A stretch of DNA of 64,000 nt, taken from the NCBI RefSeq assembly GCF_017094525.1, contig NZ_CP064788.1:1721030-1785029 (forward strand). The letters run 5' to 3'. Each line of letters opens with the position of its first letter. Within the stretch, counting starts at the first letter, position 1. This DNA is from Halapricum desulfuricans. GTDB taxonomy: Archaea; Halobacteriota; Halobacteria; Halobacteriales; Haloarculaceae. The position numbers and the translations under genes were made by a program. Positions 1 to 64,000 of the stretch are shown piece by piece. The notes beneath the pieces were generated by a model that had not been told where the DNA came from, did not search any database, and worked only from the letters and a program-made list of their open reading frames with translations.

Positions 1-680
1 CCGACCGCGACGACGTAGGTGACGAGCGCGACCTGCCCCGAGTACAGCGCCTGCTGGATCTGTGCCGTGGCCGTTTCCAGCAGCTCGTCGATGCCCAGCC
101 CCTTGTAGAGCAGAAACGTGCCGAAGACGGCCGCGATCGCACCAAACGCGACGGTGACGCTCCCGACGAGCAACAGGACCGGGAAGACGATCAGCGCCGC
201 CCCGACCGGAACGAACACCGTCTCGCGGAGCTCCTCGTCGCCGAGCAGCTGCTTGAGCAGGTAGTAGGTCGATTCGATGTCCCGGGCCTGCCGGACGACG
301 ACCCGGTCGATGGCGTCGACGGTGATCCGGCTCTCGATGATCGGTGCCAGCCGCTCGTCTTCCGCGCTGTCGACGACCACGACGGCCGATTCCGGGTCGT
401 ACGCCTCGACGAGCTGGTCGGTCTGCCGGGCGACGGCGCGGTCGATGCTCACCGGATCGCCGACGCCCGAGAGCACCGCAACGACCGCGTCGTCGCCGCT
501 GTCTTCGAGGTCGCGAGCGACCCGTAGCGACTCCAGCAGGCAGTTCACCTGACTGTCCTCCGGGTCTTTGATACCGAAGTCGGTGACGAGCGACTCGACG
601 GCCTCCCACCCGACGACGGGAGCCTCGGCGTCGCCCGTGACCGCACCGCCCCGATCGATGCAGACGACCAGCGTTGTCAC
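1..680 (-). CDS. DUF373 family membrane protein (3' end outside the window)
   Basis: The visible part encodes about 226 residues of the DUF373 (COG2237) family, found across archaea and without a known biochemical role. It begins at a GTG codon as VTTLVVCIDR, the family's conserved start, followed by a soluble alpha/beta domain to about residue 160 and then hydrophobic segments (VFVPVGAALIVFPVLLLVGS and later stretches), which indicate a multi-pass membrane C terminus. The gene runs off the left edge, so its length is unknown. A TATA-like TTTTTATA lies about 20-27 bases before the GTG and supports a leaderless transcript with this start. The family call is firm and the function is unknown. 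Confidence 0.8.
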   Translation of the reverse strand, partial: MTTLVVCIDRGGAVTGDAEAPVVGWEAVESLVTDFGIKDPEDSQVNCLLESLRVARDLEDSGDDAVVAVLSGVGDPVSIDRAVARQTDQLVEAYDPESAVVVVDSAEDERLAPIIESRITVDAIDRVVVRQARDIESTYYLLKQLLGDEELRETVFVPVGAALIVFPVLLLVGSVTVAFGAIAAVFGTFLLYKGLGIDELLETATAQIQQALYSGQVALVTYVVAV

Positions 681-696
681 AGGCGAGAGCAAACGT

Positions 697-709
697 CGAG
701 CCTATAAAA
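697..709 (-). promoter_or_regulatory. TATA-like promoter of the DUF373 gene
   Basis: On the minus strand this reads GGTTTTTATAGG and ends about 17 bases before the GTG start. The spacing fits a haloarchaeal leaderless promoter. This is inferred from spacing and AT content only. Confidence 0.5.
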
Positions 710-754
710 ACCTTCGACACTCCGTTCACACCGCGACGACAGAATAGCGCTCGA

Positions 755-1645
755 TTACAGCAGCCCCGTCTTCTGGAGCTTCATGAGATCCTCGGTTTCG
801 AGGGTCTCGCCGTCCTTGAACTTCTGGTAGATCTCCTCGGCCTCCTCGCGGGCGGCCTCCTGTTTCTGCTCGCGCTCCTGGCGCTCTTCCTCTTCCTCTT
901 TCTTGTCCAGCTCGCGCAGTCGCTTCTGGACGCGCACGAAGTCCTCGTGGTGCTGGTCGGCCGCTTCCTGAGCCTCGACGAACTTCTCGTGCATCTCGTC
1001 GGCCTCGTCACGGATGTCGTCGGCCTCGCGATAGGCCTCGATCATCTCGTTGTGATGTTTCTGGGCCTCGTCAGCCAGTTCCGTGACCTTCTGGTGATGG
1101 CGGGACGCCTCCGAGCGGATCTCTTCGGCCTCTTCTTTGAGCTCGTCGACGTCGTCAGTCTGCTCGAGTTTCTCCTTTCGCTCCTGGAGCTTCTCGCGCT
1201 TGGCCTCGATCTTCTCGATCAGTTCGCGCTCTTCCTCGGTCCCGAGGACTTCCGTCTGCTGTTTGAACTCCAGGTCCTCGATCTCGTCTTCGAGCTGCTC
1301 GATGCTCTTGCCCTCGTTGAGCTCGAGGTCGTTTTTCTTCTGCTCGACCTCCTCGAACAGCTCGTTGGCCTCCGCGTTGAGCTCGTTGCGCTTCTCCTTG
1401 TGTTCCTGAACCTGCTCGTTGAGCTCGTCGCGCTTCTCGCGGTGCTCCTGTGCCTCATTGACCTTCTCGCGAGTCTTCGCGTTCAGGTCGTCGCGCTCGG
1501 ATGCACGTTCAGAAGCGAGTTGATTGAGTTCGTTTCGTCGATCCCGAAGTTTGCCAGCGAGCTTGATGAGCTCGCCTTTGGACTTCGTTTCGAGTTCTTC
1601 GTCTGTTACCGATACGTTCTTGGATTCGTCTATCGAGTCTGCCAT
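755..1645 (-). CDS. Coiled-coil protein (COG1340-like)
   Basis: This 296-residue protein is almost entirely charged heptad-like helix, rich in Glu, Lys, Arg and Gln from about residue 15 to 275. It has no membrane segment or signal peptide. It resembles the COG1340 archaeal coiled-coil family, whose function is not established. The C terminus (ETEDLMKLQKTGLL) is a short conserved-looking tail after the coil. A likely TATA (CTTTAATAG on the minus strand) is about 160 bases upstream, so the transcript may have an unusually long leader. It is a cytoplasmic structural or scaffolding protein by inference; no enzyme motif is visible. Confidence 0.75.
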   Translation of the reverse strand: MADSIDESKNVSVTDEELETKSKGELIKLAGKLRDRRNELNQLASERASERDDLNAKTREKVNEAQEHREKRDELNEQVQEHKEKRNELNAEANELFEEVEQKKNDLELNEGKSIEQLEDEIEDLEFKQQTEVLGTEEERELIEKIEAKREKLQERKEKLEQTDDVDELKEEAEEIRSEASRHHQKVTELADEAQKHHNEMIEAYREADDIRDEADEMHEKFVEAQEAADQHHEDFVRVQKRLRELDKKEEEEERQEREQKQEAAREEAEEIYQKFKDGETLETEDLMKLQKTGLL

Positions 1646-1972
1646 GGTTTGAAACCCTCCGATGCCATTCCGCTCCCGTGTGTGACAGAGATGCCGCTAG
1701 AAACCGGCTGTCGCCTGATAATGAGGTTCCCTGTCATGTTGGGCGTCGCACGATGCTGCCGAACGCCAGGAGCGTTCTGGTACTTCCCTCTACAACTTTC
1801 CGCTATTAAAGTATTCCGGTCGAGGGGGTCATTGTTTCTCTCTCTCATGGGGGTAGACCGCAAGACGGGAATCCATCATCGTCGTTCCTGTCGTTCGGGT
1901 GACGATCGCCGAGACCGGGCGTTCATGATACAGGTGGTCACACCATTTCGGGATGTTGTCGCTGACAATATC
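1646..1972. other. Intergenic stretch upstream of the coiled-coil gene
   Basis: No credible gene is seen in these 327 bases on either strand. The only feature is a TATA-like CTTTAATAG on the minus strand near 1804-1812, which would give the coiled-coil gene a 5' leader of more than 100 bases. The palindromic element at 1973-2047 follows. Confidence 0.5.
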
Positions 1973-2047
1973 AGGCGACCGTCGTGCCGATTTACCGGTG
2001 CGACCGCAGAATGCGGTCGACCCGGAAGGGGCGTGCAACGGTCGCTA
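1973..2047. repeat. Nested palindromic element P1, copy C
   Basis: This 75-base element has imperfect outer arms (GGCGACCGTCGTGCC against GCGTGCAACGGTCGC) and an inner palindrome GCGACCGCAGAATGCGGTCG. It matches the elements at 15743-15822 and 17043-17119, including the shared internal GATTTACCGG and CCGGAAGGG. Its right end meets the TGA stop of the mevalonate pathway gene with no gap, reading TGATAGCGACC on the minus strand. It could serve as that gene's transcription terminator. Confidence 0.85.
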
Positions 2048-3013
2048 TCAGAACAGAGCCTGATCGTCTTCGAGGACCTCGGCCGGCCCGCCGACCGTCC
2101 AGTGGCGCGTTTCGATCCCGAGATCCGTGATCGTCTCGACGACTTCCTCGACGTGTTCCCCGGTCGTGTTCACGTAGACGCTCGCGCCCGTGTCCCCCGA
2201 GAAGTAGGCCTCGATGCCCTCAGATCGGAGCTGGCGGACGGCGTTGAAGATCTCGATCGTCCTCGGCTGCCAGTAGACCCACGCCGACGGCCCGGTTATC
2301 GTCGTCGCCGCCAGCGAGAGGGTATCGCGCTCGGCCAGTTCGAACGCACGCCCGAAGTCGGCCGCCCGGAGCGCGTCGCGCATCTCGTCCATCTGCTCGT
2401 GAATGTGGGCCATCCGGGCGTCGAACATGTGGCTCTCTGTCGCCTCGGCGTGTGCGGTCTCGGTCTCCTTGTAGGTCGGAACGAGCGCCGCGACGACGTG
2501 CAACTCCGCGTCGAGGTCAGTCTCGAGACGCTCAGCGCGACAGTCCTCGTCGTTCTTGCCCGAGTAGAGCACGGAGAAGCCGCCCGTGACCGCCCGCGCT
2601 GCCGACGCCGAGCCGCGACGGGCGATCGTCGAGACTTCGGGACGGGTCAACTCGAGTCCGGCGGCGTCGGCGGCGGCCATCGCCAGCGCGGCGAATCCCG
2701 ACGACGACGACCCGAACCCGACGTTCGTCGGGAAGGAGTTCTCGCTCTCGACGCGGGCCGGACGGTCGATGTCCGCGAGCTCTCTGACGCGATCGAGCAC
2801 CGACTCGATGCGCTCGGCTCCGCGGCCGGTGACCGTCTCGCCGTCGACGACGTACGTCTCCTCGTCGGCCTCGAAGGAGACGGTCGTCTTCGTGTGGCTG
2901 GGGGCCGTGCAGACGCTGATGCTGTCGTGATACGGGTAGCGCAACTCCGGATCGCGCATCCCGTGATACTTGACCAGCCCCTGGATCGGGTGGGCCTTCG
3001 CAGTCGCGTGCAT
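2048..3013 (-). CDS. mvaD: Phosphomevalonate decarboxylase (GHMP family)
   Basis: This 321-residue GHMP-superfamily protein resembles diphosphomevalonate decarboxylase. In haloarchaea the orthologue acts on phosphomevalonate and yields isopentenyl phosphate for the lipid precursor pathway. The GHMP phosphate-binding loop is seen as NVGFGSSSSGFAALA, and the C-terminal SGDTGASVY motif lies in the usual place. The start MHATAKAHPIQGLVKYHGM is preferred over a longer in-frame start eight codons upstream because family members begin at this HPIQG-VKYHG block. The family call is firm. Substrate choice is inferred from haloarchaeal relatives. Confidence 0.85.
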   Translation of the reverse strand: MHATAKAHPIQGLVKYHGMRDPELRYPYHDSISVCTAPSHTKTTVSFEADEETYVVDGETVTGRGAERIESVLDRVRELADIDRPARVESENSFPTNVGFGSSSSGFAALAMAAADAAGLELTRPEVSTIARRGSASAARAVTGGFSVLYSGKNDEDCRAERLETDLDAELHVVAALVPTYKETETAHAEATESHMFDARMAHIHEQMDEMRDALRAADFGRAFELAERDTLSLAATTITGPSAWVYWQPRTIEIFNAVRQLRSEGIEAYFSGDTGASVYVNTTGEHVEEVVETITDLGIETRHWTVGGPAEVLEDDQALF

Positions 3014-3071
3014 ACCCGTGGGTCCGGCCCGGCGCACTTATCGGTGCCGTCTCGACCGCGAGAAACCGGCG

Positions 3072-3584
3072 TTATTCGCCGCTGAAATCCCTGCGTCGAC
3101 CCTTGGGGATCTGTGAACGCAACTCGCCGTGGACGTACAGCCCGACGCCGATCGGCTCGGGGCCGCCGGCGATGTCGTGGGTCACGATCAGATAGCCCCA
3201 GTCGCCGTCCCACGCCAGTCGCTGGTCCTCGCCGGCCAGGAACCGCTCGGCCGCCGCCCGGTCGAGGCGGACGACGTTCCGGTCCGCCCGGGAGCCGAAC
3301 CGCTGGACGGCTTCGGTCGTCGGCTTCCAGTGTTCCTGACGCGTGCGCATGAACGACAGCCCGAGCGCCTCGATGTCGACCGGCGATTCCAGTTCGCCGG
3401 CAAACGCCCAGATCTTGCCGTTGCCCCGCTCCCAGAACGTGTACGCCTCGAAGGTTTCGGACGGCACGCCGAACCGCTCGGTCCAGAACGCCAGAATCTC
3501 CTCGCGGGTCGGTCGCCCCTCGATTTCGCGTTCGCCGTCGGTCGCCGGGAGTCGGTCGAAGCGATGGCTGACGTTCTCGCTCAT
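3072..3584 (-). CDS. PUA-like RNA-binding partner of the RsmB/NOP methylase
   Basis: This 170-residue protein starts as MSENVSHRFDRLPATDGERE and ends in a compact domain with GDWGYLIVTHDIAGGPEPIGVG, which looks like the PUA-type fold found C-terminal to NOL1/NOP2 methylases in other organisms. Its ATG overlaps the TGA of the upstream methylase (ATGA), so the two are translationally coupled. In haloarchaea this domain is often a separate gene after the methylase, and it probably supplies RNA binding. A longer upstream in-frame start is possible but would run through the methylase gene. Confidence 0.6.
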   Translation of the reverse strand: MSENVSHRFDRLPATDGEREIEGRPTREEILAFWTERFGVPSETFEAYTFWERGNGKIWAFAGELESPVDIEALGLSFMRTRQEHWKPTTEAVQRFGSRADRNVVRLDRAAAERFLAGEDQRLAWDGDWGYLIVTHDIAGGPEPIGVGLYVHGELRSQIPKGRRRDFSGE

Positions 3585-4489
3585 CCCGTCACCTCCAGTT
3601 TCGCGACGAAGAACCCGCCCGTATCGTTGTGATGCGGGTAGATCCGCTTGGCGCGCTCGACCTGCGGATCGAAGGTCTCGCCGTCCCACTCGGTCACGCC
3701 GTCCCGGTATGCGAGCGGCAACTCGAAATTGAGGAGCCGACAGTCCTCGGCCTCGAGGACGTGATCGAGGACGCCCTCGTTCTCCTCGGGGGCGAACGTA
3801 CACGTCGAGTAGACGATCGTTCCGCCCTCGCGGGTGGCCTGAATCGCACGCGTGAGGATACCCTTCTGGACGCCGGCGATCCCCTCGACGTGGCCCAGCG
3901 ACCACTCCTCAAGCGTGTCGGGGTTCTTGCGGATCGTCCCCTCGCAGGAGCAGGGCACGTCAACCAGCGCCCGGTCGTACAGCTCCCCGCCGAACGGTTT
4001 CAGCGAGTGGTTGCGCGCGTCCTCGTTGGTGACGGCGACGTTCGTCACGCCCAGCCGTTCGGTGTTCGAGCGCAGCGCCGACAGCCGGCCCATGTTGTTG
4101 TCGGTCGCGACGACGAGCCCGCGATCGTCCATCAGCGCCGCCAGCTGGGTGGTCTTGCTGCCCGGCGCGGCGGTCGCGTCCCAGACTCGCTCGCCGGGCT
4201 GTGGGTCGAGCACCGTCGCCGGGACGGCCGAGACCTCCTCCTGACCGTGGATCCAGCCGTGGGAGTACGGCCAGTTCGCGCCGGGCTGGTCCTCGGGCAA
4301 CCGGAAGAGCCCGGGATGCCACTCGACTGGATCGAGTTCGATGCCGGCCTCCTGCAGTCCCCGTCTCGCCCGCTCGATCGTCGTCTTGATCGTGTTGACA
4401 CGGACGACAGGGGGGAGCGGTCGACGGCAGGCCGAGCGGAAGGCCTCGAAGTCGTCGACGATCGGCTCGTAGCGCGACAGCGCGTCCAT
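3581..4489 (-). CDS. RsmB/NOP family RNA (cytosine-C5) methyltransferase
   Basis: This 302-residue class I SAM-dependent enzyme methylates cytosine C5 in tRNA or rRNA. The SAM-binding motif is DATAAPGSKTTQLAALM near residue 106. The two family cysteines are present in VDVPCSCEGT and in STCTF, where the latter is the catalytic nucleophile and the former helps release product. The N-terminal RNA-binding part PPVVRVNTIKT is also typical. It lacks a C-terminal PUA domain, which appears to be encoded by the overlapping downstream gene. The RNA target cannot be told from sequence. Confidence 0.88.
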   Translation of the reverse strand: MDALSRYEPIVDDFEAFRSACRRPLPPVVRVNTIKTTIERARRGLQEAGIELDPVEWHPGLFRLPEDQPGANWPYSHGWIHGQEEVSAVPATVLDPQPGERVWDATAAPGSKTTQLAALMDDRGLVVATDNNMGRLSALRSNTERLGVTNVAVTNEDARNHSLKPFGGELYDRALVDVPCSCEGTIRKNPDTLEEWSLGHVEGIAGVQKGILTRAIQATREGGTIVYSTCTFAPEENEGVLDHVLEAEDCRLLNFELPLAYRDGVTEWDGETFDPQVERAKRIYPHHNDTGGFFVAKLEVTG

Positions 4490-4572
4490 CGACCGTTCAT
4501 TCGAGAGGTCGGGGCTTGTGGGTTTCGAAGGATTCCGGCACCGTTATTTCACAGTCGAATCTGACGCTCGAT

Positions 4573-5295
4573 ATGGGTCGCGCAGGTCCGCCACAGAAGG
4601 GGGTCGTCAGATCGATCGGCGTCGGCGTGGGACTGACCGTACTGGGGATCGTCGGGACGTTCGCCGGGGGAATCGTCGCCGGAATCCTGCTCGTTCTCGG
4701 TGGGGGGTCGCTCCCGGAACCTGTCGCAGGCGCGTTCGTCCTCGGCGTCGTCGAGGCGACGTATCTCGTGATCGGTGTCGCGTACGTCAGCAGAACACGG
4801 ATCGCGGTGCCCTGGGACCGCCCCACAGACGAGGGGCTTCGGTGGGCTGTGTGGGGGTCGCTCGCAGCTGTCGCGCTCGCAGCTGTCGTCTTTCTGGGGA
4901 TCGACGCCGCCGGGCTGTCGCTGGAGACGCGACTCGAAGCGGAGACGGCCGACATCTCAGTCCTCCAGTTCCTGTCGATTCTCGCCGCGTTCGCCGTCGT
5001 CGCGGTCAGCGAGGAGTACCTGTTCCGCGGCGCCATCCAGCGACGGCTCGAACTGGGACTGGGCGAGTGGGGCGGTCTCGCGGTCGCCAGTCTCCTGTTC
5101 GGGAGTATTCACGTGTTCAACTACGACGGCGAGGCCGCGGCCCTCCTGCTGGCGGTGCTCGCGCTGTCGCTTGTGGGCGCGGTCGTGGGCTACGCCTATC
5201 AGCGGACCGAGAACCTGACCGTTCCCGTCCTGATCCACTACACCTACAACGTGACTGTCTTTCTCTTGGCGACGCTGGGGTTCCGACTGGTCTGA
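4573..5295 (+). CDS. CPBP family intramembrane metalloprotease
   Basis: This 240-residue membrane protein of the Abi/CPBP family (Rce1-like glutamic proteases) has the paired-Glu motif EEYLFRG at residues 147-153. His-containing helices follow at GSIHVFN and HYTYN. At least six hydrophobic segments are visible. The start MGRAGPPQKG is chosen because the 19 codons before it are not hydrophobic or conserved-looking. Members cut prenylated or peptide substrates or confer bacteriocin immunity, and no substrate can be assigned here. It converges with the downstream carotenoid-type gene. Confidence 0.8.
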   Translation: MGRAGPPQKGVVRSIGVGVGLTVLGIVGTFAGGIVAGILLVLGGGSLPEPVAGAFVLGVVEATYLVIGVAYVSRTRIAVPWDRPTDEGLRWAVWGSLAAVALAAVVFLGIDAAGLSLETRLEAETADISVLQFLSILAAFAVVAVSEEYLFRGAIQRRLELGLGEWGGLAVASLLFGSIHVFNYDGEAAALLLAVLALSLVGAVVGYAYQRTENLTVPVLIHYTYNVTVFLLATLGFRLV

Positions 5296-5317
5296 GGGAG
5301 AGGCTGAGTACGATCGA

Positions 5318-5788
5318 CTACAGGAACGGGACAGTGACGGCCGCCGTGAGGAAACTGATGAACAGCCAGCCGAGGTAGTTCCACCACGGGACGCCGCGGT
5401 AGCGCGGGCCGGAGAGGTCGTCGGTGTACGTCCAGTGACCGTCGTCGACGCCCCGGTGGTCAGTCAGCACGTCGTAGGCGGTGGCAACGACAGCGGTTGC
5501 GACGACTGCTGTCCACCCGTCTGTCACGAGGAGTGCGAGCTGGAAGGCGAGATAGATGACTACCGTCCAGCCGAACAGCACATAGAGCGGGACGCCGCCG
5601 ACTTTCGGATCGACGTGATGCTCGAGCCAGCCGAGAGCGACGACGAGCGTTTCGGCGACGAACGCGATCGCCGCGCCACCCCCGAACAGCGCGATCGTCG
5701 CAGCGACGGGCCACGTGACAATTGCGTGGGCAAGCCCGAGGAGACCCAGTCCAACGGTCGAGAGAGCGAAAACACGACGACTCACCAT
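5318..5788 (-). CDS. Carotenoid biosynthesis family (DUF422/CruF-like) membrane protein, short form
   Basis: This 156-residue protein has four or so membrane segments and ends with GPRYRGVPWWNYLGWLFISF. That is the hallmark end of the DUF422 family, which includes CruF, the bisanhydrobacterioruberin hydratase. It is much shorter than true CruF (roughly 280 residues or more) and is not next to other carotenoid genes, so it is better seen as a short paralogue of unknown reaction. The start MVSRRVFALSTVG is taken as the first Met before a membrane helix. Confidence 0.6.
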   Translation of the reverse strand: MVSRRVFALSTVGLGLLGLAHAIVTWPVAATIALFGGGAAIAFVAETLVVALGWLEHHVDPKVGGVPLYVLFGWTVVIYLAFQLALLVTDGWTAVVATAVVATAYDVLTDHRGVDDGHWTYTDDLSGPRYRGVPWWNYLGWLFISFLTAAVTVPFL

Positions 5789-5888
5789 GGGAAGCGTCGG
5801 GTGAGCGAAAGCAAAAAGGATTGCTGACAGAGCAACGTACCTGTCACTCGGGCCAAACGGTATGTCGGTGCCCGACGTTGCATCACAC

Positions 5889-6626
5889 ATGGCACATATC
5901 AGCGTCCACCGCGAGGACATCGCGCTCGAGGAACCGGTGCTGGTCGAAGGGTTACCCGGGCTCGGACTCGTGGGCAAGATCGCGGCCGATCACCTCGTCG
6001 AGAGCTACGACATGGCCCACTACGCGTCCGTTCACTGTGACGGGCTTCCAGAGGTCGCCATCTACGACGCGGACGGCCACGGGGTCGAGCCGCCGGTACG
6101 GATTCACGCCGACGAGGAGCGGAACCTGCTGGTCCTGCAGAGCGATATCCCGATCTCGCCGTCGGCCGCGAAGGAGTTCGCCACCTGCGTGACGGGGTGG
6201 CTCGACGACCGGAACGCGTTCCCGCTGTACGTCTCCGGCATGCAGCGCTCGGACGAGCAGACGACGGACATTTTCGGACTCGCTGTCGCGGGCGCGGGCG
6301 AGCAACTGGAGGGGCTCGACGTCTCGACGCCTGACGAACGCGGCGTCGTCAGCGGCCCGACCGGCGCGCTCGTCTATCACGCCGAACGCGCGGGACTGGA
6401 CGCGCTCGGGTTCGTCGTCGAGGCGTCGCCGCAGTTCCCGGATCCGGCGGCGGCCAGGGCCCTGCTCGATACCGTCGTCGAGCCGGTCGCGGACGTCGAA
6501 ATCGAGACGGAGACGCTGGTCGAGAAGGCACAGGAGATCAGCGAGGCCAAGGAACGTCTCGCCCAGCGGATGCAACAGGCCGAAGACGAGAGTTCGCAGG
6601 CCCAGCCGGTCGGGATGTATCAGTGA
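5889..6626 (+). CDS. PAC2 family (proteasome assembly chaperone-like) protein
   Basis: This 245-residue protein belongs to the archaeal PAC2/COG2047 family, related to eukaryotic proteasome assembly chaperone 2. The conserved turn LVEGLPGLGLVGKIAADHLV sits near residue 20, and GVVSGPTGALVYHAERAGLD marks the second half. The last 40 residues form a charged helix (KAQEISEAKERLAQRMQQAE). The start MAHISVHRED is preferred because it begins the family domain directly. A role in proteasome assembly is an inference from homology and is not demonstrated for haloarchaeal members. Confidence 0.8.
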   Translation: MAHISVHREDIALEEPVLVEGLPGLGLVGKIAADHLVESYDMAHYASVHCDGLPEVAIYDADGHGVEPPVRIHADEERNLLVLQSDIPISPSAAKEFATCVTGWLDDRNAFPLYVSGMQRSDEQTTDIFGLAVAGAGEQLEGLDVSTPDERGVVSGPTGALVYHAERAGLDALGFVVEASPQFPDPAAARALLDTVVEPVADVEIETETLVEKAQEISEAKERLAQRMQQAEDESSQAQPVGMYQ

Positions 6627-6650
6627 CGATACGCGCCAGACGACACCGCC

Positions 6651-8339
6651 CTACGCCGACGGCGCCGGCACGAGCGGGCTGGATTCGAGTTCTTCGAGGA
6701 TCGCCTCGCGGTCGCGCTCGACGGAATCGACCGGCTTGATGTCGAACTCCTCGACGAGCAGGTCGACGACGTTCGCCGAGAGGAACGCCGGCAGCGTCGG
6801 GCCCAGACGGATTCCCTTGACGCCCTGACTGAGCAGCGCGAGCAGGACCGTCACGGCCTTCTGCTCGTACCACGCGATGTCGTAGGCGATCGGCAGGTCG
6901 TTGACGTCCTCGACGTCAAGCGCCGCCTGCAGTTCCATCGCGATCTTCAAAAGCGAGTACGAGTCGTTGCACTGGCCGGCGTCGAGCACGCGCGGGATCC
7001 CACCGATGTTACCCAGATCGAGCTTGTTGTAGCGGTACTTCGCACAGCCGGCAGTGAGGATGATCACGTCCTCGGGCAGGGACTCGGCCATCTCGGTGTA
7101 GTAGTCCCGATCGGGGTGGCGGCCGTCACAGCCGCCCATGACGACGAACCCGCGGATGTCGCCGGCCTGGATGGCCTCGATGATATCGTCGGCCCGCTCG
7201 AGGACGGCGTTGTGCGCGAACCCGTTGGGAACCGTTCCGGATTCGATCTCCTCGGGCGGTTCGGTCTCCTTGGCGTGTTCGATGAGCGCCGAGAAGTCCT
7301 TGGGCTCGCCGTCCGTGCGGTCATCGACGTGGGGCAGGCCGGGGAACCGGACGACACCGGTCGTGTAGGTCCGACCGGCGTAGGAGTCGTTTGGCGGGAC
7401 CAGGCAGTTGGTCGTCATCAGCACGGGGCCGTTGAACGCCTCGAACTCCTCGTGTTGCTGCCACCAGGCGTTGCCGTAGTTGCCGACGAAGTGGTCGTAC
7501 TCCTCGAAGGCAGGGTAGGCGTGTGCGGGCAGCATCTCGCCGTGCGTGTAGACGTCGACGCCCTCGCCTTCGGTCTGCTCGAGCAGTTCTTCGAGGTCTT
7601 TCAGGTCGTGGCCGCTGACCAGGATCCCCGGCCGATCGCGGGTACCGATATCGACTTCGGTCGGTTCGGGATGGCCGTAGGTGCTGGTGTGTGCGGAATC
7701 GAGCGTCTCCATGACCTCGACGCCGACCTCGCCGCACTCGAGCACCAGCCCGACCAGATCGTCGACATCCAGTTCGTCTTCGAGTGTCGCGGCGAGTCCA
7801 CGCTGGACGAACTCGAAGACCTCGTCTCTCTGTTCGCCCAGCACGTAGGCGTGGTCGGCGTAGGCGGCGATGCCCTTAATCCCGTAGGTCAGCAACTCCC
7901 GGAGCGACTGGACGTCCTCGCTTTCGGTCGTCTGGACGCCGACTTCGGGGGCCTTCCGGTAGAAGGCCGCGCTGTCGTCCGCCTCCCAGGTCGCGGCGTC
8001 CGGCAACGCCTCGTCGGCAATCGGGCCGACCTCGCGCTCGTAGCGCTCGCGGAGGTCTCGGCGGAGTTCGAACCCCTCGCGGATCTGCCCTTCGAACCAC
8101 TCGGGGTCGAAGTTGACGTTCGTGATCGTCGAGAACAGCCCCTCGACGACGAACACGCGGACGTCCTCGTCGACGATGCCTTCCGTGCGGGCCCGCTCGG
8201 CCAGATACGCGAGTCCTTTCAGCTCCCAGACGAACAGATCCTGGATGTTCGACGTCTCGGCGTCCTTCCCGCAGACGCCGGTTTCCGTACACGCCTCGTT
8301 GTCGACCGTCTCCTGACACTGATCACAGTACATACTCAT
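6651..8339 (-). CDS. hcp: Hydroxylamine reductase / hybrid-cluster protein
   Basis: This 562-residue hybrid-cluster protein carries the N-terminal [4Fe-4S] ligands C5, C8, C17 and C23 (MYCDQCQE, CTETGVC) and further cysteines in MTTNCLVPP, MGGCDGRHPD, TAGCAKYRYN and DAGQCNDSYS, where the hybrid Fe-S-O cluster is bound. Hcp reduces hydroxylamine in vitro and is thought to detoxify nitric oxide in cells. The gene stands alone, with no visible Hcr reductase next to it, so its electron donor must be encoded elsewhere. A perfect inverted repeat lies about 105 bases upstream and may mediate control. Confidence 0.93.
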   Translation of the reverse strand: MSMYCDQCQETVDNEACTETGVCGKDAETSNIQDLFVWELKGLAYLAERARTEGIVDEDVRVFVVEGLFSTITNVNFDPEWFEGQIREGFELRRDLRERYEREVGPIADEALPDAATWEADDSAAFYRKAPEVGVQTTESEDVQSLRELLTYGIKGIAAYADHAYVLGEQRDEVFEFVQRGLAATLEDELDVDDLVGLVLECGEVGVEVMETLDSAHTSTYGHPEPTEVDIGTRDRPGILVSGHDLKDLEELLEQTEGEGVDVYTHGEMLPAHAYPAFEEYDHFVGNYGNAWWQQHEEFEAFNGPVLMTTNCLVPPNDSYAGRTYTTGVVRFPGLPHVDDRTDGEPKDFSALIEHAKETEPPEEIESGTVPNGFAHNAVLERADDIIEAIQAGDIRGFVVMGGCDGRHPDRDYYTEMAESLPEDVIILTAGCAKYRYNKLDLGNIGGIPRVLDAGQCNDSYSLLKIAMELQAALDVEDVNDLPIAYDIAWYEQKAVTVLLALLSQGVKGIRLGPTLPAFLSANVVDLLVEEFDIKPVDSVERDREAILEELESSPLVPAPSA

Positions 8340-8444
8340 GGGGAATCACCCGATGCGAGGACACGCGGTCCGGCCAGCGTGCCGAATCGATCTCGTGTCC
8401 CCGGCATACCTGATCCGATGGCCGCCATCCACACGTATCTCTTC

Positions 8445-8458
8445 CCGAACTTGTTCGG
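8445..8458. promoter_or_regulatory. Candidate operator CCGAACTTGTTCGG upstream of hcp
   Basis: This is a perfect six-base inverted repeat with a two-base spacer, flanked by a second pair of arms, GTATC at 8435 and GATAC at 8458. It lies between hcp and a TATA-like TCTATAACG on the minus strand near 8487. The CGAAC/GTTCG half-sites resemble those reported for the haloarchaeal regulator NarO, but with a spacer of two instead of four bases, so the match is only partial. Confidence 0.4.
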
Positions 8459-8574
8459 ATACCGATATTTCTTCCCGGTCGTTCGTTATAGATGTCCCGA
8501 ATAGTCAATCAAAATGATATTGGTTTCGATATATCGCCGGAACAGTTTACTCGGCGTGGGTTCATTTAGTTCGC

Positions 8575-9282
8575 ATGGACGAGACAAGACAGCGAGAGGC
8601 ACTGCTCGAGGCGATCGAGAACATCGCGGATCGGATCGACGAGGAGCGGGAGTATCTGACGGAACTGGACTCCGCGATCGGCGACGCCGACCACGGCGCG
8701 AACCTGAACCGCGGGTTCAAGGCCGTCATGGAGAAGCTCGAGGCGATGGACGACGACGCAGACGTCCAGGAGATTGCGAAGACGGTCGGAATGACACTCG
8801 TCTCGGAGGTCGGCGGCGCGGCGGGCCCGCTGTACGGTGGCTCGGCCATGACTGCGAGCACCGAACTCGAAGACGGGATCACGACCGAGTCGTCGGTCGC
8901 GTTCGCCGAGGCGTTCCTCGAGAAGTTGCAGGACCGCGGGGACGCTCGCGTCGGTGACAAGACGATGGTCGATGCGATCACGCCGGCGGTTCACACCTAC
9001 AAGAAGTCCATCGAGCAGGACGACCTGCCGCCGCTGGAGGCGCTGGCGAAGGCCGTCGACGCTGCCGAGCGCGGCGTCGAGTTCACGGTCCCGATCAGAG
9101 CGAGCAAGGGCCGGGCGTCGTTCCTGGGCTGGCGTTCGACCGGGCATCAGGACCCCGGTGCGACCAGCACACTGTTCATGCTCGAGGAGATCCTGGCAGT
9201 CGCCGAACAGTATCTGGAGGGCGACACCGACGTCGACGCGGCGTCGCCGACGATCCCGGACGAAGAACCCGAGGAGGAGTGA
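8575..9282 (+). CDS. dhaL: Dihydroxyacetone kinase subunit DhaL (ADP-binding)
   Basis: This 235-residue subunit binds ADP, which the PTS protein DhaM re-phosphorylates to ATP so that the sugar-binding subunit DhaK can make dihydroxyacetone phosphate. The Mg/ADP-binding loop is clear at about residues 37-49 (GDADHGANLNRGF). GGAAGPLYGGSAMTAS and SFLGWRSTGHQDPGATST are the other family blocks. It is followed two bases later by dhaM. The expected dhaK is not upstream; hcp lies there on the other strand. It must be elsewhere in the genome, or this pair serves another partner. Confidence 0.9.
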   Translation: MDETRQREALLEAIENIADRIDEEREYLTELDSAIGDADHGANLNRGFKAVMEKLEAMDDDADVQEIAKTVGMTLVSEVGGAAGPLYGGSAMTASTELEDGITTESSVAFAEAFLEKLQDRGDARVGDKTMVDAITPAVHTYKKSIEQDDLPPLEALAKAVDAAERGVEFTVPIRASKGRASFLGWRSTGHQDPGATSTLFMLEEILAVAEQYLEGDTDVDAASPTIPDEEPEEE

Positions 9283-9283
9283 G

Positions 9284-9682
9284 ATGATCGGACTACTGAT
9301 CGTCTCTCACAGCGGGCAGGCCGCCGCCGGAATCAGGGAGATCGCCATGGAGATGGGCGGCGACGAGGAGACCATCGCCGCGGTCGGCGGCGACCCGGAC
9401 GGCGGGATCGGCACGTCGATCGACGAGATCCAGGCGGCGCTTTCGGATCTGCTAGAGGCGACCGACGGCGTCGTCGTGCTGGTCGACCTCGGCAGTGCGG
9501 TGATGAACGCCGAGACGGCCATCGAGATGGTCGAGGCCGACACCGACGCCGAGATCGAGATCGCCGACGCGCCGATCGTCGAGGGGGCGCTCAACGCCGC
9601 GGCCAGCGCGACCAGCCCGAAAGCGACAGTCGAATCCGTCCGGGAATCGGCCGAAGAGGCCCGGGACATCTCGAAACTGTAG
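9284..9682 (+). CDS. dhaM: PTS-dependent dihydroxyacetone kinase phosphotransferase subunit DhaM
   Basis: This 132-residue EIIA-Man-like protein takes phosphate from the PTS chain (EI and HPr) and passes it to ADP bound on DhaL. The phospho-accepting His9 is in the conserved context LIVSHSG. The second conserved block GGDPDGGIGTS and VVLVDLGSAVMN follow. It is the short, single-domain form without fused HPr or EI, so it needs separate PTS proteins. It begins two bases after the dhaL stop, so the pair is one operon. Confidence 0.9.
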   Translation: MIGLLIVSHSGQAAAGIREIAMEMGGDEETIAAVGGDPDGGIGTSIDEIQAALSDLLEATDGVVVLVDLGSAVMNAETAIEMVEADTDAEIEIADAPIVEGALNAAASATSPKATVESVRESAEEARDISKL

Positions 9683-9752
9683 GCGTTTTCACCGCGTGGG
9701 AGTCCGGGCGCCGTTCATGACGCCCGCGCCCTTACTTCGGGACGAGCAGAGT

Positions 9753-10811
9753 ATGACCGGCGAGCAACTCCCGCCGCGGGAGACGGAGCACTACGAGACG
9801 GTCGAGGCCGACACCGTCCGGTGTCTGATCTGCCCGCGAACCTGTGAGATTCCGGCGGGCGAACGCGGCGTCTGTGGCGTCCGGGAGAACCGTGACGGTC
9901 GCCTGTACCTGACGACCTACGGGCGGGCGGTCTCGACGTCGATCGACCCGATCGAGAAGAAGCCGCTCTTTCACGTCGCGCCCGGAGCCGACGTGCTCTC
10001 GGTCGCCACGAAAGGGTGCAACCTGCGGTGTGACTTCTGTCAGAACTACCGAATCGCCATCGAGTACGAGGGCGTCACCGAGCACGAGCGCCCGCCCGAA
10101 GAGCTGGCCGGTCGGATCGAGGCCGGCGACGCCGACGGGATGGCCTACACCTACACCGAGCCGACGATCTTCATGGAGTACGCGCTGGACACCATGCGCG
10201 CGTCGCCGGACGACGCCCTGCAGGTGTTCGTCTCGAACGGCTACATGCGCCCCGAGACCGTCGACACGCTCGCGCCACACCTCGACGCGATCAATATCGA
10301 CATCAAAGGCGACCGGGAGTTCTACCGGAAACACACCGGCATCCCCGACCCCGAGCCGATATTCGAGACCGTCGAACGGTTCGCCGAGAGAGACGTCCAC
10401 CTCGAGGTGACGAACCTCGTCATTCCCGGTGAAAACGACGACGAGGCAAGCCTTCGCGACCGGATGGAGTGGATCGCCGACGCGGTCGGGACCGAAACAC
10501 CGGTCCACGTCTCGCGGTTCCATCCCGACTACAAACTCACTGACGTTCCGCCGACGCCGATCGAAACGATCGAGCGGGCGACGGAGATCGCCGGCGAAGC
10601 CGGTCTGGAATACGTCTACAGCGGGAACGTCCCTGGCCACGAGAGCGAGTCGACCTATTGCCCTGACTGCGGTCGACTGTTGATCGAGCGCGAGGGGTTC
10701 GCCGTCCGGGGTATCGACCTCGAAGACGGTGCCTGTCCGAACTGCAGTCGGGAGATCCCGATCCACGGAACGCCTCGTGGCCCGTCGAGCGGTCGCCGTC
10801 GTGTGCTCTGA
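9753..10811 (+). CDS. amrS: AmmeMemoRadiSam system radical SAM enzyme
   Basis: This 352-residue radical SAM protein has the [4Fe-4S] motif CNLRCDFC preceded by ATKG, at about residues 90-97. An N-terminal cysteine pair lies in CLICPRTCEIP, and a C-terminal zinc-ribbon-like CPDCG...CPNCS. This set is typical of the radical SAM member of the AmmeMemoRadiSam system, often mislabelled as pyruvate formate-lyase activase. The neighbouring gene encodes the other two system proteins as a fusion, which supports the call. The substrate is unknown. The start MTGEQLPPRE is preferred over a longer one 19 codons upstream. Confidence 0.88.
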   Translation: MTGEQLPPRETEHYETVEADTVRCLICPRTCEIPAGERGVCGVRENRDGRLYLTTYGRAVSTSIDPIEKKPLFHVAPGADVLSVATKGCNLRCDFCQNYRIAIEYEGVTEHERPPEELAGRIEAGDADGMAYTYTEPTIFMEYALDTMRASPDDALQVFVSNGYMRPETVDTLAPHLDAINIDIKGDREFYRKHTGIPDPEPIFETVERFAERDVHLEVTNLVIPGENDDEASLRDRMEWIADAVGTETPVHVSRFHPDYKLTDVPPTPIETIERATEIAGEAGLEYVYSGNVPGHESESTYCPDCGRLLIEREGFAVRGIDLEDGACPNCSREIPIHGTPRGPSSGRRRVL

Positions 10812-10835
10812 TCGATTCCCGGAGGATAACGATCC

Positions 10836-12389
10836 ATGGCACGAACGAACGAAGTTCCCGCGCAACTCGACCACGACGCGGGTCGGACGCTGGTATCGCG
10901 CGCCAGGCAGACCGTCGAAGCGGCCGCCCGAAGCGACGGCGAGCCGACGCCTTCGGGTGGCGAACCGGCTGATCGTCTCCAGATCGTCAGAGGCGTGTTC
11001 GTCACGATCAAGCGCGGCGAGCAGTTGCGCGGCTGTATCGGACGGCCCGATCCGGACGAACCGCTCGCCGAGACTGTCGTCGACGCCGCGATCGACGCCG
11101 CGCTGCACGACCCTCGCGTCGAACCGGTCGGGCCCGACGAACTCGACGACGTGACGGTCTCCGTATCGGTGCTCTCGAAGCCCGAACCGCTCCCGGCGTC
11201 AGACCCGTCGAACTACCCCCAGTACGTCGACGTCGGCAGACACGGGTTGATCGCCGAACGCGACTCGGCCCGGGGGTTGCTCCTGCCGCAGGTCGCCGTC
11301 GACAACGACTGGCGTGCCGAGCGATTCCTCGAGGCGACCTGCCAGAAAGCGAGGCTTCCGGGCCGTGCCTGGCGCGAGGACGGGGTCGAAATCAGGCGGT
11401 TCTCCGGCCGGGTGTTCACCGAGGCACAGCCGGGAGGAACGGTGATCGAGCGCCCGCTCGGGCGACCATCCGGGGCGGGCAAAGAGTCCACAGGCGACGG
11501 TGGAGGGCTGAACTCGGACGGACCCGGGGAGCCACGGACGGACGGCGGAGGTGTCAGAACGCCGGCAGTCGCCGGGGGGTTCTACGCCGGCGACGCTGAC
11601 GGACTCGAGGAGCAACTCCGGGAGTCGTTCACCCACGAGGTCGGGCCGGGCTCGCTGGCCGAGCACGACGCCGACCCGCGACGGCCGCTCGGACTGATCG
11701 TGCCACACGCGGGGTATCCCTACTCCGGACCTGTCGCCGCGCACGCCTACGCGACGCTCGCGCGCTCCGACACGCCCGAAACAGTCGTCGTCTTCGGGCC
11801 GAACCATCGACGCGTCGGGGAGAGCGTCGCCGTCGCGCCTCACGACCGCTGGCGGACGCCGCTCGGGGACGTCCCGGTCGATCGAGAACTTGCCGAGACT
11901 GTCGTCGACCGCCACGGGGCCGCGACGTTCGATCCGGTCGCCCACGAGGGCGAACACTCGATCGAGGTGCAGGTACCGTTCCTCCAGCACGTCCTCCCGG
12001 AAGTGTCGATCCTGCCGATCTGTCTCGGCACGCTCGATCACGACCGGGCCGAGCGACTCGGAACGGCGGTGGCGGACGCCGTCGATCGAACCGGGCGGAG
12101 CGCCGTCGTCGTGGGCTCGACCGATCTGACCCACTACCAGCCCCACGAGGCGGCAGTTGAGGCGGACCGACCCGTCCGCGAGGCGATCGAACGACTGGAC
12201 TCCGACACGATCGCCAGCCTGTCGGCGGAGGGTCACTCGATGTGTGGACCCTGGTCGACAGTCGCGACGGTGAGTGCCGCGCGCGAACTCGGCAGCGAGT
12301 CCGGGGACATCCTCGCGTACGCGACCAGCGCCGACACGGCGGGGTCGCCGGACCGCGTCGTCGGCTACTGTGCGGCGGCGATTCGGTAA
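10836..12389 (+). CDS. AMMECR1-MEMO1 fusion protein (AmmeMemoRadiSam A+B)
   Basis: This 517-residue fusion joins an N-terminal AMMECR1 domain (about residues 10-200, with FVTIKRGEQLRGCIGRP and LLLPQVAVDNDW) to a C-terminal MEMO1 domain (about 240-517). A Gly/Glu/Asp-rich linker connects them. The MEMO half keeps the metal-site-like residues in VPHAGYPYSGP, EGEHSIEVQVPFLQ and GSTDLTHYQPHE. In many genomes the two are separate genes beside a radical SAM gene, and here that gene lies 24 bases upstream. The fusion implies that the A and B proteins work in one complex. The reaction is not known. Confidence 0.88.
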   Translation: MARTNEVPAQLDHDAGRTLVSRARQTVEAAARSDGEPTPSGGEPADRLQIVRGVFVTIKRGEQLRGCIGRPDPDEPLAETVVDAAIDAALHDPRVEPVGPDELDDVTVSVSVLSKPEPLPASDPSNYPQYVDVGRHGLIAERDSARGLLLPQVAVDNDWRAERFLEATCQKARLPGRAWREDGVEIRRFSGRVFTEAQPGGTVIERPLGRPSGAGKESTGDGGGLNSDGPGEPRTDGGGVRTPAVAGGFYAGDADGLEEQLRESFTHEVGPGSLAEHDADPRRPLGLIVPHAGYPYSGPVAAHAYATLARSDTPETVVVFGPNHRRVGESVAVAPHDRWRTPLGDVPVDRELAETVVDRHGAATFDPVAHEGEHSIEVQVPFLQHVLPEVSILPICLGTLDHDRAERLGTAVADAVDRTGRSAVVVGSTDLTHYQPHEAAVEADRPVREAIERLDSDTIASLSAEGHSMCGPWSTVATVSAARELGSESGDILAYATSADTAGSPDRVVGYCAAAIR

Positions 12390-12445
12390 CGAGACCGGTC
12401 CAGCCGCCAGCCAAACTATTTGTCCCCGGACCGGAAAGTTGCGAT

Positions 12446-13885
12446 ATGGACGAGTCCGACCTCTCTTCGGACCTGCGGGATCGGCTCGACGACCGCAGGG
12501 CCGAGCGCTCCAAGGGGACGCTCGCGCTGAGCGAGCAGGAGGGATACGTCGGCGACGAACTGACTCTTCTGGGTCGGAACTTCCCCGAAAACGAACAGTA
12601 CGATATCGTCTGGCACACCAGCGACGGGAAGTGGGGCGTCATCGAGGCCAACAGGGTCGTCGGGCCACAGTACAGTCCGCGAACCGAAGCCGTCGCGACA
12701 GTTCGGACCGACGGATCCGGGTGTTTCGAGGAGACGTGGACGGTCCCGGAGGACTACGGTGGGTCACACAAGATCACTGTCGAGAACGACGGCGGCGTCG
12801 CAGCCAGAGCCGAATACGAGGTCAGGCCGTGGTTCGAACTCGACCGGACGGCGGCACCGATGGGCGAGTCGTTCGTCCTCAGGGGGTACGGGATCGGCCC
12901 GTCGCTGGACTCCAACAACTTCCAGGTCGCCTGGGACAACCAGTTCGTCGGGTTCATCACGGGCGTCATCAACCGCGGGACTGCGACGGCACGGATCCGG
13001 GCTGTCGGCCCGCCTGGCGAGCACGTCGTGCAGGTCTGGCGAAACTACCGCGGCGTGCCGTTCGTCGCGAACAACACCCAGTCGCCGCTGGGCCCGGTCG
13101 GCGGCGACCGGCCGAACGCCTGGACGGTCGAAGTGACCGAACCGGACGATCCGCCGCCGACGATGTGGGTCGACGAACTGTTGGAGGAGCAGCCCTTCGA
13201 GGTCCACTATCCCGACCTCGACGCCGATACCGAAGCGGAGCTCGACGTGACTCCGCAGTGTGGCCCGGCCGGAACGCAAGCGGTCATCACGGGGCGGAAC
13301 TTCCCGCCGAACGCGTCAGTCGACCTGCAGTGGTATCAGCACGTCGGCGACGGGATCCGAGGACTGGAGGTCACGCCGACGGTCCGCCCCGGCGTCTTGC
13401 CGACCGTGGCCGCCGACGCGGACGGCCGGTTCCAGGTCGAGTTCGAGGTCCCGCCGGCTGAGGGGTCGACTCGGCCGATCCTCGCGGAAGTCGACGGCCA
13501 GTCGGTCGCAGCGACCGGCTTCATGATGCAGCCCTCCATCGAGACGTTCGAACCCACCAGCGGACCGGTCGGGACCGAAATCGAGATCGAACTCTCGGGG
13601 ATCGGGTGGACGGCCTACGAGAGCGCGCCCTTCTTCGTCTACGACAACGCCCCGCTGGGCTACGCCTGCGGCACGAGCGAGGACCTGCGCAGCCCGACCG
13701 TCAGGACGGTGCTGCAGGCGACGGGCGAACCCGGCTATCACTTCATCGAGGTCTACCCCTCGATCTTCGAGATGGAAGACGACGAACCCGAGTTCGAGAT
13801 CCGTCCCCACCTCTCGTATCTCGACAACCACCCCGTGCGCCCGCTCCCGGCCTGTCACATGGTCTTCGAGGTGACTGGGGAATGA
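12446..13885 (+). CDS. TIG/IPT-repeat protein without signal peptide
   Basis: This 479-residue protein of unknown function is built from four Ig-like TIG/IPT-type repeats. Each opens with a G-x-x-V/L-x-L-x-G block: GDELTLLGRNFP near residue 35, GESFVLRGYGIGP near 140, GTQAVITGRNFPPN near 275 and GTEIEIELSGIGW near 375. The first 30 residues are charged (MDESDLSSDLRDRLDDRRAE) and not a signal peptide, and no transmembrane segment is seen. That is odd, because this fold is usually extracellular. It may be cytoplasmic or use an unknown export route. It stands alone with its own short upstream region. Confidence 0.6.
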   Translation: MDESDLSSDLRDRLDDRRAERSKGTLALSEQEGYVGDELTLLGRNFPENEQYDIVWHTSDGKWGVIEANRVVGPQYSPRTEAVATVRTDGSGCFEETWTVPEDYGGSHKITVENDGGVAARAEYEVRPWFELDRTAAPMGESFVLRGYGIGPSLDSNNFQVAWDNQFVGFITGVINRGTATARIRAVGPPGEHVVQVWRNYRGVPFVANNTQSPLGPVGGDRPNAWTVEVTEPDDPPPTMWVDELLEEQPFEVHYPDLDADTEAELDVTPQCGPAGTQAVITGRNFPPNASVDLQWYQHVGDGIRGLEVTPTVRPGVLPTVAADADGRFQVEFEVPPAEGSTRPILAEVDGQSVAATGFMMQPSIETFEPTSGPVGTEIEIELSGIGWTAYESAPFFVYDNAPLGYACGTSEDLRSPTVRTVLQATGEPGYHFIEVYPSIFEMEDDEPEFEIRPHLSYLDNHPVRPLPACHMVFEVTGE

Positions 13886-13989
13886 ACGTCGAGCGTCTCC
13901 AAGCCAGCACACCGCAAGCACCAGCGTGACCGCACCGCAAATCGATCCGGCGCCCCAATCTTTTTTGTCAGCCCACCTGAACGACGGCC

Positions 13990-14919
13990 ATGGGTTCGGA
14001 TTCCATCTACGACAGACACCACGAGGTGTTCTTGCTGTGGGCATGTCGCGAGACAGGTGTGTTCGACGCGCTTTTCGCGGGGTACGGTCGACCCGACGCG
14101 GTCGCGGAGCACGCGGGGATCACCGATCGGGCGAGCGGGATCGTCCTCGACGCGCTGGCCGATTCGGGATACGTCCGGGAGACGAAAGACGGCTACGAGC
14201 CGACCGATGAGTTAAGGGGGTTCGATCCCGGGACGCCGCCGGTCGAGCGCGGTATCCTGCCCCATCGCGTCGACTCGCTGGAAAATTACATCCGGCTCCC
14301 GGAGACGATGCGGACGGGCGAATCGCCGGAGCCGACCGAGGAGGGGTTCAAAAACTACATGGGTGCGATGGCCTCGATCCCGGACGGGACGCTGCGGGCG
14401 ATCGTCACGGCTGCCGAGCACGCCCATCCGCGACCCGAGCGCGTGCTCGACGTCGGCGGCGGGCCGGGTCGGTTCAGTGCCGAGTTCGCCCGTCGCGGGG
14501 CCGCGGTGACGCTACTCGACCAGCCCGAGGTGCTGGACCTGCTCGCGGATCACCATGCGGACCTCGATGTCGACGTCGTCGAGGGTGACGCCCGCCAGTC
14601 GCTGCCGGCGGGGTTCGATCTCGTGTTCAGCGCCCGCATGACGGTGTCGCTGTCGTTGCCGGGCATCCGCGAGTACGTCGGGAACGTCTTCGAGGCGCTC
14701 GAACCCGGCGGGACGTTCGCCGCCGCGGAGTGGGTGCGGGGTCGGGCTGACGTCGCCGGGCGATTCGGCGTGCACATGCTCAGCATGTCCGACGTCGGCA
14801 ACACCTACACCGAAGACGCGTACCGTTCGGCGCTCGAGTCCGCGGGCTTTACCGATCCGGAGATCCGGGAAGTCCCGGACACCCGCTTTCAGCTGGTCGT
14901 CGGGCGGAAACCTGGATAG
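13990..14919 (+). CDS. Class I SAM-dependent methyltransferase (O-methyltransferase-like)
   Basis: This 309-residue enzyme has an N-terminal winged-helix dimerisation domain (YDRHHEVFLLWACRETGVFD to about residue 75), as in the O-methyltransferases of plants and polyketide pathways. A Rossmann SAM-binding domain follows, with motif I DVGGGPGRFSAEFARRGA near residue 154 and the acidic residue in LLDQPEV. The end FQLVVGRKPG closes the last beta-strand. No neighbour identifies a substrate. A small-molecule substrate such as a quinone or phenolic compound is only an inference from the fold. Confidence 0.75.
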   Translation: MGSDSIYDRHHEVFLLWACRETGVFDALFAGYGRPDAVAEHAGITDRASGIVLDALADSGYVRETKDGYEPTDELRGFDPGTPPVERGILPHRVDSLENYIRLPETMRTGESPEPTEEGFKNYMGAMASIPDGTLRAIVTAAEHAHPRPERVLDVGGGPGRFSAEFARRGAAVTLLDQPEVLDLLADHHADLDVDVVEGDARQSLPAGFDLVFSARMTVSLSLPGIREYVGNVFEALEPGGTFAAAEWVRGRADVAGRFGVHMLSMSDVGNTYTEDAYRSALESAGFTDPEIREVPDTRFQLVVGRKPG

Positions 14920-14990
14920 TTGATCGGTGACTGCCCTCGTCGGCTGCTTCGATCCGAGCCTACAAACGCCTCGGGGACCCAGAGACCACC

Positions 14991-15434
14991 ATGACCGAGT
15001 TCACGGACGACGTCAGGGACCTGATTCAGTACCATATCGAGGAGGAGCACGGCTATCTCTCGTGGCTCGGGGTCTCGGTCGAGGAGTTCACCCGCGATAC
15101 CGTCACGATGTCCGTCCCGTACGACGAGAAACTCACGAACACGACCAGTCCGCCGACAATGCACGGCGGGATCGCTGCGACGCTGGCGGACACGGCCGGC
15201 GGGGTCGCGCTCCGACCGTCGCTGTCCGATCCCGTGGGCGGCGGGGTCGCGACGATCAACCTCAACGTCAACTATCTCCAGCGCGCGTCTGGCGATCTCA
15301 CGGCGCGTGCAGAGGTGGTCCGGGCGGGCAACAGCGTCGGCGTCTCGGAGGTCTACGTCGAATCGGAGACGCCCGACGGGGCTGTCGAGCCGGTCGCCGT
15401 CGTGACGGGTGCCTACCGGCTGTTTCAGGACTAG
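14991..15434 (+). CDS. PaaI-family hotdog thioesterase
   Basis: This 147-residue single hotdog domain has the family signature TMHGGIAATLADTAGG and the core strand NLNVNYLQRASGDLTARAEV. Such enzymes hydrolyse acyl- or aryl-CoA thioesters as tetramers. The catalytic Asp is probably in TLADTAGG. It lies in the same direction as the methyltransferase but 71 bases after it, so an operon is uncertain. The physiological CoA ester is unknown. Confidence 0.82.
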   Translation: MTEFTDDVRDLIQYHIEEEHGYLSWLGVSVEEFTRDTVTMSVPYDEKLTNTTSPPTMHGGIAATLADTAGGVALRPSLSDPVGGGVATINLNVNYLQRASGDLTARAEVVRAGNSVGVSEVYVESETPDGAVEPVAVVTGAYRLFQD

Positions 15435-15520
15435 ATTCGCGTGCAGACCTCAACGCGTTCGTTCCAGTGGCTATCGAAAAGCAATTCTTAAGTCGGCCAC
15501 TCCGGTAACCAGTAGTGCGC

Positions 15521-15595
15521 GGGTCGGTGATCTAGTCCGGTTATGATACCTCCTTCACACGGAGGAAGTCGGCGGTTCAAATCCGCCCCGACCCA
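15521..15595 (+). tRNA. tRNA-Val (CAC anticodon)
   Basis: The acceptor stem pairs GGGTCGG with CCGACCC, followed by discriminator A. The anticodon stem-loop is CCTCC-TTCACAC-GGAGG, giving anticodon CAC. The T arm is GGCGG-TTCAAAT-CCGCC. No CCA is encoded. The gene marks the left edge of a small region of transferred and broken sequence. Confidence 0.95.
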
Positions 15596-15622
15596 TAAGT
15601 CTTCTAAACGGCCGTGAAGGAG

Positions 15623-15674
15623 CCTGAAACGACGCCTTCTTGCGTTTCAGGGTCACAGCCGGGATTTGAACCCA
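15623..15674 (-). other. Stem-loop plus tRNA T-arm-like sequence (possible attachment-site remnant)
   Basis: CCTGAAACG at 15623 pairs with CGTTTCAGG at 15643. Immediately after, the minus strand reads GGGTTCAAATCCCGGCTGTG, which looks like the T arm and 3' acceptor strand of a tRNA without the rest of the molecule. Such partial tRNA ends are typical of integration sites. No integrase gene is seen, so this would be a leftover. The stem-loop could also act as a terminator. Confidence 0.35.
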
Positions 15675-15742
15675 TCCGCTCGACGTCGGCGTTGCGTTGA
15701 TTCGTGTGGCCTTTCGCTTCGACGATTACGATCACCCCCTCA

Positions 15743-15822
15743 TAGTGACCGTTGTACCGATTTACAGGTGCGACCGCACGACGTCGTGCGGTCGATCCGG
15801 AAGGGACGTACAACAGTCACTA
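15743..15822. repeat. Nested palindromic element P1, copy A
   Basis: This 80-base element has outer arms TAGTGACCGTTGTAC and GTACAACAGTCACTA, paired except at one position. The inner part is a perfect palindrome running from CGACCGCACGAC to GTCGTGCGGTCG. It is in the same orientation as the copy at 17043-17119, and together they flank the ATPase fragment, the endonuclease-like gene and the tnpB relic. Confidence 0.9.
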
Positions 15823-15839
15823 GCAAGAAGAACACTCGG

Positions 15840-16108
15840 ACGCATATTCTCTCCCCGACGGCCGTCCTCTACAACGAGCCCGAATTCCTCCTTCGCACGG
15901 AGTTACGGAACCCCGCGCGGTACATGACTATCCTCAAGGCGATCGCAACCGGGCACACGACGCCCAACGCGATCTCTGGGGCGACCAGTATCGATTCGGG
16001 GCCGCTGTCGAAGTACCTCCAGACCCTCCGGCGGCTGCGGTTGATCGACCGCGAGGTGCCCGTGACGGCGTCGACAAAGCAGTCCAAGCGGTCGCGGTAT
16101 GGGTTGTT
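15840..16108 (+). pseudogene. Fragment of an archaeal ATP-binding protein (DUF234-type C-terminal region)
   Basis: About 90 codons encode a stretch with LSPTAVLYNEPEFLLRTEL and SGPLSKYLQTLRRLRLIDRE. This belongs to the winged-helix region after the ATPase domain of archaeal AAA-type ATP-binding proteins (DUF234 group). The ATP-binding domain with Walker motifs is missing upstream, where the P1 palindrome sits. The reading breaks off after KRSRYGL, where AT-rich foreign sequence begins. It is therefore truncated at both ends and not functional as the parent protein. Confidence 0.7.
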
Positions 16109-16124
16109 AATTTGGTTTCTGCTG

Positions 16125-16736
16125 CTACGTCTCGGGGACAGATATCGATTTGATGAGGTCCATTTGCATCTCCATTTTCCGCTTTTTATAGTCTACATCC
16201 ACTATTTGTATTTCTCCGATATCCTCAGGCCGAAATACAATTTCGATATCTTCAAAATAGAAATCGCCGATAACCACGTCAGCACCGAACTCAAGTTTGG
16301 ATGGTTTAGTGTCGTCGAGAATTGTCTGTTTTGAAATAACACCCATCGCGTCCTGCTGTCCCACTACGAAGAAGTCGGCCAGTACGTCTGGATTTATCTG
16401 ATTCCTCTCACCGAGATTATTAATTAGCCGCAAATTTGGATCTCGGGGGTCCTGCCGGACATTGGTAAACAGGGCGTCCTGTTCGTATTTGAACTCGATA
16501 TCCAATCCCAGCGCCGTGTCAACAAAATCCCTCCCCTTGTCGTCAACCCACTGCAGCCGGCCATCACTGTACACTTCCAAGCACCGTTCGATAATGTCGG
16601 ACTTATCGAAGCGGTCTTTTCTGCCGTTCAACTGGTCGCCGACAGACTGTACTAGGGTGGCATAACGCCGCTTATCGATCGACTCAGCCAACTCGGCTGC
16701 GTACTGTTCTTCGGTGGGTATATCTGAGTATGTCAT
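16125..16736 (-). CDS. Putative PD-(D/E)XK (type II restriction-like) endonuclease
   Basis: This 203-residue protein has a codon and base composition clearly richer in A and T than its neighbours, which points to recent transfer. It contains DTALGLDIEFKYEQDALFT at about residues 90-108, where D-I-E-F-K resembles the active-site D...ExK of PD-(D/E)XK nucleases such as type II restriction enzymes. No methyltransferase is adjacent, which is unusual for a restriction enzyme and suggests a solitary or remnant system. It is inserted between an ATPase fragment and a tnpB fragment. The nuclease call rests on this one motif. Confidence 0.4.
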   Translation of the reverse strand: MTYSDIPTEEQYAAELAESIDKRRYATLVQSVGDQLNGRKDRFDKSDIIERCLEVYSDGRLQWVDDKGRDFVDTALGLDIEFKYEQDALFTNVRQDPRDPNLRLINNLGERNQINPDVLADFFVVGQQDAMGVISKQTILDDTKPSKLEFGADVVIGDFYFEDIEIVFRPEDIGEIQIVDVDYKKRKMEMQMDLIKSISVPET

Positions 16737-16786
16737 ACAATTTTCTTACCAACAGATCATCTTCATAGTTCTGATCACTATTCGTC

Positions 16787-17035
16787 TGTAGTTTGCTGGC
16801 ACTCCACCCGTGACGGCCGAGTGAGTCCTCAACCTGTGAGTGGTTGCGGATTTTCGCTCGGTAGGGGCGGTGGACATCCAGCACTTGAACATCTGTATAA
16901 TATCTTACATCCTATTCTTTTGTAAATGAGATATTTGGTAGCGGTGGAATATATGGCCCTGTCGGAGTCGGTGAAAGGTGGCGCTGAGTGACGGCGCGTA
17001 TCCACGGCCCGCAGGCAGTGGTATTGCGCCTGTTC
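16787..17035 (-). mobile_element. IS200/IS605-type tnpB relic: left end and first ~32 codons
   Basis: On the minus strand the sequence begins with AGGCGCAATACCACTGCC and CCGTGGATACGCGCCGTCA, closely matching the left end of the complete element at 22248 (AGGCGCAATACCACGGC, GTGGATACGCGCCGTCA). About 150 bases later a start codon at 16884 opens a peptide with AKIRNHSQVEDSLGRHGWSA, the N terminus of the same TnpB family. Homology stops after SKLQ near 16787, and the rest of the gene is gone. It is a decayed insertion of the same family, in opposite orientation to the intact one. Confidence 0.8.
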
Positions 17036-17042
17036 AGCCCAT

Positions 17043-17119
17043 AATGACCGTTGTACCGATTTACCGGTTCGATGACGCAGTCGTGCGGTCGATCCGGAAG
17101 GGACGTACAACGGTCACTA
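17043..17119. repeat. Nested palindromic element P1, copy B
   Basis: The outer arms AATGACCGTTGTAC and GTACAACGGTCACT match copy A closely, and the right half (TCGTGCGGTCGATCCGGAAG) is identical to it. The inner palindrome is decayed on its left side (GGTTCGATGACGCAG), so it would fold less well. It lies directly behind the tnpB relic and upstream of the rpl10e promoter. Confidence 0.88.
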
Positions 17120-17203
17120 CGTCCGTGTGATAGTGGATCATACCGTCGTCGGCGTTCGAAGCCCTTATCCCGACGCTGGGCCACGTATCCGCCAAGAGTA
17201 CTT

Positions 17204-17734
17204 ATGTCGGACAAACCAGCCTCGATGTACCGGGACATCGACAAGCCCGCCTATACGCGACGCGAGTACATCACGGGCATCCCCGGCTCGAAGATCGCAC
17301 AGCACCAGATGGGCGACAAGAACACCGAACCGGAAGACTACCCCGTCCAGATCAGCCTCGTCGTCGAAGAGGAAGTCCAGCTGCGCCACGGCGCGCTCGA
17401 GGCCGCTCGCCTGTCGGCCAACCGCCATCTCATCAAGGAACTCGGCGAAAACAACTACAAGATGATCCTCCGGAAGTTCCCCCACCAGGTCATCCGCGAA
17501 AACAAGCAGGCGACCGGGGCCGGGGCTGACCGTGTCTCCGACGGGATGCGTCAGGCTTTCGGGAAGATCGTCGGTACCGCCGCCCGGATCCAGAAGGGCG
17601 AGCGCCTGTTCACGGCCTACTGTGACGTCGAGCAGGCCGACGCCGTCAAGGAAGCCTACCGCCGTGCCTACAACAAGATCACCCCGCCGTGTCGCATCAA
17701 GGTCGAACGGGGCGAAGAGCTGCTGATCGCTTGA
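17204..17734 (+). CDS. rpl10e: 50S ribosomal protein L10e (uL16)
   Basis: This 176-residue protein is the archaeal L10e/uL16, a core large-subunit protein near the tRNA sites. The start [20 protein letters not shown] and the length are normal for haloarchaea. [15 protein letters not shown] and [18 protein letters not shown] are conserved blocks. The TGA stop sits inside TTGACC, which is also the end of a transposon relic on the other strand. The relic therefore inserted exactly at the stop without changing the protein end. A TATA-like element about 35 bases upstream gives it its own promoter. Confidence 0.96.
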
Positions 17735-17895
17735 CCTCCTCCACACGACTGAAGTCGTGGGCTTTCGTCTCGTTACCGCTGTAACCGGTGTGGGTCGGCA
17801 CGACGCCGTGCCGAAATGCCTGCGGCAACGTACGACGATCACCAGTAGTAGCACTTCCAGCGCTGTGCAATCGTGCACAGGTAGCCCGCAGGTCG
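17731..17895 (-). mobile_element. Non-autonomous relic with a TnpB-type right end, joined to the rpl10e stop
   Basis: Read on the minus strand this roughly 165-base stretch contains perfect stem-loops CTGTGCA/TGCACAG (17863-17880), CGGCACG/CGTGCCG (17796-17813), GTTAC/GTAAC (17772-17785) and CACGACT/AGTCGTG (17744-17759). It then ends in GGAGGAGGTCAA. That end is identical to the right end of the complete tnpB element at 23800-23811. No transposase remains. In the complete element this end is where the guide of a TnpB reRNA begins. Here the following bases lie in the rpl10e coding end (GCGATCAGCAGCTCTTCGCC on the minus strand). Confidence 0.7.
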
Positions 17896-17930
17896 AAGCG
17901 CATATGTGATCTGTCGCTGCCAGATACCGT

Positions 17931-19466
17931 ATGGCCACTGTCGTCGACTGGCGGGTGAGCGTCGGGCTGGTCGGGAGCGTCTTCAAGTACCTCTCGATCC
18001 CGCTCGTGCTCCCGCTGGCTGTCGCCTTACTGTACGGGGACGACCCATGGCCGTTTCTGGCGACGATCGCGGTCGCGCTCGCGCTCGGGAGCGCGCTCGA
18101 ACGACTCCGCGGTGACCGCGAACTGGGCCATCGAGAGGCGTTTCTGCTCGTCAGTCTCACCTGGCTGGCCGTTCCCGTGCTCGGAACCATGCCGTACCTG
18201 ATCGCCCGCGTCGGGACTGTCGCTCATCCCGTCAACGCGCTGTTCGAGTCGATGTCGGGATTCACGACGACCGGTGCGACGCTTCTCGGAGACATCTCGG
18301 TCGAGAAACACGGCCACGCGATGCTGCTGTGGCGACAGCTCACCCAGTGGCTCGGCGGCATGGGGATCCTGGTGTTGATGGTCGCGATCCTGCCCGAACT
18401 GTCGGTCGGCGGCGCGCGACTGATCAGCGAGGAATCGCCGGGCGTCAGCGTCGACAAACTTCGACCGAAGATCCAGGAGACGGCCCGGATCCTCTGGCTG
18501 ATCTACATCGGGTTCACGGTCGCGGCGACCGTCGTCTACTACGGTCTGCACCACCTCGGGCTGGCGGACAACATGGGGCTGTACAACGCCGTCGCCCACG
18601 CGCTGACGACGCTGCCGACCGGCGGGTTCTCCCCCGAGGCGCGGAGCATCGAGGCGTTCTCGCCGGCCGTCCAGTGGGCCGTGATCGCCTTCATGATCGT
18701 CGCCGGGACGAACTTCGCGCTGTTCTGGTACGCGCTGATCGGCCGACCCGAGAAACTGTTCCGAAACTCCGAGTTCCGGAGCTACCTCGGGACGATGGTC
18801 GCCGTCAGCGCTCTCGTCGCCGGACTGCTGTTCTCCGGGCTCGGGCTCGCGACCGCGCCCGAGGCGGTCGGACCGATCCCCGGCCACCTCGAAACCGCGG
18901 TCCGGCAGGGGGTCTTTCAGGTCGTCGCGATCGTCACGACGACCGGCTACGCGAGCATGGATTTCAATACCTGGGACTCGACCGCGCAGGTAGTGCTCCT
19001 GTTTGCGATGTTTCTCGGCGGCTCGGCGGGATCCGCCGCCGGTTCGATCAAGATCATCCGCTGGTACGCCGTCGAGCGCTCGATCCTGCGGGAGCTGTTC
19101 ACGACGGTCCATCCCGAAGCGGTACGGCCCGTCCGAACCGCCAGCGGCGTCATCGACGAACAGACGCTCCGGGGCGTCATCACGTTCATCCTCGTGTTCA
19201 TCGGGATCTTTGCGATCTCGACGGTTCTGCTCCTTATCGAAGGGGCGACCAACCCCGAGATCGGCGGCCTCTCGACGCTGGAGGCGATGAGCGCCACGAT
19301 CGCGACGCTGGGCAACGTCGGTCCGGGATTCGGAATCGTCGGGCCCATGGACAGCTACCTCGACTTCTCGACGCCGGCCAAACTCTACATGATCGGCCTG
19401 ATGTGGATCGGGCGTCTCGAGGTCCTCTCCGTGCTGGTCGTCTTCACGCCAAACTACTGGCGATAG
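17931..19466 (+). CDS. trkH: TrkH family potassium uptake protein
   Basis: This 511-residue K+ translocation subunit has the four pore-loop selectivity motifs expected of TrkH/KtrB: FTTTGATL (near residue 107), TLPTGGFS (near 226), TTTGYASM (near 341) and ATLGNVGPG (near 463). Eight or more membrane segments are visible. It sits in the cytoplasmic membrane and normally works with a TrkA-type NAD-binding regulator, which is not encoded next to it. Potassium uptake is central to a salt-in halophile. The transposon relic directly upstream may have replaced or altered its original promoter region. Confidence 0.93.
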   Translation: MATVVDWRVSVGLVGSVFKYLSIPLVLPLAVALLYGDDPWPFLATIAVALALGSALERLRGDRELGHREAFLLVSLTWLAVPVLGTMPYLIARVGTVAHPVNALFESMSGFTTTGATLLGDISVEKHGHAMLLWRQLTQWLGGMGILVLMVAILPELSVGGARLISEESPGVSVDKLRPKIQETARILWLIYIGFTVAATVVYYGLHHLGLADNMGLYNAVAHALTTLPTGGFSPEARSIEAFSPAVQWAVIAFMIVAGTNFALFWYALIGRPEKLFRNSEFRSYLGTMVAVSALVAGLLFSGLGLATAPEAVGPIPGHLETAVRQGVFQVVAIVTTTGYASMDFNTWDSTAQVVLLFAMFLGGSAGSAAGSIKIIRWYAVERSILRELFTTVHPEAVRPVRTASGVIDEQTLRGVITFILVFIGIFAISTVLLLIEGATNPEIGGLSTLEAMSATIATLGNVGPGFGIVGPMDSYLDFSTPAKLYMIGLMWIGRLEVLSVLVVFTPNYWR

Positions 19467-19499
19467 GGGAGACAGCCGTCGGGCGAGAAAACGATCCGA

Positions 19500-21002
19500 C
19501 TACAGTTCGTAGAGGTCGCCGTACTTCTCGGTCACGTACTCGAGGAAGTAGTCGGCGGTGTAGGACTCGCCGGTCGCGACCTCAACGAGGTCGTCGGTCG
19601 TGTATCGCGCGCCGTGGTGGTGGACGTTCTCGCGGAGCCACGTCTGGAGGTCTTCGAACTCGCCGGCGCGGATCGACCCGTCCAGGTCGCCGAGGTCGTC
19701 CTCGGCGGCCGCGTAGAGCTGAGCCGCCATGACGCTGCCCAGCGTGTACGTCGGGAAGTACCCGAAGTTGCCGTGGCTCCAGTGGATGTCCTGCAGCGCC
19801 CCCTCGGCGTCGTTTTCCGGCCGGAGCCCGAGGTACTGCTCGTATTTGTCGTTCCAGACCTCGGGCACGTCTTCGACATCCAGATCGCCGTTGATCAGAT
19901 CGCGCTCGATCTCGAAGCGGACGACGATGTGCATGTGGTAGGTGAGCTCGTCCGCGTCGACCCGGATGAGGTTGTCGTCGTAGACGCGATTTGCGGCCCG
20001 GTAGAACGTCTCCCCGTCGATGTCCTCGACGCCCTCGAAGGCCTCGCGGACGTCGTCGGCGACCGACTCCCAGAACGGACGACTGCGGCCGACGTGGTTC
20101 TCCCAGAGGCGCGACTGGGACTCGTGGACGCTGAGGTTCCGCGACGACCCCAGCGGCGTTCCGTACTCCTCCTGCGGGAGGCCCAGATTGTAGAAGGCGT
20201 GACCGAACTCGTGGACCGTCGCCGTGAGCGCGCTCAGCGGATCGTCCTCGAGAAACCGCGTGGTGACCCGGCAATCGAACTGGTTACCGGACGTGAACGG
20301 GTGGCTTGAAGTGTCCAGTCGCCCGCGATCCCAGTCGTAGCCGATCCGGGTGAGTATCTCCCGGGAAAGGTCTTCCTGTGCCTGTTCGGAGTAGGTCCCG
20401 TCTGCGAAGGGGTCGGGCTGAGTGACGTCGCTGTCGCCGACGGCCTCGATCAGCGGGACTAACTCGTCGCGGAGCCGTTCGAGCACCTGTTCGGCCGTCT
20501 CCAGGCCCAGATAGGGTTCGTAGTCCTCGAAGAGGACGGCGTAGGGATCGCGGTCGGGATCGATCGCGGCGGCGTACTCGCGGCGCAGTTCGACCAGCTC
20601 TTCCAGCACAGGCGCGAACTGCGAGAAGTCGGCGTCGGCCTTCGCGGACTCCCAGACTTCGAGCGCCTCGGAGGACTTCGCGCTGATCTGCTCGATCAGC
20701 GCCTGTGGAACCGCCGCGGCGCGCTCGTGTTCGCGGCGGATCTCGCGGACGACGGCCCGCTGTTCGTCGTTCAACTCGGAGCGGTCGAGGGTCTCGAGCG
20801 CGTCGGCGATCCCGTCGTCGGTCAGCAGTTCGTGTTTGAGTCCGGACAGCGTCGAGAGCTGTCGGCTCCGGGCCGGCGCGCCGCCGTCCGGCATCGTCAC
20901 CTGCTGGTCCCACGAGAGGACGCCGACTGCCGACTCGACATTGCTGACGCGGCGGTACGCTTCGAGAAGGTCGTCGTATGCCTGTGGTGCTTCCGCTGAC
21001 AT
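19500..21002 (-). CDS. M32 family metallocarboxypeptidase
   Basis: This 500-residue member of peptidase family M32 has the zinc motif H264-EFGH-268 within TATVHEFGHAFYNLG and the conserved LSVHESQSRLWENHVGRS that provides the third metal ligand. It removes C-terminal residues from peptides in the cytoplasm. Length and start (MSAEAPQAYDDLLEAYRRVS) match the family. It converges with trkH and is monocistronic. No signal peptide is seen. Confidence 0.93.
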   Translation of the reverse strand: MSAEAPQAYDDLLEAYRRVSNVESAVGVLSWDQQVTMPDGGAPARSRQLSTLSGLKHELLTDDGIADALETLDRSELNDEQRAVVREIRREHERAAAVPQALIEQISAKSSEALEVWESAKADADFSQFAPVLEELVELRREYAAAIDPDRDPYAVLFEDYEPYLGLETAEQVLERLRDELVPLIEAVGDSDVTQPDPFADGTYSEQAQEDLSREILTRIGYDWDRGRLDTSSHPFTSGNQFDCRVTTRFLEDDPLSALTATVHEFGHAFYNLGLPQEEYGTPLGSSRNLSVHESQSRLWENHVGRSRPFWESVADDVREAFEGVEDIDGETFYRAANRVYDDNLIRVDADELTYHMHIVVRFEIERDLINGDLDVEDVPEVWNDKYEQYLGLRPENDAEGALQDIHWSHGNFGYFPTYTLGSVMAAQLYAAAEDDLGDLDGSIRAGEFEDLQTWLRENVHHHGARYTTDDLVEVATGESYTADYFLEYVTEKYGDLYEL

Positions 21003-21067
21003 GGCCGGGCATACGGCCGCGGCAATAAAGTACCCCTGGTCATAAGGCCCGCGCGTCGGGCGATTGA

Positions 21068-22219
21068 TCAGTCGCCGCTCGCCGCGCAGTTGTTCGGGCC
21101 GAGTTCCAGCTCAGTCGCCGCCGCCTCGTCTTCGGGTTCGTCGCGCCCGGCGTTGATGTCGATTATCTGCTCGTAGTTCGGCGGTTTCTCCGGTAGCGAG
21201 GCGGTGAGCCGGGCGACGAACGTCTCGCGGTCGACGGCCAGCAGGTCCAGTTCCGTCCGGACCTCGCCGATCGTCGAAGCGACTGGCTCGCCGGGCGTCA
21301 CGTCGGTCGTACCGTCGGCGTCGACAGCGAAGTGGCCGGGCAGGACGGTGACAGAGTCCGGTTCCGCGAGCAGCGTCCGGTGTAGCGAGTCGTACAGTCG
21401 CTGTGCACCCGTGTCGGCCGCGCCGTCGCCGAACTGGAGCTCCGTCCGGCCGACAGAGTCAACGAACAGCGTATCACCGGTCAACACGGCCTCGTCATCG
21501 AGCAGGTAACTCACGATCTCGGAGGTGTGGCCGGGCGAGGGAACGGCCTTGAGATCGTGGTCGCCGACGGTGACGACCTCGTTGCGCGCCAGCGGTTCGT
21601 ACTCGTAGTCGACCCCACGGTCGGCCGCGTCGGCCCCGAGATAGTAGGTCGCGCCGACGTACTCGGCCAGTTCCCGGCCGCCGGAAACGTGGTCGGCGTG
21701 AACGTGCGTGTCGAAGACGTGCTCGATCGAGTAGCCCCGCTCCGAGGCGGCCGAGGCGAACCGATCGACGTGCCGGGTCGGATCGACGACGGCGGCGATC
21801 TCTGCAGCCGGGTCAGCGATCAGATAGCCGAGACAGCCTTTCGCCCGTCGCTGGAACTGCAACACTTCGAGATCACCGCTCGTCGGGATCTCGACGACGT
21901 CGTAGACCTCGCTCCAGCCTTCCATCCCGTCTTCGACGACGGTGACGTCCTCGAAACCGCTATCCTCGAGATGGGTCGCCAGATCGTGCGAAGCGATTCC
22001 TTTCGCGCAGATCGTCACGACCGAGTCGTCGCTTGACAGTCCCGTCGCCTCGCGAAACTCCTCGACGGCGAACTCGAAGTCGGGCTTGTAGGTGTACTGG
22101 ATCGCACCCTGGATATGCCAGGCCTCGAAACTCCCTTCGGGTCGCGTATCCAGCAGCGAGAACGATTCGCCGGCGTCGATCCAGTCGCGCAACTGATTCG
22201 CAGTGATCGTTTCGACCAT
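21068..22219 (-). CDS. Rhodanese-MBL fold fusion hydrolase (persulfide dioxygenase-like)
   Basis: This 383-residue protein has an N-terminal rhodanese domain (about residues 1-105) with a candidate active-site Cys in VVTICAKGIASHD. A metallo-beta-lactamase domain follows, with the metal motif DTHVHADHVSGG near residue 175, then PSPGHTSEIVSY and LTGDTLFVDSVGR. This combination resembles sulfur-handling proteins of the ETHE1/CstB type that oxidise persulfides and transfer sulfane sulfur. The start MVETITANQLRDWIDAGE begins the rhodanese domain; a longer start would run into the neighbouring transposon. The sulfur role is inferred. Confidence 0.8.
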   Translation of the reverse strand: MVETITANQLRDWIDAGESFSLLDTRPEGSFEAWHIQGAIQYTYKPDFEFAVEEFREATGLSSDDSVVTICAKGIASHDLATHLEDSGFEDVTVVEDGMEGWSEVYDVVEIPTSGDLEVLQFQRRAKGCLGYLIADPAAEIAAVVDPTRHVDRFASAASERGYSIEHVFDTHVHADHVSGGRELAEYVGATYYLGADAADRGVDYEYEPLARNEVVTVGDHDLKAVPSPGHTSEIVSYLLDDEAVLTGDTLFVDSVGRTELQFGDGAADTGAQRLYDSLHRTLLAEPDSVTVLPGHFAVDADGTTDVTPGEPVASTIGEVRTELDLLAVDRETFVARLTASLPEKPPNYEQIIDINAGRDEPEDEAAATELELGPNNCAASGD

Positions 22220-22247
22220 GTCGACGCTGTACGTGCTCTGTAAAGTT

Positions 22248-23811
22248 ATATGCTGAGGCGCAATACCACGGCTTTCAGGCTGTGGATACGCGCCGTCATC
22301 CGGCAAAGATTCCACAGACTATAGCACGACTGGATATTCCATAGAAGATAAGTAGCGACGTTTCATAAGATAGTAGTACAGGGATGCCGACCACACGCCG
22401 CACCCACGTCTGCCGCATCCAGAACCACTCGCAGGTTCGGGAATCGCTGGACAGGCATGGGTGGTCGGCGTCCAAGCTCTGGAACGTCGCCCTCTACCAC
22501 GCCCGCCAGACGTGGGACGAAACCGGCGAAATCCCCGACGAGTCCGAACTGAAAGCCGTGGTGAAGGAACACGACAAATACCGAGGACTGCACAGTCAGT
22601 CCAGTCAGAAAGTTCTCGAAGAGCTTTCTGAGGCCTTCACCTCGTGGTTCAACAGCGACGACAGTCGGGACAATCCGCCGGGCTACCGCAAACAGAACTA
22701 CTACGACGACCAAGGTCGCCGTGTCCACGAGGAACACCCCCGCTCGACGGTCACGTGGAAAGCCAACGGCTTCCGCCACGACACGAAACACAACCGATTC
22801 CGGCTCTCAAAGGGTAAACTCCACAAACCGTCACCGCGTGCCCGCGACTATATCCTCGTTGAGTACGACGCCCCACCCGAAGTCGAATTGGAGAACGTTC
22901 AGCAAGTCCGTGCCGTCTGGAACAGTCACAAGGAACGATGGGAACTTCACGTCGTCTGCAAGCACGAGATTGAGGCAGAGGCACCAGGCGAGAAGGCAGC
23001 GGGTGTTGACCTCGGAATCTGCAATCCTGCCGCCGTTGCATTCCCCGACGACGCTCTGTTGTATCCGGGCAACACGCTCCGCGAGGACAAGCACTACTTC
23101 CAGCAAGAAGAGTACCAGACAGCAGGGCCGCACGGTCCCAGCCAAAAAGCAGAGTGGGCACGTGAAAAACTGTCGCGTCGCAAAGACCACTTCCTACACG
23201 CCCTCTCGAAAGACATCGTTGAGCGGTGTGTTTCTCACGATGTTGGCACGCTTGTCGTCGGCGACCCCAGTGGTGTTGATGAAGACGACTGGGGTAGACA
23301 CGGCAACAAACGCTTGGATAATTGGGCGTACAAGCGGTTGATGAACCTCATTGACTACAAAGCCCGTGAACGTGGCATCGAGGTGGAGATGCCCGACGAG
23401 CGCGGTACATCATCGTCGTGTAGTGTGTGCGGGCACGAAGACGGGGACAACCGTGTCGAACGTGGGTTGTGGAAGTGCGACCGCTGTGGGGTTGTCGCTC
23501 ACGGCGACGTGAACGGAGCCGATAACATCAGGCAGAAAACGCTAAGCGTGACTCCCCCACTTGGGGATAGCGATAACGGCTGTTTGGCCCAGCCTCGCGT
23601 CATTCAGTTCAGCCGGACTCACGGATTCCAGCCGCGAGCAACCGCCGAGTGACGTGTAAACCCTAATATCCCAACGCTGAGCAAATCGGAGATTTGCGAT
23701 GTACGCGAATCTTCGATTCGCTTGACTCGGGATTCCCCCGCGTCGTCGGGCTACGCCCGACTGCCTGGGAGAGCGACGCTCTCCCTCTGTTCACGCAGGG
23801 GAGGAGGTCAA
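22248..23811 (+). mobile_element. Complete solo-tnpB element (IS200/IS605 superfamily, IS1341-like)
   Basis: The left end is marked by GGCGCAATACCACGGC followed by a hairpin (CCACGGC/GCTGTGG) and ATACGCGCCGTCA, the same as in the relic at 17035. The right end closes with GGAGGAGGTCAA at 23800-23811, the same as in the relic at 17731. Between them lies a single tnpB gene. There is no TnpA (Y1 transposase), so the element is of the solo-tnpB kind and could move only with help in trans. Exact ends are inferred from what the copies share. Confidence 0.8.
22384..23652 (+). CDS. tnpB: RNA-guided endonuclease TnpB family protein
   Basis: This 422-residue protein has the N-terminal helix-turn-helix-like part (RIQNHSQVRESLDRHGWSAS) and a RuvC nuclease with D209 in GVDLGICNPAAV. 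The zinc ribbon is C346-x2-C349...C365-x2-C368, and D375 lies in HGDVNGADNI. TnpB proteins cut DNA under guidance of an RNA made from the element's right end. The position where the second catalytic residue (Glu) normally stands reads VVGDPSG, with Gly293-Asp294 and no Glu. A nearby Glu, such as E339 in MPDERGTSSS, might substitute. The reading frame is intact. Confidence 0.9.
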   Translation: MPTTRRTHVCRIQNHSQVRESLDRHGWSASKLWNVALYHARQTWDETGEIPDESELKAVVKEHDKYRGLHSQSSQKVLEELSEAFTSWFNSDDSRDNPPGYRKQNYYDDQGRRVHEEHPRSTVTWKANGFRHDTKHNRFRLSKGKLHKPSPRARDYILVEYDAPPEVELENVQQVRAVWNSHKERWELHVVCKHEIEAEAPGEKAAGVDLGICNPAAVAFPDDALLYPGNTLREDKHYFQQEEYQTAGPHGPSQKAEWAREKLSRRKDHFLHALSKDIVERCVSHDVGTLVVGDPSGVDEDDWGRHGNKRLDNWAYKRLMNLIDYKARERGIEVEMPDERGTSSSCSVCGHEDGDNRVERGLWKCDRCGVVAHGDVNGADNIRQKTLSVTPPLGDSDNGCLAQPRVIQFSRTHGFQPRATAE

Positions 23812-23831
23812 AACGCCTGTAAGGGGCACGT
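23653..23831 (+). ncRNA. Candidate reRNA (omega RNA) region at the tnpB 3' end
   Basis: Downstream of tnpB are four perfect stem-loops with seven-base stems and three-base loops: 23681-23697, 23705-23721, 23745-23761 and 23768-23784. The last two are enclosed by CCCCCGCG (23735) pairing with CGCAGGGG (23794). The region ends in GGAGGAGGTCAA at 23811, and the following bases AACGCCTGTAAGGGGCACGT would be the guide. TnpB guide RNAs are known to come from this place in such elements. Transcription here is inferred from position and structure only. Confidence 0.6.
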
Positions 23832-23929
23832 CTTGACGGGACGAGATCGCGAGTGTCCGTCAATCGGCAGCGGTCATCGTCACCCGTCTACTCCGGACCG
23901 TGTATGCCGGGCGATCGTTCCGGCGATCG

Positions 23930-24343
23930 CTACTTGTCGGGATCGAAGTCAAGCGCCGCCGAGTTGATACAGTAGCGCTTGCCCGTCGGATCGGGGCCGT
24001 CGTCGAAGACGTGACCGAGGTGGCCGCCGCAGTTCGCACACGTGACTTCCGTCCGTTCCATCCCGTGACGGGTGTCGAGTTCGGTTTCGACGTTGCCCTC
24101 CCCGACGACGTCGTAGAAACTCGGCCAGCCGGACCCGGAATCGAACTTGGTGTCAGCGTCGAAAAGCGCCGCCCCACACCCGGCGCATCTGAACACGCCG
24201 TCGTCGTCGACGTCGAGCAGTTCGCCGCTGAACTTCGGTTCCGTGCCGCGCTCGCGCAAGATGTGATACTCTTCCTCGGTCAGCATCTCGCGCCACTCCT
24301 CGTCGGTACCCGGCAGGTCGTCGATCGAATCGGAGTCAGACAT
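23930..24343 (-). CDS. msrB: Peptide-methionine (R)-S-oxide reductase MsrB
   Basis: This 137-residue enzyme reduces the R form of methionine sulfoxide in proteins. The two zinc-binding pairs are CAGCG and CANCG. The family core [14 protein letters not shown] is present, and the catalytic Cys is in [13 protein letters not shown]. The start [19 protein letters not shown] is preferred because upstream in-frame codons do not look like MsrB. It is monocistronic and cytoplasmic, with no fused MsrA. Confidence 0.94.
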
Positions 24344-24498
24344 GCCCGCTCGTAGGTTCCCGAGACGTATATGTCCCCTGACATCGGCAGTCTCCGTCGA
24401 CACCGCCTCGAACGGACGGTCGAGGAATACGGCGATCGCTCGGCGGTCTAATGTTCCGCCGACACAGTGTATAAACCGGTGGGGGCCGTTGTGCTGAT

Positions 24499-25179
24499 AT
24501 GCCTCTGAAAGGGTCGGGACCGGCCCGGATGCGCGAGATCGACCGTTATGACGGCGGCGTCGGCTGGATGGCTCATCCCGACGAGCGGATGCAACGCGCC
24601 AGCCACGCCGTCGTCAGCGAGTCGGGTGGCGTCTGGGTGCTCGACCCGGTCGACGCCGACGGTCTCGACGACCTCCTGGCGGAGCACGGCGAGGTCGCGG
24701 GCGTCGCCGTCCTGCTGGATCGACACAAGCGTGACGCCGCCGCAGTCGCACGTCGTCACGACGTTTCGGTGTACGTGCCCGAGTGGATGGACGGCGTCGC
24801 CCCGAAGCTCGACGCGCCGGTCGAGCGCGTCCACGCCGACCTCGGGGACTCCGGGTTCGGGGTCCACGAGCTGATTGACACGCCGCTGTGGCAGGAAGCG
24901 GCCCTCTACGGCGAACACGACGGAACGCTGGTCGTTCCCGAGGCGCTCGGGACTGCCGAGTACTTCCTCGCGAGCGGGGAATCACTGGGGGTCCATCCGG
25001 CGTTGCGGCTGAAACCACCCCGGTCGCTCCGGCGGTTCGCGCCCGAGCGCCTGCTCGTCGGTCACGGCGAGGGCGTCCTCACGGACGCGGCGAGCGCGAT
25101 CGGCGAGGCGCTCGACGGCTCACGCCGGCGCGCACCGAAACTGTACGCAGAAACCGTCCGGTCGATGCTGTTCGGATGA
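24499..25179 (+). CDS. MBL-fold-like protein lacking the metal motif
   Basis: This 226-residue haloarchaeal protein has the layout of a metallo-beta-lactamase fold: [20 protein letters not shown], then [18 protein letters not shown] where HxHxDH normally stands, then [12 protein letters not shown] near the end. The expected His ligands of the HxHxDH motif are mostly absent (RHKRDA), so a binuclear metal centre is unlikely. It may be a non-enzymatic relative. It overlaps the next gene by four bases (ATGA), so the two are coupled. No function can be assigned. Confidence 0.6.
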
Positions 25180-25592
25180 CCGAGACCCGATACATCACCG
25201 AGGGGCTCCTCGAGTACCTGCTGGAGTACGCCGGCGACCGCGACCCGCAGTCGGTGACAGTCTCGCTGGACGCCACGCCGGCCGGAGAACTGGACGGCCT
25301 CGATCTGGACCCGGAGACGCCGGTTTTCACACACGTCTACCTGCCGCAGGCCGGATCGTCCGTCAACGCCGTCTTCGGGATGGACCTGGGGACGCCGGTC
25401 GGCCAGACCGACGGCCGGTTCGTGTCCCACCCGACCGGCGAGTTGAGCGTCTCCGAGACTGACGACCTCCACGCAGTCGTGTTCGTGGCCGTCCCGCCGT
25501 GGGACCGGTCGTCGCTCGCGGCGTTCGATCCGGGCGGCCGTCGGCTACCGATCGAGGTACTCGCAGTCGAACCGCCCGAAGACGTGTTGTGA
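25176..25592 (+). CDS. Conserved-looking hypothetical protein, coupled to the MBL-like gene
   Basis: This 138-residue soluble protein has no signal peptide, membrane segment or recognisable motif. The central part PETPVFTHVYLPQAGSSVNAVFG and a Pro/Asp-rich end suggest a small beta-rich domain. I do not recognise the family. Its ATG overlaps the TGA of the upstream MBL-like gene, so they are probably expressed together and may act together. Confidence 0.6.
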   Translation: MTETRYITEGLLEYLLEYAGDRDPQSVTVSLDATPAGELDGLDLDPETPVFTHVYLPQAGSSVNAVFGMDLGTPVGQTDGRFVSHPTGELSVSETDDLHAVVFVAVPPWDRSSLAAFDPGGRRLPIEVLAVEPPEDVL

Positions 25593-25611
25593 CCGCGCTG
25601 GACCGACCACG

Positions 25612-25821
25612 CTACTCCAGATATCCAAGGTCCTGCAGTTGCTCGGCGATCTCGGCGAACTCCGCCTCGGTGAGCCGCCCCTCTCGCTGGTGTTCGATGA
25701 CGATACTCCGCAGGAGAAACCTGACAAGGTCGCTCGTGCTGGAGAAACTCGTTCCCTCGATCGTCTCCTCGATGCGGTCGGCCAGGTCTTTCGGGATCGA
25801 GACGGTCGTGTACTCGGTCAT
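25612..25821 (-). CDS. Ribbon-helix-helix domain protein (CopG-like)
   Basis: This 69-residue protein opens with the DNA-binding strand EYTTVSIPKDLADRIEE, followed by the two RHH helices (TSFSSTSDLVRFLLRSIVIEHQRE). A short C-terminal helix AEFAEIAEQLQDLGYLE may mediate contacts. Such proteins are dimeric repressors, either free-standing or antitoxins. No toxin gene is adjacent, so it is best called a small transcription regulator. The start MTEYTTVSIP is chosen because the RHH strand normally begins within the first few residues. Confidence 0.8.
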   Translation of the reverse strand: MTEYTTVSIPKDLADRIEETIEGTSFSSTSDLVRFLLRSIVIEHQREGRLTEAEFAEIAEQLQDLGYLE

Positions 25822-25978
25822 AGCAGAGTGTGAGGACAGCACGGGGGATAGGCGTTGTGTCCTGTCCATGGGACAGCACGAGGTCGGTGTCGTGGACTCG
25901 ATCCCGGGCCCTGTTTCATCGTGACTGTTGGACATCTGTCCGGCATCGACCGCGCGATGGAGGGCGGTCGGATCGGGA

Positions 25979-26758
25979 TCAGGCCCGTCGCTCGTCCAGC
26001 CACGCCAGCAACTCGTCGGCGACGACCTGTGGCTGTTCGACGTGGACCAGATGGCCGCTCTCGACCGCTCGACCCTCGCCGCGCGGGAGGTGTTCGGCCA
26101 GTCGTCGGCCTGCCTCGGGATCGACGATCGCGTCCTCGACGCCGTGAAAGACCAGCGAGGGCGTCGTCACCTCGTACAGATCGGTCAGTTCGGCCTCGCG
26201 CATGGCGGCCAGCTGCCCGTCCCAGCCCGTCCGGTCGGCGTCGTCCGTCGCACGCCACTCGACGATCCGTCTGATCTCGTCAGGATGTGCTTCGACCGTG
26301 CCGGGCGCGAACGCCACCGCCAGCGATCGTTCGATCGCCTCCGGGTCGTCGCGAGGGGCGCGAAGCCGGGCGAGCGCGTCGAAATCGACGTCCGACGGAG
26401 CAGTCGGCGTCCCGAGCAGTCCGAGCGACTCCGGTCGCCCGGCGCGGCGGGCGTACTCGACGGCGACGACCCCGCCGAGACCGGCCCCGAGGAGGTGCAC
26501 CGAGCGAGCGCCGTGGTCTGCGAGCACGGCGTCGAGATCGGCCGTCAGGTCACGAACGGTGTAGGGCCCGTCGGGCGTATCGGAGTTCCCGGTCCCGCGA
26601 TAGTCGAATACGACGACCTCGTGCTCGCGTGCGAGCGGTGTCACGAGATAGCTCCACTGCCAGGCGCCGAGACCGGCGACCCCACAGCAGACGACGGTCG
26701 GTCCCTCGCCGTGGACGGCGTACTCGATCCCGACAGCGCCGTTACGTGCAGTCGGCAT
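25979..26758 (-). CDS. Alpha/beta hydrolase fold protein with altered nucleophile elbow
   Basis: This 259-residue alpha/beta hydrolase-fold protein has the strand DYRGTGNSDTPDGPYTVRDL, a candidate acid in GVEDAIVDPEAG and the C-terminal His in ESGHLVHVEQP. At the nucleophile elbow, where GxSxG is expected, it reads LLGAGLGG, with Gly93 in place of the catalytic Ser. Unless another residue stands in, hydrolysis of the usual kind should not occur, so it may bind a ligand or catalyse a different reaction. The start MPTARNGAVGIEYAV is chosen at the domain start, though a start seven codons earlier is possible. Confidence 0.75.
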   Translation of the reverse strand: MPTARNGAVGIEYAVHGEGPTVVCCGVAGLGAWQWSYLVTPLAREHEVVVFDYRGTGNSDTPDGPYTVRDLTADLDAVLADHGARSVHLLGAGLGGVVAVEYARRAGRPESLGLLGTPTAPSDVDFDALARLRAPRDDPEAIERSLAVAFAPGTVEAHPDEIRRIVEWRATDDADRTGWDGQLAAMREAELTDLYEVTTPSLVFHGVEDAIVDPEAGRRLAEHLPRGEGRAVESGHLVHVEQPQVVADELLAWLDERRA

Positions 26759-26876
26759 GACCCGTGGTTGGTCGGCCATCCTCGTGTGCGTTTCGACAGC
26801 CGGACGAAGCGCCTCGACCGGGACGTGCCGATCCGGTTCCGCATCGGTTATGCACACGGGGACGGTAGACGGGGAC

Positions 26877-27851
26877 ATGAGCGACGAGGGTGGTCCCCGG
26901 CAGGTCGGCGACCCCGACTACCACAGCGTCAACCATACTGCGGTACAGACCTGCGGGTGGACCGACAACGCTCTCCAGGGCGAGGGCAAGTGCTACAAAT
27001 ACGCGTTTTATGGCGTCGAGAGCCACCGCTGCATGCAGATGACGCCGGTGGTGAAGTGCAACGAGCGCTGCGTGTTCTGCTGGCGCGATCACGCTGGCCA
27101 CGCCTACGAACTGGGCGACGTCGAGTGGGACGACCCCGCCGCAGTCGCGGACGCCACGATCGACCTCCAGCGGAAGCTGCTGTCGGGCTACGGCGGCAAC
27201 GACGACGTCCCCCGCGAACGGTTCGAACAGGCGATGGAGCCGCGCCACGTCGCCATCTCGCTGGACGGCGAACCCACGCTGTATCCACATCTGCCCGAAC
27301 TCATCGAGGAGTTTCACGACCGGGAGATCACGACGTTTCTGGTCTCGAACGGGACGAAACCGGAGATGATCGAGCGATGCGATCCGACCCAGCTGTATAT
27401 CTCGGTGGACGCACCCGACCGAAAGACCTTCGAGGAGACCGTCAAGCCCGTCGAGGAGGACCTCTGGGAGCGGCTGATCGAGACGCTGGACGTCCTCGCG
27501 GCGAAAGACGACACCCGAACGGTGCTTCGGACGACGCTCGTCGGCGGCGAGAACGACCACCGTCCGGCGTGGTACGCCGCGATGGCCGACCGCGCTGACG
27601 TCGATTTCTTCGAACTGAAGGCGTACATGCACGTCGGCCACTCTCGGGGGCGTCTCGACCGCTCGTCGATGCTCGACCACGACGACGTCGTCTCGTTCGC
27701 ACGCGAGGTCCAGGCGTTCCTCCCCGACCACGATCACCTCGTTGACGTGCCGGACTCCCGGGTCGCCATGCTCGCGCGGGACTCGGACACCTGGGTGCCG
27801 AAACTGCAGCAAGGAAGTCAATTCTGGGCTGACGATCCGGCTGCGCGCTGA
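26877..27851 (+). CDS. taw1: 4-demethylwyosine synthase (Taw1/TYW1)
   Basis: This 324-residue radical SAM enzyme condenses pyruvate with N1-methylguanosine at position 37 of tRNA-Phe to make the tricyclic wyosine base. The first Fe-S cluster ligands C26, C39 and C52 and the radical SAM triad C61-x3-C65-x2-C68 (CNERCVFC) are all present, at almost the same positions as in characterised archaeal TYW1. SLDGEPTLYP and LKAYMHVGHSRGR are further family blocks. The start MSDEGGPRQVGDPDYHSV is supported by this residue numbering. It is transcribed alone. Confidence 0.95.
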   Translation: MSDEGGPRQVGDPDYHSVNHTAVQTCGWTDNALQGEGKCYKYAFYGVESHRCMQMTPVVKCNERCVFCWRDHAGHAYELGDVEWDDPAAVADATIDLQRKLLSGYGGNDDVPRERFEQAMEPRHVAISLDGEPTLYPHLPELIEEFHDREITTFLVSNGTKPEMIERCDPTQLYISVDAPDRKTFEETVKPVEEDLWERLIETLDVLAAKDDTRTVLRTTLVGGENDHRPAWYAAMADRADVDFFELKAYMHVGHSRGRLDRSSMLDHDDVVSFAREVQAFLPDHDHLVDVPDSRVAMLARDSDTWVPKLQQGSQFWADDPAAR

Positions 27852-27915
27852 CTGTCGGTGTCCGATCGCCGCTCCCGGAATGCTCTTTGTCGGTCGGTGT
27901 GTATCCCGATACACG

Positions 27916-28149
27916 ATGAAAACCGTGCGAGTCGACGAGTGGTTTCACGAATATCTCAAGACCGAGAAACGAGACGACGAGACGATGGGTGAAGCACTCG
28001 TCCGTCTTACTGGCGCACCGGCCCCCGATCCGGACGTCATCGCTGGAGTCATCACGGAGGGGCAGGGCGAGCAGATGAAAAACCGAATTGACCGGATGGA
28101 CACATCGAGTGCGACAGCGATGCGCGATCGGATGACAGATGATTCTTGA
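27916..28149 (+). CDS. vapB: VapB-type antitoxin
   Basis: This 77-residue protein starts with a strand-like MKTVRVDEWFHEYLKTEK and a helical segment DDETMGEALVRLTGA typical of haloarchaeal VapB-like antitoxins. The charged C-terminal part would wrap the toxin. It overlaps the following PIN-domain gene by 11 bases, the usual arrangement of a toxin-antitoxin operon. The antitoxin should neutralise the toxin and repress the shared promoter; both roles are inferred from family and context. Confidence 0.75.
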   Translation: MKTVRVDEWFHEYLKTEKRDDETMGEALVRLTGAPAPDPDVIAGVITEGQGEQMKNRIDRMDTSSATAMRDRMTDDS

Positions 28150-28534
28150 CACGAACTACCTGATTGATCTTTTCAGCGGGAAATCTCGCGCACACGAGAA
28201 GGCAGAGGACCTGCAGCGAAATCAGGAGATACAGCGCGTACCTGTGCCAGTTCTTTCCGAACTCGAATACGGTGCAGAGTGGGTGCTCGACGAGCACGAG
28301 CGACGGCGTATCCGGAACTTGAGCCGGATGTATTCGATCACACGGCTGGACGAAGAGATGGCAATTAGAGCGGGACAGTTGCTTGCGCGGGCAGATGGTA
28401 GTGCTGGCAGTGAGACCGGACCTGACATGATCGATGCGTTGGTCGCAAGTGTCGCAGAGACAGTTGACGAACGGGTCGTGACTGACAACGTAACCGACTT
28501 CGAGCGACTGGGCGTGTCCGTCGAATCGTTCTGA
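28139..28534 (+). CDS. vapC: PIN-domain toxin VapC
   Basis: This 131-residue PIN-domain ribonuclease has the acidic residues of the active site visible as Asp4 in MILDTNYLIDL, Glu in VLSELEYGAE, Asp in GPDMIDALVAS and Asp in VVTDNVTDFERLG. VapC toxins cleave tRNA or rRNA when freed from VapB. The gene pair is less GC-rich than its surroundings and lies between two housekeeping genes, suggesting acquisition as a unit. The RNA target is unknown. Confidence 0.87.
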   Translation: MILDTNYLIDLFSGKSRAHEKAEDLQRNQEIQRVPVPVLSELEYGAEWVLDEHERRRIRNLSRMYSITRLDEEMAIRAGQLLARADGSAGSETGPDMIDALVASVAETVDERVVTDNVTDFERLGVSVESF

Positions 28535-28618
28535 CTGTGATACAGCTTCGAAGGGAATTGCCGCCTCGGGGTGACGTTCACGGTTTTCCATTCCAATTCT
28601 GAGATGCATACAACAGTC

Positions 28619-28642
28619 GGTATGCTTATCCGTCGGGATACC
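28619..28642. promoter_or_regulatory. Candidate operator GGTAT-N14-ATACC before ribK
   Basis: GGTATGC at 28619 and GGATACC at 28636 form an inverted repeat with five paired bases on each side, 12 bases before the ribK start. The ribK product has an N-terminal DNA-binding domain, and RbkR-type riboflavin kinases are known to control riboflavin genes in archaea. This could therefore be an autoregulatory site. The arms are short and the match is by eye. Confidence 0.3.
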
Positions 28643-28654
28643 GCAGTTTCAGGT

Positions 28655-29350
28655 ATGGAATTGTCGGGCCGGGTGATCGGGTACGACGAGCTCCGGACGC
28701 TGAAAGTGCTGGCGCTGGCCGGCGCGCTCGACGGCGAGGCGAAAATCTCCTGTGCGGGCCTGGCCGGCAAGCTCGACGTGTCGAACCAGACCGCCTCGCG
28801 TCGCCTCCAGAGTCTCGAGGACACCGACATGATCGAGCGCGAGATCGTCAGCGACGGGCAGTGGGTGTCGGTGACCCGCGAGGGCGAGGCGCTGCTCCAG
28901 CGCGAGTACGCCCACTACCAGCGGATCTTCGAGTCGCAGGTCGGCGTGACGCTGACCGGCACGCTGACAAGCGGGATGCACGAGGGCGGGCACTACATCA
29001 CGCTGCCGGGATACATGCGCCAGTTCGACGCGAAGCTCGGCTACGAGCCGTACGCGGGGACGCTGAACGTCGAACTCGACGCCGAGAGCGTCCGCGCCCG
29101 GGCGCGGATGGACGCGCTCGATCCGATCGAGATCGAAGGCTGGGAAGACGACGAACGCACCTACGGGCCGGCCTACTGCTATCCGGCGACGATCGAGTTC
29201 GAGACGGGGACCTACGACGACGCTCACGTCATCGCGCCCGAACGGACCCACCACGGCGACGTTCAGCTCGAGTTGATCGCTCCGGAGAAACTTCGCGCCC
29301 GGTTCGACGCCGACGACGGCGACCACCTCACTATCCATGTCCACGAGTAA
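28655..29350 (+). CDS. ribK: CTP-dependent riboflavin kinase with N-terminal HTH (RbkR-like)
   Basis: This 231-residue bifunctional-looking protein has residues 1-90 forming a winged-helix regulator ([29 protein letters not shown]). The rest is the archaeal DUF120 kinase domain ([32 protein letters not shown]), which uses CTP to make FMN from riboflavin. Proteins of this architecture are known to regulate riboflavin genes as RbkR. It overlaps ribB by 14 bases in the same operon, consistent with local control. The start [17 protein letters not shown] is chosen at the HTH domain start. Confidence 0.9.
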
Positions 29351-30011
29351 CGAGACCTCAGGCGGATCGACCAGCATCGACCACGCGATCGCGGCGTTTC
29401 GGGACGGCGATCCGATACTCGTCCATGACGCCGCCGACCGCGAAGGCGAGACCGACATCGTCTACCCGGCCGGGGCGGTCGATTCGGACGCCGTCGCACG
29501 GATGCGCAACGACGCCGGCGGGCTGATCTGTGTCGCCCTCTCGAACGAGGTCGCCGAGGCGTTCGACCTGCCGTTCTCCCAGGAGATTATCGATCACCCG
29601 ACCGCCGCGGATCACGAACTCGGCTACGACGAGCGGTCGTCGTTCTCGCTGACGGTCAACCACCGGGACACCTACACCGGCATCACCGACGAGGACCGGG
29701 CGCTGACGATTACCGAACTCGCCACGGCTGCGGCCGATCCCGAGGGGTTCGACTTCGCCGGGCAGTTCCGATCGCCCGGTCACGTCCATCTGCTGCGGGG
29801 TGCGCCCGAGCTGGTAGACGATCGAAAGGGGCACACTGAACTGGGGCTGGCGCTGGCGGATGTCGCTGACCTCCCGCCCGCCGTCGTCGTCTGTGAGATG
29901 CTCGACGACGAGACCGGCCGCGCGCTCTCGCCGGTCGACGCTCGCACCTACGCCGCCGACCACGATCTCGTCTACGTCGAAGGGCGAGAGATCGTCGAGC
30001 AACTAGGCTAG
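29337..30011 (+). CDS. ribB: 3,4-dihydroxy-2-butanone-4-phosphate synthase
   Basis: This 224-residue RibB converts ribulose 5-phosphate to the four-carbon unit for riboflavin. Key blocks are [16 protein letters not shown] (metal-binding acidic loop), [17 protein letters not shown] and [12 protein letters not shown] with the catalytic His. It is a free-standing RibB, without the RibA domain fused in many bacteria. It overlaps ribK and completes a two-gene riboflavin/FMN operon. Confidence 0.94.
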
Positions 30012-30102
30012 ATCACGTCTGTCGGCAGCGATTCTGTTTCGAGGCAGACAGCGCAGATCAGCGTCGCGTGGTCCGCGACGACGGAGTGACGCGACGCTCA
30101 GC

Positions 30103-31161
30103 CTACCGTTCGGTATCGGTCGCGAGCGAGGGGCGGATCTCACCTAACACGTCGAAATCGCTCTCGAAATCGCCGACGATCAGGAGCGCGAAGTAGCGGT
30201 GGAACGACTCGATCGGGACGTGAACGACCGCGCTGGCCAGCGCGAGCACGAGGACGAACGCGACCGCGAGCAGAGCGACCCCGACGACGAGCGGGACCGT
30301 GACCGTGCCGCCCGCGATCGCCCCCAGGCCAACCAGCAGGCCGACGATGAGAAACGGGATCGCCAGCACGACGCCGACGATCGCCAGCACGATCCCGACG
30401 GCGACTGTCGTCGCGATCCGGAGTCCAATCGCCACGAGCAGGTACGCGCCGAACTGCTTCCACTGGGTGCGGACCGCTGCGAGGAGTTCTCGCCAGGCCG
30501 ACAGGACGCCGCTGTCACGCGCCAGCATGACCGGCACGACCAGTTGGGTCGTCAACCAGTGGACCGCGATGGCGGGCAAGCCCACGAGCGCCCCCACGAA
30601 CAGGAGCGTGGCGATCCCGACGAAGATCTGTGCGTCGCTGATCGTGACCGAACCGCCGCCGAGCGCGGTCGTGATCGGGTCCCAGAACAGCGCTAGCGTC
30701 GCCGCGCCGAACAGGGCGAGCGAGACCGCGAGGACGGCGAGCCGAAAGCCGAACAGTCGGAGACCACGCCCCCAGTGGCGACCGAGGCCGCGACGGATCG
30801 CAACCGACCGGTTCGACAGTCCCTCGACGAAGACGAACTCCAGGATCGCGCCGAGCCAGGCCAGCACCAGCCAGGCCAGCCCGAGGACGACCGCTATCGC
30901 CACCAGTACGGCAACGACCTCGCTCGCGATCGAGACCGAACCGGGTTCGACAGTCACGTCCGTGACTGGTGCCGTCGACCCTGCCGACGAACCCGCCGAC
31001 GGGGTGTTCGAGCCCAGGCTCGTGACGTTCCCGCCGGACCCGAAGCCGAGAACGAAGACGACGACGGCCAGCCGCGCCCACAGCCCCCCGTCGAACGGGA
31101 ACAGAAGCGACCGCGTCAGCGACACCGCGTCGTCGATCCGCTCGGTTGCATACAGTGCCAT
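30103..31161 (-). CDS. Multi-pass membrane protein of unknown function
   Basis: This 352-residue integral membrane protein has about six to seven hydrophobic segments separated by short loops. The N terminus MALYATERIDDAVSLTRSLLFPFDGGLWARL is cytosolic or amphipathic, and a Ser/Thr/Gly-rich loop (GSNTPSAGSSAGSTAPVTD) probably faces outside. The C-terminal tail ESFHRYFALLIVGDFESDFD is a conserved-looking soluble end. It resembles a group of haloarchaeal proteins with uncharacterised DUF status. No transporter motif is seen. A palindromic site lies 33 bases upstream. Confidence 0.7.
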   Translation of the reverse strand: MALYATERIDDAVSLTRSLLFPFDGGLWARLAVVVFVLGFGSGGNVTSLGSNTPSAGSSAGSTAPVTDVTVEPGSVSIASEVVAVLVAIAVVLGLAWLVLAWLGAILEFVFVEGLSNRSVAIRRGLGRHWGRGLRLFGFRLAVLAVSLALFGAATLALFWDPITTALGGGSVTISDAQIFVGIATLLFVGALVGLPAIAVHWLTTQLVVPVMLARDSGVLSAWRELLAAVRTQWKQFGAYLLVAIGLRIATTVAVGIVLAIVGVVLAIPFLIVGLLVGLGAIAGGTVTVPLVVGVALLAVAFVLVLALASAVVHVPIESFHRYFALLIVGDFESDFDVLGEIRPSLATDTER

Positions 31162-31193
31162 ACCTGTTCTTTCAGAGGAACGCTCAAAAAGAC

Positions 31194-31206
31194 TACCTAT
31201 TAGGTA
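31194..31206. promoter_or_regulatory. Palindrome TACCTATTAGGTA upstream of the membrane protein gene
   Basis: TACCTA and TAGGTA form a perfect six-base inverted repeat around one central base, 33 bases before the start at 31161 (minus strand). That is where a TATA/BRE region would lie, so it may be an operator. Only one instance is seen. Confidence 0.3.
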
Positions 31207-31236
31207 TTGCCGGGAACCCGGTGCGAACGCGTACCG

Positions 31237-31578
31237 TTACTCGACGTCCACGAGGCGCATCAGCGGGTAGCCGTCATCCATCTCCATGCGGGCGACGGCC
31301 CGAGACCCCTCGTAATCGACGCGAATCTCCACTTCGGCGAACCGGCCGGTGAACTCCGTGTAGTCGGCCGACCCCTCCGCGATGGCGGCTTCGAGTTCCG
31401 CCTCGCGGATCTCGACGGTAACGGACTCACAGTAGGGCTGGTTCTCGATGGCTTCCTCCATTGCCTGCGCGAGGCTGTCGGCACTGTCGGGACTGACCGG
31501 CGTCCCGGCGAACTGGTGGTACAGCGATCCGAACTTGATCCCGGCCTCGAAGCAGGCCTGCTCTGGGTCGGTGGGCAT
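31237..31578 (-). CDS. mptD: Archaeal dihydroneopterin aldolase MptD
   Basis: This 113-residue protein of the archaeal MptD family (DUF381) splits dihydroneopterin to 6-hydroxymethyl-dihydropterin and glycolaldehyde on the route to tetrahydrofolate or methanopterin-type cofactors. The conserved start DPEQACFEAGIKFGSLYHQF and the inner GTPVSPDSA block identify it. It is not related to bacterial FolB. The gene is divergent from azf with a short shared upstream region. Confidence 0.88.
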   Translation of the reverse strand: MPTDPEQACFEAGIKFGSLYHQFAGTPVSPDSADSLAQAMEEAIENQPYCESVTVEIREAELEAAIAEGSADYTEFTGRFAEVEIRVDYEGSRAVARMEMDDGYPLMRLVDVE

Positions 31579-31700
31579 ACTGTTCAGTTCGCAGGCCGCG
31601 TGGAAACGCGCTTCGGACCGCGGCCGCGGGACCCAGCGACAGGGACCGCTCGCGGGGCGAACCGTATCTTACTTACTGGCCGGTCGCACAGATACACTCG

Positions 31701-32471
31701 ATGGACGATCCCGTTCTGCTCACGGGTGCTGGCGGTCGCGTCGGCGAGGCGATCCTCGAGGGTCTCGCCGACGAATACGAGTGGCGACTGCTACTGCACA
31801 GCCCACCCGACGAAGAACCGGACCACGAGTACATGATCGGCGACGTCACCGACGAGGCGCTCGTCCGGGCCGCCGTCGAGGGCGTCGGCGCGGTCATCCA
31901 CCTCGCCGGCGACCCCCGACCCGAGGCCTCCTGGGACAGCGTCCTGTCGAACAACATCGACGGCACCCAGAAGATGTACGAGGCCGCCGTCGACGAGGGC
32001 GTCGAGAAATTTATCTACGCCTCCTCGAACCACGCGGTCGGGGCCTTCGAGACCGACGAGCGCACCCCGGAGATGTACCGCGAGGACGACGATTTCCTGC
32101 TCGACGGGACCGAACTCCCCCGTCCCGGCAACCTCTACGGCGTCTCGAAGGCCACCGGCGAGGTCCTCGGCCGGTACTACCATGATCAGTACGACATCGA
32201 CGTCTGTAACATCCGGATCGGCAACCTTACTCGCGGTCACCCGCCGATCGACTACGAACGCGGCCAGGCGATGTGGCTCTCCTACCCCGACTGTGCGCAT
32301 ATCCACCAGCGCGCGCTCGAAGCCGACTACGACTTCGAGATCGTCTACGGGATCTCCGACAACGACCGCAAGTACTACTCCATCGAACGGGCTCGCGAGG
32401 CGCTTGGCTACGATCCGCAGGACAACTCCGCGCATTTCAAGGGCGAAGAGCGGGTCGAAGAACCGCGTTGA
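31701..32471 (+). CDS. azf: NAD-dependent glucose-6-phosphate dehydrogenase (Azf type)
   Basis: This 256-residue extended short-chain dehydrogenase resembles the haloarchaeal enzyme Azf, which oxidises glucose 6-phosphate with NAD+ in the oxidative pentose phosphate route. It has the NAD motif TGAGGRVG (residues 8-15), the substrate loop HLAGDPRPEASWDSVL, the catalytic pair Y146-x3-K150 in LYGVSKATGE and the end SDNDRKYYSIERAREALGYD. Related uronate dehydrogenases share this fold, so the substrate is inferred from similarity to the haloarchaeal enzyme. Confidence 0.78.
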   Translation: MDDPVLLTGAGGRVGEAILEGLADEYEWRLLLHSPPDEEPDHEYMIGDVTDEALVRAAVEGVGAVIHLAGDPRPEASWDSVLSNNIDGTQKMYEAAVDEGVEKFIYASSNHAVGAFETDERTPEMYREDDDFLLDGTELPRPGNLYGVSKATGEVLGRYYHDQYDIDVCNIRIGNLTRGHPPIDYERGQAMWLSYPDCAHIHQRALEADYDFEIVYGISDNDRKYYSIERAREALGYDPQDNSAHFKGEERVEEPR

Positions 32472-32775
32472 AACAGTCGAAGTAGTCGGGTGAACCGACG
32501 ATTCCCGGAAGCGGCCGAAGGTCCCGACGCGTTCGGGATGCTGTCTTTCGGTGATACCCGCTCAACGAGGTCTATCTCATTTCCGCGGGAAAATCAGACT
32601 GTTCCACGACGGACACGCGTCCCGACGACACTCGGAAGTTGCAGGCGGCCGAGGCGCGTGTCCCCGGCCGAACCTCAATACGTCACGGGGGCTGCTCATA
32701 CTGTCGGCTGTAACAAACTGAAGGAATTCGCCACCCCGGGTGGCGAATATCGTTACGAACTTACAGCCGACAGTA
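32472..32775. other. Intergenic stretch between azf and the acidic secreted protein
   Basis: In 304 bases I see no credible gene. The right part is the P2 palindromic element at 32698-32776. The left 226 bases show nothing recognisable. Confidence 0.5.
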
Positions 32776-32776
32776 T
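32698..32776. repeat. Nested palindromic element P2, copy 1
   Basis: This 79-base element has perfect 16-base outer arms ATACTGTCGGCTGTAA and TTACAGCCGACAGTAT and an inner 23-base perfect palindrome (ATTCGCCACCC...GGGTGGCGAAT). Read in reverse complement it matches the copy at 36301-36379 at all but about four positions. Its last base is shared with the TGA stop of the minus-strand gene at 32776. Confidence 0.93.
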
Positions 32777-33297
32777 CAGCTGTCGTCTTCGTCGTCGAGT
32801 TCGTTCTCTTCGGCCTCTTCTTCGGCTTCGGTGTCTTCAATCTCCTCGTCTTCTTCGGCCTCGTCGCCCTCATCGTGCTCGTCTTCTGCGCCCTCAATGT
32901 CGTACTCGTATTCTTCTTCGACGAGCGTCAGGGGCCCGTCGCCGAGGACGTACTCCAGTTCGCCCTCGAAGCCGCCTTTCTCGAGTTCGAACTCGACTTC
33001 GTCCCCGCCGTCTTCGGAGAGGTTGAAAAAGACGGTTCCGTTCTCGTCGGTCAGTTGCGTTTGATCGTCGTAGGTGACCGAAACGTTCTCCGCGGGGCTC
33101 CCGTTGGTGGTGACCGTCACTTCGAGCGTGTCGTTGTCCAACGTCGCCGTCGCGTCGACGTTCGTGAGGGTGCTCGTGGTTTCGTCCGCCTGTGCACTCG
33201 CGTCGGCCCCGGTACCGACCGCACCGGTCGCCGCAGCGACGCCGGCGACACCTATGAGAGCGGCAACGACCAGGGCAGCAGTTTTGATTCGGCTCAT
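32776..33297 (-). CDS. Secreted acidic protein with Glu/Asp-rich tail
   Basis: This 173-residue protein has a Sec-type signal peptide (MSRIKTAALVVAALIGVAGV, cleavage probably after ...GADASAQA). A small beta-rich domain of about 90 residues follows (ATLDNDTLEVTVTTNGSPAE, VFFNLSEDGGDEVEFELE). The last 45 residues are almost all Glu and Asp. Such tails could bind cations or stay unfolded at high salt. I do not recognise the family. Its stop codon shares a base with palindrome P2 copy 1. Confidence 0.7.
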   Translation of the reverse strand: MSRIKTAALVVAALIGVAGVAAATGAVGTGADASAQADETTSTLTNVDATATLDNDTLEVTVTTNGSPAENVSVTYDDQTQLTDENGTVFFNLSEDGGDEVEFELEKGGFEGELEYVLGDGPLTLVEEEYEYDIEGAEDEHDEGDEAEEDEEIEDTEAEEEAEENELDDEDDS

Positions 33298-33515
33298 GCA
33301 CTCCGTCCATCGGGCGAGATTACAATAAACCGGGCCGACGCTCGTCTTCGATTAGCCCGATTTAATCGGATTTAACGGACACTCGAGGCCAGCCTGGTGC
33401 AGCTACTCTGGACAGCACTCTCTGAGCCGGAACGACAGAATTGCAGATCGGTGTCTTCGACGGGTTCGGACCGCGACGGGAGCGACAGTGCCACGCGCCG
33501 GTACGGAAGCGAAAG

Positions 33516-33523
33516 TTTATACA
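33516..33523 (+). promoter_or_regulatory. TATA-like promoter of valS
   Basis: GTTTATAC is the only clear TATA-like element upstream of valS. It predicts a start of transcription near 33545, about 90 bases before the valS ATG and only a few bases before the mini-ORF at 33548. A leader of this length is unusual for haloarchaea. Confidence 0.5.
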
Positions 33524-33547
33524 ATCGACATCGTAATCGTTCAGATA

Positions 33548-33577
33548 TGGCTCTGATGTCGTCGGTAGTACGATAGC
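33548..33577 (+). promoter_or_regulatory. Candidate leader peptide ORF (tandem Val codons) upstream of valS
   Basis: A nine-codon [12 protein letters not shown], starts a few bases after the predicted transcription start and ends with GTA GTA CGA TAG. Two consecutive GTA codons, rare in GC-rich haloarchaea, just before the stop of an ORF ahead of valyl-tRNA synthetase suggest ribosome-mediated sensing of charged tRNA-Val. No strong terminator hairpin is visible after it, so the mechanism would have to be translational. This is speculative. Confidence 0.3.
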
Positions 33578-33634
33578 CGCGCAGGCACGTTTTCACCGCC
33601 AGTCCGGCGACCAGCCACGACACCTCTCTTACCC

Positions 33635-36301
33635 ATGAGTGATCTTCCAGACACCTACGACCCGGACGACCGCGAGCAGCACTGGCGCCAGCAGTGGCAG
33701 GAGATGGACCTCTACAGCTACGACGCCGGGGCGGCCGATCCCGACACGGACTACGTGATCGACACGCCGCCGCCCTATCCGACGGGGAACCTCCACATCG
33801 GCAACGCGCTGGGGTGGTGTTACATGGACTTCGCCGCTCGCTATCACCGCCTGCAGGGCGAGGACGTACTCTTCCCGCAGGGCTGGGACTGTCACGGGCT
33901 CCCGACGGAAGTGAAAGTCGAAGAGAACGAGGGGATCCACCGGACGGACGTCCCGCGAGAGGAGTTCCGCCAGATGTGCATCGATCACACCGAGGAACAG
34001 ATCGACGCAATGAAAGACACGATGCACACGCTGGGGTTTTCCCAGGACTGGGACCAGGAGTTCCGAACGATGGACCCCGAGTACTGGGGGACCACCCAGG
34101 AGTCGTTCGTCGAGATGGCCGACGACGACCTCGTGTATCGGGACGAGCACCCGGTCAACTGGTGTCCGCGCTGCGAGACGGCCATCGCCGACGCAGAGGT
34201 CGAGACCGAGGAGGGCGTCGAGGGGACGCTCCACTACATCACCTTCCCGAGCGCCGACGGCGGCGACGACGTCGAGATCGCGACGACCCGTCCCGAACTG
34301 CTCTCCTCGTGTGTTGCGATGGCAGTCCACCCCGACGACGACCGCTACGCCGATCGGGTCGGCGACACCTTCGAGGTGCCGCTGTTCGGTCAGGAAGTCG
34401 AGATCATCGCCGACGAGGAGGCCGACCCCGAGTTCGGGACCGGCGCGGTGATGATCTGTACCTTCGGGGACAAACAGGACGTGACCTGGTGGGCCGAACA
34501 CGACCTGGATCTGCGGATGTCCTTCACCGAAGACGGCCACCTCAACGAGAAGGCCGGCGAGTACGAGGGGCTGACTATCGAGGAGGCTAAGGAGGTCATC
34601 GCAGAGGACCTCGACGAGGAAGGGTATCTCGAGGATACCGAACCAACGACGCAGAACGTCGGCCAGTGCTGGCGCTGTGACACGCCGATCGAGATCCTCA
34701 GCAAGGAGCAGTGGTTCGTCGAGGTCGATCAGGACGCGATCCTCGAGCGCGGTCGGGAGGTCGAGTGGATCCCCGAGCACATGTACGACCGCCTGGAGGA
34801 GTGGACGGAGGGCATGGAGTGGGACTGGGTCATCTCCCGCCAGCGCGTGTTCGCCACGCCCATCCCGGCGTGGTTCTGCGCGAACGACGAGTGCGATCAC
34901 ATCCACGTCGCCGATCCCGAGGAACTACCGGCCAAACCCACCGAGGAAGAGCCCGCAATCGAGGAGTGTCCCGAGTGTGGCGCCACCGAGTGGGTCGGCG
35001 AGACCGACGTGATGGACACGTGGATGGATTCCTCGATCACGCCGCTTTTCGTTCGCGACTGGCCCGACGAGGACTTCCACCCGACGACGCTGCGGCCGCA
35101 GGGCCACGACATCATCCGGACGTGGGCGTTTTACACGCTGTTGCGCACCGACGCGCTGGAGGACGAGATCCCGTGGGAGGAGATCCTCATCAACGGGATG
35201 GTCTTCGGCGACGACGGCAACAAGATGTCCAAATCGCAAGGCAACTTCGTCCAGCCCGAGGAAGTCGTCGAGGACCACTCCGCCGACGCCTTCCGGCAGG
35301 CGATGGCGCTGGCGGGCAAGCGCGGCGAGGACGTCCAGTTCCAGTGGAAGGAAGTCACCTCCGCCTCGCGGTTCAACACCAAGGTCTGGAACATCACGAA
35401 GTTCGCCGCTCAGCACCTCGACGCGGACCGCGAGCCGCTGGACAACCCGGCCTATCGTGACATCGACCGGTGGATCCTCTCGCGGGCCGCCGAGACCGCC
35501 GAGGATGTCGCCGAGTACATGGACGACTATCGCTTCGACGCGGCGCTTCGGGAATTGCGGGAGTTCGTCTGGCACGACCTGGCCGACGACTACCTCGAGC
35601 TCATCAAGGGCCGACTCTACGAGGGGCGACCCGGCGAGCGCGACGCCGCCCGCCAGGGGCTGTTCGTCGCGCTGACGGCCTCGCTGAAGATGCTCGCGCC
35701 CTTCGCGCCGTTCATCGCCGAGGAAGCCTACAACGCTTTGCCCAGCACGGAGGGTAGCGTCCACGCCGCCGAGTGGCCCGAGATCGACCTCCATCCCGAG
35801 GAGGTCGAGGACACGGACGCCGTCGAGCAGGCCGGCGAGATCATCGTCGACGTCGCCTCGACGATCCGGGGCTGGAAGTCCGACGCGGGGATGGCGCTCA
35901 ACGCCGAACTCGACAAGGTCGAAGTCTACCCCGACGACGGCCCCGAGGAGCGCGCGATCGACACCTACGACCTCAGCGAGGCGGTCAACGCGCCCGTGCT
36001 GATGCGCGAGGGCGTGCCCAGCGTCGAGCTCGTGCCCGTCGAGGTCGACCCCGATCACTCCGTCATCGGACCGGAGTTCCGCGATCAGGCCGGGCAGGTC
36101 GTCTCCGCGCTGGAGTCGATGGACCCGCAGGAAGTCAAAGACCAGATCGACCGCCACGCCGAAGTCGAGGTCGACCTCGGCGGCGAAGTCGCGGTCGTTC
36201 CCGGCGAGGCCGTCGACGTGATCGAGGAACGGCGCGCGGCCTCCGGCGAGGCGGTCGTCGTGCTCGAATCCGAGACGGCGACGATCCTGATCTACGAGTG
36301 A
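33635..36301 (+). CDS. valS: Valine--tRNA ligase
   Basis: This 888-residue class I aminoacyl-tRNA synthetase has the HIGH-type motif as NLHIGN near residue 53 and the KMSKS loop near residue 530 ([13 protein letters not shown]). The CP1 editing domain contains [17 protein letters not shown], and zinc-finger-like cysteine pairs are at WCPRC, CWRC and [22 protein letters not shown] distinguishes ValRS from IleRS. The end carries a C-terminal helical arm. It charges tRNA-Val; a tRNA-Val gene is at 15521. The stop codon shares its last base with palindrome P2 copy 2. Confidence 0.93.
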
Positions 36302-36379
36302 TACTGCCGGCTGTAAGTTCGTAAAGATATTCGCCACCCGGGGTGGCGAATTCCTTCAGTGTGTTACAGCCGGCAGTAT
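36301..36379. repeat. Nested palindromic element P2, copy 2
   Basis: This 79-base element has outer arms ATACTGCCGGCTGTAA and TTACAGCCGGCAGTAT and the same inner palindrome as copy 1, in the opposite orientation. It differs from copy 1 in about four bases. Two of these are matching changes on both arms (T-A to C-G), so the stem is kept intact. It starts at the A of the valS TGA and may act as its terminator. Confidence 0.93.
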
Positions 36380-36480
36380 GAGAACAGGCCGATTGCCTCG
36401 ATCGACAGACAGGTCGAGTACTCCGGGGACCGACCCCCCGGATGAAGTCGGGCGGCGATGGACGCGACTACTGGAGAAGG

Positions 36481-36630
36481 CTATTGCGGCGGTTCGAGGG
36501 CCGTGTCCGTCGCGATCCAGGCGTCGGGATTGCCGTCCTCGGTGAAAACGGTCTTGTCCTCGGTCGGGGAGTGTGCCGACACCGACGGCCAGTTCTCGAT
36601 CGCGTCGTCGGGCGTGCGGGTATCTGCCAT
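36481..36630 (-). CDS. Small haloarchaeal protein (DUF7331-like), 49 residues
   Basis: The minus strand encodes MADTRTPDDAIENWPSVSAH followed by SPTEDKTVFTEDGNPDAWIA and a short tail TDTALEPPQ. The block VFTEDGNPDAWIATD resembles a family of roughly 50-residue haloarchaeal proteins of unknown function. A TATA-like CTTTTATC lies about 30 bases before the ATG. A DtxR-like box (36640-36653) sits between that TATA and the start, so repression by a metal-responsive regulator is likely. Confidence 0.65.
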   Translation of the reverse strand: MADTRTPDDAIENWPSVSAHSPTEDKTVFTEDGNPDAWIATDTALEPPQ

Positions 36631-36639
36631 CGCCGTGGA

Positions 36640-36653
36640 TTAGGTTCGCCTAA
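36640..36653. promoter_or_regulatory. DtxR-like box TTAGGTTCGCCTAA (small protein promoter)
   Basis: A 14-base inverted repeat differs by one base from the form TTAGGC-NN-GCCTAA seen at 37497 and 38716. It lies between the TATA-like element and the start codon of the 49-residue gene, a position where a bound repressor would block transcription. Confidence 0.6.
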
Positions 36654-36733
36654 AGATAAAAGCGTTCGGATGTTCTTCACGCCGCGGGGACGGTCCGCCT
36701 CGGATTTAGGGTGGTGGGGCACGAACGGACGAT

Positions 36734-37261
36734 ATGGTCGACGACGACCCTCCTGACGTCGAGCGACAACTCGCGGAACTGACCCGGACGGTCGCACGGT
36801 TGCGCGACCAGCTCGAACGCGAGCGACGCCCGCTCGTGGCCCCGCGGCCGCCGCGGGCCGACGAACTCAGACAGTTCACCAGCGAAGTCGCGATCCCGGG
36901 CGCGATACTGCTTCTCGAGACGAACGTCCGTGCGCTGCGGCTCTTCCAGCGAACGATCCGGCTGGCCGACGGGGTCGACACACAGGACGGCGGCGACTCG
37001 GTCTCACAGCGGGCCGAGCGCGCCGGCTCGAAGGCCCTGTCGCGTCTCGAGAGCGCGCTCGAAGACGTGCAGTCGGCGCTCGACAGCCAGCCGCCGGACA
37101 GCGAGGCACGCGACCTGCTCGAAGACGCCCGGCGGCTCCAGTCCGAACTGGAAGACCGGCTCGACGAGACGGACGAACCGATTGAGACCGGGCCGTCGGT
37201 CGACGTCGAGTCCGAACTCGAGTCGATCAAGGATCAGGTCGAGAACGACGACGACCGATAG
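36734..37261 (+). CDS. Coiled-coil hypothetical protein
   Basis: This 175-residue soluble, strongly acidic protein opens with a coiled-coil helix (DVERQLAELTRTVARLRDQL). A helical segment around FTSEVAIPGAILLLETNVRA follows, then long charged helices to the end. It has no catalytic motif, signal peptide or clear membrane segment. The family is not recognised beyond being a haloarchaeal type. It is followed six bases later by a two-helix membrane protein gene, so the two probably form an operon. Confidence 0.65.
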   Translation: MVDDDPPDVERQLAELTRTVARLRDQLERERRPLVAPRPPRADELRQFTSEVAIPGAILLLETNVRALRLFQRTIRLADGVDTQDGGDSVSQRAERAGSKALSRLESALEDVQSALDSQPPDSEARDLLEDARRLQSELEDRLDETDEPIETGPSVDVESELESIKDQVENDDDR

Positions 37262-37267
37262 CCGAGC

Positions 37268-37447
37268 ATGCGCGAGGGCGTTCGAAGCGCACTCGTCGGA
37301 CTGCTCGGCGGGAGCGGTGGCGTCGCCTTCGTCGCGCTCGCGATTCTGGCCGCCGACCCGGCCGCTGACGAGGCACTTGGACTGCTGGTTGTCGCGTTCC
37401 TCTCGCTCAACGGCGCGTTTTTCGTGTTTGCCGTGACCCGCTACTGA
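37268..37447 (+). CDS. Small two-helix membrane protein, 59 residues
   Basis: This short gene encodes MREGVRSALVGLLGGSGGVA, then VALAILAADPAADEALGLLV and an end FLSLNGAFFVFAVTRY. It contains two hydrophobic segments joined by an acidic loop. It starts six bases after the coiled-coil gene in the same direction. The function is unknown; it could anchor the coiled-coil partner at the membrane. Confidence 0.6.
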   Translation: MREGVRSALVGLLGGSGGVAFVALAILAADPAADEALGLLVVAFLSLNGAFFVFAVTRY

Positions 37448-37495
37448 TCGTCGTTCCGCTTCTCGTCGTCCGGGGCGACCGACAACGATACACTC

Positions 37496-37511
37496 TTTAG
37501 GCTGGCCTAAA
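37496..37511. promoter_or_regulatory. DtxR-like box TTTAGGCTGGCCTAAA (GT75-like gene promoter)
   Basis: This perfect palindromic box has seven-base arms and a two-base centre (TTTAGGC-TG-GCCTAAA). It ends 16 bases before the ATG at 37528, next to a weak TATA-like GATACAC. The form matches DtxR/IdeR-family operators (TTAGG...CCTAA), the usual iron or manganese regulators. Confidence 0.7.
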
Positions 37512-37527
37512 CAATGGGGAGTGACCG

Positions 37528-38691
37528 ATGACAGACGACATCTGCGTGATCGTGCCGACGATCCGGGAGTACGAGTGCGTCCGCGAGTACGTGGCAAACG
37601 CCCGCCGTCACGAGTTCGACACGGATCGACTGCACTTCGTGCTGGTCACGGAGGACTTCTGTGACACCGACGCGATGGACGAGATGCTGGATGAACTGGA
37701 CGTCACAGGGGAGGTCTTCGACGGGAGCGCCCGCGAACGGTGGTTCGCCGAGCAGGGGATCGAGGAGCACGACTACCTGATTCCCGAGGCGAGTCACGCC
37801 CAGACGAGTTTCGGTCTGCTGTACCTCTGGGCGGGCGAGTTCGAGTACGGCGTGTTCATCGACGACGACACCCTGCCCCACGAGGACAGCGATTTCTTCG
37901 GGACGCACATGGACAACCTCCAGTACCGGGGCGCGATCGAGGCCGTCGAGTCAGACGAGCGGTGGGTGAACGTCCTCTATCAGACCGACACGGACCTGTA
38001 CCCGCGCGGGTATCCCTACAGCGCGATGGACGAGACCGTCCGAACGGAGACGACGACAGTCTCGGAGGTCGTCGCCTCCCAGGGACTGTGGACGAACGTT
38101 CCCGACCTGGATGCGGTCCGGATCCTGATGGACGGCGATCTGGACGGCCAGGCCCAGACTCGCCTCGACGCGGACGACTACGGCGAGGACTTCGTGGCCG
38201 CGCCGGGTCAGTACCTGACGGTCTGCTCGATGAATCTGGCGTTCAGACGCGAGGTCGTCCCGGCGTTCTACCAGCTCCCGATGGACGACAACCCCTGGGA
38301 CATCGGCCGGTTCGACGACATCTGGAGCGGCGTCTTTTTGAAGCGCGCGGCGGACCTGCTGGGCAAGCAGATCTACAACGGCGCACCGCTGTGTGAGCAC
38401 AACAAGGCCCCGCGCTCGACGTTCGGGGACCTGGCCAACGAGGTCGCCGGCCTCGAACTGAACGAACACGTCTGGGAACTGACCGACCGCGTTGCCGAGG
38501 CCGAGAGCTTCGCCGACGCCTTCGAGCGCATGGCCGAGGAACTGGTGACTGCCGAGACAACCGACTACGAGAACGGCGAGTTCCTCCGGCACGTCGGCGA
38601 GTACATGCACGACTGGCTCGACTGTCTCGCGACGATCGAATCCGACGGTCTGGAGGCCACGCGATCGGCCCGGTCGCTCGCGGACGACTGA
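37528..38691 (+). CDS. GT75 / reversibly glycosylated polypeptide (UDP-arabinopyranose mutase)-like protein
   Basis: This 387-residue protein has the layout of plant RGP/UAM proteins, which interconvert UDP-arabinopyranose and UDP-arabinofuranose while carrying a sugar on an Arg. The DDD motif is present at D112-D114 (VFIDDDTLP). The reactive Arg is R160 in YPRGYPYS. Both are within two positions of the plant numbering (DDD about 110-112, Arg158). FDDIWSGVFLKR and CEHNKAPRSTFGDL are further matches. A DtxR-like box controls it and the Fe3+ transporter operon follows. The actual sugar nucleotide in this archaeon is unknown. Confidence 0.75.
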   Translation: MTDDICVIVPTIREYECVREYVANARRHEFDTDRLHFVLVTEDFCDTDAMDEMLDELDVTGEVFDGSARERWFAEQGIEEHDYLIPEASHAQTSFGLLYLWAGEFEYGVFIDDDTLPHEDSDFFGTHMDNLQYRGAIEAVESDERWVNVLYQTDTDLYPRGYPYSAMDETVRTETTTVSEVVASQGLWTNVPDLDAVRILMDGDLDGQAQTRLDADDYGEDFVAAPGQYLTVCSMNLAFRREVVPAFYQLPMDDNPWDIGRFDDIWSGVFLKRAADLLGKQIYNGAPLCEHNKAPRSTFGDLANEVAGLELNEHVWELTDRVAEAESFADAFERMAEELVTAETTDYENGEFLRHVGEYMHDWLDCLATIESDGLEATRSARSLADD

Positions 38692-38714
38692 GACGAACCG
38701 CCAGACTTATGTTA

Positions 38715-38730
38715 TTTAGGCCAGCCTAAA
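38715..38730. promoter_or_regulatory. DtxR-like box TTTAGGCCAGCCTAAA (iron ABC operon promoter)
   Basis: A perfect palindrome (TTTAGGC-CA-GCCTAAA) ends three bases before the ATG at 38734, over the expected transcription start and downstream of a TATA-like CTTATGTT. This is a repressor position. Control of an Fe3+ transporter is what a DtxR/Idr-type regulator would be expected to do. Confidence 0.78.
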
Positions 38731-38733
38731 CCA

Positions 38734-39957
38734 ATGATGACAAACGACGACAGCACGTTCGGCGATCGATCGGAGCGTCCGGGGACTCGCTCGTCACGAC
38801 GGGGCTTTCTGGCGACGAGCGGCGTCGCGGCGGCAGGCGCGCTCGCCGGCTGTACCGGGCTGTTCGGTGGCGACAGCGGTGACTACGGAGCGCCGGACTA
38901 CGACGCGGCCGACGCGGCGATGGAAGCGATGGCCCTCTCGGAGTTTCAGGGATCTGGGGCCATTCTCGAGGGACGACCGGCACCGGGCGGGCGCTCGATG
39001 GAGGACCTCCCGAACCTCTCGGGCGAACTCTCGATCTATCTCGGCGGCGGCGAAGGCGGACTCTACCTCCAGCTGTTCGACGTCCTCGAGGAGGTCTATC
39101 CCGACTTCGCGTATACGTCTCAGTCCAAACCGTCGAGCGAGCTCGCCCTCCAGATCGCAGACGAGGCACAGGCCGGCCAGCTCCAGGCGGACCTGTTCAT
39201 CTCGATCGGCGCGGGGTCGCTCGGGACCGTCCTCGAGGACGGCGCGACCCGCCCGCTGACCGAAGAGACGGTCGATCCCGTGCCCGACGCGTTCGTACAG
39301 CCGGACCGCAACTGGGTCGGTATCGCCGGCCGTGCCCGGGCGGTCCCGTACAACACCGAGCAACTGGACGAGGGCGACCTCCCTGACAGCGTGATGGACT
39401 TCCCCGACGCCGACCCGCTCCAGAGCGCGACTGGCTGGGCACCGACCTACGGGGCGTTCCAAGACTTCATCACCGCGATGCGCTTGCAGGAGGGTGAAGA
39501 CGCCACTCGCCAGTGGCTCGAGGACATGCAGGCGGCCGGGATCCAGTCCTACGACAACGAGTTCCTGATCTCCGATGCGATCTCGACCGGCGAACTGGCG
39601 GCCGGGTTCGCCAACCACTACTACGCGCTGCGCGTGCTCAACGGCTCGCCGGATCGACCGCTGGACCTGTATTTCACCCGCGGCGACGCCGGGTCGCTGG
39701 TCAACGTCTCGGGTGCCGCGCTGCTCGATCGCGACGAGAACGCCGGCCTCGCGGACGTGTTCGTCCGCCACCTCCTCTCGGCTGAAGCCCAGGAGTTCTT
39801 CGCCACCCGGACCTACGCCTATCCGATGCTGCCCGGCGTCCAGCCGGTCGGTGACCTGCCGACGATCGACGAACTGGAGACGCCGGATATCGACCTGACC
39901 GAACTGGCGAACACCGGTCCGACGACGGACCTGCTGACCGAAGCGGGAGTGCTGTAG
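38734..39957 (+). CDS. Fe3+ ABC transporter substrate-binding lipoprotein (FbpA-like)
   Basis: This 407-residue Tat-exported lipoprotein has the twin-arginine signal SSRRGFLATSGVAAAGALAG and a lipobox Cys in LAGCTG. The rest is a type-II periplasmic-binding fold with the FbpA-like tyrosine pair Y296-Y297 in ANHYYALR, which coordinates ferric iron. It would sit outside the membrane and deliver iron or an iron complex to the permease encoded nine bases later. Its promoter carries a DtxR-like box. Confidence 0.87.
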   Translation: MMTNDDSTFGDRSERPGTRSSRRGFLATSGVAAAGALAGCTGLFGGDSGDYGAPDYDAADAAMEAMALSEFQGSGAILEGRPAPGGRSMEDLPNLSGELSIYLGGGEGGLYLQLFDVLEEVYPDFAYTSQSKPSSELALQIADEAQAGQLQADLFISIGAGSLGTVLEDGATRPLTEETVDPVPDAFVQPDRNWVGIAGRARAVPYNTEQLDEGDLPDSVMDFPDADPLQSATGWAPTYGAFQDFITAMRLQEGEDATRQWLEDMQAAGIQSYDNEFLISDAISTGELAAGFANHYYALRVLNGSPDRPLDLYFTRGDAGSLVNVSGAALLDRDENAGLADVFVRHLLSAEAQEFFATRTYAYPMLPGVQPVGDLPTIDELETPDIDLTELANTGPTTDLLTEAGVL

Positions 39958-39965
39958 CGGCGACG

Positions 39966-41591
39966 ATGTCAGTCAGCGACCCCGTGTCCCGCCGCATCAA
40001 GCGCCGCTCCAGAGGCGACGTCCAGACGCTCGTGCTGGCGCTGCTTGCGGGGTCGGTCGCGGTCGCAGTGCTGACGCCGCTTCTGTGGGTGCTCAACAGC
40101 GCTCGATCGGTGCCCCTCGATCGCTTCTTCGACATCCTGTTCCGCCGGACGACCCTCGACATCTTCCTCAACACGGTCGTGCTCGTGGTCGCGGTGACCG
40201 CGCTGTCGGTCCTGATCGGCGTCCCGCTCGCGGTGCTGACCGCACAGACGGATCTGCCCTTCCGACGGCTGTTTACCGTGCTCGCCGCGCTGCCGCTCGT
40301 GGTCCCCAGCTACATCGGCGCGTTCGCGTTCGTCTCGGCGTTCGGGCCGCGGGGCGAGCTCGCCGACGCGCTCGCACCGCTCGGGGTCGAGCAGATCCCT
40401 TCGATCTACGGGCTCGTCGGCTCGGTGATCGTGCTGACGCTGTTCACCTATCCGTACGTCTTTCTCACGACGCGGGCGTCGCTGCTGTCGATCGACGGCC
40501 GGACCGTCGAGGCCGCCCGGACGCTCAACCACACTCGTCTGGGGGCGTTCAGGCGGGTCACCCTCCCGCAGTTGAAGCCCGGAATCGCGGCGGGTGCGTT
40601 GCTGGTCGCGCTGTACACGCTGTCGGACTTCGGGACGCCGGCGATCATGCAGTTCGACGTGTTCACCCGGATCATCTACGTGCGCACGACCGCCCGGCAG
40701 GTCGATTTCGCGTCGATCTTCTCGATCCTGCTGGTCGTGCTGACGGTCGTCATCCTGCTCGCGGAATCGCGGATCGAGCGCGGCGGCGAGACCTCCGCGT
40801 ACGTCAACCGCGGGACGGATCGCCCCGGCGTCGTTCGGCTGGGTCGGTGGCGCTGGGTGGCGACGCTGTTCCCGCTCGCCGTCGCGTCGCTGGCGCTGGC
40901 GCTGCCGCCGGCGATCCTGTTCACGTGGCTGGGCCGTTCGACGCCCGAGCTGGCCGGTGCGGCCGTCGACTTCCGGTGGGAGTTCACCTGGAACTCGGTG
41001 ACCGCCTCCGCGCTGGCGGCGGGGGCGTCCGTGCTCGCGGCGCTGCCGCTCGCGTATCTCTCGGCCCGCGGCGACGGACGGCTCTCGTCGCTGCCCGAGC
41101 GGGCGAGTTACGTCGGCTACGCCGTTCCGGGCGTCGTCGTCGGGTTCGGCCTGCTGTCGGTGGCGCTGAACGCCACGCCGTTTCTCTACGGCTCGCTGGC
41201 GGTGCTGGTGTTCGCGTACGTCGTCCGGTTTCTCCCGCAGGCGGTCGGGACGACCCGGTCTTCGATCCTGCAGGTCGATCCGCAACTGCTCGAGGCCGCC
41301 CGGACGCTCGGCAAACCGCCGCTGGTGGCCTTCCGAAAGGTCGTTCTGCCGCTGGTGATGCCCGGCATCGTCGCCGGGGCCGCGCTGGTCTTTCTCACCA
41401 GCATGAAGGAACTGGCCGCGACGCTTCTGTTGCGGCCGTTCGGCTTCGAGACGCTAGTCACCTACATCTGGCAGGTACAGGAGGCCGCGGCGTACGGTCA
41501 GGCGGCCGTACCGGCGCTGGTGTTGATCGGCATCTCGGCGCTGTCGATGCTCGTGATACTCGGACGGGAGCGATACGATGTCAAGGAATGA
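39966..41591 (+). CDS. Fe3+ ABC transporter permease (FbpB-like)
   Basis: This 541-residue permease has about twelve membrane helices in two similar halves, as in FbpB/SfuB. Each half has a coupling-helix signature: EAARTLNHTRLGAFRRVTLP in the first and EAARTLGKPPLVAFRKVVLP in the second. It forms the membrane channel for iron delivered by the upstream lipoprotein. It overlaps the ATPase gene by 14 bases, so the operon is tightly coupled. Confidence 0.92.
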   Translation: MSVSDPVSRRIKRRSRGDVQTLVLALLAGSVAVAVLTPLLWVLNSARSVPLDRFFDILFRRTTLDIFLNTVVLVVAVTALSVLIGVPLAVLTAQTDLPFRRLFTVLAALPLVVPSYIGAFAFVSAFGPRGELADALAPLGVEQIPSIYGLVGSVIVLTLFTYPYVFLTTRASLLSIDGRTVEAARTLNHTRLGAFRRVTLPQLKPGIAAGALLVALYTLSDFGTPAIMQFDVFTRIIYVRTTARQVDFASIFSILLVVLTVVILLAESRIERGGETSAYVNRGTDRPGVVRLGRWRWVATLFPLAVASLALALPPAILFTWLGRSTPELAGAAVDFRWEFTWNSVTASALAAGASVLAALPLAYLSARGDGRLSSLPERASYVGYAVPGVVVGFGLLSVALNATPFLYGSLAVLVFAYVVRFLPQAVGTTRSSILQVDPQLLEAARTLGKPPLVAFRKVVLPLVMPGIVAGAALVFLTSMKELAATLLLRPFGFETLVTYIWQVQEAAAYGQAAVPALVLIGISALSMLVILGRERYDVKE

Positions 41592-42696
41592 TACCTTAAC
41601 GACGATCGAACAGACGATCGAAACGACGCCCGAGCGCGAGTCGTTCGGCGAGCCGGTCCTCGAGCTGGCCGACGTCACCAAGCGATTCGGCGGCGAGCGC
41701 GCCGTCGAGAACGTCTCGCTCGACATCCGCGAGGGCGAACTGGTGACGCTGCTCGGCCCCAGCGGCTGTGGCAAGACGACGACGCTGCGGATGATCGCCG
41801 GGCTCGAGACGCCGTCCGAGGGGACGGTCACGATCGGCGGCGAGCGCGTCGCCGGAGCGCGGGACGCGACGCCGCCCGAACAGCGCGACGTGGGCCTGGT
41901 CTTTCAGGAGTACGCCCTGTTCCCGCATCTGACCGTCGGCGAGAACGTCGCCTTCGGGCTCGAGGCGGACGACGGCGAGCGCGTCGCGGAGCTGCTCGAA
42001 CTCGTCGACCTCGAGGGGTACGCGGACCGCAGCCCCGAGAGCCTCTCGGGCGGGGAGCGACAGCGGGTCGCGCTCGCCCGCTCGCTCGCCCCGGAGCCGG
42101 ACGTGCTCCTGCTGGACGAGCCGTTCTCGAATCTGGACGTTCGACTGCGCGAGGAGATGCGCGAGGAGGTCCGCCGGATCCTCAAGGCCGCCGGCGTGAC
42201 GGCGGTGTCGGTCACCCACGACCAGGAGGAGGCGCTGTCGATCTCCGATCGGGTGGCGATCATGAACGACGGCCGCCTCGAACAGGTCGGCCGCCCGGAA
42301 GAGGTGTTCGGCCACCCCGAGTCGCGGTTCGTCGCGAGCTTTCTCGGACAGGCGAGTTTCCTCACCGGGACCGTCGTCGATGGCGGCGTCGACACGTCGC
42401 TTGGGCTGCTTGACGACGACCGGCTCGACGGCTCGATCGAGGAGTATCGCGGTGCCGAGATCGAGGTCCTGGTCCGTCCGGACGACCTCCGGGCGACACC
42501 CTGTCCCGGGCCCAGTACGCACGGCGAGGTCGTCCACCGCCAGTACACCGGCCCGTCGTTCGTCTACCGGGTCGAACTCGATTCCGGCGACGTGGTCCAC
42601 TGCCAGCACAACCACGCGACGGAATTCGACCACGGGACTCGCGTCTGTATCGAACTCGAGGCCGATCACTCGCTGGCCTGGTATCCCGCGGAGTGA
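41578..42696 (+). CDS. Fe3+ ABC transporter ATP-binding protein (FbpC-like)
   Basis: This 372-residue ABC ATPase has Walker A GPSGCGKTT near residue 60, signature LSGGERQRVALARSL near 155 and Walker B VLLLDEPFSNLD. The switch His is in SVTHDQEEAL. A C-terminal TOBE-like domain (residues about 260-372) is typical of iron, spermidine and sugar importers. It powers the FbpB-like permease. The stop overlaps the start of the following glycosyltransferase gene (ATGA), which extends the transporter operon. Confidence 0.93.
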   Translation: MSRNDTLTTIEQTIETTPERESFGEPVLELADVTKRFGGERAVENVSLDIREGELVTLLGPSGCGKTTTLRMIAGLETPSEGTVTIGGERVAGARDATPPEQRDVGLVFQEYALFPHLTVGENVAFGLEADDGERVAELLELVDLEGYADRSPESLSGGERQRVALARSLAPEPDVLLLDEPFSNLDVRLREEMREEVRRILKAAGVTAVSVTHDQEEALSISDRVAIMNDGRLEQVGRPEEVFGHPESRFVASFLGQASFLTGTVVDGGVDTSLGLLDDDRLDGSIEEYRGAEIEVLVRPDDLRATPCPGPSTHGEVVHRQYTGPSFVYRVELDSGDVVHCQHNHATEFDHGTRVCIELEADHSLAWYPAE

Positions 42697-44756
42697 TGGC
42701 GGGCGTCGAGACGACCGCACGCCGTCTGCTCGCTACCGTCCGCGAGCAGACGCGCGATCCCGAGACGCGGTGGCGAATAGCTGTCGCACTGCTCGCGGCG
42801 ATCGGCGGTGCGACCGTTCTCCTGCTCGCGACGCGGGTGTTCCCCTACCACTCGCTGAACCACGACGAGGGCGTCTACCTCCAGCAGGCCCGGATGTTGC
42901 TCGACGGGCAGCTCTTTCTCCGACCGCCCGTCCCCGAGGCGTTCCGGCCGTGGTTCTTCGTCGAGAGCCCCGAGGGGATGTACTCGAAGTACTCGCCGGT
43001 CGTCCCGGCGTTGTACGCGCCGGCGCTCGCGCTCGGGGTGCCGCGAGCGACGCTCGCGCTCGTCGGCGCGGGAATCGTCGCGCTCGTCACCGCGATCGGT
43101 GCGGAACTGTTCGACCGGCCGACCGGACTGCTCGCCGGCGTCGCCGTGCTCGCCTCGCCGCTGTTCCTGATAAACGCGGCGACGTTTCTGCCGTACGCGC
43201 CGACGACGCTGCTGAACCTGCTCTTCGCGTTCTCGTATCTCCGGGCCGACCGGACCGGGAGCCGCCGGCTCGCAGCGGCCGCAGGGGGCGCGATCGGGCT
43301 GGCGTTTTTCGCCCGGCCCTACACCGCCGTGCTGTTCGCCGCCCCGTTCGTGCTCCACGCGCTGTGGACGCTGCGCACCCGCGAGCGCGACGTGTGGCTC
43401 CGGCAGGTGACCGTCGCGGTTGTCGGGCTGGTCGGGGTCGCCGCCGCGCTGGGGTACAACGCCGTCGTCACCGGCTCCGCACTGGAGTTTCCCTATCACG
43501 CGTTCGCCCCGCGAGACGGGGTCGGGTTCGGCACGCGCGAGTTGCTCGGCCGCGAGATCGAGTACACCCCGGAACTCGCCGCGCGGTCGAACGCCCGCGC
43601 GCTGGAGACGTTCGCGAGAGACTGGGCTCCGGCCGGCCTGCTCGGAGTCGCCACCGCCGCTGTCGGACTCGTGGTCGCGCTCCGCCGTCGGACGCCGCGG
43701 CGGCTGGCGCTCGCCGGACTGGTCGTCTCGATCCCGGTCGGCGAGGCGTACTTCTGGGGGACGCTGAACGTCCTCGGTGAGATCGGCGACCCGGGCGACG
43801 GGCTGATCGCCTCCCTCGGGCCGTACTACCACTTCGACTTGCTCGTGCCGCTGTCGCTGTTCGCGGCGCTCGCGCTCCGGACTGCCGGATCGCGCGCGTG
43901 GACGGTGCTCGACCGGCGGCTCGATCCGCACAAGGCGCTGTCGGCGTCGCTAGCGCTCGCGGCGGTCGTCGCCGCGGTCGGCGGAGCGGCGGTCGTCACG
44001 ACCGCGACCGACCCCATCGATCGCAACCGGGCGGTCACCGACCACTACGAGGCCGCCTACGAACCCTTCGAGGAGCAGTCCTTCGAGAACGCGCTGGTCT
44101 TTCTCCCCCAACCGTACGGCCCGTGGCTGAACCACCCCTTCCAGCCGCTGCAGAACGACGCCGGCTACGACGGACCGGCGGTCTACGCGCTCGAGGAACG
44201 CCCCTTCGAGGTGGTCGACTCGTTCCCGGATCGGAACCTGTATCGGTACAGTTTCCGGAACCCGTGGCCGCCGATCGCGGGCGAGCCGGTCGAGCCGCGA
44301 CTCCGGCCGATACGCCTCGCCGAAGGGGACGCAGTCTCACTCTCGATCGCCGCCGGCCTGCCGACGTACGCCCAGAGCGTGTCGATCGTGCTCGAGAGCG
44401 ACGATAGCCGCGAGCGAACGGCGGTTGCCGCCGGGGACGAACTCGCGCTTGCACTGGCGGTGGGCGACGGAGCGGCCACGCTCGACGGCCCAGGGATCGA
44501 GCAACCGGTACGCGTCCCGGTCGAGGGGCGCGCGACGGTCGATCTCGAACTGTTCGTCGACTACGGGACCGGGGCCGGGTTCAGCTACGCGCTCTCACTG
44601 CCGGTCGAGACGGGCGACGGGACGACACGCGCGTTGTCGCCGCGACTCCAGCTGTGTGAGCTGGCACATCGCTGTGACGGTGCGGCCGCCTACGTGCCGG
44701 GCGAGACGCGCCAGGGGCAGTTTCTGCATACGACGTTCGAGGTGACCAAACAATGA
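42693..44756 (+). CDS. PMT/ArnT-like membrane glycosyltransferase
   Basis: This 687-residue protein has about eleven membrane helices in its first 480 residues and an extracytoplasmic beta-rich domain at the end. The first outer loop has the acidic motif LNHDEGVYLQQARMLLDGQ, the metal/donor site of the GT39/ArnT superfamily, which moves a sugar from a polyprenyl phosphate to a lipid or protein outside the cell. It is coupled by overlap to the Fe3+ transporter ATPase, an unusual operon partner. The polyprenyl sugar might come from the GT2 enzyme at 45426, which has a similar promoter box. The acceptor is unknown. Confidence 0.82.
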   Translation: MMAGVETTARRLLATVREQTRDPETRWRIAVALLAAIGGATVLLLATRVFPYHSLNHDEGVYLQQARMLLDGQLFLRPPVPEAFRPWFFVESPEGMYSKYSPVVPALYAPALALGVPRATLALVGAGIVALVTAIGAELFDRPTGLLAGVAVLASPLFLINAATFLPYAPTTLLNLLFAFSYLRADRTGSRRLAAAAGGAIGLAFFARPYTAVLFAAPFVLHALWTLRTRERDVWLRQVTVAVVGLVGVAAALGYNAVVTGSALEFPYHAFAPRDGVGFGTRELLGREIEYTPELAARSNARALETFARDWAPAGLLGVATAAVGLVVALRRRTPRRLALAGLVVSIPVGEAYFWGTLNVLGEIGDPGDGLIASLGPYYHFDLLVPLSLFAALALRTAGSRAWTVLDRRLDPHKALSASLALAAVVAAVGGAAVVTTATDPIDRNRAVTDHYEAAYEPFEEQSFENALVFLPQPYGPWLNHPFQPLQNDAGYDGPAVYALEERPFEVVDSFPDRNLYRYSFRNPWPPIAGEPVEPRLRPIRLAEGDAVSLSIAAGLPTYAQSVSIVLESDDSRERTAVAAGDELALALAVGDGAATLDGPGIEQPVRVPVEGRATVDLELFVDYGTGAGFSYALSLPVETGDGTTRALSPRLQLCELAHRCDGAAAYVPGETRQGQFLHTTFEVTKQ

Positions 44757-45370
44757 TAAACGAGACGGACGAGTCCGTGACACACGAGACTGACGAGCAG
44801 GCGAACGGAGCGGAAGACGACACCACGCGTCTCACGCGACGGGACGCGGTGATCGCGCTCGGTGCGGCCGGCGTCGGAGCCGCCGGACTCGGCGCGCTGG
44901 CGTGGGACGATCTCGGCGACGAGACCGCCGACGGGCCGACGGATCGGGACGAGCCCGGAGGGCGCGAGACGATCGTCGCTGCCGCCGAGGCGCTGTATCC
45001 CGAGCGGGTGACGGGGATCGACTCGTTCGTCGAGAGCTACGTCGTAGGCCGGATCCAGGACCGATCGGCGTACTTCGACGGCGTCCGGGCGGCCGCCCGA
45101 CGGCTCGACGAGTACGCTCGCCACTGGGACGATCGGCCGTTCGCCGAACTCGACCGGGGGGCCCGACAGGACGTGTTCGACGAGTATGGACTGGACGACA
45201 GCGAGCCGGACCCCAGCGGGAGCGAGCGCGAGCGCGCCCGGTATTACCTGATCAACGAGTTGCTCTTTGCCTTCTACTCGTCGCCGACCGGCGGATCGCT
45301 GGTGGGACTGGAGAACCCGCCCGGCCATCCCGGCGGTCTCGACTCGTATCAGCGCGGGCCGGACGAGTGA
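44753..45370 (+). CDS. Gluconate 2-dehydrogenase subunit 3-like Tat protein
   Basis: This 205-residue protein has a twin-arginine-type signal (RLTRRDAVIALGAAGVGAAG) after a 30-residue hydrophilic N terminus. The following domain (VAAAEALYPERVTGIDSFVE, FAELDRGARQDVFDEY) resembles subunit 3 of membrane gluconate dehydrogenases. The FAD-containing large subunit, a GMC oxidoreductase, and the cytochrome subunit are not in the neighbourhood, so this is an orphan. It overlaps the glycosyltransferase gene and ends the iron-regulated operon. It may be a chaperone or partner of an exported oxidoreductase encoded elsewhere. Confidence 0.68.
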   Translation: MINETDESVTHETDEQANGAEDDTTRLTRRDAVIALGAAGVGAAGLGALAWDDLGDETADGPTDRDEPGGRETIVAAAEALYPERVTGIDSFVESYVVGRIQDRSAYFDGVRAAARRLDEYARHWDDRPFAELDRGARQDVFDEYGLDDSEPDPSGSERERARYYLINELLFAFYSSPTGGSLVGLENPPGHPGGLDSYQRGPDE

Positions 45371-45425
45371 TTTCGGCGGCTCCGAGTCGCGTCGGTGCGG
45401 ATCGGGGAGCGGCCGGACCGGGAGT

Positions 45426-46109
45426 TCACCGCAGTCGTTCCTGCATCCCGACCCGCAGGATCGAGCCGGCGATCTCGGCCCCGCCGGAGACCGGATCCAG
45501 TGTCGTCTCGCCCGCTCGCTCCCGATAGTCGATCTCGATCTCGCGGACGTCGTAGCCCCGACACAGCGGTCGCAACAGCAGTTCCGCGGAGAGGCCGGTG
45601 TTCTCGGTCCACTCGATGCCCTCGATGACGGACGTCCGGTAGGCGCGCATCCCCGTCGTCGTATCGCGGACGCGGCTCCCGACCAGCGCGCTCGCGATCG
45701 CGGCGAACAGGTGGTTGCCGAGTCGGTTGAACCGCGGCATCGTCTCGGCCCCGCGCGAGAGGCGGTCGCCGCTGACGACGTCCGCGCCGTCGTTGATCGC
45801 CGCCAGGAAGTCCGGCAGTCGCTCCATGGGATAGGTGTCGTCGCAGTCAGTCGTGACCACGACCGGTCGGTCGGCCGCGCGCAGCGCGCGCTCGACGGCG
45901 ACGCCGTATCCCTGTGGTTCCTGTTCGATGACCCGCGCCCCCTTCTCGCGGGCGATCTCCGGCGTTCGGTCGCTGGAGCTGTCGACACAGGCGACCGACG
46001 CCCGCCCGTCGGTCACGCGCTCGATATCGTCGAGCACTGTGCCGATCGCCGCCTCTTCGTCGTACGTTCCCATGACGACCGCGAGGTCGTCGAAGGTGTA
46101 CTCGCTCAT
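45426..46109 (-). CDS. GT2 family glycosyltransferase (polyprenyl-phosphate sugar synthase-like)
   Basis: This 227-residue GT-A enzyme resembles dolichyl-phosphate hexose synthases. It has VVMGTYDEEAAIGTVLDDIE at the donor strand, the DxD-like VVTTDCDDTYPMER and RDTTTGMRAYR near the acceptor site. It has no membrane helices of its own. It would load a sugar onto a polyprenyl phosphate for use by a PMT/ArnT-type enzyme such as the one at 42693. It converges on that operon, and its promoter contains a variant of the same DtxR-like box. The sugar is unknown. The start MSEYTFDDLAV is preferred over an upstream Met that would lie inside the box. Confidence 0.82.
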   Translation of the reverse strand: MSEYTFDDLAVVMGTYDEEAAIGTVLDDIERVTDGRASVACVDSSSDRTPEIAREKGARVIEQEPQGYGVAVERALRAADRPVVVTTDCDDTYPMERLPDFLAAINDGADVVSGDRLSRGAETMPRFNRLGNHLFAAIASALVGSRVRDTTTGMRAYRTSVIEGIEWTENTGLSAELLLRPLCRGYDVREIEIDYRERAGETTLDPVSGGAEIAGSILRVGMQERLR

Positions 46110-46136
46110 CGTGTGTCTCTGTCCGCTCCGGTCATA

Positions 46137-46153
46137 TTTTAGGCTTGCCAAAA
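46137..46153. promoter_or_regulatory. DtxR-like box TTTTAGGCTTGCCAAAA (GT2 gene promoter)
   Basis: A near-palindromic box (TTTAGGC-TT-GCCAAAA) differs at one position from the form at 37496 and 38715. It overlaps the TATA-like TAAAATATG of the minus-strand GT2 gene, 28 bases before its start. It is also 100 bases upstream of the divergent lipoprotein gene. Confidence 0.6.
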
Positions 46154-46252
46154 CCAGTGGGAGTAGAAGCGATTATTGCCCGTTTCTGTCGACGAGAGGA
46201 TCTCTTTCCCGGTGGTTATTTTTACTTTGCCAACAGACAGTAGCGCACAACT

Positions 46253-47329
46253 ATGTCGTCAAGAGAGTACACGCGGCGAGACCTCATGCAGAAAGGTGTA
46301 GCGGGAGCGGGATTCGTCACACTCGGATCACTGGCGGGGTGTGGTAGCATCGGCGGTGGTAACGGGAACGGCAACGGCAACGGTTCGACGGCGGGCGACA
46401 CTGTTCCGGCGAAGGCGGAGGCGATCGTCTCGATGGACGTCGAGGCGATGTTGAACGACGACGACCTCCGGGACGTCGGCGATACGGTACTCGAGGAGTT
46501 ACAGCAGTTCGGACAGGGCGAAGGCAACCTGCCGGAAGACGTCGACTCGGCGATCGAGATGGCTCGCGAGGAAGCCGACCTCGATCCGACCGGGTTCCGG
46601 AGTGGGACGCTGTTCATGCAGGTCGAGGGGTCCGGCGCCGACGAGGACTACGCCGGCATCGTTATGGAGACTGACTGGTCCGAGGACGACCTGATCGGGT
46701 TCCTCGAGTCGGAGGGTGACAGCGATCTCGAGGAATCGGAGTACAGCGGCAAGACCATCTACTCGGGAGCCGACACCGACGAGGGCGGCATGGCTGTCCT
46801 CTCGGACGGTCGGTACGTCATCGGACCGACGGCGGTTCTGGAAGACGTCATCGACGTCGTGAACGGCGACGCCGATGCCATCGGGAGCGAGCTGACGGAC
46901 CTGTATGACATGACAACCGAGGGTCACGTGCAGTTCGCGACTGTCGTTCCTGAGGGCTCGCTCGAAGACATGGATACCGACGAGATCGAGATCGAGAGCC
47001 TCGATCAGATCGAGTACGTCTCGGGAAGCGTCTACAAGACGGACTCGGCCTACGGCGTCGAGACGAACATGTGGGCCGGCGACGCCGCGAACCAGCTGAA
47101 GGAGGACGTCGAGTTCGCCATCGACGCGGCGACTCGACTCGAAGACACGTCCGAAGCACTCAAGTCGAGACTCGAGGACGTACGGGTCGAATCTGCCGAC
47201 CAGACCGTGACAGTCTCTTACGAGGAAGACATCGCACAGGTGAAAGAGGCCGCCCAGACCTACATCGAGGAGAACATCATGGGGCTGCTGTTCCTGCTTG
47301 CGTTCAGCGGCGGCGGAACGACTCTGTAA
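46253..47329 (+). CDS. Tat-exported lipoprotein of unknown function
   Basis: This 358-residue protein has a twin-arginine signal (YTRRDLMQKGVAGAGF) and lipobox LAGCGS. A Gly-Asn spacer (GGGNGNGNGNGNGS) follows, then a folded acidic domain with repeating beta/alpha units (AEAIVSMDVEAMLNDDDLRD, GHVQFATVVPEGSLEDMDTD). It ends with a hydrophobic NIMGLLFLLAFSGGGTTL, which might be a second membrane anchor. I do not recognise the family. It faces the GT2 gene across a 143-base region containing the DtxR-like box at 46137. Confidence 0.7.
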   Translation: MSSREYTRRDLMQKGVAGAGFVTLGSLAGCGSIGGGNGNGNGNGSTAGDTVPAKAEAIVSMDVEAMLNDDDLRDVGDTVLEELQQFGQGEGNLPEDVDSAIEMAREEADLDPTGFRSGTLFMQVEGSGADEDYAGIVMETDWSEDDLIGFLESEGDSDLEESEYSGKTIYSGADTDEGGMAVLSDGRYVIGPTAVLEDVIDVVNGDADAIGSELTDLYDMTTEGHVQFATVVPEGSLEDMDTDEIEIESLDQIEYVSGSVYKTDSAYGVETNMWAGDAANQLKEDVEFAIDAATRLEDTSEALKSRLEDVRVESADQTVTVSYEEDIAQVKEAAQTYIEENIMGLLFLLAFSGGGTTL

Positions 47330-47363
47330 GGCTATCCAAAGCGTTGGGACGGCGGCGTCCCGT

Positions 47364-48419
47364 TCACACGCCTGGCGGACCGTCCGTCCCGACGACGATC
47401 TCGTGTGCCTCGATGTCCTCGAGCGCGGCGACCTGCCCGCCGACTTCGATCTTACGATCGCCCGTGTCGACGAGTATCGACGCCGCGATCCAGTTGCTCT
47501 CCGCGGTCACGTCGACGATTTGCCCTTCGACGAGCGTGTGCTCGCCGGTCTCGACGTCTCGCCCGTCGATCGAGGCGTAGTAGGTCCCCTCGAGTCGCGA
47601 CAGGTCGGCAACGCATCGCCGGATCGTCCCGTATCGGCGCGGGAACCGGTCGGAGATGGGCTCATCGACCACGGTTTCTGCGGTCGTCCACAGGACCGTG
47701 TTCAGAAAGCCCGACAGCAGAAAGCCCAGTTCCGACCGGTTGAAGATCACGCCGTAGCGGTCCTCCGCACCTTCGATCCCCTCGCGGGTGGCGTACATCG
47801 CGTACTCGCCGTCGGCCACGGCGACAATCGGCGTCGTCACGCCGCGCCGCGTCCGGACGGTCGTGGCCACGTCGACGTAGTCGAATTCCTCCGGACCGGG
47901 AACCGCGGCGGCCGGCGAGAGCAGGATCTCGACCGAGACGCCGGTGTCCTTGACCGACGCCAGCGTCTCGTGGAACCGATCGAGCAGGTCGGGCGTCAGC
48001 GACACCATCAGCTCGTACTCGGCCGACTCGATCACGTCTTCGAGATACCGGAGCATCGTCGGCCGGGACTTCACCAGCGAGACGCCCTCCGCCTCGCGGG
48101 CCGGTTTCGTGTATCGTTTCCCGAGCCCGTCGACGAGCGACGACAGCGAGTCCCGGTAGTCCGCGAACGCCTCGTCGGGATCGATCGCCAGGACCTTCAT
48201 CGGTCTGGACTCCCGGAGTTCGACCAGCCCGCTGTCGCTGAGGCTCCGAACGGTATCGTACACCCGCGGCTGGGGGATGTCGGTGTATTCGGCGATCTCC
48301 GCGGCCGTGAGCTCGCCGTGCTCGAGGATCGTCAGGTATGCTTTCGCCTCGTACTCGCCGAAGTCTAGCCGTTCGGCGATGTGCTCCAGCGACGTGAGTA
48401 GGTCGTCCGACGCCATCAC
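47364..48419 (-). CDS. TrmB family transcriptional regulator
   Basis: This 351-residue regulator has an N-terminal winged helix (LDFGEYEAKAYLTILEHGEL, then IPQPRVYDTVRSLSDSGLVE) and a coiled linker. A PLD-like sugar-sensing domain follows (YELMVSLTPDLLDRFHETLA), with a C-terminal beta domain. TrmB proteins sense sugars and control central carbon genes in archaea. Two Met codons open the protein, and either could be the start. No target gene can be named from this window alone. Confidence 0.87.
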   Translation of the reverse strand: MMASDDLLTSLEHIAERLDFGEYEAKAYLTILEHGELTAAEIAEYTDIPQPRVYDTVRSLSDSGLVELRESRPMKVLAIDPDEAFADYRDSLSSLVDGLGKRYTKPAREAEGVSLVKSRPTMLRYLEDVIESAEYELMVSLTPDLLDRFHETLASVKDTGVSVEILLSPAAAVPGPEEFDYVDVATTVRTRRGVTTPIVAVADGEYAMYATREGIEGAEDRYGVIFNRSELGFLLSGFLNTVLWTTAETVVDEPISDRFPRRYGTIRRCVADLSRLEGTYYASIDGRDVETGEHTLVEGQIVDVTAESNWIAASILVDTGDRKIEVGGQVAALEDIEAHEIVVGTDGPPGV

Positions 48420-48562
48420 AACGTTATTCTACGAGCGAATAAATCAGTCCTTTGTTATTGGATCGACGTGTCACACACACTGCCGAATGTGAGCGCGCGG
48501 CGCTTTGAACAGCACGTCACCGGGACCCGCGCGTTTAGGGGGTTTCAGTCCCAACGTGAGGT

Positions 48563-49690
48563 ATGCGAGTTGCAGTCTTCGGCGGCGGCTACGCCGGCCT
48601 TCCGCTCGTTCGCAGGCTCGAACGGCGGCTCCCGGCGACAGACGAGATCGTTCTCTTCGACGAGAGCCCGACCCACACCGTGCGCCACGAGGTGCATCGC
48701 GTCGTGCGACGGCCCGACATCGCCGAGGCGATCGCGTTGCCTTTCGAGGAGGTGCTCGATCGCGCCCGCCACCGCCAGAAACGGGTAGCGGAGATCGACC
48801 CCGATCGGCAGGTCGCGACGCTTTCCGACGGCGAGACGGTCGAGTACGACGCGGGCGCAGTCGCGCTCGGCGTCGAGACGGAGTTCTACGGACTGGAAGG
48901 GGTCCGCGAGCACGCGACCCCGTTGCGGACGATCGAACACGCCCGACAGGTCCGGGCCGGGGCACTCGAGACGTTTGAGGGCGACGGCCGGATCGTCGTC
49001 GGCGGCGCGGGACTGTCGGGGATTCAGGTCGCGGGCGAACTCGCGGCGCTGGCTGGCGAGCAGGACGCCGACGCGACGGTGACGGTGCTCGAACAGGCCG
49101 ACACGATCGCGCCCGGGTTCCCCGCGGACATGCGCCGCGCGCTCCGGGAGGAGCTGGACGCTCGCGGGATCGAGGTCCGGACCGGATCGGGCGTCAAGCG
49201 AGCGGACGACGCGACGATCGCGCTCGAAGACGGGTCGGAACTCGCCTACGACCAGTTCGTCTGGACCGGCGGAATCCGGGGGACCGAGGCCGTCTCTCAC
49301 CGGCCGGCGGTCCCGGCGACGCTTCGACTGGCGGACCGGACGTTCGCGCTCGGTGACGCGGCCCGAGTGACCGACATCGACGGCCGTCCCGCCCCTGCGA
49401 GCGCACACACCGCGATCAGGCAGGCCCCGGTCGCCGCGGAGAACCTCGCGGCGTTGCTCGCGTACGACCGCGAGGGCGCGCGCGGGCTCGAGCCCCGGCT
49501 CGAACGATACGACTACGATCAGCTCGGGTGGCTGGTCAGCGTTGGCGACGGTGCCGTCGCGAAGGTCGGTCCGCAGGTCCTCCGCGGCGCGGCGGCGACA
49601 ACGGTCAAGCGATCGGTTGGTGTCGGGTACCTGACCTCGATCGGTGCCGTCCGAGATGCGGTCGAACTGCTCGCCGAAGAGTTGCAGTGA
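48563..49690 (+). CDS. NAD(P)/FAD-dependent oxidoreductase (NDH-2-like)
   Basis: This 375-residue two-dinucleotide-binding-domain flavoprotein has the FAD motif AVFGGGYAGLPLVRRLE at the N terminus and a second GGAGLSGIQVAGELAAL near residue 150 for NAD(P)H. RTFALGDAARVTD near 275 contacts the flavin. It resembles type II NADH dehydrogenases and sulfide:quinone reductase relatives. The C-terminal part QLGWLVSVGDGAVAKVGPQV could bind the membrane. NADH:quinone activity is inferred. Confidence 0.82.
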   Translation: MRVAVFGGGYAGLPLVRRLERRLPATDEIVLFDESPTHTVRHEVHRVVRRPDIAEAIALPFEEVLDRARHRQKRVAEIDPDRQVATLSDGETVEYDAGAVALGVETEFYGLEGVREHATPLRTIEHARQVRAGALETFEGDGRIVVGGAGLSGIQVAGELAALAGEQDADATVTVLEQADTIAPGFPADMRRALREELDARGIEVRTGSGVKRADDATIALEDGSELAYDQFVWTGGIRGTEAVSHRPAVPATLRLADRTFALGDAARVTDIDGRPAPASAHTAIRQAPVAAENLAALLAYDREGARGLEPRLERYDYDQLGWLVSVGDGAVAKVGPQVLRGAAATTVKRSVGVGYLTSIGAVRDAVELLAEELQ

Positions 49691-49706
49691 TTGCGGGTCA
49701 GGCGGG

Positions 49707-50675
49707 TCAGTCGTCGAGGAGCGCGACCTCGGGTTCGGCCCAGATCACGAACTCGCCGTCGCGTTCGACGACGCCGTTGACCGCCTGTTCGTCGAGCGGC
49801 GAATCCTTGACCTCCGATTCCGTGATCGGCATGACCTGCCGGACCTCGTCGACGACCCAGCCGACGTGGCCCTGTTCGTCGAAGGTCCCTTCGTCGAAGA
49901 CGACGATCAACTGTTCGTCGTCGGTCTCGTCGATTCCCAGCGACACCTTCGGATCGAGAATCGTGGTGATCTGGCCCCGGAGATCGACGACGCCGCGAAC
50001 GTGTTCCGGGGTGTTCGGCACGCGCGTGACCGTCTCCTCTTTGACGATCTCCTCGACGTGCTGGATGTTCAGACAGTACTGCTCGTCCCCGAGGCGGAAC
50101 TCCAGCACGCGGATCTCCTCGTCTGTGCGTTCTGTTTCCTCTGACTGTGTTGCCGCGGGCCCCTCGATCTCCATCGGCTGGTCGGTTTCGGACGTGCCGT
50201 CGTTGGCTTGCTGTACGTCGTCCTCGTCGTCCGCGGGGCTCGTTTCGCCCCCGTTCGACTCGCTGTCTCCGGTATCGTCCTCAAACGCCGCCGCAGCTGC
50301 GGCCGCGGACGAGACAGCCGCCGCCGCGTCGTCTCCCGGTTCGGAACCGGGCGTGTCGTCCCGGCTCGAGTCGGGTGTGGCGCTCTCGTCGGACGACGAA
50401 TCCGATCCGGTTGTGCCGGATGACTCCTCGAACCACTCTGACTCGTCCGGCACGTCGTCGGTCATGGCAGTTTCGGACGGATTCGGGCTCTCGGCCCCGT
50501 CGCCCGAATCGGCGCCGTTCGAGTCCCCATCGTCCATCGGGTTGGCTCCGTCAGAGTCAGCGCCGCCATCGTCCGAGTCGGCCTCGTCGTGGTCGGCCGA
50601 ACCGGTGCGACGCCCCTCGCGCATTCGTCGGATACGTTTCGCCCGTTCCATGCGGTCGTCATCGTCGTCAGTCAT
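49707..50675 (-). CDS. cheW: CheW chemotaxis protein with long acidic N-terminal extension
   Basis: This 322-residue protein has residues from about 185 to the end forming a CheW domain (VLEFRLGDEQYCLNIQHVEE, VRGVVDLRGQITTILDPKVS, LIVVFDEG). That domain couples receptors to CheA in chemosensory arrays. The first 180 residues are an acidic, Ser- and Asp-rich, probably disordered extension, apart from a basic segment RMERAKRIRRMREGRR at the start. The usual CheW is about 140-170 residues. It overlaps the upstream parA gene by eight bases, so the two are coupled. Confidence 0.88.
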   Translation of the reverse strand: MTDDDDDRMERAKRIRRMREGRRTGSADHDEADSDDGGADSDGANPMDDGDSNGADSGDGAESPNPSETAMTDDVPDESEWFEESSGTTGSDSSSDESATPDSSRDDTPGSEPGDDAAAAVSSAAAAAAAFEDDTGDSESNGGETSPADDEDDVQQANDGTSETDQPMEIEGPAATQSEETERTDEEIRVLEFRLGDEQYCLNIQHVEEIVKEETVTRVPNTPEHVRGVVDLRGQITTILDPKVSLGIDETDDEQLIVVFDEGTFDEQGHVGWVVDEVRQVMPITESEVKDSPLDEQAVNGVVERDGEFVIWAEPEVALLDD

Positions 50676-51585
50676 GTGTTACCTCGTGTGTACTGTCGCT
50701 GGCGAATCCGAACCGCTCGTCGAACGCCGCGGCGATGTCCAGAAAGACGTCCGCCATGTCGACCTGCTCGTCCGCGGCGAACACCGATTTCCCCGCCTTG
50801 AACGCGCGCTGTAGCGCGACCCGTTTTCGGACTTCCCAGACCGGGAACTCGTCGAAGACCTCGTTGAGCCACGCCAGCATTTGTCGGTCTTCGTTGGTCT
50901 TCTCGACGCGATTGGCGACGACGCCCATCGTCTCGACGGTGATGCCGGTCTGTCCCTCCAGCGCCGCCATCTGGTCGATGAGCAGCTCGATCGCCCGCTC
51001 GGAGGTCGCCTCCGTCAGCGCCGGCACCAGAATGTGCTGGGCCGCGTAGATCCCGGTGTCAGTCAGTTTGCCGTAAAACGGCGGCGAGTCGATGATCACG
51101 TAGTCGTACTCGTCTTCGATGCCCGCCAGCGCCTCGTCGAGCACGTCCAGCGCGTGCGGGCCCGAGACCGATTCCGGAGTGACGTTGATCCCCAGCGAGG
51201 CCAGCGCCGACGGATCGACCGCGAGTTCGGGGTCGTCTTTGACGCGAGCGACGAGGTCGGCGATCGTCAGCTCGTGTTCGGCCTGCAGGAGGTCGATGTT
51301 GCTCGGCAGGACGTCCATCTCCCCGTGCTCGACGACCAACTCGCCGGCCCGATCGCGCTGGCGATGGTCGGTCAACACGTCGAAGAACGTGGGCGGCGCC
51401 CTGTCGTAGGCGTCAAGCAAGCCCAGCCCCTCCGTCGCGTTGCCCTGCGGGTCGAGATCGACGAACAGGACGTCGCGGCCACGCTCGTTGAGCGCCCCCG
51501 CGACGTTGATCGCGATCGTCGTCTTGCCGGTCCCGCCCTTGGCGTTCGTGACGCACACTCGCGCGGACCGCGTGTCGGAGCTCAT
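50668..51585 (-). CDS. parA: ParA/MinD family ATPase
   Basis: This 305-residue Walker-type ATPase has the deviant Walker A NAKGGTGKTTIAINVAGAL (residues about 14-32), VDLDPQGNATEGLG and YDYVIIDSPPFYG. ParA proteins position plasmids, chromosomes or protein clusters. The tight coupling to cheW suggests that this one places chemosensory arrays, as ParC does in Vibrio; this is an inference from context. A TATA-like TTTTTATAACC at about 51617-51627 supports the start MSSDTRSARVCV. No parB is adjacent. Confidence 0.88.
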   Translation of the reverse strand: MSSDTRSARVCVTNAKGGTGKTTIAINVAGALNERGRDVLFVDLDPQGNATEGLGLLDAYDRAPPTFFDVLTDHRQRDRAGELVVEHGEMDVLPSNIDLLQAEHELTIADLVARVKDDPELAVDPSALASLGINVTPESVSGPHALDVLDEALAGIEDEYDYVIIDSPPFYGKLTDTGIYAAQHILVPALTEATSERAIELLIDQMAALEGQTGITVETMGVVANRVEKTNEDRQMLAWLNEVFDEFPVWEVRKRVALQRAFKAGKSVFAADEQVDMADVFLDIAAAFDERFGFASDSTHEVTHD

Positions 51586-51891
51586 CTCTACCGTTGTCCG
51601 GGGATCGGGCACGACGGGTTATAAAAATACGCTCCGGCCTATCAAATCGGAAAATCGGACTGGCGACACACCGGACCGACATGCCCGTCCCAGCCGCAGT
51701 CAACCGGGGTCATACTGGTGGCTATACCATTTCGAAATGATCTGGCACGCCGTCGTGCCAGATATCTTTCCGAACGTATAGCCACCAGTATCCCTCTAGG
51801 ACTTCATGTTCCATGCTATCACTCATATAAGTATTAACTCGCCTCTGAATAAAGGCTTATTACCGGTCGGAACCTACCGGCACGTGCAGTT
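51586..51891. other. Divergent intergenic region with palindrome P3
   Basis: These 306 bases hold the parA promoter (minus strand, near 51620), palindromic element P3 (51712-51791) and an AT-rich promoter-like stretch before the gene at 51892 (GAATAAAGGCTTATTACC). No further gene is seen. Confidence 0.5.
51712..51791. repeat. Nested palindromic element P3
   Basis: This 80-base element has perfect 16-base outer arms ATACTGGTGGCTATAC and GTATAGCCACCAGTAT and a perfect ten-base inner stem (ATCTGGCACG/CGTGCCAGAT) with a four-base loop. The ends begin ATACTG and contain GGCT, as in P2, and the layout of outer arms, unpaired shoulders and inner stem is the same. It lies between divergent genes and does not touch a stop codon. 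Confidence 0.92.
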
Positions 51892-52122
51892 ATGGCTACC
51901 ACAATGAGTACTCAGCATACAGCACCGTTCACGATCAGCGAGGCGGACAGCGATGCCGCTCCCGAGACAGGGGTCGTCACGCAGACGAAGCGCTACACCT
52001 TCTACTGGCTGGTCGGAGAAGAACCGATCCTCCTGACGGTCAAAGACTACGACGGAACGAACGTCACCGGCGAGGTCGATCCCCCCGATCGCATGATCGA
52101 ACGGGTCGCTCAATCCGGCTGA
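51892..52122 (+). CDS. Small hypothetical protein, 76 residues
   Basis: This 76-residue soluble protein has a Ser/Thr-rich start and the distinctive middle VTQTKRYTFYWLVGEEPILLTVKDYDGTN, which would form a small beta-sheet. I do not recognise it. A TATA-like GGCTTATTACC about 26 bases before the ATG supports expression. Its 3' end overlaps the convergent membrane protein gene by 13 bases. Confidence 0.55.
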   Translation: MATTMSTQHTAPFTISEADSDAAPETGVVTQTKRYTFYWLVGEEPILLTVKDYDGTNVTGEVDPPDRMIERVAQSG

Positions 52123-52460
52123 TCCTGTCGGCCGTATCGAGTCGCGACCCAGTCGATGATCGCGCCGTAGGCCACGCCGGCGAGGAAACTCGGCCAGTCC
52201 CGGAACTCGCTGGTGAGCGTGATCGCCGTCGTCACCACGAGCCCCAGCAGTACGCCCCTGACGAGGACGTTGTACTCCGAGTCGACGATCCTGAGTCCGC
52301 CGGCCAGCCCGATCAACAGCCCCATGACGACCCGGTTGTACCACATCGCGATCAGGAACAGTTCGTTCCCCTCGAACCCGATCCGGAGACCGACGCCGAC
52401 GATACAGAGGACGCCCAGCGCCGCACCCGTCAGCACGCCGATCGCGAGTCGTCTGTCCAT
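52110..52460 (-). CDS. Small membrane protein, 116 residues
   Basis: This 116-residue protein has three to four hydrophobic segments (AIGVLTGAALGVLCIVGVGL, VVMGLLIGLAGGLRIV, VLLGLVVTTAITLT) and a conserved-looking C terminus FLAGVAYGAIIDWVATRYG. No function is recognised. The start MDRRLAIGVLTG precedes the first helix directly. It is divergent from the YchF-type GTPase gene. Confidence 0.65.
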   Translation of the reverse strand: MDRRLAIGVLTGAALGVLCIVGVGLRIGFEGNELFLIAMWYNRVVMGLLIGLAGGLRIVDSEYNVLVRGVLLGLVVTTAITLTSEFRDWPSFLAGVAYGAIIDWVATRYGRQDQPD

Positions 52461-52582
52461 GCCTGCATATCTGTCGGATGGGAGATGAGTGTTCGGGTCG
52501 CCGATGCGTTCCGGTCGGGCACCTCGGCCCGGAGACCCGCACGATCGAAATCCCCTTGGACCGGGGCCACCCACTCGGAGGT

Positions 52583-53764
52583 ATGCTCTCGATCGCGCTT
52601 GCCGGAAAGCCCAACGCCGGCAAGTCAACCTTCTATCAGGCGGCGACGATGGCCGAGGTCGACGTGGGCAACTACCCGTTCACGACGATCGACGCCAACC
52701 GCGGGGTCACCCACGTTCGAACGGACTGTCCCTGTCTCGACCTGCAGCAGCGTTGCGGGAACGAGCACTGCCACGACGGCAAGCGCTACGTCCCCGTCGA
52801 GTTGCTCGACGTCGCGGGGCTAGTCCCGGGCGCGCACGAGGGGCGGGGGCTGGGCAACCAGTTCCTGGACGAACTCTCGAACGCCGACGTCATCCTGCAC
52901 GTCGTCGACGCGGCGGGCGCGACCGACGAGGAGGGCGAACCGGTCGAGGTCGGCGAGCACGACCCCCTCTCCGATCTGGACTTCATCGAGACGGAACTTG
53001 ACCTGTGGCTGGCCAGCATCGTCGATCGCAACTGGGAGTCGGTCGAGCGCGCTTCCCGGTCGCCCGACTTCGATCTGGACGAGGCACTGGTCGATCTGCT
53101 CAGCGGCGTCGGCGCGAGCGAACTCGACGTCTCGCGAGCGCTGCGCGAACTCGACCACCCGGAGGACCCGCTCCAGTGGGCCGACAACCACCGCGAGGCG
53201 CTGGCCGAGGACATCCGCCAGCGGACGAAGCCGATCGTCGTCGTCGCCAACAAGGCCGACATCGCGCCCGAGGAGAACCTGCAACGACTGCGGGAGGCCG
53301 CCGACGCGGTCGTTCCCGCGACGGCGGACGGCGAACTCGCACTCAGGAAGGCCGCCGAGGGCGGCGTCATCGAGTACGATCCCGGCGACGCGGACTTCGA
53401 GATCGTCGGCGACGTGAGCGAACAGCAACAGCGAGGGTTAGAGCGGATCCGTGAGGTCATGGCCGAGTGGGGCGGTACCGGGATTCAGGAGGCGCTCGAT
53501 TACGCCGTCTACGACCTGCTCGATCACATTACGGTCTATCCCGTGCAGGACGCGACTCACTGGACGGACGGGCAGGGCAACGTCCTGCCCGACGCCTTCC
53601 TCCTGCCGAGCGGTTCGACCCCCACGGATCTGGCTTACGCCGTCCACTCCGACATCGGCGACGGCTATCTCCACGCCGTCGACGCCCGCGAGGACATGCG
53701 CATCAGCGACGAGCAAGCGCTCGAAGAGGGCGACGTCATCAAGGTCGTCTCGACGGCGAACTAG
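52583..53764 (+). CDS. YchF/Obg-family GTP/ATP-binding protein with TGS domain
   Basis: This 393-residue P-loop protein of the Obg-HflX superfamily has G1 GKPNAGKST at residues 8-16, a G3-type DVAGLVPGAHEGRGLGNQF and G4-like VVANKADIAPEE. A C-terminal TGS domain closes it (DAFLLPSGSTPTDLAYAVHS to the end). It resembles archaeal YchF-type translation-associated ATPases. A cysteine-rich insertion after strand 3 (DCPCLDLQQRCGNEHCHDGK) is typical of the archaeal group and could bind metal. The start MLSIALAGKPN leaves two residues before the first strand. Confidence 0.88.
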   Translation: MLSIALAGKPNAGKSTFYQAATMAEVDVGNYPFTTIDANRGVTHVRTDCPCLDLQQRCGNEHCHDGKRYVPVELLDVAGLVPGAHEGRGLGNQFLDELSNADVILHVVDAAGATDEEGEPVEVGEHDPLSDLDFIETELDLWLASIVDRNWESVERASRSPDFDLDEALVDLLSGVGASELDVSRALRELDHPEDPLQWADNHREALAEDIRQRTKPIVVVANKADIAPEENLQRLREAADAVVPATADGELALRKAAEGGVIEYDPGDADFEIVGDVSEQQQRGLERIREVMAEWGGTGIQEALDYAVYDLLDHITVYPVQDATHWTDGQGNVLPDAFLLPSGSTPTDLAYAVHSDIGDGYLHAVDAREDMRISDEQALEEGDVIKVVSTAN

Positions 53765-53786
53765 CGTCCGCGACCGGCGACGGTGG

Positions 53787-54158
53787 TCACGTCCAGTGTT
53801 CCCGGTCAAAGACGAACCGCGAGACGTACGCGGCCAGTTCCCGGGCGGCGCGTTCGCTGGACTCGTGGAGGTCGCCCGAGATCGGCCCCGCCTCACCGCC
53901 GACGCCTTCGGCCTGGGAGATCGGGTCGGTACCGGTCGGGTACGGTCGCCGGTCGCCCACCTGATCGCGGAGGCACTGGACGGCTTCCGGGCGCAGTTCG
54001 GCGTCGAGATGCGACAGGTCGTAGCGAACGATCCAGCCGCGCCGGGCGTTCCGGATCACGAGGACCGGCTGTCCGTCGCCGGCGTTGCGTTCCCAGAGCA
54101 TCTGTCGCTCGGCGTCGGTCTCGTAGACCGGGACGTTCGACGGTTCGATATCAGTCAT
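53787..54158 (-). CDS. Hypothetical haloarchaeal protein, 123 residues
   Basis: This 123-residue acidic soluble protein has the N-terminal MTDIEPSNVPVYETDAERQM and a central VLVIRNARRGWIVRYDLSHLD. It ends with a helix HESSERAARELAAYVSRFVF. No known motif or membrane segment is seen. It converges with the YchF-type gene and is transcribed alone. No function is proposed. Confidence 0.6.
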   Translation of the reverse strand: MTDIEPSNVPVYETDAERQMLWERNAGDGQPVLVIRNARRGWIVRYDLSHLDAELRPEAVQCLRDQVGDRRPYPTGTDPISQAEGVGGEAGPISGDLHESSERAARELAAYVSRFVFDREHWT

Positions 54159-54260
54159 CGACCAGTGTACGGCGTCCAGCCGCTTGACTGCATCGCCCGG
54201 AGCGCCGATCGATTTCCGCTACAGTCAGTTACATGCGTCTCGGCGTGCAACGCCGTCCCG

Positions 54261-55442
54261 ATGTCGCTGGACCCGCCCGGCCCGGCGCGGACTCCGCGTC
54301 CCGACGCTGGCCCGTCACGCCCGATCCTTGCAGTGATCGCGGGTGCTATCGCGCTCACGCAGGTTCCGGTCGCCGCCGCACACGAGACGACCGCGACCGG
54401 CGGGATCACGTCCGGCCACGGCGTCGCGCTCGCGCTGGTCGGGATCGCCGTCCTCGTCGGGAGCGCACTCCTCAAGCGAACGGGCCGATCCAGCCCCACG
54501 CTCGCCCTGTACGGCGTCTTCGTCGGCCTCTCGCTCACGGTACTCGGGACGGTCCTCTTCGAGGGGCTGTCCCCGGACCCGACCTACACCGCGCGTTCGA
54601 TGCCGTTCCCCCGGGCGTGGTACCAGCCGCTTGCGCTGTCGGTCGGCACCGCCGTCGCGGCCGGGAGCGTGCTCGTCGGTCGGCTCCGCTGGCCGACCCG
54701 CCCGCGGTACGCGCTGCTCGGCGTCCTGATGGGGCTGTGGATCGCCTACCCCTACCTGATCCCCGGTTCGAGCGACTCGCACCCGCTCGGCTACGCGATC
54801 GTCCTTGCGACTCCTGTCGCCGTGGCGTACGTGCTCTGGACCGACGCCGGGGACGCGCTCCGGGCCGTCCTGCGCGACCGGGTCGCCCGACGGTTCGGCC
54901 TCGGGACCGCCGTCGTCCTGCTGGTGTTTTTCTTCGGCGTGACCGGCTACCTCTCGTTTTTCCCCGAGGAGGGCGCCCCCCACGAGGTCACGGTCGCCGT
55001 CCTGCCGACGATCTACCAGCTCGTCACCTGGCCCACTCTCGAGATCGCGCTCCCGCACGTCCCGCTGTTTCTGGCCGTCTCGCCCGGCCAACTGTTGATC
55101 CTCGGAACCCTGAGCGGGCTCATCGGGCTAAACGGCGCGCTCATCGCCCGCCAGTGGCGCGCCGAACAGCGGGCCGGGTTCACCGAGGGAACGGCCGGGA
55201 GCGCCGCCGTCGTCGGGACGTGTACCTGCGGGTGCTGTGGACCGCTCGTGGCCAAGATCGCTGGGCTGGCGGCCGGACCCGCCATCGCAGCGCCGCTGTA
55301 CTGGCTGTTCGTCGACCCGATGTCGCCGCTCAGCGCGCTGTTCGTCGTCGGGAGCCTGCTGCTTTTCGCCGGCAGTATCGTCTACTCGGTCAGCGCCGTC
55401 CGGAACGTCGACACCTCGGTGACAGTCTCGCCGTCGGATTAA
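54261..55442 (+). CDS. Membrane protein with CTCGCC motif
   Basis: This 393-residue integral membrane protein has about nine hydrophobic segments. After about residue 310 it carries a cysteine cluster TCTCGCCGPLVAKIAG in a loop or helix start, which suggests metal or thiol chemistry at the membrane. A His-containing outer loop AHETTATGGITSGHG lies near the N terminus. I do not recognise the family with confidence. The start MSLDPPGPARTPRPD gives a 20-residue hydrophilic tail before the first helix. No neighbour clarifies its role. Confidence 0.68.
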   Translation: MSLDPPGPARTPRPDAGPSRPILAVIAGAIALTQVPVAAAHETTATGGITSGHGVALALVGIAVLVGSALLKRTGRSSPTLALYGVFVGLSLTVLGTVLFEGLSPDPTYTARSMPFPRAWYQPLALSVGTAVAAGSVLVGRLRWPTRPRYALLGVLMGLWIAYPYLIPGSSDSHPLGYAIVLATPVAVAYVLWTDAGDALRAVLRDRVARRFGLGTAVVLLVFFFGVTGYLSFFPEEGAPHEVTVAVLPTIYQLVTWPTLEIALPHVPLFLAVSPGQLLILGTLSGLIGLNGALIARQWRAEQRAGFTEGTAGSAAVVGTCTCGCCGPLVAKIAGLAAGPAIAAPLYWLFVDPMSPLSALFVVGSLLLFAGSIVYSVSAVRNVDTSVTVSPSD

Positions 55443-55495
55443 CCGAGCACTCCGCAACCGGACCGATTTTCAGACGTGCCGACGAACGGAAACGC

Positions 55496-56053
55496 ATGAG
55501 CAAGCGACTGTTCGTCAGCGTCGACCTCGACGGACTGGCCGCGGAAGTCGAAGCCGTGCAGGAGCTGTTCGAGGGCGCAAGCGGGCTGAAATCCGTCGAT
55601 CCAGCCCAGGCACACGTCACGCTGAAGTTCCTCGGAGACACGGACGAGGATCGGATACCCTCGCTGATCGAGGAACTGGAAACAGCTGTCGAGGGTTCCG
55701 GTGTCGACCCGTTCGAGGCGACGTTCGGCGGCCTCGGCGTGTTCCCCTCGATAGAGTACATCAGCGTCGTCTGGCTGGGCGTCCGCGAGGGCGGCGACCG
55801 GCTGACCGCCCTGCACGAGGCGATCGAGGACCGGGCCGTCGGAATGGGCTTCGATCCGGAAGACCACGAGTTCACGCCCCACGTCACGATCGCGCGGATG
55901 AACCACGCCGGTGGCAAGGAACTGGTTCAGGAGATCGTGCGCGAGCGCGACCCCGACGTCGGATCCCTCCGCGTCGAAGAGGTCCGACTCACCGAGAGTA
56001 CCCTCACGAACGACGGCCCCGAGTACTCGACGCTCGAATCGTTCGAATTGTAA
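55496..56053 (+). CDS. thpR: RNA 2',3'-cyclic phosphodiesterase (LigT/ThpR)
   Basis: This 185-residue member of the 2H phosphoesterase superfamily has both catalytic HxTx motifs: HVTLKF near residue 40 and HVTIAR near residue 129. The enzyme opens 2',3'-cyclic phosphates on RNA ends and in vitro can ligate tRNA halves. Length and start (MSKRLFVSVDLDGLAAEVEA) are normal. It precedes the metal-box region of the ZIP transporter gene. Confidence 0.92.
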   Translation: MSKRLFVSVDLDGLAAEVEAVQELFEGASGLKSVDPAQAHVTLKFLGDTDEDRIPSLIEELETAVEGSGVDPFEATFGGLGVFPSIEYISVVWLGVREGGDRLTALHEAIEDRAVGMGFDPEDHEFTPHVTIARMNHAGGKELVQEIVRERDPDVGSLRVEEVRLTESTLTNDGPEYSTLESFEL

Positions 56054-56101
56054 TAAAACCCGCACGAGACGAGACGCGGACTCGTCGCCTGCAACCTGCT
56101 G

Positions 56102-56133
56102 TTAGGCCGGCCGAACGACTTAGGTCGGCCAAA
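56102..56133. promoter_or_regulatory. Tandem DtxR-like boxes upstream of the ZIP transporter
   Basis: TTAGGCCGGCCGAA (56102-56115) and TTAGGTCGGCCAAA (56120-56133) are two variants of the TTAGGC-NN-GCCTAA box, with one and two mismatches, spaced 18 bases apart. They lie upstream of the TATA-like TCTTAAG near 56154. This differs from the downstream position of the boxes at 36640-38730, so the effect could be activation or co-operative repression. Confidence 0.5.
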
Positions 56134-56185
56134 GTGATAATATTACTGATAAGTCTTAAGTGTCGCAAGCCCGTAGCCGGGATCG

Positions 56186-56998
56186 ATGGATCTCTGGTTC
56201 AATCTGACGCTGGTGTTCGTCGCGGGGTTGATCACCGCGCTGGCGACGGGGCTCGGTGCGATCCCGTTTTTCCTGGTCGAGAAGATCGGCGACCGCTGGA
56301 ACGTCGGGCTGTGGGGGTTCGCGTCGGGGATCATGGTCGCGGCGTCGGTGTTCGGGTTGATCTTTGAGGGGCTGCAAAACGGCGGTAGTCAGCCGGCCCC
56401 CAAGCTCGTCGCCGGACTGCTCACCGGCGTCGTGCTGGTCGTCGTGAGCCACCGGCTCCTCTCCGACAGCGATATCGACCCACAGGAGTACGAGGAGGCG
56501 GATTTCAAGAAGCTCGTCCTGATCCTGGGGATTCTGACCGTGCACAGCTTCCCCGAAGGGATCGCGGTCGGGGTGTCCTTCGCCGAGCTGGGCTTCGAGG
56601 GCGTCGAGGGGATCGTCGTCGCCGGGCAACTCGTTCCGCTGCTGGCGATATTCATGACGGTCGCGATCTCGATCCACAACGTTCCCGAGGGGATCGCGAT
56701 CTCGATCCCGCTACGGTCGATGGGCGTCAACGAGTGGCGAATGGTCGGCTGGGCGGTCTTCTCCAGTCTCCCGCAACCGATCGGGGCCGTCATCGCGTTC
56801 GCGTTCGTCCGGGTCGCCCGGGAGTTCCTGCCGTTCGGCTTCGGGTTCGCCGCCGGGGCGATGATCTATCTCGTCCTCACTGAGTTCATCCCGGAAGCAC
56901 TCGATCAGGGAGAGGGTCTGCCCGGCGGCGGGCGCCGGGAACTGATCGTCGGCGTCGCTTCCGGCGTCGCACTGATGGTGCCGCTTGCGTTCATCTAG
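56186..56998 (+). CDS. ZIP family divalent metal transporter
   Basis: This 270-residue protein has eight membrane helices and the ZIP metal-site helices LTVHSFPEGIAVGVSFAELG (helix 4) and ISIHNVPEGIAISIPL (helix 5), each with H-x3-E-G. ZIP proteins carry Zn, Fe or Mn into the cytoplasm. The long His-rich loop between helices 3 and 4 seen in many ZIPs is short here. Its promoter carries two DtxR-like boxes, which favours iron or manganese over zinc, but this is an inference. Confidence 0.92.
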   Translation: MDLWFNLTLVFVAGLITALATGLGAIPFFLVEKIGDRWNVGLWGFASGIMVAASVFGLIFEGLQNGGSQPAPKLVAGLLTGVVLVVVSHRLLSDSDIDPQEYEEADFKKLVLILGILTVHSFPEGIAVGVSFAELGFEGVEGIVVAGQLVPLLAIFMTVAISIHNVPEGIAISIPLRSMGVNEWRMVGWAVFSSLPQPIGAVIAFAFVRVAREFLPFGFGFAAGAMIYLVLTEFIPEALDQGEGLPGGGRRELIVGVASGVALMVPLAFI

Positions 56999-57025
56999 CG
57001 TCGGAATCGGCACACGGAGGCGCAC

Positions 57026-57523
57026 CTAGATCGGCAAGCTACTTGCGACGACTTTCAGATCGAGCTGGATCGACAGCGGGTCCGAGTGTGCGGACACCGT
57101 GTCCTCGTAATTGGAGTTATCGAGCACGAAGTACACCGTCCCGTCGGCGTTCAGCGGTTCCCGGGCCCGTTCTTCGGTCGAGGACTGATAGAGGTCGTCC
57201 TGGAGCTTGATCGCCTGGCCGCCCAGCGAATCGAGTCCCGTCGGTCGCTCCGAGGGCATGTCGTCGTTGTCTCTGTCCTTGACGTAGGCTCGGTACGTCT
57301 CGACCGCGTCTTCGCGCTCGAAGACGTACACCACGAACGGCCTATCGTCGCGTGCCGTGTATTCGATCTCCTCACCCTCCGGCGGGAGTTCCAATACTTT
57401 ACCGGATCCGGATGGAACGTTGACTGTCCCGTTCTTCGAGAAGACGACTTCACCACCCATACAGCCGGCAGTGCCGACGACTGCCCCGGTCGCCGCTGCC
57501 GTGAGGAATCTACGACGCCGCAT
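57026..57523 (-). CDS. Tat-type lipoprotein, 165 residues
   Basis: This 165-residue lipoprotein has a twin-arginine-like signal (MRRRRFLTAAATGAVVGTAG) and lipobox Cys in TAGCMG. The mature part is a small beta-rich domain (VLELPPEGEEIEYTARDDRP, ADGTVYFVLDNSNYEDT). It ends with SIQLDLKVVASS, which resembles the end of other haloarchaeal surface domains. No function is known. It converges with the ZIP transporter gene. Confidence 0.7.
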   Translation of the reverse strand: MRRRRFLTAAATGAVVGTAGCMGGEVVFSKNGTVNVPSGSGKVLELPPEGEEIEYTARDDRPFVVYVFEREDAVETYRAYVKDRDNDDMPSERPTGLDSLGGQAIKLQDDLYQSSTEERAREPLNADGTVYFVLDNSNYEDTVSAHSDPLSIQLDLKVVASSLPI

Positions 57524-57651
57524 CGGCTCGACTATCGTCGTTCCCGGTAAATAGATCCACCTCCCCAGTTTTCAAATATGATACGCCTTTCCCCCTCGTT
57601 TCCGGAGGCGAAACCGCCGGCCGCCGGGCGGCCGACCGAAAGGAACACACA

Positions 57652-57657
57652 TTTAAG
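57652..57657 (+). promoter_or_regulatory. TATA-like promoter of the rpl39e-rpl31e-eif6 operon
   Basis: TTTAAG lies 26 bases before the rpl39e ATG, preceded by a purine-rich CCGAAAGGAAC that fits a BRE. The spacing fits a leaderless transcript. Confidence 0.6.
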
Positions 57658-57682
57658 CGGCCGCGCGGAAGGGTCTGACACT

Positions 57683-57835
57683 ATGGGCAAGAAATCCAAG
57701 GGCAAGAAGAAGCGCCTGGCGAAACTGGATCGACAGAACAGCCGCGTTCCGGCGTGGGTCGTCATGAAGACCGACCGGGACGTGCAGCGAAACCCCAAGC
57801 GACGCCACTGGCGACGCAGTGACACTGACGAATAA
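57683..57835 (+). CDS. rpl39e: 50S ribosomal protein L39e
   Basis: This 50-residue, very basic protein ([20 protein letters not shown] ... NPKRRHWRR) is the archaeal L39e, located at the polypeptide exit tunnel. Length is exact for the family. The start [10 protein letters not shown] is chosen over an upstream in-frame Met because it matches the conserved N terminus. Its TAA stop shares a base with the rpl31e ATG (TAATG). Confidence 0.97.
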
Positions 57836-58113
57836 TGAGCGCGAGTGATTTCGAGGAGCGGGTCGTCACGGTCCCGCTTCGCGACGCGAAGGCAGCACCG
57901 AAACAGGAGCGAGCGGACAAGGCGATGGCGATCATGCGCGAGCATCTCGCAAAGCAGTTCTCCGTCCCGGAAGACGCCGTCCGGCTGGACCCGTCGCTCA
58001 ACGAGGCGGTCTGGTCGCGCAGTCGCTCGAAGCCGCCGAGCAAGCTTCGGGTCCGGGCCGCTCGCTTCGAGGAGGAAGGCGAGGCGGTCGTCGAGGCCGA
58101 ACCGGCCGAGTAG
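57835..58113 (+). CDS. rpl31e: 50S ribosomal protein L31e
   Basis: This 92-residue archaeal L31e binds near the tunnel exit. Family blocks are RVVTVPLRDAKAAPKQERAD and KAMAIMREHLAKQFSV, then SRSKPPSKLRVRAARFEEEG. It is translationally coupled to rpl39e by the shared base and followed four bases later by eif6, so the three genes form one operon. Confidence 0.97.
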   Translation: MSASDFEERVVTVPLRDAKAAPKQERADKAMAIMREHLAKQFSVPEDAVRLDPSLNEAVWSRSRSKPPSKLRVRAARFEEEGEAVVEAEPAE

Positions 58114-58116
58114 AGC

Positions 58117-58779
58117 GTGCCCCGCGCTTCCTTCTCCGGGTCGTCGTACGTCGGTGTCTTCGCCCGCGCCACCGACGACTGTCTGCTCATCCGGCCGGAC
58201 CTCGATAGCGATATCGTCTCGACCGTCGTCGACGCGCTCGCCGTCTCGCCCGTCGAGACAACTGTCGGCGGATCGGGGACGGTCGGCGCGCTAGCTACCG
58301 GCAACGAGAACGGACTGCTTGTCAGCAGCCGGATCACCGACCGGGAACGCGATCGGATCGCCGACGCGCTCGATCGGCCGGTCGTCGAACTCCCTGGTCG
58401 GATCAACGCCGCCGGCAACGTCGTGCTGGCCAACGACACCGGCGCGTACGTCCACCCCGACCTCTCGCGGGAGGCCGTGCTCGCGGTCAAGGACGCGCTC
58501 GACGTGCCCGTCGAACGCGGCGTCATCGCCGGCGTCGAGACCGTCGGAACGGCAGCGGTCGCTACCAACAGGGGCGTGCTCGCCCACCCGAAAGCGACTG
58601 ACGGCGAACTCGACGCGCTGGAAGACCTGCTCGACGTGCCGGCCGATATCGGGACGATCAATTACGGCGGCCCGCTTGTCGGCTCCGGACTGGTGGCCAA
58701 CGACGCCGGGTACGTCGCCGGGCAGGACACGACCGGTCCGGAACTCGGTCGCATCGAGGACGCGCTGGGATACATCTAG
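58117..58779 (+). CDS. eif6: Translation initiation factor IF-6
   Basis: This 220-residue protein has the pentein-like five-fold repeat of aIF6, which binds the 50S subunit and prevents premature joining with 30S. The repeat is visible as [48 protein letters not shown] and [14 protein letters not shown]. The start is a GTG codon at 58117, four bases after the rpl31e stop, because no ATG lies before the conserved [11 protein letters not shown]. In many haloarchaea rplX, pfdA and ftsY follow; here they do not. Confidence 0.95.
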
Positions 58780-58812
58780 CGCCGACTCCTCCCGGTCGGA
58801 GCGGCGGCTTTT
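58780..58812 (+). terminator. Candidate terminator after eif6
   Basis: GCCGACTCC and GGAGCGGC form a stem with a loop of about eight bases directly after the eif6 stop, followed by GGCTTTTCC. The short T run is compatible with archaeal termination. It would end the ribosomal protein operon. Confidence 0.4.
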
Positions 58813-58892
58813 CCTCCGACTGTGATTTCGAAGGGAAACCCGAAGCGATCCCAGGCGGACATTATTTGTCGGTCTCGCTCCAAGACGTGAGC

Positions 58893-59816
58893 ATGAAGCT
58901 TCGGAATCTCGTCGCCGCCGGCGTCGGTGGACTCGGCCTCGTTGCCGCGGGCAATCGGCTCCTGCAGGCGAACGCCGAAGAACTCGAACCGCCGCTGCCG
59001 GGCGACCTGCGCTCGTATCGCTGGCGCGGCTTCGAGGTCGGGTACACGAAGGCCGGCGACCCCGAGGACCCCACGCTCGTGTTGGTCCACGGGATCAACG
59101 CCGCCGCGACCAGCCGCGAGTTCGAACCCGTCTTCGAGTCGCTTGCCGAGGAGTATCACGTCCTCGCACCCGACCTGCCCGGATTCGGCACCGCCGATCG
59201 CCCGCCGCTTTTGTACTCCGGGCCGCTGTACGAGCAGTTCCTCGTGGACTTCCTCAAGGACCTGACCGACGAGCCGACGGTCGTCGCGTCGGGACTATCG
59301 GGCGCCTATACCACTCTCGCGGCGCGTGATCTCGACGTCTCGGAACTGGTGTTGATCTGCCCGACCGACACGACGATGGGCGGGGACGGCAAGCGGACCT
59401 GGGTGCGGTCGCTGCTCCGGTCGCCGCTGGTCGGACAGGCGCTGTTCAACGCGCTGGTCAGCAAGCGTTCGATGACTCACTTCCACGCCGATCACGGCTA
59501 CTACGACATGGACAACCTCACCGCCGAGCGACTCGACTACGAGTGGCACGCTGCCCATCAGGAGGGCGCGCGGTTCGCCCCGGCGTCGTTCCTCGGTGGC
59601 TTCCTCGACCCGGACGAGTCACTCGAAGACGGGCTTCGAGACGTCGACGCGCCGGTCACGCTCGTGTGGGGGCGGGACGCCTCGACGACGCCGCTGTCGG
59701 CGGCTCGGTCGCTGGCCGACGCGAGCGACGCGAAACTGGTCGTCTTCGACGAGGCGACGCTCCTCCCGCACGTCGAGCATCCCCAACAGTTCGTCGAGTT
59801 ACTCCTCGAGGAGTGA
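58893..59816 (+). CDS. Alpha/beta hydrolase fold protein with unusual nucleophile elbow
   Basis: This 307-residue alpha/beta hydrolase-fold protein has a hydrophobic N-terminal segment (MKLRNLVAAGVGGLGLVAAG) that may anchor it in the membrane. The oxyanion strand is VLVHGINAAATSREF. The elbow region reads VVASGLSGAYTT, so the usual Ser position aligns with Gly134, although Ser133 or Ser136 could serve if the turn is shifted. A candidate acid is in VWGRDASTTPL and the His in LLPHVEHPQQF. The substrate is unknown. Confidence 0.72.
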   Translation: MKLRNLVAAGVGGLGLVAAGNRLLQANAEELEPPLPGDLRSYRWRGFEVGYTKAGDPEDPTLVLVHGINAAATSREFEPVFESLAEEYHVLAPDLPGFGTADRPPLLYSGPLYEQFLVDFLKDLTDEPTVVASGLSGAYTTLAARDLDVSELVLICPTDTTMGGDGKRTWVRSLLRSPLVGQALFNALVSKRSMTHFHADHGYYDMDNLTAERLDYEWHAAHQEGARFAPASFLGGFLDPDESLEDGLRDVDAPVTLVWGRDASTTPLSAARSLADASDAKLVVFDEATLLPHVEHPQQFVELLLEE

Positions 59817-59835
59817 CGACGAGAGCCTTCGTCCG

Positions 59836-60108
59836 TCACATTCCCATGTCGTCGGCGGGCGCGGGGACCGGCAGGTCGTGTGGCGAGACGCCGAGCAACT
59901 CGGCGGCGTGATCGAGCGCCATGTCGAACCCGTAGTAGCGCTCAAGTTCGTCGCCGTCGGCGCTCGGCCGCACCTTCAGCATGGCGTAGCCGCCGATGTT
60001 CTGAGCGATCGCGGCCGTCGCGCCCTCGCGCTCGAAGACGAGCAGGCGCTCGGTCTCGGTCTCCTCGTAGCGTGCCGTGATCCCGTTCTCGGTGACGGAC
60101 GTGGTCAT
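59836..60108 (-). CDS. Small haloarchaeal protein of unknown function, 90 residues
   Basis: This 90-residue soluble protein has ARYEETETERLLVFEREGAT and AIAQNIGGYAMLKVRPSADG, followed by a helix around YYGFDMALDHAAELLG. It ends in a short Pro-rich tail. It looks like one of the conserved small haloarchaeal DUF families, but no role is known. It converges with the preceding hydrolase gene. Confidence 0.65.
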   Translation of the reverse strand: MTTSVTENGITARYEETETERLLVFEREGATAAIAQNIGGYAMLKVRPSADGDELERYYGFDMALDHAAELLGVSPHDLPVPAPADDMGM

Positions 60109-60302
60109 CGACCCGTCCTGAGGACTGGAGGTAGTCTAACGTTGTGGTTCACCCGTCGAGTGTCACATCGCGGTCTCCGTCGATCTCGCGTTCAGCCCTT
60201 GCGTATCAGGACTTGGTCTGGGCTCGCATACAATGCTGGCTGCACGCACTGGTGACCTCCGCTGCGAGGTAAATTCGGGATCCTCTCGCCGACTCGAGAG
60301 AG

Positions 60303-61199
60303 TCAGTCGTCGGCGACAGCGCCGTCGTGTCCGATCTGTTCGACTTCGATAGCGCCGGTGAGTTCCGTGTACGGATACGGCATCCCGATCCCTTCCGCGT
60401 CGAACCGCCGTTTGACGTTCTCGACGAGTTTGTGCTTGACGCCGCCGGCACCGGTTTCCTGTGGGTTGATCCACACGCGGCCGTTGAGGACGACCGCGGA
60501 GTCCGCGAGTCCGGTGACGGGGGCGGTCGGCTCCGGATCGTCGAGGACGCCGTCGATCTTCGCTGCCTCTTCGAGAATGATCGACCGGGCGTCTTTGATG
60601 CTCGCGTCGTACTCGATCCCGAAGTCGAAGGTGACCCGGCGCGTCTCGTTGGCCATCGGATTGGTGACGGTGCCGTTCGCCAGATCGCCGTTCGGGACGG
60701 TCACTTGCTCGTTGTCCCACGTGTCGAGTTTCGACACGCGGAGGCTGATCTCGCGGACGACCCCGCCGTTGCCGTCCCACTCGATGTAGTCGCCGACCTC
60801 GAAGGGCTTGTCCTTGATGATGAAGATGCCGGCGATGAAGTTCTCCACGATGTCGCTGGCGGCGAAGGCGAATCCGAGTGCGAGGGCGGCGAAGATCGTC
60901 GCGAACGCCGAGAGGATCACCGGGAACCCGGCGACGACCGCGGCGATCGCTACCGCCCCGAAGACGGCGATTGTCCCGGCGATACTCGACCCGAGACTCA
61001 CGATCGACGACGAGAACTCCCGTGCGTTGAGCGCTCGCTTGGTAATGCGGACGAGAATCGGTTTGCCGACGAAATAGAGAATCAAGAACGTCACAACGAA
61101 CGACAGTACTGTGACTCCAAACGAGACGAGCAAGTCTCCGTACTGGCTGGTGAACTGATCGATACTTGTCGGTAGCCCCTGCTGTAACACTGGCAACAT
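60303..61199 (-). CDS. MscS-type mechanosensitive channel
   Basis: This 298-residue small-conductance channel protein has three membrane helices (SFGVTVLSFVVTFLILYFVG, GTIAVFGAVAIAAVVAGFPV, and the pore-lining Ala/Gly helix FAALALGFAFAASDIVENFI). A beta domain with PFEVGDYIEWDGNGGVVREI and VPNGDLANGTVTN follows, then a C-terminal vestibule domain. It releases solutes upon osmotic downshock. The start MLPVLQQGLPTS is preferred over a longer one that lacks hydrophobic character. Confidence 0.9.
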   Translation of the reverse strand: MLPVLQQGLPTSIDQFTSQYGDLLVSFGVTVLSFVVTFLILYFVGKPILVRITKRALNAREFSSSIVSLGSSIAGTIAVFGAVAIAAVVAGFPVILSAFATIFAALALGFAFAASDIVENFIAGIFIIKDKPFEVGDYIEWDGNGGVVREISLRVSKLDTWDNEQVTVPNGDLANGTVTNPMANETRRVTFDFGIEYDASIKDARSIILEEAAKIDGVLDDPEPTAPVTGLADSAVVLNGRVWINPQETGAGGVKHKLVENVKRRFDAEGIGMPYPYTELTGAIEVEQIGHDGAVADD

Positions 61200-61270
61200 T
61201 CCGACTACGTGATCGGAGTGGAGCGGTATAGAACTTTTGGCGGTATTGACGCAGTCCGGGGCACGCTGCA

Positions 61271-62056
61271 CTACTCGAAATCGGCTTTGGCCTTGTCGGC
61301 GAGCGCGTCGGCCAGTCGCGTCGGCTCCGGGAGTTTGTAGCCGTCGCAGGTCCGTTCGACGACATCGACGGCCGTCTCGGCGCTGATCCGATGGCCGGGA
61401 CTGACGTATAGCGGATTGATCGAGGTCGAGCCGCGGTCGTACTGACGGCTCTGGTAGGCGTAGCCGATCACGGTCCCGTCCGGCGCGGTCACGTCCGCGT
61501 CGGACTTGATCGCGATCCGTGCGCCCTCAGGCAACCGGTCGGGAAGCGGCTCTCGGGGCGTCCCACAGAGGAGGTTCTTCGCGACGCCGACGGTCGGGCG
61601 ATCGAGCGTGACGCCGACGTGGGTCGCCAGCCCGGCCTGCCGGAAGTGAATCCGGCCGCTCCCGTCGATGACAGTCAGATCGGGGGTGACTGACAGCGAC
61701 TGCAGGGCCGCGAGGACGGCGTTACCCTCCCGAAAACTCAGCAGTCCGGGGATGTAGGGAATCTCCGTCTCTGCGACGGCCGTGGCCTCGTCGATCACCT
61801 CGCCCGCGCGGAGCGCGACGGCGGCGCTGACCGCGCGGTCGTCACCGAGAAAAGCCTGATCGACACCGGCGATCACCGGCGGCTCGGCGTCGACGAGCGA
61901 GCGCTGATCGCCGTCCCGATCGACCGTGACGTCTCCGGGATCGAAGGTTAGATCGTCATCGAAAACAGCGGCTGTAGCGATCTCGTCCTGCAGCGCTTCC
62001 ATCGCCTCGCGGGACAGCGACGGATCGGGGACGAACGCAGGTCGGACGGGCTCCAT
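61271..62056 (-). CDS. nfi: Endonuclease V
   Basis: This 261-residue endonuclease V nicks DNA (or RNA) near deoxyinosine. Family motifs are IAGVDQAFLGD with the first catalytic Asp, the wedge-like TEIPYIPGLLSFREG, and DGSGRIHFRQAGLATHVGV with the second acidic residue. The C-terminal SPGHRISAETAVDVVERTC is also typical. The gene stops two bases after the start region of the neighbouring rhomboid gene's 3' end, so both are on one strand in a tight series. Confidence 0.94.
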   Translation of the reverse strand: MEPVRPAFVPDPSLSREAMEALQDEIATAAVFDDDLTFDPGDVTVDRDGDQRSLVDAEPPVIAGVDQAFLGDDRAVSAAVALRAGEVIDEATAVAETEIPYIPGLLSFREGNAVLAALQSLSVTPDLTVIDGSGRIHFRQAGLATHVGVTLDRPTVGVAKNLLCGTPREPLPDRLPEGARIAIKSDADVTAPDGTVIGYAYQSRQYDRGSTSINPLYVSPGHRISAETAVDVVERTCDGYKLPEPTRLADALADKAKADFE

Positions 62057-62058
62057 CG

Positions 62059-62994
62059 CTAGAACGGCCCGCGGCCTCTTCCAGGCCCGCCCGGGCCACC
62101 CGGACCGCCAGGACCGCCACCGCCGAACTGCAACTGGTTGGGCGCGCGAACGCGACCCTTGACTCGCTGGCCGTACGCGAGCCCGATCAACAGGCCGAGG
62201 AGGTGGGCCAGGTCGGCGACGTTACTCCCAGTGAGACTCGGGCCGAAGACGCCGAGCGCACTTATGACCGCAAACCCGGCAGTGAGAACCCAGATCGGGA
62301 TCGGCAGCAGGAAGTACAGGTAGACGCGCAAGTTCGGGTTGAGGATCGTCAGCACGCCCATGATGGCAAGTCCCGCCCCGCTGGCACCAACGACGCCGCC
62401 AGCGCCCGAGATGACGCCGAATCCCTCGTAGATCTGGAGGGCAACCTGACCGAGGCCGGCTATCGCGCCACTCGCGATGAACAGAGCGCTGAAGTCCCGC
62501 GATCCGACGTAGTCCTCGACGAGTCGGCCGAAAAAGAATATCACGATGCTGTTGACCGCGATGTGGCCGAAGTCACCGTGCGCGAAGATCGATGTCACCC
62601 ACGTCCAGACGTATTCGGGGTGCTGCGGAGTGAGGACGAACAGCGTCCGGTGGAGCTGGTTGCTGCCGACCGTGAGGACGACCGCCTGCAGGATGAACGT
62701 GATCCACATCGCCCCGAGGAAGACGTAGGTCATGTTCCCTCGGAAGTACCCGAGCGGCCCGCCGACACCGCCCAGTCCCAGTCGGGCGGCGAGCCCGTTG
62801 GAGCCACTGGTCTGTGGCGTCTCCACGCTGGCGTCGAAGCCGCTGTCGAAGACGCCCCCGGGGTCGTTCCAGTCGTCCAGTCCCGGACAGTCGTGGTTCT
62901 CCGGGAGGCGGTGATCGGCACAGAACGTTCCGCCGCAGTGACGGCACTGATACGGCATGTTCGTCTGCTTGCCACACACGTCGCAAGTCGCCAT
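62059..62994 (-). CDS. Rhomboid intramembrane protease with N-terminal AN1-type zinc finger
   Basis: This 311-residue protein starts with a zinc finger of AN1 type (CDVCGKQTNMPYQCRHCGGT, then FCADHRLPENHDC). Six membrane helices form a rhomboid fold. The catalytic Ser is in VVGASGAGLAIMG and the His in ADLAHLLGLLIGLAYG, with the conserved HGDFGHIAVNS in the second helix. The C-terminal tail is Gly/Pro-rich (GGGGPGGPGGPGGPGRGRG). The AN1 finger may recruit substrates or ubiquitin-like SAMP proteins. The start MATCDVCGK begins the finger. Confidence 0.92.
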   Translation of the reverse strand: MATCDVCGKQTNMPYQCRHCGGTFCADHRLPENHDCPGLDDWNDPGGVFDSGFDASVETPQTSGSNGLAARLGLGGVGGPLGYFRGNMTYVFLGAMWITFILQAVVLTVGSNQLHRTLFVLTPQHPEYVWTWVTSIFAHGDFGHIAVNSIVIFFFGRLVEDYVGSRDFSALFIASGAIAGLGQVALQIYEGFGVISGAGGVVGASGAGLAIMGVLTILNPNLRVYLYFLLPIPIWVLTAGFAVISALGVFGPSLTGSNVADLAHLLGLLIGLAYGQRVKGRVRAPNQLQFGGGGPGGPGGPGGPGRGRGPF

Positions 62995-63132
62995 TACCGC
63001 TCTTTCGAACCGGTGGGGCAAATGGATTGTGCTTGGTTGTCCCGGCCAGGTTCGCGCGATCGACGTGCGGGATGCGGGACCGAGTGCCCGCTATCGATCG
63101 GAGACCGGATACGGACGCGTGGATTTTTCTCG

Positions 63133-63633
63133 ATGGGGTCCCGACGGGGGAGTGTGCAAGAGTACCAGCGCAAACAACTGCTCGAACGCGTCGAGCGCGA
63201 GGGGGCGACGGTCGGGGCCGCCATCCCCGAGGAGATCGACGTGCAGGGGGAACCGATCGACCTCCGATCGTTCGTCTTCGAGATCAAGCGCCGGGAGACG
63301 GTCCCGCCCGGCGAGCGCGAGCGCGTCGAACGGGCCAAACGTAATCTCCGGCGCGAGCGCCGACAGCGCCGTCGCCGCCTCGAATCCGGATCGATCTCCT
63401 ACGAGGACGGCGAGCGACTCGCGGAGGCGATCGTCGGGATCGACCGCGCGCTGGAAGGGCTTGAGTCGCTGGAGCCGTCCGACATCGAGAGCGAAAAGCA
63501 GGCAAAGGAGGCGGCCGATCGGAAGCGATGGATGACGTTTCTCAAACAGGCGCTGGGCCGCGACGAGACGGGCGGCGCCGGACCGCGCGCTGGGTCGGGC
63601 GGCGGCCGCGATTCGCAGGGAGGGAAACGATGA
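63133..63633 (+). CDS. DUF5788-like helical protein
   Basis: This 166-residue cytoplasmic protein is rich in Arg and Glu helices (QEYQRKQLLERVEREGATVG, GERERVERAKRNLRRERRQR). It has a conserved-looking IPEEIDVQGEPIDLRSFVFEIKRRE block near residue 31 and ends in a Gly-rich tail. It resembles a haloarchaeal protein family of unknown function. Its stop overlaps the start of polX (ATGA), so it is translated together with that DNA repair polymerase and may act with it. Confidence 0.72.
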   Translation: MGSRRGSVQEYQRKQLLERVEREGATVGAAIPEEIDVQGEPIDLRSFVFEIKRRETVPPGERERVERAKRNLRRERRQRRRRLESGSISYEDGERLAEAIVGIDRALEGLESLEPSDIESEKQAKEAADRKRWMTFLKQALGRDETGGAGPRAGSGGGRDSQGGKR

Positions 63634-64000
63634 CCCGCAACGACGCCGTCGCGGACCTGCTGGCGGAGATGGCAGATCGGCTCGAGGCGATGGACGTCGA
63701 GTACAAGCCCCGGGCCTATCGGCGGGCGGCCGAGAACGTCCGCGAACACCCCGAACCGATCGAGCGACTCGCTGGCGAGGGCACCGAGGCCGTCGGGGGG
63801 ATCGACGGCGTGGGCGACGCCATCGCGTCGAAGATCGTCGAGTACGTCGAGACCGGGTCGATCGGCGAACTCGAAGAACTGCGTGATGAACTGCCGGTCG
63901 AGATCGACGCGCTGACCGGCGTCGAGGGGGTCGGCCCGAAGACCGTCGGGACGCTCTACGAGGCGCTGGGGGTCCGGACGCTCGACGATCTGGAGGACGC
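63630..64000 (+). CDS. polX: DNA polymerase X family / 3'-5' exonuclease PolX (N-terminal part)
   Basis: The visible 123 residues form the N-terminal 8-kDa-type domain of family X polymerases (MTRNDAVADLLAEMADRLEA, YKPRAYRRAAENVREHPEPI) with two helix-hairpin-helix blocks: GIDGVGDAIASKIVEYVETG and GVEGVGPKTVGTLYEALGV. In bacterial and archaeal PolX a polymerase core and a C-terminal PHP exonuclease follow, but these lie outside the window. It serves base-excision repair. It overlaps the DUF5788-like gene by four bases. Confidence 0.88.
   Translation, partial: MTRNDAVADLLAEMADRLEAMDVEYKPRAYRRAAENVREHPEPIERLAGEGTEAVGGIDGVGDAIASKIVEYVETGSIGELEELRDELPVEIDALTGVEGVGPKTVGTLYEALGVRTLDDLED

Follow-up and report, generated by a model that had tools for sequence, protein, structure and literature searches.

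The region upstream of valS in Halapricum desulfuricans appears to hold a leader-peptide sensor for charged tRNA-Val, a reading to which our sequence comparisons lead us to give a probability of roughly three in four. That it holds a conserved, apparently translated leader with rare codons for the enzyme's own amino acid is, judging from the relatives compared, hardly in doubt. Across those relatives, comparison of the sequences shows conservation of the promoter position, the ORF and its frame, the GTA codons, the stop and a U-tract.

The leader locus in Halapricum desulfuricans

We analyzed a window of 64,000 nucleotides, meaning the whole stretch of DNA under study, from the 2.89 Mb single-contig genome of this archaeon. 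An earlier note on this DNA had described a TATA element, a nine-codon mini-ORF ending GTA-GTA-CGA-TAG and valS behind it, and all of these are present as described (Table 1). Counting from the first T of TTTATA, the leader ATG lies 31 nt on, which places the predicted transcription start on this ATG or no more than a few bases away from it; 58 bases separate the mini-ORF stop from the valS ATG. The note considered a 90-base leader unusual for haloarchaea. This holds for valS but not for the mini-ORF, which is itself predicted to be a leaderless message. In Haloferax volcanii 72% of transcripts are leaderless, as haloarchaeal transcripts mostly are (PMC4983044).

Table 1 Features of the valS leader locus, in coordinates of the window
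Feature	Position	Strand	Remark
TATA element TTTATA	33516..33521	+	from sequence; GCGAAAG upstream at 33509-33515
Leader mini-ORF ATGGCTCTGATGTCGTCGGTAGTACGATAG	33547..33576	+	MALMSSVVR-stop (ATG GCT CTG ATG TCG TCG GTA GTA CGA TAG), predicted leaderless; relatives keep its start, frame and Val codons and a stop close by
Proposed stem P1, 5' arm GTCGTCGG	33558..33565	+	inside leader ORF; complementary to 33604-33611; extended by GGCT at 33549-33552
Tandem rare Val codons GTA-GTA	33565..33570	+	codons 7 and 8 of mini-ORF; in frame in 74/74 octamer-bearing relatives
Octamer GTAGTACG	33565-33572	+	spans GTA-GTA and start of Arg codon
Arg codon CGA and stop TAG	33571..33576	+	Arg third base varies among relatives
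U-tract TTTTC	33590..33594	+	candidate premature terminator or pause site; pyrimidine/U-tract recurs in relatives
Proposed stem P1, 3' arm CCGGCGAC	33604..33616	+	followed by AGCC (33613-33616); ~20 nt before valS ATG
valS, valyl-tRNA synthetase, 888 aa	33635..36301	+	PF00133 4e-95; PF08264 6.7e-37; TIGR00422 above cut-off

A genome-wide search for the combined TATA-ATG-octamer pattern returned this single place. The octamer alone was rejected as an informative marker, CGGTAGTACG being present 8 times in the same genome. The leader's Val codons are indeed rare, as had been claimed: in the collected valS genes, counted over their first ~220 codons, 36 of 1371 Val codons (~2.6%) are GTA, and the valS of the window has 1 GTA among its 67 Val codons. 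Among named relatives in the GTDB collection, Halapricum hydrolyticum has the closest ValRS (93% identity). Downstream of valS, the ORF at 36734-37261 is a member of the uncharacterised family DUF7547.

Conservation of the leader and a second design

Upstream regions were gathered with the ValRS sequence from genus, family, order and GTDB collections and anchored on the valS start; relatedness inflates all conservation counts given here. In the genus Halapricum the mini-ORF and its TATA element hardly vary, unlike the DNA above them; a lack of conservation in close relatives, which the note named as counting against its reading, is not what these genomes show. Outside the genus too, most sampled haloarchaeal families with this type of valS (type I) retain the mini-ORF and its GTA codons, in a common layout of a TATA element, an ATG ~29-34 nt on, 3-6 codons, GTA-GTA-CGN and a stop. 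We found the octamer GTAGTACG in 74 non-redundant upstream regions, all with an in-frame ATG 18, 15 or 9 nt before it; in six type I regions a second, out-of-frame ATG a few nucleotides upstream was scored in place of the leader ATG. The TATA element stands ~29-34 nt above the leader ATG in these regions, with the exception of L089, which has no recognised TATA word. Wherever scored, an in-frame stop ends 12-30 nt past the first GTA, and the spacing from this stop to valS ranges from 45 to 198 nt.

The earlier note had singled out the element before the mini-ORF as the only good TATA element, and the relatives agree: the leader of every non-redundant type I relative but one (72 of 73) has such an element ahead of its ATG, and the region 18-36 nt before the valS ATG holds one in none of the 73. 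For a transcription start close to the valS ATG, which the note named as speaking against its reading, the sequences thus appear to offer no promoter-like element.

The Arg codon after GTA-GTA was CGT in 56 type I relatives, CGA in 8, CGC in 6 and CGG in 2. The peptides read, among others, MALMSSVVR-stop and MGLMSSVVR-stop in Halapricum and Halorientalis, MDVVxSVVR.. in Salinibaculum and relatives, MRLTxSVVR.. in Halorussus, MSAxxSVVRGL-stop in Natronomonas, MSAMVSVVRL-stop in Haladaptatus, MRVxxxVVRV-stop in Halobacterium, with MRVGSTVVRV-stop at the valS locus of Halobacterium salinarum (L107), and MRWSxVVRV-stop in Halocatena and relatives, and residues outside the Val codons show no conservation between clades. 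Two loci have a broken octamer but keep GTA in frame, one codon in L044 (MGRPPAVR-stop) and both in L048 (MSRPAVVQAY-stop). Among the upstream regions compared, no leader was seen in Halorarius (L091, L130), L131, L049, marine group IV or Halorutilus-like genomes. Haloarcula-like octamer matches (MPTVVVR..) were rejected as leaders, as they look like part of another gene region. In a separate genus (L171-L175), a TATA-positioned MSVVRVxD-stop with GTAGTACG stands before a ~60-aa ORF that has no Pfam match, and an NAD-synthase-like ORF comes next in several loci.

The type I distance from ATG to GTA takes only the values 18, 15 and 9 nt, so the conservation of frame rests on few length changes, and a second type of ValRS provides the stronger test. 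At an E value of 1e-70, 276 of 391 sampled Halobacteriales genomes were without a type-I-like ValRS, and those examined carried a more divergent ValRS (type II). Upstream of it lies a TATA-positioned ORF with a GTA shortly before the stop, usually ending ..V-G-A-x-stop, and a hairpin, GGGGC-N6-GCCCC, directly behind this GTA end. The hairpin covaries, occurring as GGGGC/GCCCC, GGGGU/GCCCC, GGCCC/GGGCC and GGGCC/GGCCC. Because the hairpin search was anchored on GTAGG, the presence of GTA before the hairpin in 58 of 58 cases is by construction; the finding is that this anchor exists in frame, at that position, in so many genera. Most of the 55 non-redundant regions with a perfect hairpin had a TATA-positioned ATG, at distances to GTA of 27, 33, 36, 42, 45, 51, 54, 57, 60, 69, 72 and 84 nt, each divisible by three; the rest, for which the TATA word list used found no start, are unscored and are not counter-examples. 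Second ATGs, at 39 and 48 nt in L245 and L207, are also in phase, and L249 has an additional nearby ATG that is out of phase. The stop follows GTA mostly at 15 or 24 nt, and at 57 nt at most.

One large family has no leader by eye, its valS standing directly behind its own promoter-like element; together with the absence in Halorarius, this indicates that the leader is dispensable. One genus (L177-L179) has a type II ValRS gene with a type I style GTAGTACG leader (MEHAPVAVVR.., MEHPAAAVVR..). In another family (L251-L262, L290), the type II valS has a long leader with a conserved block, GTTTCGACGGATGTATTGT, and an apparent second uORF, ..RRRPxRAVRA-stop, whose TGA overlaps the valS ATG (ATGA) and adjoins a Shine-Dalgarno-like GGTGA.

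That the codons follow the amino acid of the enzyme is best supported by the sequences before trpS. The leader ORF there reads MASTSTDWRWRGPGVDSLAAVGRRA followed by a stop in the window's own genome (L362, at ~718.4 kb of the contig, outside the window) and MQSAPCGWRWRVRGADSFAAAA followed by a stop in another genome (G189). The pattern TGGCGCTGGCG..GGACAGT matched in 41 of 293 genomes, and trpS lay downstream on the same strand in 29 of the 30 pattern loci fetched; nearly all of the 29 have an ATG in frame with the pattern and 15-24 nt upstream of it, and L359 and L387, which lack one, may use GTG instead. In many families (L359-L388, with L362) the codons for Trp-Arg-Trp-Arg (WRWR) sit in the loop of a covarying stem; the Trp codons were themselves fixed by the search pattern, so that their conservation is no independent measurement. 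Paired cells make up 95.4% of this stem, with changes on both sides in 15 cells against 3.7 in shuffles, and the signal collapses when the stem is slid. An alternative pairing of the 2:3 kind was unsupported in the trpS leaders (median p 0.46). A further conserved motif, GCTCCCTCCGCTTTCTC, lies downstream of the WRWR stem. The strict frame of the type II Val leader and the Trp leader of trpS together argue for reading the codons as those of the cognate amino acid.

Among other synthetase genes in the Halapricum genus, ileS and one of the leuS paralogues have no upstream mini-ORF and clearly look leaderless (the other leuS was not clearly readable). In five genomes with Pfam-located synthetases, tyrS and aspS had no cognate mini-ORF where the start was readable, and this view gives no call for ser, pro, gly and his. 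Upstream of thrS in Halapricum (L312, L314) there is a weak candidate mini-ORF, (A/G)TG ATC ACC GAC CGT CAG GTC CGC GAT TTT.., which has one Thr codon and ends just before thrS.

Mechanism, output and rival explanations

We infer translation in vivo, sensing of charged tRNA and the choice of output from this conserved arrangement. Transcription would begin at the mini-ORF ATG, and a ribosome initiating on the leaderless ORF would meet GTA at codons 7 and 8. With ample Val-tRNA(UAC) it would finish at the stop a few codons on and leave, and the leader RNA would take its default state, in which valS is limited, either by RNA polymerase terminating at the U-tract ~20-50 nt downstream or by a stem of the leader codons with the region just before valS that hides the valS start. 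When charged tRNA-Val is scarce, the ribosome would stall on GTA, cover the 5' arm and keep close behind the polymerase, and valS would be made.

Of the 73 leaders, 60 carry a U-rich tract between their stop and valS; dinucleotide shuffling predicts 16.7, a comparison uncorrected for relatedness. Published reports describe intergenic termination sites of H. volcanii as T stretches ending at C (PMC7237163) and FttA as the factor thought to cause polarity in archaea (PMC12548453). Taken together, these observations favour premature termination as the output by a small margin. Unmasking of the valS start, through the proposed stem P1, is a somewhat less likely candidate, and some other output would be improbable. 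In most clades 4-16 nt separate the end of the P1 3' arm from the valS ATG, and L006 has an A-U pair where the window has G-U. Against shuffles P1 is statistically weak (per-sequence median p 0.17; Fisher over clade medians p 0.007), its covariation is limited, with only one pair changing on both sides in the Natronomonas-like set, and its register differs between Halapricum and Halorientalis. The fold of the window's leader RNA was not unusually stable (z 0.46). A pairing of GTACG with CGT(A)TTTT immediately after the Val codons was rejected, since alignments inspected by eye were inconsistent even within the genus.

The conserved frame and stop point to translation only, and would also fit a constitutive uORF that lowers or channels ribosomes to valS with no valine sensing; the second uORF that appears to overlap the valS start by ATGA also has the geometry of reinitiation. 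We nonetheless regard such a uORF as unlikely, because a generic one would not be expected to have an invariant rare GTA close to its stop in two leaders of different build, nor Trp codons in front of trpS. The type I spacing from stop to valS also exceeds the range of up to 30-40 nt over which efficient reinitiation in Haloferax is reported (PMC12548453). As it is GTA that is conserved, and not Val codons generally, a nucleotide motif is conceivable as well: GTAGTACG (or GTAGGGGC..GCCCC) could be a DNA or RNA regulator site, for example for ValRS on its own leader, with the ORF incidental. The third bases of GTA hardly vary, where GTC or GTG would also satisfy a need for the peptide, and the type II hairpin covaries. 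However, the in-frame spacing is strict at 12 different lengths with the stop always close behind, the third base of the Arg codon is free, the trpS codons likewise match their enzyme, and L044 and L048 retain in-frame GTA despite a broken octamer, all of which make this explanation still less probable than a constitutive uORF. Least plausible of all, with very little chance of being right, is an independent micropeptide gene followed by a valS that has a promoter to itself. Haloarchaea commonly encode small proteins (PMC4983044), but the relatives lack a TATA-like element before valS itself and the peptide outside the Val codons is unconserved between clades. The valine-sensing reading proposed by the earlier note is supported, at the level of sequence, by the conserved GTA frame, the type II leader and the trpS leader.

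Relation to known systems and significance

In bacteria, leader peptides that sense charged tRNA are a textbook mechanism. The haloarchaeal element shares with bacterial ribosome-mediated attenuators (trpL, hisL, the ilv leaders, pheST) a short ORF at the predicted transcript start, cognate codons and a close stop, followed by a U-tract and proposed RNA stems, all in front of a gene for the same amino acid. It differs in its archaeal transcription machinery, in a leaderless leader ORF without a Shine-Dalgarno site, in having one or two regulatory codons only, always the rare GTA, and in that neither alternative hairpins that exclude each other nor a hairpin terminator is established for it. 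Translational attenuators of the ermC type likewise have a stem, here a weakly supported one, that joins the leader ORF to the pre-start region and would be opened by a stalled ribosome, but the signal here would be uncharged tRNA and not an antibiotic. T-box riboswitches likewise stand before aminoacyl-tRNA synthetase genes and sense whether a specific tRNA is charged; they bind the tRNA without translation, whereas here a codon lies in an apparently translated ORF, and positions 33300-33800 gave no Rfam match, the T-box model included, at E values up to 5. Small ORFs in haloarchaeal leaders are also known from the uORFs of H. volcanii, but these lie in UTRs of 150-250 nt, were found by coding potential and encode 15-31 aa, and the excerpt of PMC4983044 reports no amino-acid-codon logic for them.

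Keyword searches of open-access papers, with subscription papers outside their scope, returned no report of an archaeal leader peptide controlling a synthetase, and we know of no established archaeal case of a charged-tRNA-sensing leader for an aminoacyl-tRNA synthetase. With somewhat less confidence than in the valS element itself, we consider it probable that haloarchaea, as a class, use leaderless leaders with cognate codons (GTA for valS, Trp for trpS) to switch synthetase genes by ribosome stalling, with an archaeal RNA polymerase, termination at U-tracts and two designs on two types of ValRS. If true, ribosome-mediated attenuation exists in the domain Archaea. A conserved system of this kind would show that neither leaderless initiation nor a eukaryote-like polymerase precludes attenuation, and would offer a genetically tractable test of archaeal transcription-translation coupling.
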